NCBI GenBank assembly: GCA_021797265.1
Contig: JAJZZZ010000063.1
Span: 1-8,355 of the forward strand
Origin: Thermoplasmata archaeon
GTDB taxonomy: Archaea > Thermoplasmatota > Thermoplasmata > Thermoplasmatales > Thermoplasmataceae
DNA length: 8,355 nt
Reading direction: 5' to 3'
The notes beneath the pieces were generated by a model. It was given only the letters and a program-made list of their open reading frames with translations. It was not told where the DNA came from and ran no database searches. Positions 1 to 8,355 of this stretch are shown piece by piece (the stretch's first letter is position 1; each line of letters starts with the position of its first letter). The translations under genes were made by a program, and so were the position numbers.

Positions 1-1
1 A

Positions 2-346
2 GGAAACTATTCCATGTCGACTGACGGCGCCCTTGGAATCACAGTATTCATGAGCCTGGATATGGACAGGGACCTCGAAATAGAAGGTTTCTCCAGAGAG
101 ATATTGAGAAGGATACAGGTAATGAGGAAAGAGATAGACCTGCAGTACGACGATAACATAAAGGTAGAGGTAAACTGCGACAACTCCACCTGGGAAAAGA
201 TAGAGCCAAAACTTTCTTGGATATCGGCTGAATCGCTTGCACTCTCCATAAAAAGGGGAGACGCAGAGGGTGGAAAGGAGTGGGATGTTGATGGTGAATC
301 CCTTAAAATCAGAATAGAACCTGAAGAGAGGGTCAGTGTTGAATAA
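2..346 (+). CDS. ileS: Isoleucyl-tRNA synthetase, C-terminal fragment (5' end outside window)
   Basis: This is the last 114 codons of a gene whose reading frame is open to the left edge, so the Met at base 14 is internal and not a start. It contains the region after the anticodon-binding domain of archaeal/eukaryotic-type IleRS. The recognisable stretch is DLEIEGFSREILRRIQVMRK followed by an acidic 'EIDLQYDDNIKVEV' segment, which matches the small C-terminal domain that follows the helical anticodon domain in this class I synthetase. The enzyme charges tRNA-Ile in the cytoplasm. The catalytic HIGH and KMSKS motifs and the editing domain must lie upstream and cannot be checked here. The stop codon lies inside the start region of nadM (11-base overlap), so the two are probably co-transcribed. 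The identification rests on one domain but the match is characteristic. Confidence 0.85.
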   Translation, partial: GNYSMSTDGALGITVFMSLDMDRDLEIEGFSREILRRIQVMRKEIDLQYDDNIKVEVNCDNSTWEKIEPKLSWISAESLALSIKRGDAEGGKEWDVDGESLKIRIEPEERVSVE

Positions 347-863
347 CAACAGGGCTTTTATAGTTGGAAGATTTCAACCTTTCCATAAAGGTCATCTCGC
401 AATAATCAGAGAAATTTTGAAAGAGACGGAATCCATAATCATCGGGATCGGCAGTGCCCAATATTCCCACACCCTGAAAGACCCATTCACAGCAGGGGAA
501 AGGCACATAATGATCTCAAGCACCCTTGAATCTGAGGGAATCTATCAGTTCTACCTTGTGCCAATTGAGGATGTTAATTCCAATCCACTATGGGTTGCAC
601 ATGTAGAATCACTTACCCCAAGGTTCAATCAGGTCTTCACAAATAACCCGCTTGTTAAGAGACTGTTCTATGAGAAAGGATATTCAGTGAATTCCATGAA
701 CATGATTAATAGGGATTCCTGGTCAGGAACCAGGATAAGGGAAAAGATGCTTCATGGCCAGGACTGGAAGTCGGATGTCCCAGAGACTGTATCCCAGATA
801 ATAGATGAGATAGATGGTGTAAGCAGAATCAGGGACCTGGCATTCTCCGACGAGAATCCCTGA
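336..863 (+). CDS. nadM: Nicotinamide-nucleotide adenylyltransferase, archaeal NadM type
   Basis: This enzyme transfers AMP from ATP to nicotinamide mononucleotide to make NAD+, the last step of NAD synthesis and salvage. The 175-residue protein is the usual length for archaeal NMNAT. Visible motifs are the nucleotidyltransferase signature GRFQPFHKGH (residues 11-20) with the HxGH residues 17-20, a conserved KDPFTAGER block (48-56), and SGTRIR at 130-135, the second ATP phosphate-binding motif. The start is GTG at 336, with TTG at 339 the only close alternative. Both fall inside the end of ileS, and a purine-rich GAGAGGG lies a few bases upstream. The overlap with ileS suggests translational coupling. 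No frameshift or missing catalytic residue is seen. Its stop is only 2 bases from the stop of the convergent M20 peptidase gene. Confidence 0.93.
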   Translation: MLNNNRAFIVGRFQPFHKGHLAIIREILKETESIIIGIGSAQYSHTLKDPFTAGERHIMISSTLESEGIYQFYLVPIEDVNSNPLWVAHVESLTPRFNQVFTNNPLVKRLFYEKGYSVNSMNMINRDSWSGTRIREKMLHGQDWKSDVPETVSQIIDEIDGVSRIRDLAFSDENP

Positions 864-865
864 GT

Positions 866-2062
866 CTACCCGTATATTATTTTCTCTATGATCTTTGCGT
901 CTCCAATTATGTGTGGTATAAGGACATACTCATCGGCCTGATGGGCGACCTCAGGTTCTGTTGTGCACCATACAGCAGCCTCTATGCCTCTTCTTCGGAA
1001 GAAGGCTGCGCATGTTCCCCCACCTATTCCAATAACCTTTGCCTCCTTGCCTTTTACTTCTCGGATTGCATTCTTAAGTATCCTGACGATGTCTGAACTC
1101 TCATGTGTGGGCAGGGGGGCCTGTTCCCGCTGGAAGAATTCGTAACTGATTCTTGCCTTTGATGTTTTGTGGAACTCTTTTATCTTTTCATCAATGAAAT
1201 CTGTCACAATGTCTAGATCATACTTAGGAAGAATTCTGCAGTCGTAATACTGTATTTCCGTACCTGGAATAGTATTGACGTTGTCCACATTCTTCTCCCT
1301 TTTGGTTGGTTCGAAGGTTGAATACGGAGGGGTAAAAATTGCATTCTCTTCGGCAAATCTCTCGTGAAGGGCCTGATCAAGCATCAGGAAAAACTTCATT
1401 GACTCCCTGTTTGCATTTATGGCCATGAATGGCTGGCTGGCATGATACTGCTTGCCTGATACTTTGAACTTTATCCATAAAATGCTCTTCTCTGCGACCT
1501 CGATATCTGTACCATCACTGGTGCCAGCATCGGGAACAAGAACCAGATCATTCTTGGTGAAGAGCCCTTTGTCAAGAAGGAAATCTATCCCATATTTGCT
1601 CCCGACTTCTTCATCGGCAACGAAAACTATGCCGAGATTGTATTTCAGGTCAGTTTTTCTCAGCTTTTTGAGAAGAAGCAGTGAAAGAAATACAGCCTGT
1701 CCATTATCGGATGTGCCCCGTCCGTATATGCGATCCTCTTTAACGGTGGGCTGGAATGGATCAAATGTCCAGAGAGCCCGGTTTCCGACCGGAACTGTAT
1801 CAATATGGGCAACGATCCAGAATGTCCTGTCCTGGTTTCCCTCTTTTACCACAATGCTGGGCCTTACTACATTGTGCGAATCCCGTACTTCGTATCTGTT
1901 TACATTCCTGATGCCCATATCCCTGAGAATTTCCATCAGGACCTCAGCCCTCTTGCCTTCACCTTCACCCCCTGATTCCGGAGATATTGCCTGAACTGGA
2001 ATTATCCTCTTTGCTAGCTCAATGATGAATTCACTGTCATCTGTAGATTCTAACAGATTCAT
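866..2062 (-). CDS. M20 family metallohydrolase (ArgE/DapE/carboxypeptidase-like)
   Basis: This is a di-zinc amidohydrolase of the M20 family, which removes acyl groups or C-terminal residues from small peptides and N-acyl amino acids. With the start chosen here it has 398 residues, normal for the family. The metal-site residues are all present: His86 and Asp88 in AHIDTVP, bridging Asp119 in GRGTSDNGQ, catalytic Glu151 and ligand Glu152 in ADEEVGS, Asp178 in LVPDAGTSD, and His374 near the C-terminus in EVAHQADEY. The dimerisation (lid) domain lies roughly at residues 190-300 and includes the SGKQYHASQP segment. Longer starts exist at ATG 2071 and ATG 2113, but a TATA-like TTATAAACC lies at 2082-2090 and fits a leaderless start at 2062. 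Substrate cannot be told from sequence: succinyl-diaminopimelate, acetylornithine and dipeptides are all possible. It stands alone on the minus strand, between convergent nadM and divergent proS. Confidence 0.88.
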   Translation of the reverse strand: MNLLESTDDSEFIIELAKRIIPVQAISPESGGEGEGKRAEVLMEILRDMGIRNVNRYEVRDSHNVVRPSIVVKEGNQDRTFWIVAHIDTVPVGNRALWTFDPFQPTVKEDRIYGRGTSDNGQAVFLSLLLLKKLRKTDLKYNLGIVFVADEEVGSKYGIDFLLDKGLFTKNDLVLVPDAGTSDGTDIEVAEKSILWIKFKVSGKQYHASQPFMAINANRESMKFFLMLDQALHERFAEENAIFTPPYSTFEPTKREKNVDNVNTIPGTEIQYYDCRILPKYDLDIVTDFIDEKIKEFHKTSKARISYEFFQREQAPLPTHESSDIVRILKNAIREVKGKEAKVIGIGGGTCAAFFRRRGIEAAVWCTTEPEVAHQADEYVLIPHIIGDAKIIEKIIYG

Positions 2063-2081
2063 AGGGTACATAATGAGGATT

Positions 2082-2090
2082 GGTTTATAA
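2082..2090 (-). promoter_or_regulatory. TATA-like box for the M20 hydrolase gene
   Basis: The minus strand reads TTATAAACC, centred 24 bases before the ATG at 2062. That is the spacing of an archaeal TATA box giving a leaderless or nearly leaderless transcript. A second AT-rich box, AATTTAAATC at 2101-2110, could serve the ATG at 2071 instead. Its presence also argues against the in-frame ATG at 2113, which would lie upstream of both boxes. This is based on spacing and consensus only. Confidence 0.45.
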
Positions 2091-2189
2091 TTGCTTCGTG
2101 ATTTAAATTTCATAATAAGGGCTTACCCGATATTTCATAACTGTATCCAGAGATTTTTTTAACATACCCGGCTGGGTTTTTCTGTTACC

Positions 2190-2198
2190 TTTTTAAAT
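2190..2198 (+). promoter_or_regulatory. Candidate TATA box for proS
   Basis: TTTTTAAAT at 2190-2198 is the best TATA-like element before proS. It would place transcription start near 2220, leaving a leader of about 40 bases that contains GGAG at 2246-2249. A second AT-rich stretch, TTAATTAAAAA at 2232-2242, is centred about 25 bases before the ATG at 2262 and could instead drive a leaderless transcript. The sequence does not decide between them. Confidence 0.4.
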
Positions 2199-2261
2199 TG
2201 GCTAAAATTGTTAATCGGGCTATGTGAAAGATTAATTAAAAAAACGGAGTTATGGCAGTTA

Positions 2262-3659
2262 ATGGAGAACAAGAAGATTGACTTCAGCTCCTGGTACAAT
2301 GAAATCATAGATCTCAGCGGGCTAAGCGATAAGCGGTACCCCATAAAGGGAATGAATGTATGGCTCCCCTACGGCCTTAAGGTTATGAAAGGCATAGACC
2401 GGATAATAAGGGATAATGTGGACAGCTCCAATTTTCAGGAGGTGCAGTTCCCGGTACTTATTACGAGAGACCAGCTGAGCATCGAATTTGAACATGTGAA
2501 GGGCTTTGAAAATGAGGTATTCTGGGTAACCCGTGGCGGCAGAGAACCTTTGGACGTGGAAATGGCCCTCAGGCCAACCAGTGAGGCGGCCATGTACGGC
2601 ATGTTTCAGCTCTGGATAAGGGCCCATACGGATCTTCCTCTGAAGATATATCAGATAGTCAGCGTATACAGATACGAGACAAAACATACAAGGACGTTCA
2701 TTAGAATAAGGGAAATTCATTTCTTCGAAGCACACACTGCCCATACAGATTATGAATCTGCAGAGTTACAGATGGTAGAATACAGGCAGATATGGGATCG
2801 AATTAGTGATGAACTCTGCCTTCCATTCGTAGTTGACCAGAGGCCAGACTGGGACAAGTTCCCGGGAGCAAAGTACACGCTTGCATTCGACACGGCAATG
2901 CCCGGCGGAAGAAGCCTGCAGATAGGGACTATACATCAGTATGGGGAAAACTTTTCCAGAAATTATGGCATTGAATACCTTAAAGAGGATGGGACACATT
3001 CCTATGTTTCACAGACAACATTCGGACTGAGCGAGCGTCTTCTGGCAGCGGTCATCGGCATTCATGGAGATGATACTGGACTGATATTTCCGCCATCCAT
3101 TGCCCCTGTTCAGATCGTCATAATTCCAATTCCTTCAGAAAAGGCAGACACCGGTTCATACTGCATGAAGGTCAGCAATATACTCTCCGCTGAAGGATTC
3201 AGAGTCCACATAGACAACAGAGACAACTACACACCAGGTTTCAAATTCAATGAATGGGAAATGAAAGGGGTGCCCCTGAGAATAGAGATTGGCGCCAGAG
3301 AGGTAATGGATAATAAAATCACAATGAGACTAAGAACTGGAGGGGACAGAATAAAATGCAATATTACCGATCTCCCGTCGGAGGTTTCCAGGGCGCTTGC
3401 ATTATTGAAAGATGAACTGAGGCGTAAGGCGTACGAGCATTTTGAACGAAGCATAGAGGATGGGGGTTCCCTGGAAAAAATAAAGAGAGGGGAGAATATG
3501 TTCAGATTCTTCTGGTGCGGTTCAAAGGAATGTTCAGACAGGATTGAAGGTGAAACTGGAAAAACAGTTCTTGGTATGCAGAAGGAGAATGAGAACAAAG
3601 GAAAATGCCTGATTTGTGGAAAAGAGGGGAGATTGGCCACGGCTTCAACACCTTACTGA
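2262..3659 (+). CDS. proS: Prolyl-tRNA synthetase, archaeal/eukaryotic type
   Basis: This class II synthetase charges tRNA-Pro. The protein of 465 residues follows the short archaeal-type plan. The catalytic core includes LRPTSEAAMY (about residues 103-112) and class II motif 2 with YRYETKHTRTFIRIREIHFF (136-155), and the motif 3 region is TTFGLSERLLAAVIGIHGDD (252-271). An anticodon-binding domain starts near residue 282 (APVQIVIIPI). A C-terminal zinc-binding-like domain follows, with four cysteines at 419, 424, 449 and 452. The chain ends in Tyr, a hallmark of this ProRS form. The bacterial-type editing insertion is absent. The reading frame extends upstream to a TTG at 2208, but MENKKIDFSSWYNEII is a natural archaeal ProRS N-terminus, so the ATG at 2262 was chosen. 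It is the first gene of a plus-strand run with the HAD phosphatase 10 bases downstream. Confidence 0.96.
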   Translation: MENKKIDFSSWYNEIIDLSGLSDKRYPIKGMNVWLPYGLKVMKGIDRIIRDNVDSSNFQEVQFPVLITRDQLSIEFEHVKGFENEVFWVTRGGREPLDVEMALRPTSEAAMYGMFQLWIRAHTDLPLKIYQIVSVYRYETKHTRTFIRIREIHFFEAHTAHTDYESAELQMVEYRQIWDRISDELCLPFVVDQRPDWDKFPGAKYTLAFDTAMPGGRSLQIGTIHQYGENFSRNYGIEYLKEDGTHSYVSQTTFGLSERLLAAVIGIHGDDTGLIFPPSIAPVQIVIIPIPSEKADTGSYCMKVSNILSAEGFRVHIDNRDNYTPGFKFNEWEMKGVPLRIEIGAREVMDNKITMRLRTGGDRIKCNITDLPSEVSRALALLKDELRRKAYEHFERSIEDGGSLEKIKRGENMFRFFWCGSKECSDRIEGETGKTVLGMQKENENKGKCLICGKEGRLATASTPY

Positions 3660-3669
3660 GGAAATAGAA

Positions 3670-4326
3670 ATGCGTGTTATGCTCGTTGCATTTGATATGG
3701 ACGGAGTTCTCACATTGGAGAGATCCAGCTGGGAATTTGTCCATAGATATCTGGGCGTTGACAATTCAGATAATCTAGAATTATACAGGAAATCTGAGAT
3801 ATCATACAGGGAATTCCTTGCAAGAGATGTGAGAAGATGGCTCGAGGTCAGGCCTGATATGACCACTAAGGATCTGGACAAAATACTTTCAGGAATAACT
3901 GCAGTTAAAAACCTGAAATCATCTGTGCGGGCTTTGAAAGATGCCGGGATCACATGCGCCATAATATCGGGAGGCTTGAAGCCACTGGCGAGAAGGATAG
4001 GTACTGAATCAGGGATTGGAATAGTAATGGCCAATGACATCGTCCCATCTGAAGATGGGAGACTGACGGAAAACGGCATTATAATGGTGGACCCAAAGTC
4101 AAAGGATGTTGTCCTGCGTGATATACAGAAAAATACCGGAATAAAGCCAGATTCAACTGTCAGTGTAGGTGATTCTCCGGAAGACGCAAGGATGTTTTCC
4201 CTTTCAGCCAGCTCAATATTTATAGCTGATGGAAGAAAAAGCAGTGGTATATTGGCCACATCAGTACTTCCCCCGGGAGATCTGAAGCCCGTGGCAGATA
4301 CAATTCTTGAATGGAATTCCCAATGA
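3670..4326 (+). CDS. HAD superfamily IB phosphatase, phosphoserine phosphatase-like
   Basis: This is a Mg2+-dependent haloacid-dehalogenase-fold phosphatase of 218 residues, resembling the archaeal PSPase-like subfamily IB. Motif I is FDMDGVLT, with nucleophile Asp9 and acid/base Asp11. Motif II is IISGG with Ser100. A motif III Lys is present in the DPKSKDVVL segment (Lys143 or Lys145). Motif IV is VGDSPEDARM with Asp168 and Asp172. The cap is the helical segment after motif I, about residues 15-80. It may release serine from phosphoserine, but the substrate is not certain: motif I has Gly-Val where classical SerB has Ser-Thr, and many relatives are uncharacterised. The frame extends back into proS to 3616, but the ATG at 3670 is preferred. 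It avoids the overlap, follows a GAGGAA purine stretch just after the proS stop, and gives the standard N-terminus. It is probably co-transcribed with proS. Confidence 0.82.
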   Translation: MRVMLVAFDMDGVLTLERSSWEFVHRYLGVDNSDNLELYRKSEISYREFLARDVRRWLEVRPDMTTKDLDKILSGITAVKNLKSSVRALKDAGITCAIISGGLKPLARRIGTESGIGIVMANDIVPSEDGRLTENGIIMVDPKSKDVVLRDIQKNTGIKPDSTVSVGDSPEDARMFSLSASSIFIADGRKSSGILATSVLPPGDLKPVADTILEWNSQ

Positions 4327-4341
4327 CATTCTACTCTAAGG

Positions 4342-4353
4342 AAAAATAAATAT
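4342..4353 (+). promoter_or_regulatory. TATA-like box for radB-fen1
   Basis: AAAAATAAATAT lies in the 46-base gap between the HAD phosphatase and radB, centred about 25 bases before the radB ATG at 4373. That spacing fits an archaeal promoter with a leaderless radB transcript, so radB-fen1 is likely its own transcription unit, perhaps with read-through from proS. This rests on spacing and AT content only. Confidence 0.5.
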
Positions 4354-4372
4354 CCTCATCCAATAAGGGATA

Positions 4373-5074
4373 ATGGAAAAACTTGATCCCACTAGCCTTC
4401 AGCCTAAATTGAGCTCTGGCGTGGCATGCATAGATACGGTTATGGGTGGAGGGATTGAGTCAGGAGTTATTACAGAAATATTCGGGGAGGGCGGTGCAGG
4501 AAAGAGCAATCTTGCTATGCTGTTCACCATCTCCGCCATCAGTTCTGGTAAGAAGGTAATATTCCTGGATTCAGAGGGGTTTTCCACGGAACGATTTCTT
4601 CAGCTAAATTCTGGCAGAACGGATAATATGGATAACCTTCTTCTATACAGGGTATCATCTCTCGACGATCAGGAAGTTTCAATCATTAAGGCCTCCAAGC
4701 TTACGGAAAAGCCTGGGGGTGTGGGTGTAGTTGTCATTGACTCTTTCACAGAATTCTTCAGGCTTGAGAATTTTCAAGACTACCAGAGCAGGAGTTCAGC
4801 TTTTCAGCGCCAGCTGAACATTCTCACCGGCATAGCCGTCAGAAACTCAATTCCATTGCTGCTTACGAACCAGATATATCAGGATCCAGACTCGGGGAAC
4901 CTTCATCCTTTTGGCGGGTTCCTCATGGATCATCTTATGAAGGCAATATTCCGGGTTGAGAAAACTGCGGGGGGAGGCAGGAAGATAAGTGTTGTAAAGC
5001 ATCGCTCTATTGCGGAAGGGAAGAGTGCCGTATTCAGATTGATGGAATATGGAATTTCCTGTGAGGTGCCCTGA
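4373..5074 (+). CDS. radB: DNA repair and recombination protein RadB
   Basis: RadB is a euryarchaeal RecA-superfamily paralogue. It consists of the ATPase core alone and assists the recombinase RadA. The protein has 233 residues, typical of RadB, and starts directly with the core, without the N-terminal helix-hairpin-helix domain of RadA. The leading block, SSGVACIDTVMGGGIESG (14-31), is followed by Walker A GEGGAGKS (38-45) with Lys44 and Ser45. Walker B is VGVVVIDSF with Asp123. A loop region LLLTNQIYQDP (162-172) follows, and then the basic segment GGRKISVVKHRS (201-212). It acts on DNA in homologous recombination and repair; in family studies RadB binds DNA and RadA but is a weak ATPase. 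Its TGA shares an A with the ATG of fen1, so the two are probably translated in a coupled way. Confidence 0.93.
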   Translation: MEKLDPTSLQPKLSSGVACIDTVMGGGIESGVITEIFGEGGAGKSNLAMLFTISAISSGKKVIFLDSEGFSTERFLQLNSGRTDNMDNLLLYRVSSLDDQEVSIIKASKLTEKPGGVGVVVIDSFTEFFRLENFQDYQSRSSAFQRQLNILTGIAVRNSIPLLLTNQIYQDPDSGNLHPFGGFLMDHLMKAIFRVEKTAGGGRKISVVKHRSIAEGKSAVFRLMEYGISCEVP

Positions 5075-6093
5075 TGGGGGTAGATATTTCTGACATCCTC
5101 ATTAAACATGAGACCAGAATAGAGGATCATTCCGGAATGACCATGGCCGTAGACTCATACAACATAATATACCAGTTCCTTAGCAGCATCAGGCAGCCAG
5201 ATGGAACGCCCCTTATGGATAATGCCGGAAACGTTACATCTCATCTGTCCGGCCTGTTCTACAGATCTGTTAGCCTCATCTCTGCTGGCCTCAGGCTGGT
5301 TTACGTACTTGATGGCAAGCCCTCAAGCCTTAAGGGGAACACACTTGATGAAAGGAGGATGATGAGGGAGAAAAATATTATGGAGCTGAAGAAGGCAGAG
5401 GAGGCTGGAGATGAGGAACGCATACGTTCCCTGTCTGGTAGAATTAATTTCCTTACACGGCCAATGATAGATGAGTGCAGGGAACTACTGGAGGCTATGG
5501 GCATTCCAGTGGTTCAGGCAAAATCAGAAGGAGAGGCACAGGCATCCTACATGAATGCGCAGGGAGCAGTCGACGGAGTTATATCGCAGGATTATGACTG
5601 CTTGCTTTTCGGGGCCAAAAGAGTTTTCCGAAATATGACATTCTCAGGAAGAAGAAAGGTTCCGGGGAGAAACTTCTATGTCAACGTCAGGCCAGAATAC
5701 ATTGATCTGGAGGAAAACCTTTCAAACCTTTCAATTGACAGGCGCCAGCTCATCTGGATTGGAATGCTCACTGGCACTGACTTCAACAGGGGTGTACAGA
5801 GAGTTGGAGCAAAAACCGGACTAAATCTGATACGCAAGGGCAACACTCTACGGCAGATTCTTGACATGAAGGGTGCCAGTATAGAAAGCCTTGAAGATGT
5901 GGAAGACATTTTCATGAACCCACCGCATGAGGAGTGGGGCGAACTCCAGCATATGCCACCGAACAGGGAATCAATCATGAAGATACTGTGTGAAAGGCAT
6001 AATTTCTCACAGGAACGTGTTTCTCCATACGTTGATACCCTGTCCAAACTATATTCCAAAGGTGCACAGAAAAGCCTGGACAGGTTTTTCTGA
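5074..6093 (+). CDS. fen: Flap endonuclease 1 (FEN1/XPG family)
   Basis: This enzyme is a structure-specific 5' nuclease that removes flaps during Okazaki fragment maturation and base excision repair. The 339 residues are the usual archaeal length. Metal-binding carboxylates are all visible: Asp27 (MAVDSYN), Asp80 (YVLDGKP), Glu152 and Glu154 (SEGEAQA), Asp173 and Asp175 (SQDYDCL), and Asp236 (GTDF). Lys87 and Arg94 align with the substrate-positioning Lys93 and Arg100 of human FEN1. A charged helical arch follows at about 90-130. The C-terminus, QKSLDRFF (332-339), is a perfect PIP box, so the enzyme should bind the sliding clamp PCNA. The helix-2-turn-helix around 240-246 reads GVQRVGA, where relatives usually have a GIGP-like core; Gly becomes Arg243 and Pro becomes Ala246. 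The start overlaps the radB stop by one base, which points to shared regulation of two repair proteins. Confidence 0.95.
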   Translation: MGVDISDILIKHETRIEDHSGMTMAVDSYNIIYQFLSSIRQPDGTPLMDNAGNVTSHLSGLFYRSVSLISAGLRLVYVLDGKPSSLKGNTLDERRMMREKNIMELKKAEEAGDEERIRSLSGRINFLTRPMIDECRELLEAMGIPVVQAKSEGEAQASYMNAQGAVDGVISQDYDCLLFGAKRVFRNMTFSGRRKVPGRNFYVNVRPEYIDLEENLSNLSIDRRQLIWIGMLTGTDFNRGVQRVGAKTGLNLIRKGNTLRQILDMKGASIESLEDVEDIFMNPPHEEWGELQHMPPNRESIMKILCERHNFSQERVSPYVDTLSKLYSKGAQKSLDRFF

Positions 6094-6101
6094 TATCACT
6101 A

Positions 6102-6111
6102 TTGCTAGCAA
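6102..6111. repeat. Perfect 10-base palindrome upstream of the AbrB-family gene
   Basis: TTGCTAGCAA is a perfect palindrome about 10 bases upstream of the TATA-like box of the small AbrB-family gene. A related imperfect copy, ATGTTAGCAT, lies at 6136-6145 on the other side of the box. The shared core is TGYTAGCA. The pair may be an operator for the gene just downstream; that role is inferred from position. Confidence 0.4.
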
Positions 6112-6120
6112 GTGTCAACC

Positions 6121-6129
6121 TTATATATT
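6121..6129 (+). promoter_or_regulatory. TATA box for the AbrB-family gene
   Basis: TTATATATT is a near-consensus archaeal TATA box centred 28 bases before the ATG at 6153, which implies a leaderless transcript. It sits almost exactly midway between two TGYTAGCA palindromes centred at 6106.5 and 6140.5. The gene is therefore probably transcribed separately from fen1. Confidence 0.6.
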
Positions 6130-6135
6130 GAAATT

Positions 6136-6145
6136 ATGTTAGCAT
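6136..6145. repeat. Imperfect second copy of the TGYTAGCA palindrome
   Basis: ATGTTAGCAT shares seven of eight core bases with the palindrome at 6102-6111, and its centre lies 34 bases from that copy. It lies just before the predicted transcription start of the AbrB-family gene, where a bound protein would block initiation. It is a candidate operator half of an autoregulatory pair. Confidence 0.35.
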
Positions 6146-6152
6146 ATTATTC

Positions 6153-6311
6153 ATGAGAACTCTCATTGACGTATCACATGTTTCAAAGAAGAGCAAATCC
6201 CTTAGAATTACACTTCCGAAGAAAGTCATAGACGAATTGAGAATCCAGCCATCCGAGATACTTGGATACTACCTTGAGGATGGCAAAATAGTGCTGGAAA
6301 AACTGAAATAG
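6153..6311 (+). CDS. Small AbrB/MazE/SpoVT-fold DNA-binding protein
   Basis: This 52-residue gene has a strong promoter signal. The protein has the pattern of the swapped-hairpin AbrB/MazE fold: an N-terminal strand with basic residues (VSKKSKSLRITLPKKVIDEL, residues 10-29), where SLRITLPKKV is the characteristic strand-turn-helix, and a C-terminal strand GYYLEDGKIVLEKL (38-51). Such domains dimerise and bind palindromic or AT-rich DNA through the basic N-terminal strands. Members are transition-state regulators or the antitoxin half of toxin-antitoxin pairs. No toxin gene is adjacent: fen1 is upstream and tyrS is convergent 23 bases downstream, so a stand-alone regulator is more likely here. 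Two TGYTAGCA palindromes around its own TATA box suggest autoregulation. Family assignment is fairly sure; the targets are unknown. Confidence 0.8.
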   Translation: MRTLIDVSHVSKKSKSLRITLPKKVIDELRIQPSEILGYYLEDGKIVLEKLK

Positions 6312-6334
6312 ATCCTATATCATTGGGGATATTC

Positions 6335-7339
6335 TCAGAGTGCATTTTCATCCGCTGCCAATGCTGCCCTGCCTTTTTCCATCAAACTATTTAATGCTGC
6401 TGCTACGGCCTTCTTAAGGTCAAGGGGATGAATCTCACCCCTTTCATACACTCCACTGAATTCAGCGAAATCTTTGAATCTGATTGCCCCTCCTTTTGAA
6501 GGAGGCCGGGTTATTTCTATTCCATCTTCGGAGTAGGGAAGAATTATGTATTTGAGTATGTCAACAACAGGATTTCCGGAGACCTCTTTTACAGGGCAGA
6601 AAGCGGAGGATATTTTTCGATTTACATCTGATTCACTGTCAGTCATGAAAATAGCTGAATCGGCATCACTCTTAGACATTTTCTTGAATGGATCCATCCT
6701 TCCTGTGCCTTTTAGGCTTTCCAGAAGATTCCCATGAACAGATACTACCTTCTTTACACCCATTCTTTCAGCAATGTCTCTCTGCAGCATGTGGGCATGC
6801 CTCTGATCCATGCCTCCGAGCGCTATGTCAAAGCCGCTGTAAATTATGTCCGTCACCTGCATAAGTGGGTATATAAATTTGCTGAAGTCTCCTTCCGCAT
6901 CCTCTTCTGTCCTGCCCATTATAGGAAGCGAACGCTTAAGCCTGGAAAGAGTGGAACTCTTTGCAACCTTTATGAGTGTTGTCCAGTATTCTCTGTCATT
7001 AACCACGTCTGTAGCCCATTTGAATTCAACATTTGACGGAAGGCCGTAAGCCTTCATGCAGCGCTCTATCATTTTTCCGCTTTCGCGTATCTTCTTAAGG
7101 TCTCCCCCCAGTTTGTCGTTTATCTGTGAATGCAGATCAGCCAGCAAAACTGTAACTCTGACACCTGCCTCCGCCAGTTCCTTGACCTTCATGGCCCAGA
7201 GTATACCTGTGGCAATGTGCGGAAGTCCGGATGGCTCAAAACCAATGTATGCGGTAGATGAATCTGGATCAAGTTTCTCTGCTTCTTCTACAGTTACAAC
7301 CTCAGCCATGTTTCTGGACAGAATATTGACAGGGAACAT
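6335..7339 (-). CDS. tyrS: Tyrosyl-tRNA synthetase, archaeal type
   Basis: This class I synthetase charges tRNA-Tyr. The 334-residue protein resembles the crenarchaeal-like group of archaeal TyrRS. Visible are Tyr31 in AYIGFEPSG, the HIGH-like motif read here as HIAT (41-44), the KELAEAGV and LLADLHSQINDKLGGD segments (53-80), the tyrosine pocket YPLMQVTDI with Tyr157, Gln161 and Asp164, and GGMDQRHAHML with Asp178 and Gln179. The KMSKS loop is a perfect K220-S224. The C-terminal region with ITRPPSKGG and HPLDLKKAVA is the short anticodon-side domain of archaeal enzymes. The start at 7339 was kept because the N-terminal 'ILSRNMAEVVTVEEA' aligns with the usual RNTxEIIxEEE region; ATG 7309 is the alternative. 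The small residue in HIGH is Ala43 where Gly is expected. The gene is 9 bases downstream of the nuclease-like gene but has its own TATA-like box. Confidence 0.94.
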   Translation of the reverse strand: MFPVNILSRNMAEVVTVEEAEKLDPDSSTAYIGFEPSGLPHIATGILWAMKVKELAEAGVRVTVLLADLHSQINDKLGGDLKKIRESGKMIERCMKAYGLPSNVEFKWATDVVNDREYWTTLIKVAKSSTLSRLKRSLPIMGRTEEDAEGDFSKFIYPLMQVTDIIYSGFDIALGGMDQRHAHMLQRDIAERMGVKKVVSVHGNLLESLKGTGRMDPFKKMSKSDADSAIFMTDSESDVNRKISSAFCPVKEVSGNPVVDILKYIILPYSEDGIEITRPPSKGGAIRFKDFAEFSGVYERGEIHPLDLKKAVAAALNSLMEKGRAALAADENAL

Positions 7340-7348
7340 TTCCCCGCT

Positions 7349-7864
7349 CTATCGTTTTGCTGTAATTAAATTTTGCAAACATGAATCCTTAAATGAGCAC
7401 CTGAAGCATTTGCCTGGATTATTGTGATTTCTTTTCCCGCTCATATCACTGCCCCTCATTTCATTGACGGTTTTAAGAAGTTTTTCCCTGAGCTCTCTGG
7501 AATTTTCTATCCTGAATTTCTTTCTTCTGTATTCCAGAATTCCATGATCGATTCTCGATTCCGGGAAATTTTCCTCAAGTATCAGGAAGTATGCTGCCAT
7601 CTGAAGCAGATGGCCACTTCTTGGCCTCTCAGCATCAGTGCTCTTGTATTCAAATGGTATGAGGTTTCGGCCTTTGCGCATTATCATATCAGGCTTGCCT
7701 GAAATTCTGTACCTTTGGCTAACAATGATTCTGCCTCCAGAGGACAGATCGCTGTAAATCCTTCTGGACCCAGGTTCAGGGCTTGACTTTCTCAAAAAGT
7801 AATAAATAAGGTACAGAATAATAATTGAAAGTAGAAGAAATACTGGCAAAAATTGCCCGTTCAA
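7349..7864 (-). CDS. Membrane-anchored Cas4/RecB-like PD-(D/E)XK nuclease, C-terminal half
   Basis: The 171-residue protein begins with a hydrophobic helix (about residues 5-24) followed by positive charges, RK at 25-26 and RR at 34-35, which predicts N-terminus out and the rest in the cytoplasm. After it come the core motifs of a Cas4/Dna2-type PD-(D/E)XK nuclease: SGKPDMI with Asp59, PFEYKS with Glu72 and Lys74, and QMAAY with Gln88 and Tyr92. A cysteine cluster CFRCSFKDSC (Cys153, 156, 162) lies near the C-terminus, as in the iron-sulphur site of Cas4. The motif I His and the first cluster Cys are missing here but present in the gene just upstream. The start is a TTG whose bases overlap the upstream TGA (TTGA). 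It may act with the upstream product as one nuclease on DNA ends. No CRISPR or other cas gene is nearby, so a housekeeping or defence role is open. Confidence 0.75.
   Translation of the reverse strand: MNGQFLPVFLLLSIIILYLIYYFLRKSSPEPGSRRIYSDLSSGGRIIVSQRYRISGKPDMIMRKGRNLIPFEYKSTDAERPRSGHLLQMAAYFLILEENFPESRIDHGILEYRRKKFRIENSRELREKLLKTVNEMRGSDMSGKRNHNNPGKCFRCSFKDSCLQNLITAKR
7362..7374 (-). promoter_or_regulatory. TATA-like box for tyrS, inside the end of the upstream gene
   Basis: The minus strand reads AAAATTTAATTAC, centred about 28 bases before the tyrS ATG at 7339. That suits an archaeal promoter with a leaderless transcript. It lies inside the last codons of the upstream membrane nuclease-like gene, so tyrS can be transcribed independently of the small operon before it. 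Confidence 0.45.
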
Positions 7865-8133
7865 ACCAATCCCGCTAACATCAGAACTGTTGTTATTATG
7901 AGGATAGCCATTAGAATGACCATACTTATGGAAATTGCCCGGGCATACCGGAACTGCCTTTCTTTTTTCTGATGACTTGTTATGCCCTTTCTTATTCTAA
8001 CAGAAGATTTGGAAGAATGTGGAACTCCTGCCCTTTCCATCTCCCAGGCCACATTGCAGAACTCATACTGTGATATCTCAGATGCAGGTATTATCCTGGT
8101 TGCATTATCAGAATGTTCAATCATGGATGTCAT
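7861..8133 (-). CDS. Membrane protein with the N-terminal Cas4-like motif, partner of the following gene
   Basis: The 90-residue protein opens with the signature of the Cas4 N-terminus: IIPASEISQYEFCNVAW (residues 14-30), with Cys26 in the place of the first iron-sulphur ligand. RIRKGITSH (46-54) follows, with His54 as the motif I His of the RecB-like nuclease fold. A basic stretch, HQKKERQFRYAR, precedes one hydrophobic helix (about 67-89) that ends the protein, predicting N-terminus in the cytoplasm. By itself it lacks the catalytic Asp, Glu and Lys, which occur in the next gene. The ATG at 8133 overlaps the TGA of the gene before it (ATGA), and its own TGA overlaps the TTG of the gene after it, so three genes form a tightly coupled chain. 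The same arrangement would result from a frameshift in a single gene with a central helical hairpin. Confidence 0.72.
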   Translation of the reverse strand: MTSMIEHSDNATRIIPASEISQYEFCNVAWEMERAGVPHSSKSSVRIRKGITSHQKKERQFRYARAISISMVILMAILIITTVLMLAGLV

Positions 8134-8354
8134 CTCTTCAACTCATTGTTTACCTTCACTTTTATTGGGCCGAAGGGATATTCCTGCTCTACATCAATCT
8201 CCCTGTCGCGGGCAAGAAACATACAGTAAACAAGCAATGATTGAGCGGTAACTCCTGGATGGGCTGGGATCCTGTCAATATTTAATGACTCTGCATTAAT
8301 GCTTTTTATGACTTCCAGAATATCCCTGGCCTCTTTTTCAGGCTCTTCCGATGA
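8130..8354 (-). CDS. Unrecognised protein, C-terminal 74 residues (5' end outside window)
   Basis: A minus-strand frame is open from the right edge to a TGA at 8130-8132 that overlaps the next gene's ATG (ATGA). The visible 74 residues are rich in Glu, Lys, Ile and Val. They include an amphipathic-looking acidic start (EEPEKEARDILEVIKSINAE), a more hydrophobic middle (HPGVTAQSLLVYCMFLARD), and a charged end with strand-like IKVKV. No motif, membrane segment or cysteine cluster identifies a family. Codon use resembles the neighbours, and the four-base overlap argues that it is real and co-translated with the split nuclease. It could supply a partner or substrate-binding function, but that is only guilt by association. 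Confidence 0.6.
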   Translation of the reverse strand, partial: SSEEPEKEARDILEVIKSINAESLNIDRIPAHPGVTAQSLLVYCMFLARDREIDVEQEYPFGPIKVKVNNELKR

Positions 8355-8355
8355 A

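Follow-up and report, generated by a model that had tools for sequence, protein, structure and literature searches.

A Cas4-family nuclease of Thermoplasmatales that very probably consists of two membrane-anchored chains

The Cas4 proteins whose structures have been solved are single chains that are not known to carry membrane helices. Their key residues are a His-Asp-Glu-Lys set, and one cysteine lies before the nuclease core and three lie after it. Here we describe a pair of adjacent archaeal genes, which we call A and B, that very probably encode a Cas4-family nuclease assembled from two membrane-anchored chains. The pair resembles the Cas4 proteins of CRISPR adaptation and their kin (7mi4/7mi5, 8d3l, 4ic1 [SSO0001], and 4r5q [Pcal_0546]) in its core, its residue set, and its predicted fold. 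Unlike those proteins, A and B are separate chains, and where they are divided, between motif I and motif II, each carries a hydrophobic helix. Also, unlike the Cas4 of CRISPR adaptation, the pair has no cas1 or cas2 neighbor in the window (i.e., the whole stretch of DNA that was analyzed, which is 8,355 nucleotides of a contig from the family Thermoplasmataceae).

Some archaea contain solo-Cas4, that is, Cas4-family genes that lie outside of CRISPR loci and are mostly inherited vertically, as described in PMC5704561. A and B are similar in belonging to the Cas4 family and in lying outside of CRISPR loci. The main text of PMC5704561 does not mention Thermoplasma, hydrophobic, SMC, or split, it uses the word membrane only in another protein's name, and we found nothing there on helices or on a two-gene form. 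In the open-access literature that we searched, no title or abstract describes a membrane or split Cas4. There is also a one-chain membrane family in other Thermoplasmata, whose database entries are called, for example, "CRISPR-associated protein Cas4" and which has the same residues and the same helix position as A and B; it differs in being about 331 amino acids long, in mostly having four helices, and in having other gene neighbors. Finally, the Wadjet system (JetABCD) relies on JetD, which is a nuclease of the Toprim kind, together with a KITE subunit, according to the account in PMC10586767. As in Wadjet, a nuclease-like gene lies beside SMC and kleisin genes, but here it is a membrane Cas4-like pair beside SMC and a ScpA-like gene.

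In the window, both open reading frames are present with the motifs and helices that a preliminary description had assigned to them, and the residue numbers that it gave are correct (Table 1). The translation of A contains SEISQYEFC and RKGITSH and then the C-terminal hydrophobic helix. The translation of B has the N-terminal hydrophobic helix, followed by GKPD, EYK, QMAAY, and CFRCSFKDSC. B also has Gln88 and Tyr92, which lie between Lys74 and Cys153.

Table 1. Features of the A-B locus, in window coordinates
Feature	Position	Strand	Remarks
Upstream gene, 3' end, ScpA-like (kleisin)	8130..8355	-	Overlaps A by 4 nt
Gene A, putative N-terminal half of Cas4-like nuclease	7861..8133	-	90 aa; ATG start; ends in one hydrophobic helix
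A Cys26, first cluster Cys	8056..8058	-	Kept in 51/51 pairs
A His54, motif I His	7972..7974	-	Kept in 46/51 pairs
A hydrophobic helix, residues about 72-90	7864..7920	-	From hydropathy
TTGA overlap	7861..7864	-	B start codon / A stop codon
Gene B, putative C-terminal half	7349..7864	-	171 aa; TTG start; begins with one hydrophobic helix
B hydrophobic helix, residues about 6-24	7793..7849	-	From hydropathy
B Asp59 of GKPD	7688..7690	-	Kept in 51/51 pairs
B Glu72-Tyr-Lys74 (EYK)	7643..7651	-	Glu and Lys kept in 46/51; missing from the 5 pairs without A His54
B Cys153, Cys156, Cys162 (cluster Cys 2-4)	7379..7408	-	Kept in 51/51 pairs
Tyrosyl-tRNA synthetase (TyrRS)	6335..7339	-	Conserved downstream neighbor
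MazE/AbrB-like gene	6153-6311	+	52 aa; flanked by TyrRS and FEN1; also present in many relatives

The pair is Cas4-like by most of the sequence and fold tests, and by its context it is not a CRISPR-adaptation Cas4. The B protein of the window scores 36.2 bits against Cas_Cas4 in Pfam (PF01930; the gathering cut-off is 22.7) and 37.4 bits against PDDEXK_1 (cut-off 22). For the cas4 equivalog in NCBIfam (TIGR00372), it narrowly misses the curated cut-off of 65, with 62.9 bits. The joined chain of locus L020 has the same score, while the joined chain of L023 (85.0 bits) and the one-chain proteins of L051, L038, and L045 (77.5, 89.9, and 86.7 bits) are above the cut-off. On its own, A stays below every family cut-off for all three A proteins that we tested (from the window, L034, and L036), and for the window's A, PADLOC gives no match over a cut-off either. 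The window's A matches TIGR00372 weakly, with 13.6 bits (E = 0.043) over profile positions 2-48, and unrelated weak matches are slightly better (YqgH in Pfam, E = 0.021, and CsgC in NCBIfam, E = 0.028). Its match to the Cas4 profile of PADLOC is also weak (15.6 bits, E = 0.0037, profile positions 2-54). Nevertheless, because A and B were recovered next to each other in 50 further loci, with key motifs that can be aligned, the assignment of A is raised above chance. Proteins in Thermoplasmatales that are annotated as "Cas4" and have half of the expected length are probably complete B chains.

The split form is genuine, and it is widespread in the order. In 117 genomes from the order of a relative (G001; UBA447), a profile of B matched 67 at E ≤ 1e-20. 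Judging by the length of the open frames and by score, 51 of these 67 genomes have the split form, 19 have the one-chain form, and 3 have both (G102, G301, and G322, in which the split pair lies outside the SMC context). From a separate list of matches, in 215 genomes, we read the best 30 loci along with 20 chosen one-chain places. Duplicates (L009, L011, L012, and L067-L069), larger stretches that had been fetched again (L057-L066), and two loci with B at the end of a contig (L003 and L047) were dropped before counting. The search for conserved pairs yielded 51 readable pairs, namely the window and 50 further loci, and A is immediately upstream of B in every one.

Could the two genes really be one? 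A frameshift (due to sequencing error, decay, or programming) or readthrough, in what is truly a one-chain gene with two helices, would fit the location of the join, which falls in a hydrophobic part where the one-chain protein P0198 continues unbroken. Readthrough could also fuse A and B in the four pairs that are in the same frame, with a single stop codon between them. But B is in frame 2 relative to A in 25 pairs and in frame 1 in another 22, three different stop codons occur among the 51 pairs, and in 45 of 51 pairs B could start in frame with ATG, GTG, or TTG at -7 to +5 nt from the stop codon of A. Furthermore, of the 18 homologues of B from our first protein search, 12 are 171 or 173 amino acids long. 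So we consider this explanation to be very unlikely, and given 51 pairs in three relative frames, we rejected a frameshift or an assembly error. At the other six junctions (L022, L024, L025, L026, L036, and L084), there are near-cognate codons only, and B may start at one of these (e.g., CTG, ATC, or ATT).

The preliminary description had held that homologues of either half with different partners would speak against a two-chain nuclease. In what we read, neither A nor B was found with another partner. When the 117 genomes were searched with a profile of A, it matched 67 places in 66 genomes, which we sort as 51 split A genes and 16 in one-chain-type frames. Fifty of the split A genes sit in pairs that we read, and the remaining one, in G003, is on the end of another contig. 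Among the one-chain-type matches, one in G312 has no accompanying match to B at E ≤ 1e-20. G307, which is one of the 19 one-chain genomes, seems to be broken at contig ends, and its A-type match and its B part lie on separate contigs. Two loci, L003 and L047, have B without A, and in each of them B is at the end of a contig. On our reading, the start of the L003 contig may contain the tail of A, and directly ahead of this apparent tail, L003:1-8 resembles what we take to be a remnant of an Illumina adapter.

The residues of the putative active site are divided between the two genes, and losses among them are coupled across the genes, a pattern that the preliminary description had not anticipated. 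The four cluster-type cysteines, one N-terminal (in A) and three C-terminal (in B), are invariant across the 51 pairs, as is Asp59 of B. The full His-Asp-Glu-Lys set, in order, is present in 46 pairs, including the window's. Five pairs lack His54 of A (L028 and the group of L035, L085, L086, and L087), and exactly these five, with no others, have also lost Glu72 and Lys74 of B. These pairs retain Asp, all four cysteines, and both helices, and they are still beside SMC; the catalytically dead B of L035 scores 22.3 bits against PF01930, which is just under the cut-off of 22.7. In a tree of the joined pairs, the five fall into two different places, and the branches with good support require two changes, each of which is a joint loss across both genes. 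(Fisher's test for coupled loss gives 4e-7 if sequences are counted, but the proper unit is the two events.) Judged from the sequences, the A and B halves appear to belong to one active site.

We find it extremely unlikely that A and B act independently and have nothing but an operon in common. They are separate genes, and we infer the contact between them, but independence would not fit with the coupled loss, with the existence of one-chain homologues, or with the lack of a solo copy of either among the loci that we read. Also, the soluble part of A has fewer than 75 residues.

Because five pairs kept the cysteines and the helices without the catalytic residues, the role that is conserved in the pair cannot be catalysis alone. 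Perhaps the pair is now mainly a DNA-binding unit at the membrane, or a structural unit with an Fe-S cluster, and catalysis is dispensable. The persistence of Asp, the cysteines, and the helices on two separate branches is as this idea would have it. On the other hand, the catalytic set is kept in the great majority of pairs, and where it is lost, His, Glu, and Lys are all lost, as would be expected if catalysis is otherwise under selection. We therefore view a mainly structural role as improbable. The joint loss of catalytic residues in two lineages does provide a natural control.

One-chain relatives link the two halves as well. A query with the protein from L051 gave 945 protein matches at E ≤ 0.001, and the best 120 of these 945 span 326-352 amino acids. 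Compared profile to profile, both halves of the joined split chains match this family (E = 2.7e-40). The helices of the one-chain kin are at the same place as in the split pairs, between motif I and motif II. By hydropathy, there are four helices in 13 of 19 one-chain loci and three in L043, L048, L050, and L053, with outliers of five in L056 and eight in L045. (The frame in L045:1882-3528 encodes one chain of 559 amino acids, and its approximately eight hydrophobic helices come after motif I and before GxPD.) An even number of helices would keep both ends of the protein on one side, so the four-helix case fits; it is common but not universal. Some one-chain proteins are more compact. P0198 has 266 amino acids and is 41% identical to the joined chain of L020 from end to end, including the hydrophobic part, and a lysine-rich group has 275-292 amino acids (P0208, P0215-P0217, and P0219-P0221). 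In P0198 and P0216, hydropathy gives a single long stretch and not two; our reading is that P0198 and the lysine-rich group carry about two central helices. If so, these are one-chain homologues of the kind that the preliminary description had anticipated.

We also modeled the joined chain of a relative with AF2, with one in-frame stop codon read through. The predicted structure has one Cas4-like PD-(D/E)XK core that is built from both halves, in agreement with the joint core that had been proposed, and in the model the Cas4 fold spans both halves. The model resembles the Cas4 structures listed above, and the His that corresponds to His54 of A aligns to a His of 8d3l, although the match of the A part is weak (14.9 bits, i-Evalue 0.15).

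The positive-inside argument for placing both soluble parts in the cytoplasm turns out to be weaker than originally stated. It is true that in all 51 pairs, the 15 residues before the helix of A contain more lysine and arginine than those after it, and that the reverse holds for B, also in all 51. By net charge, the same side is favored for A in 46 pairs and for B in 48. But the 15-residue count is biased by length, because there is almost nothing beyond the helix of A or ahead of the helix of B (the medians are 0 residues and about 5 residues). If only 5 residues on each side are considered, the charge rule holds in 34 of 51 pairs for A and in 45 of 51 for B. Nevertheless, the charged soluble part of each chain lies to one side of its helix, with next to nothing on the opposite side, and if the one-chain kin form a single core, their two ends must share a side of the membrane. 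So we predict that the soluble parts of A and B are both cytoplasmic.

Overall, we are confident that A and B are two chains of one membrane-tethered Cas4-family PD-(D/E)XK nuclease that share one core, as the preliminary description had proposed; this is supported by the 51 pairs, the one-chain homologues, the joined-chain core, and the coupled loss. Each chain would span the membrane once, with the helices of A and B packing as a hairpin, and the soluble parts would face the cytoplasm and fold jointly into one nuclease core. A would provide the first cluster cysteine and the His of motif I, and B would provide the Asp, Glu, Lys, Gln, and Tyr along with the other three cysteines. Because the two genes abut tightly, their translation is probably coupled, with A leading into B, which would produce both chains at once. 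The split form would be related to one-chain proteins with helices between motif I and motif II. From what we computed (conservation, pairing, coupled loss, one-chain homologues, and the joined-chain fold), we infer two-chain assembly, Fe-S binding, DNA cutting, the topology, and coupled translation. Apparently, a Cas4-family nuclease can sit in the membrane, and division into two genes at the segment that crosses the membrane need not cost it the shared active site. For the solo-Cas4 of a large archaeal class, this provides a concrete object: a putative membrane nuclease that, in one order, lies beside SMC.

As to the genes around the pair, seven of the eight other window genes that we scanned are housekeeping genes according to NCBIfam (TyrRS, FEN1, RadB, ProRS, NMN adenylyltransferase, an M20 hydrolase, and a HAD phosphatase), and the eighth is the MazE/AbrB-like gene of Table 1. 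We looked for SMC, the ScpA-like gene, and TyrRS beside the pair, and we also counted FEN1. SMC and the ScpA-like gene are upstream and TyrRS is downstream in 47 of the 50 further loci, and FEN1 is near the pair in 38 of the 50. (The window shows the end of the ScpA-like gene and TyrRS; SMC would fall outside of it.) The exceptions to the SMC context are L036 and two loci, L034 and L084, that share another neighborhood with a PAC2-family gene beside the pair. We use the name ScpA-like because of the gene's place after SMC in relatives, as the full gene has no family match: there is none in Pfam or NCBIfam for L001 and none in Pfam for L014, and the end that lies in the window scores 15.5 bits against Rad21_Rec8, below the cut-off of 22.7. 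In PMC7055376, smc and scpA are adjacent in 12 of 12 Thermoplasmatales. Its text puts scpB far from scpA in every one of these, while its table gives 1 of 12 as neighbors. With scpB far from scpA, A and B occupy the place that scpB has in many bacteria.

The lack of a CRISPR context, as first described, holds for the window: none of the eight other genes that we scanned is a cas gene (including cas1 and cas2). It does not extend to the genomes, as 16 of the 33 pair-bearing genomes that we tested (out of 51) have a match to Cas1 elsewhere, although a few of these are short fragments. Given these matches, and given that Cas4 profiles match B, one might suppose that the pair is the Cas4 of a CRISPR adaptation module that drifted away from its locus. 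But the pair sits between SMC-ScpA and TyrRS almost throughout, no cas gene was found among the window genes that we tested, and the other 17 of the 33 genomes have no match to Cas1 (a soft absence, as the completeness of these genomes is not stated). With 16 of 33, the pair does not closely track CRISPR adaptation, and we think it highly improbable that it is a drifted adaptation gene.

What does the pair do? Our leading guess is that it trims DNA ends at the membrane, for housekeeping or against invaders, outside of CRISPR and possibly in connection with SMC-ScpA. A more specific idea is that the two-protein active site and Fe-S site, kept across the order, work with SMC-ScpA and cut or trim SMC-handled DNA at the membrane, unlike either Wadjet or CRISPR Cas4. 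We are doubtful about this idea; if it were true, there would be a membrane nuclease that acts on SMC-handled DNA. Because TyrRS and FEN1 are kept near the pair too, synteny alone is modest evidence for a link to SMC.

It is not obvious that the split form arose by simply splitting a one-chain gene. In a tree of the B part, one fully supported branch divides 36 split from 25 one-chain rows; this tree has no outgroup and no soluble Cas4, and the long branches of L036, L034, L035, and L048 were flagged. Because the two forms group separately and three genomes have both, the split form could be an ancient paralogue instead. The neighbors of the one-chain genes in 20 loci (L037-L056) show no clear functional theme, although 8 genomes share an NTP-transferase family (F1) and 6 share a SIS/GATase family (F2). 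Two one-chain membrane Cas4-like genes (L062:7791-10733 and L066:10019-12673) are near a gene whose protein combines a lamin-tail domain with a PLD-like part, and L062 also has a gene with a metallo-beta-lactamase fold nearby. In three genomes (G019, G065, and G168), a member of this lamin-tail/PLD-like family (F4) lies close to the one-chain gene.
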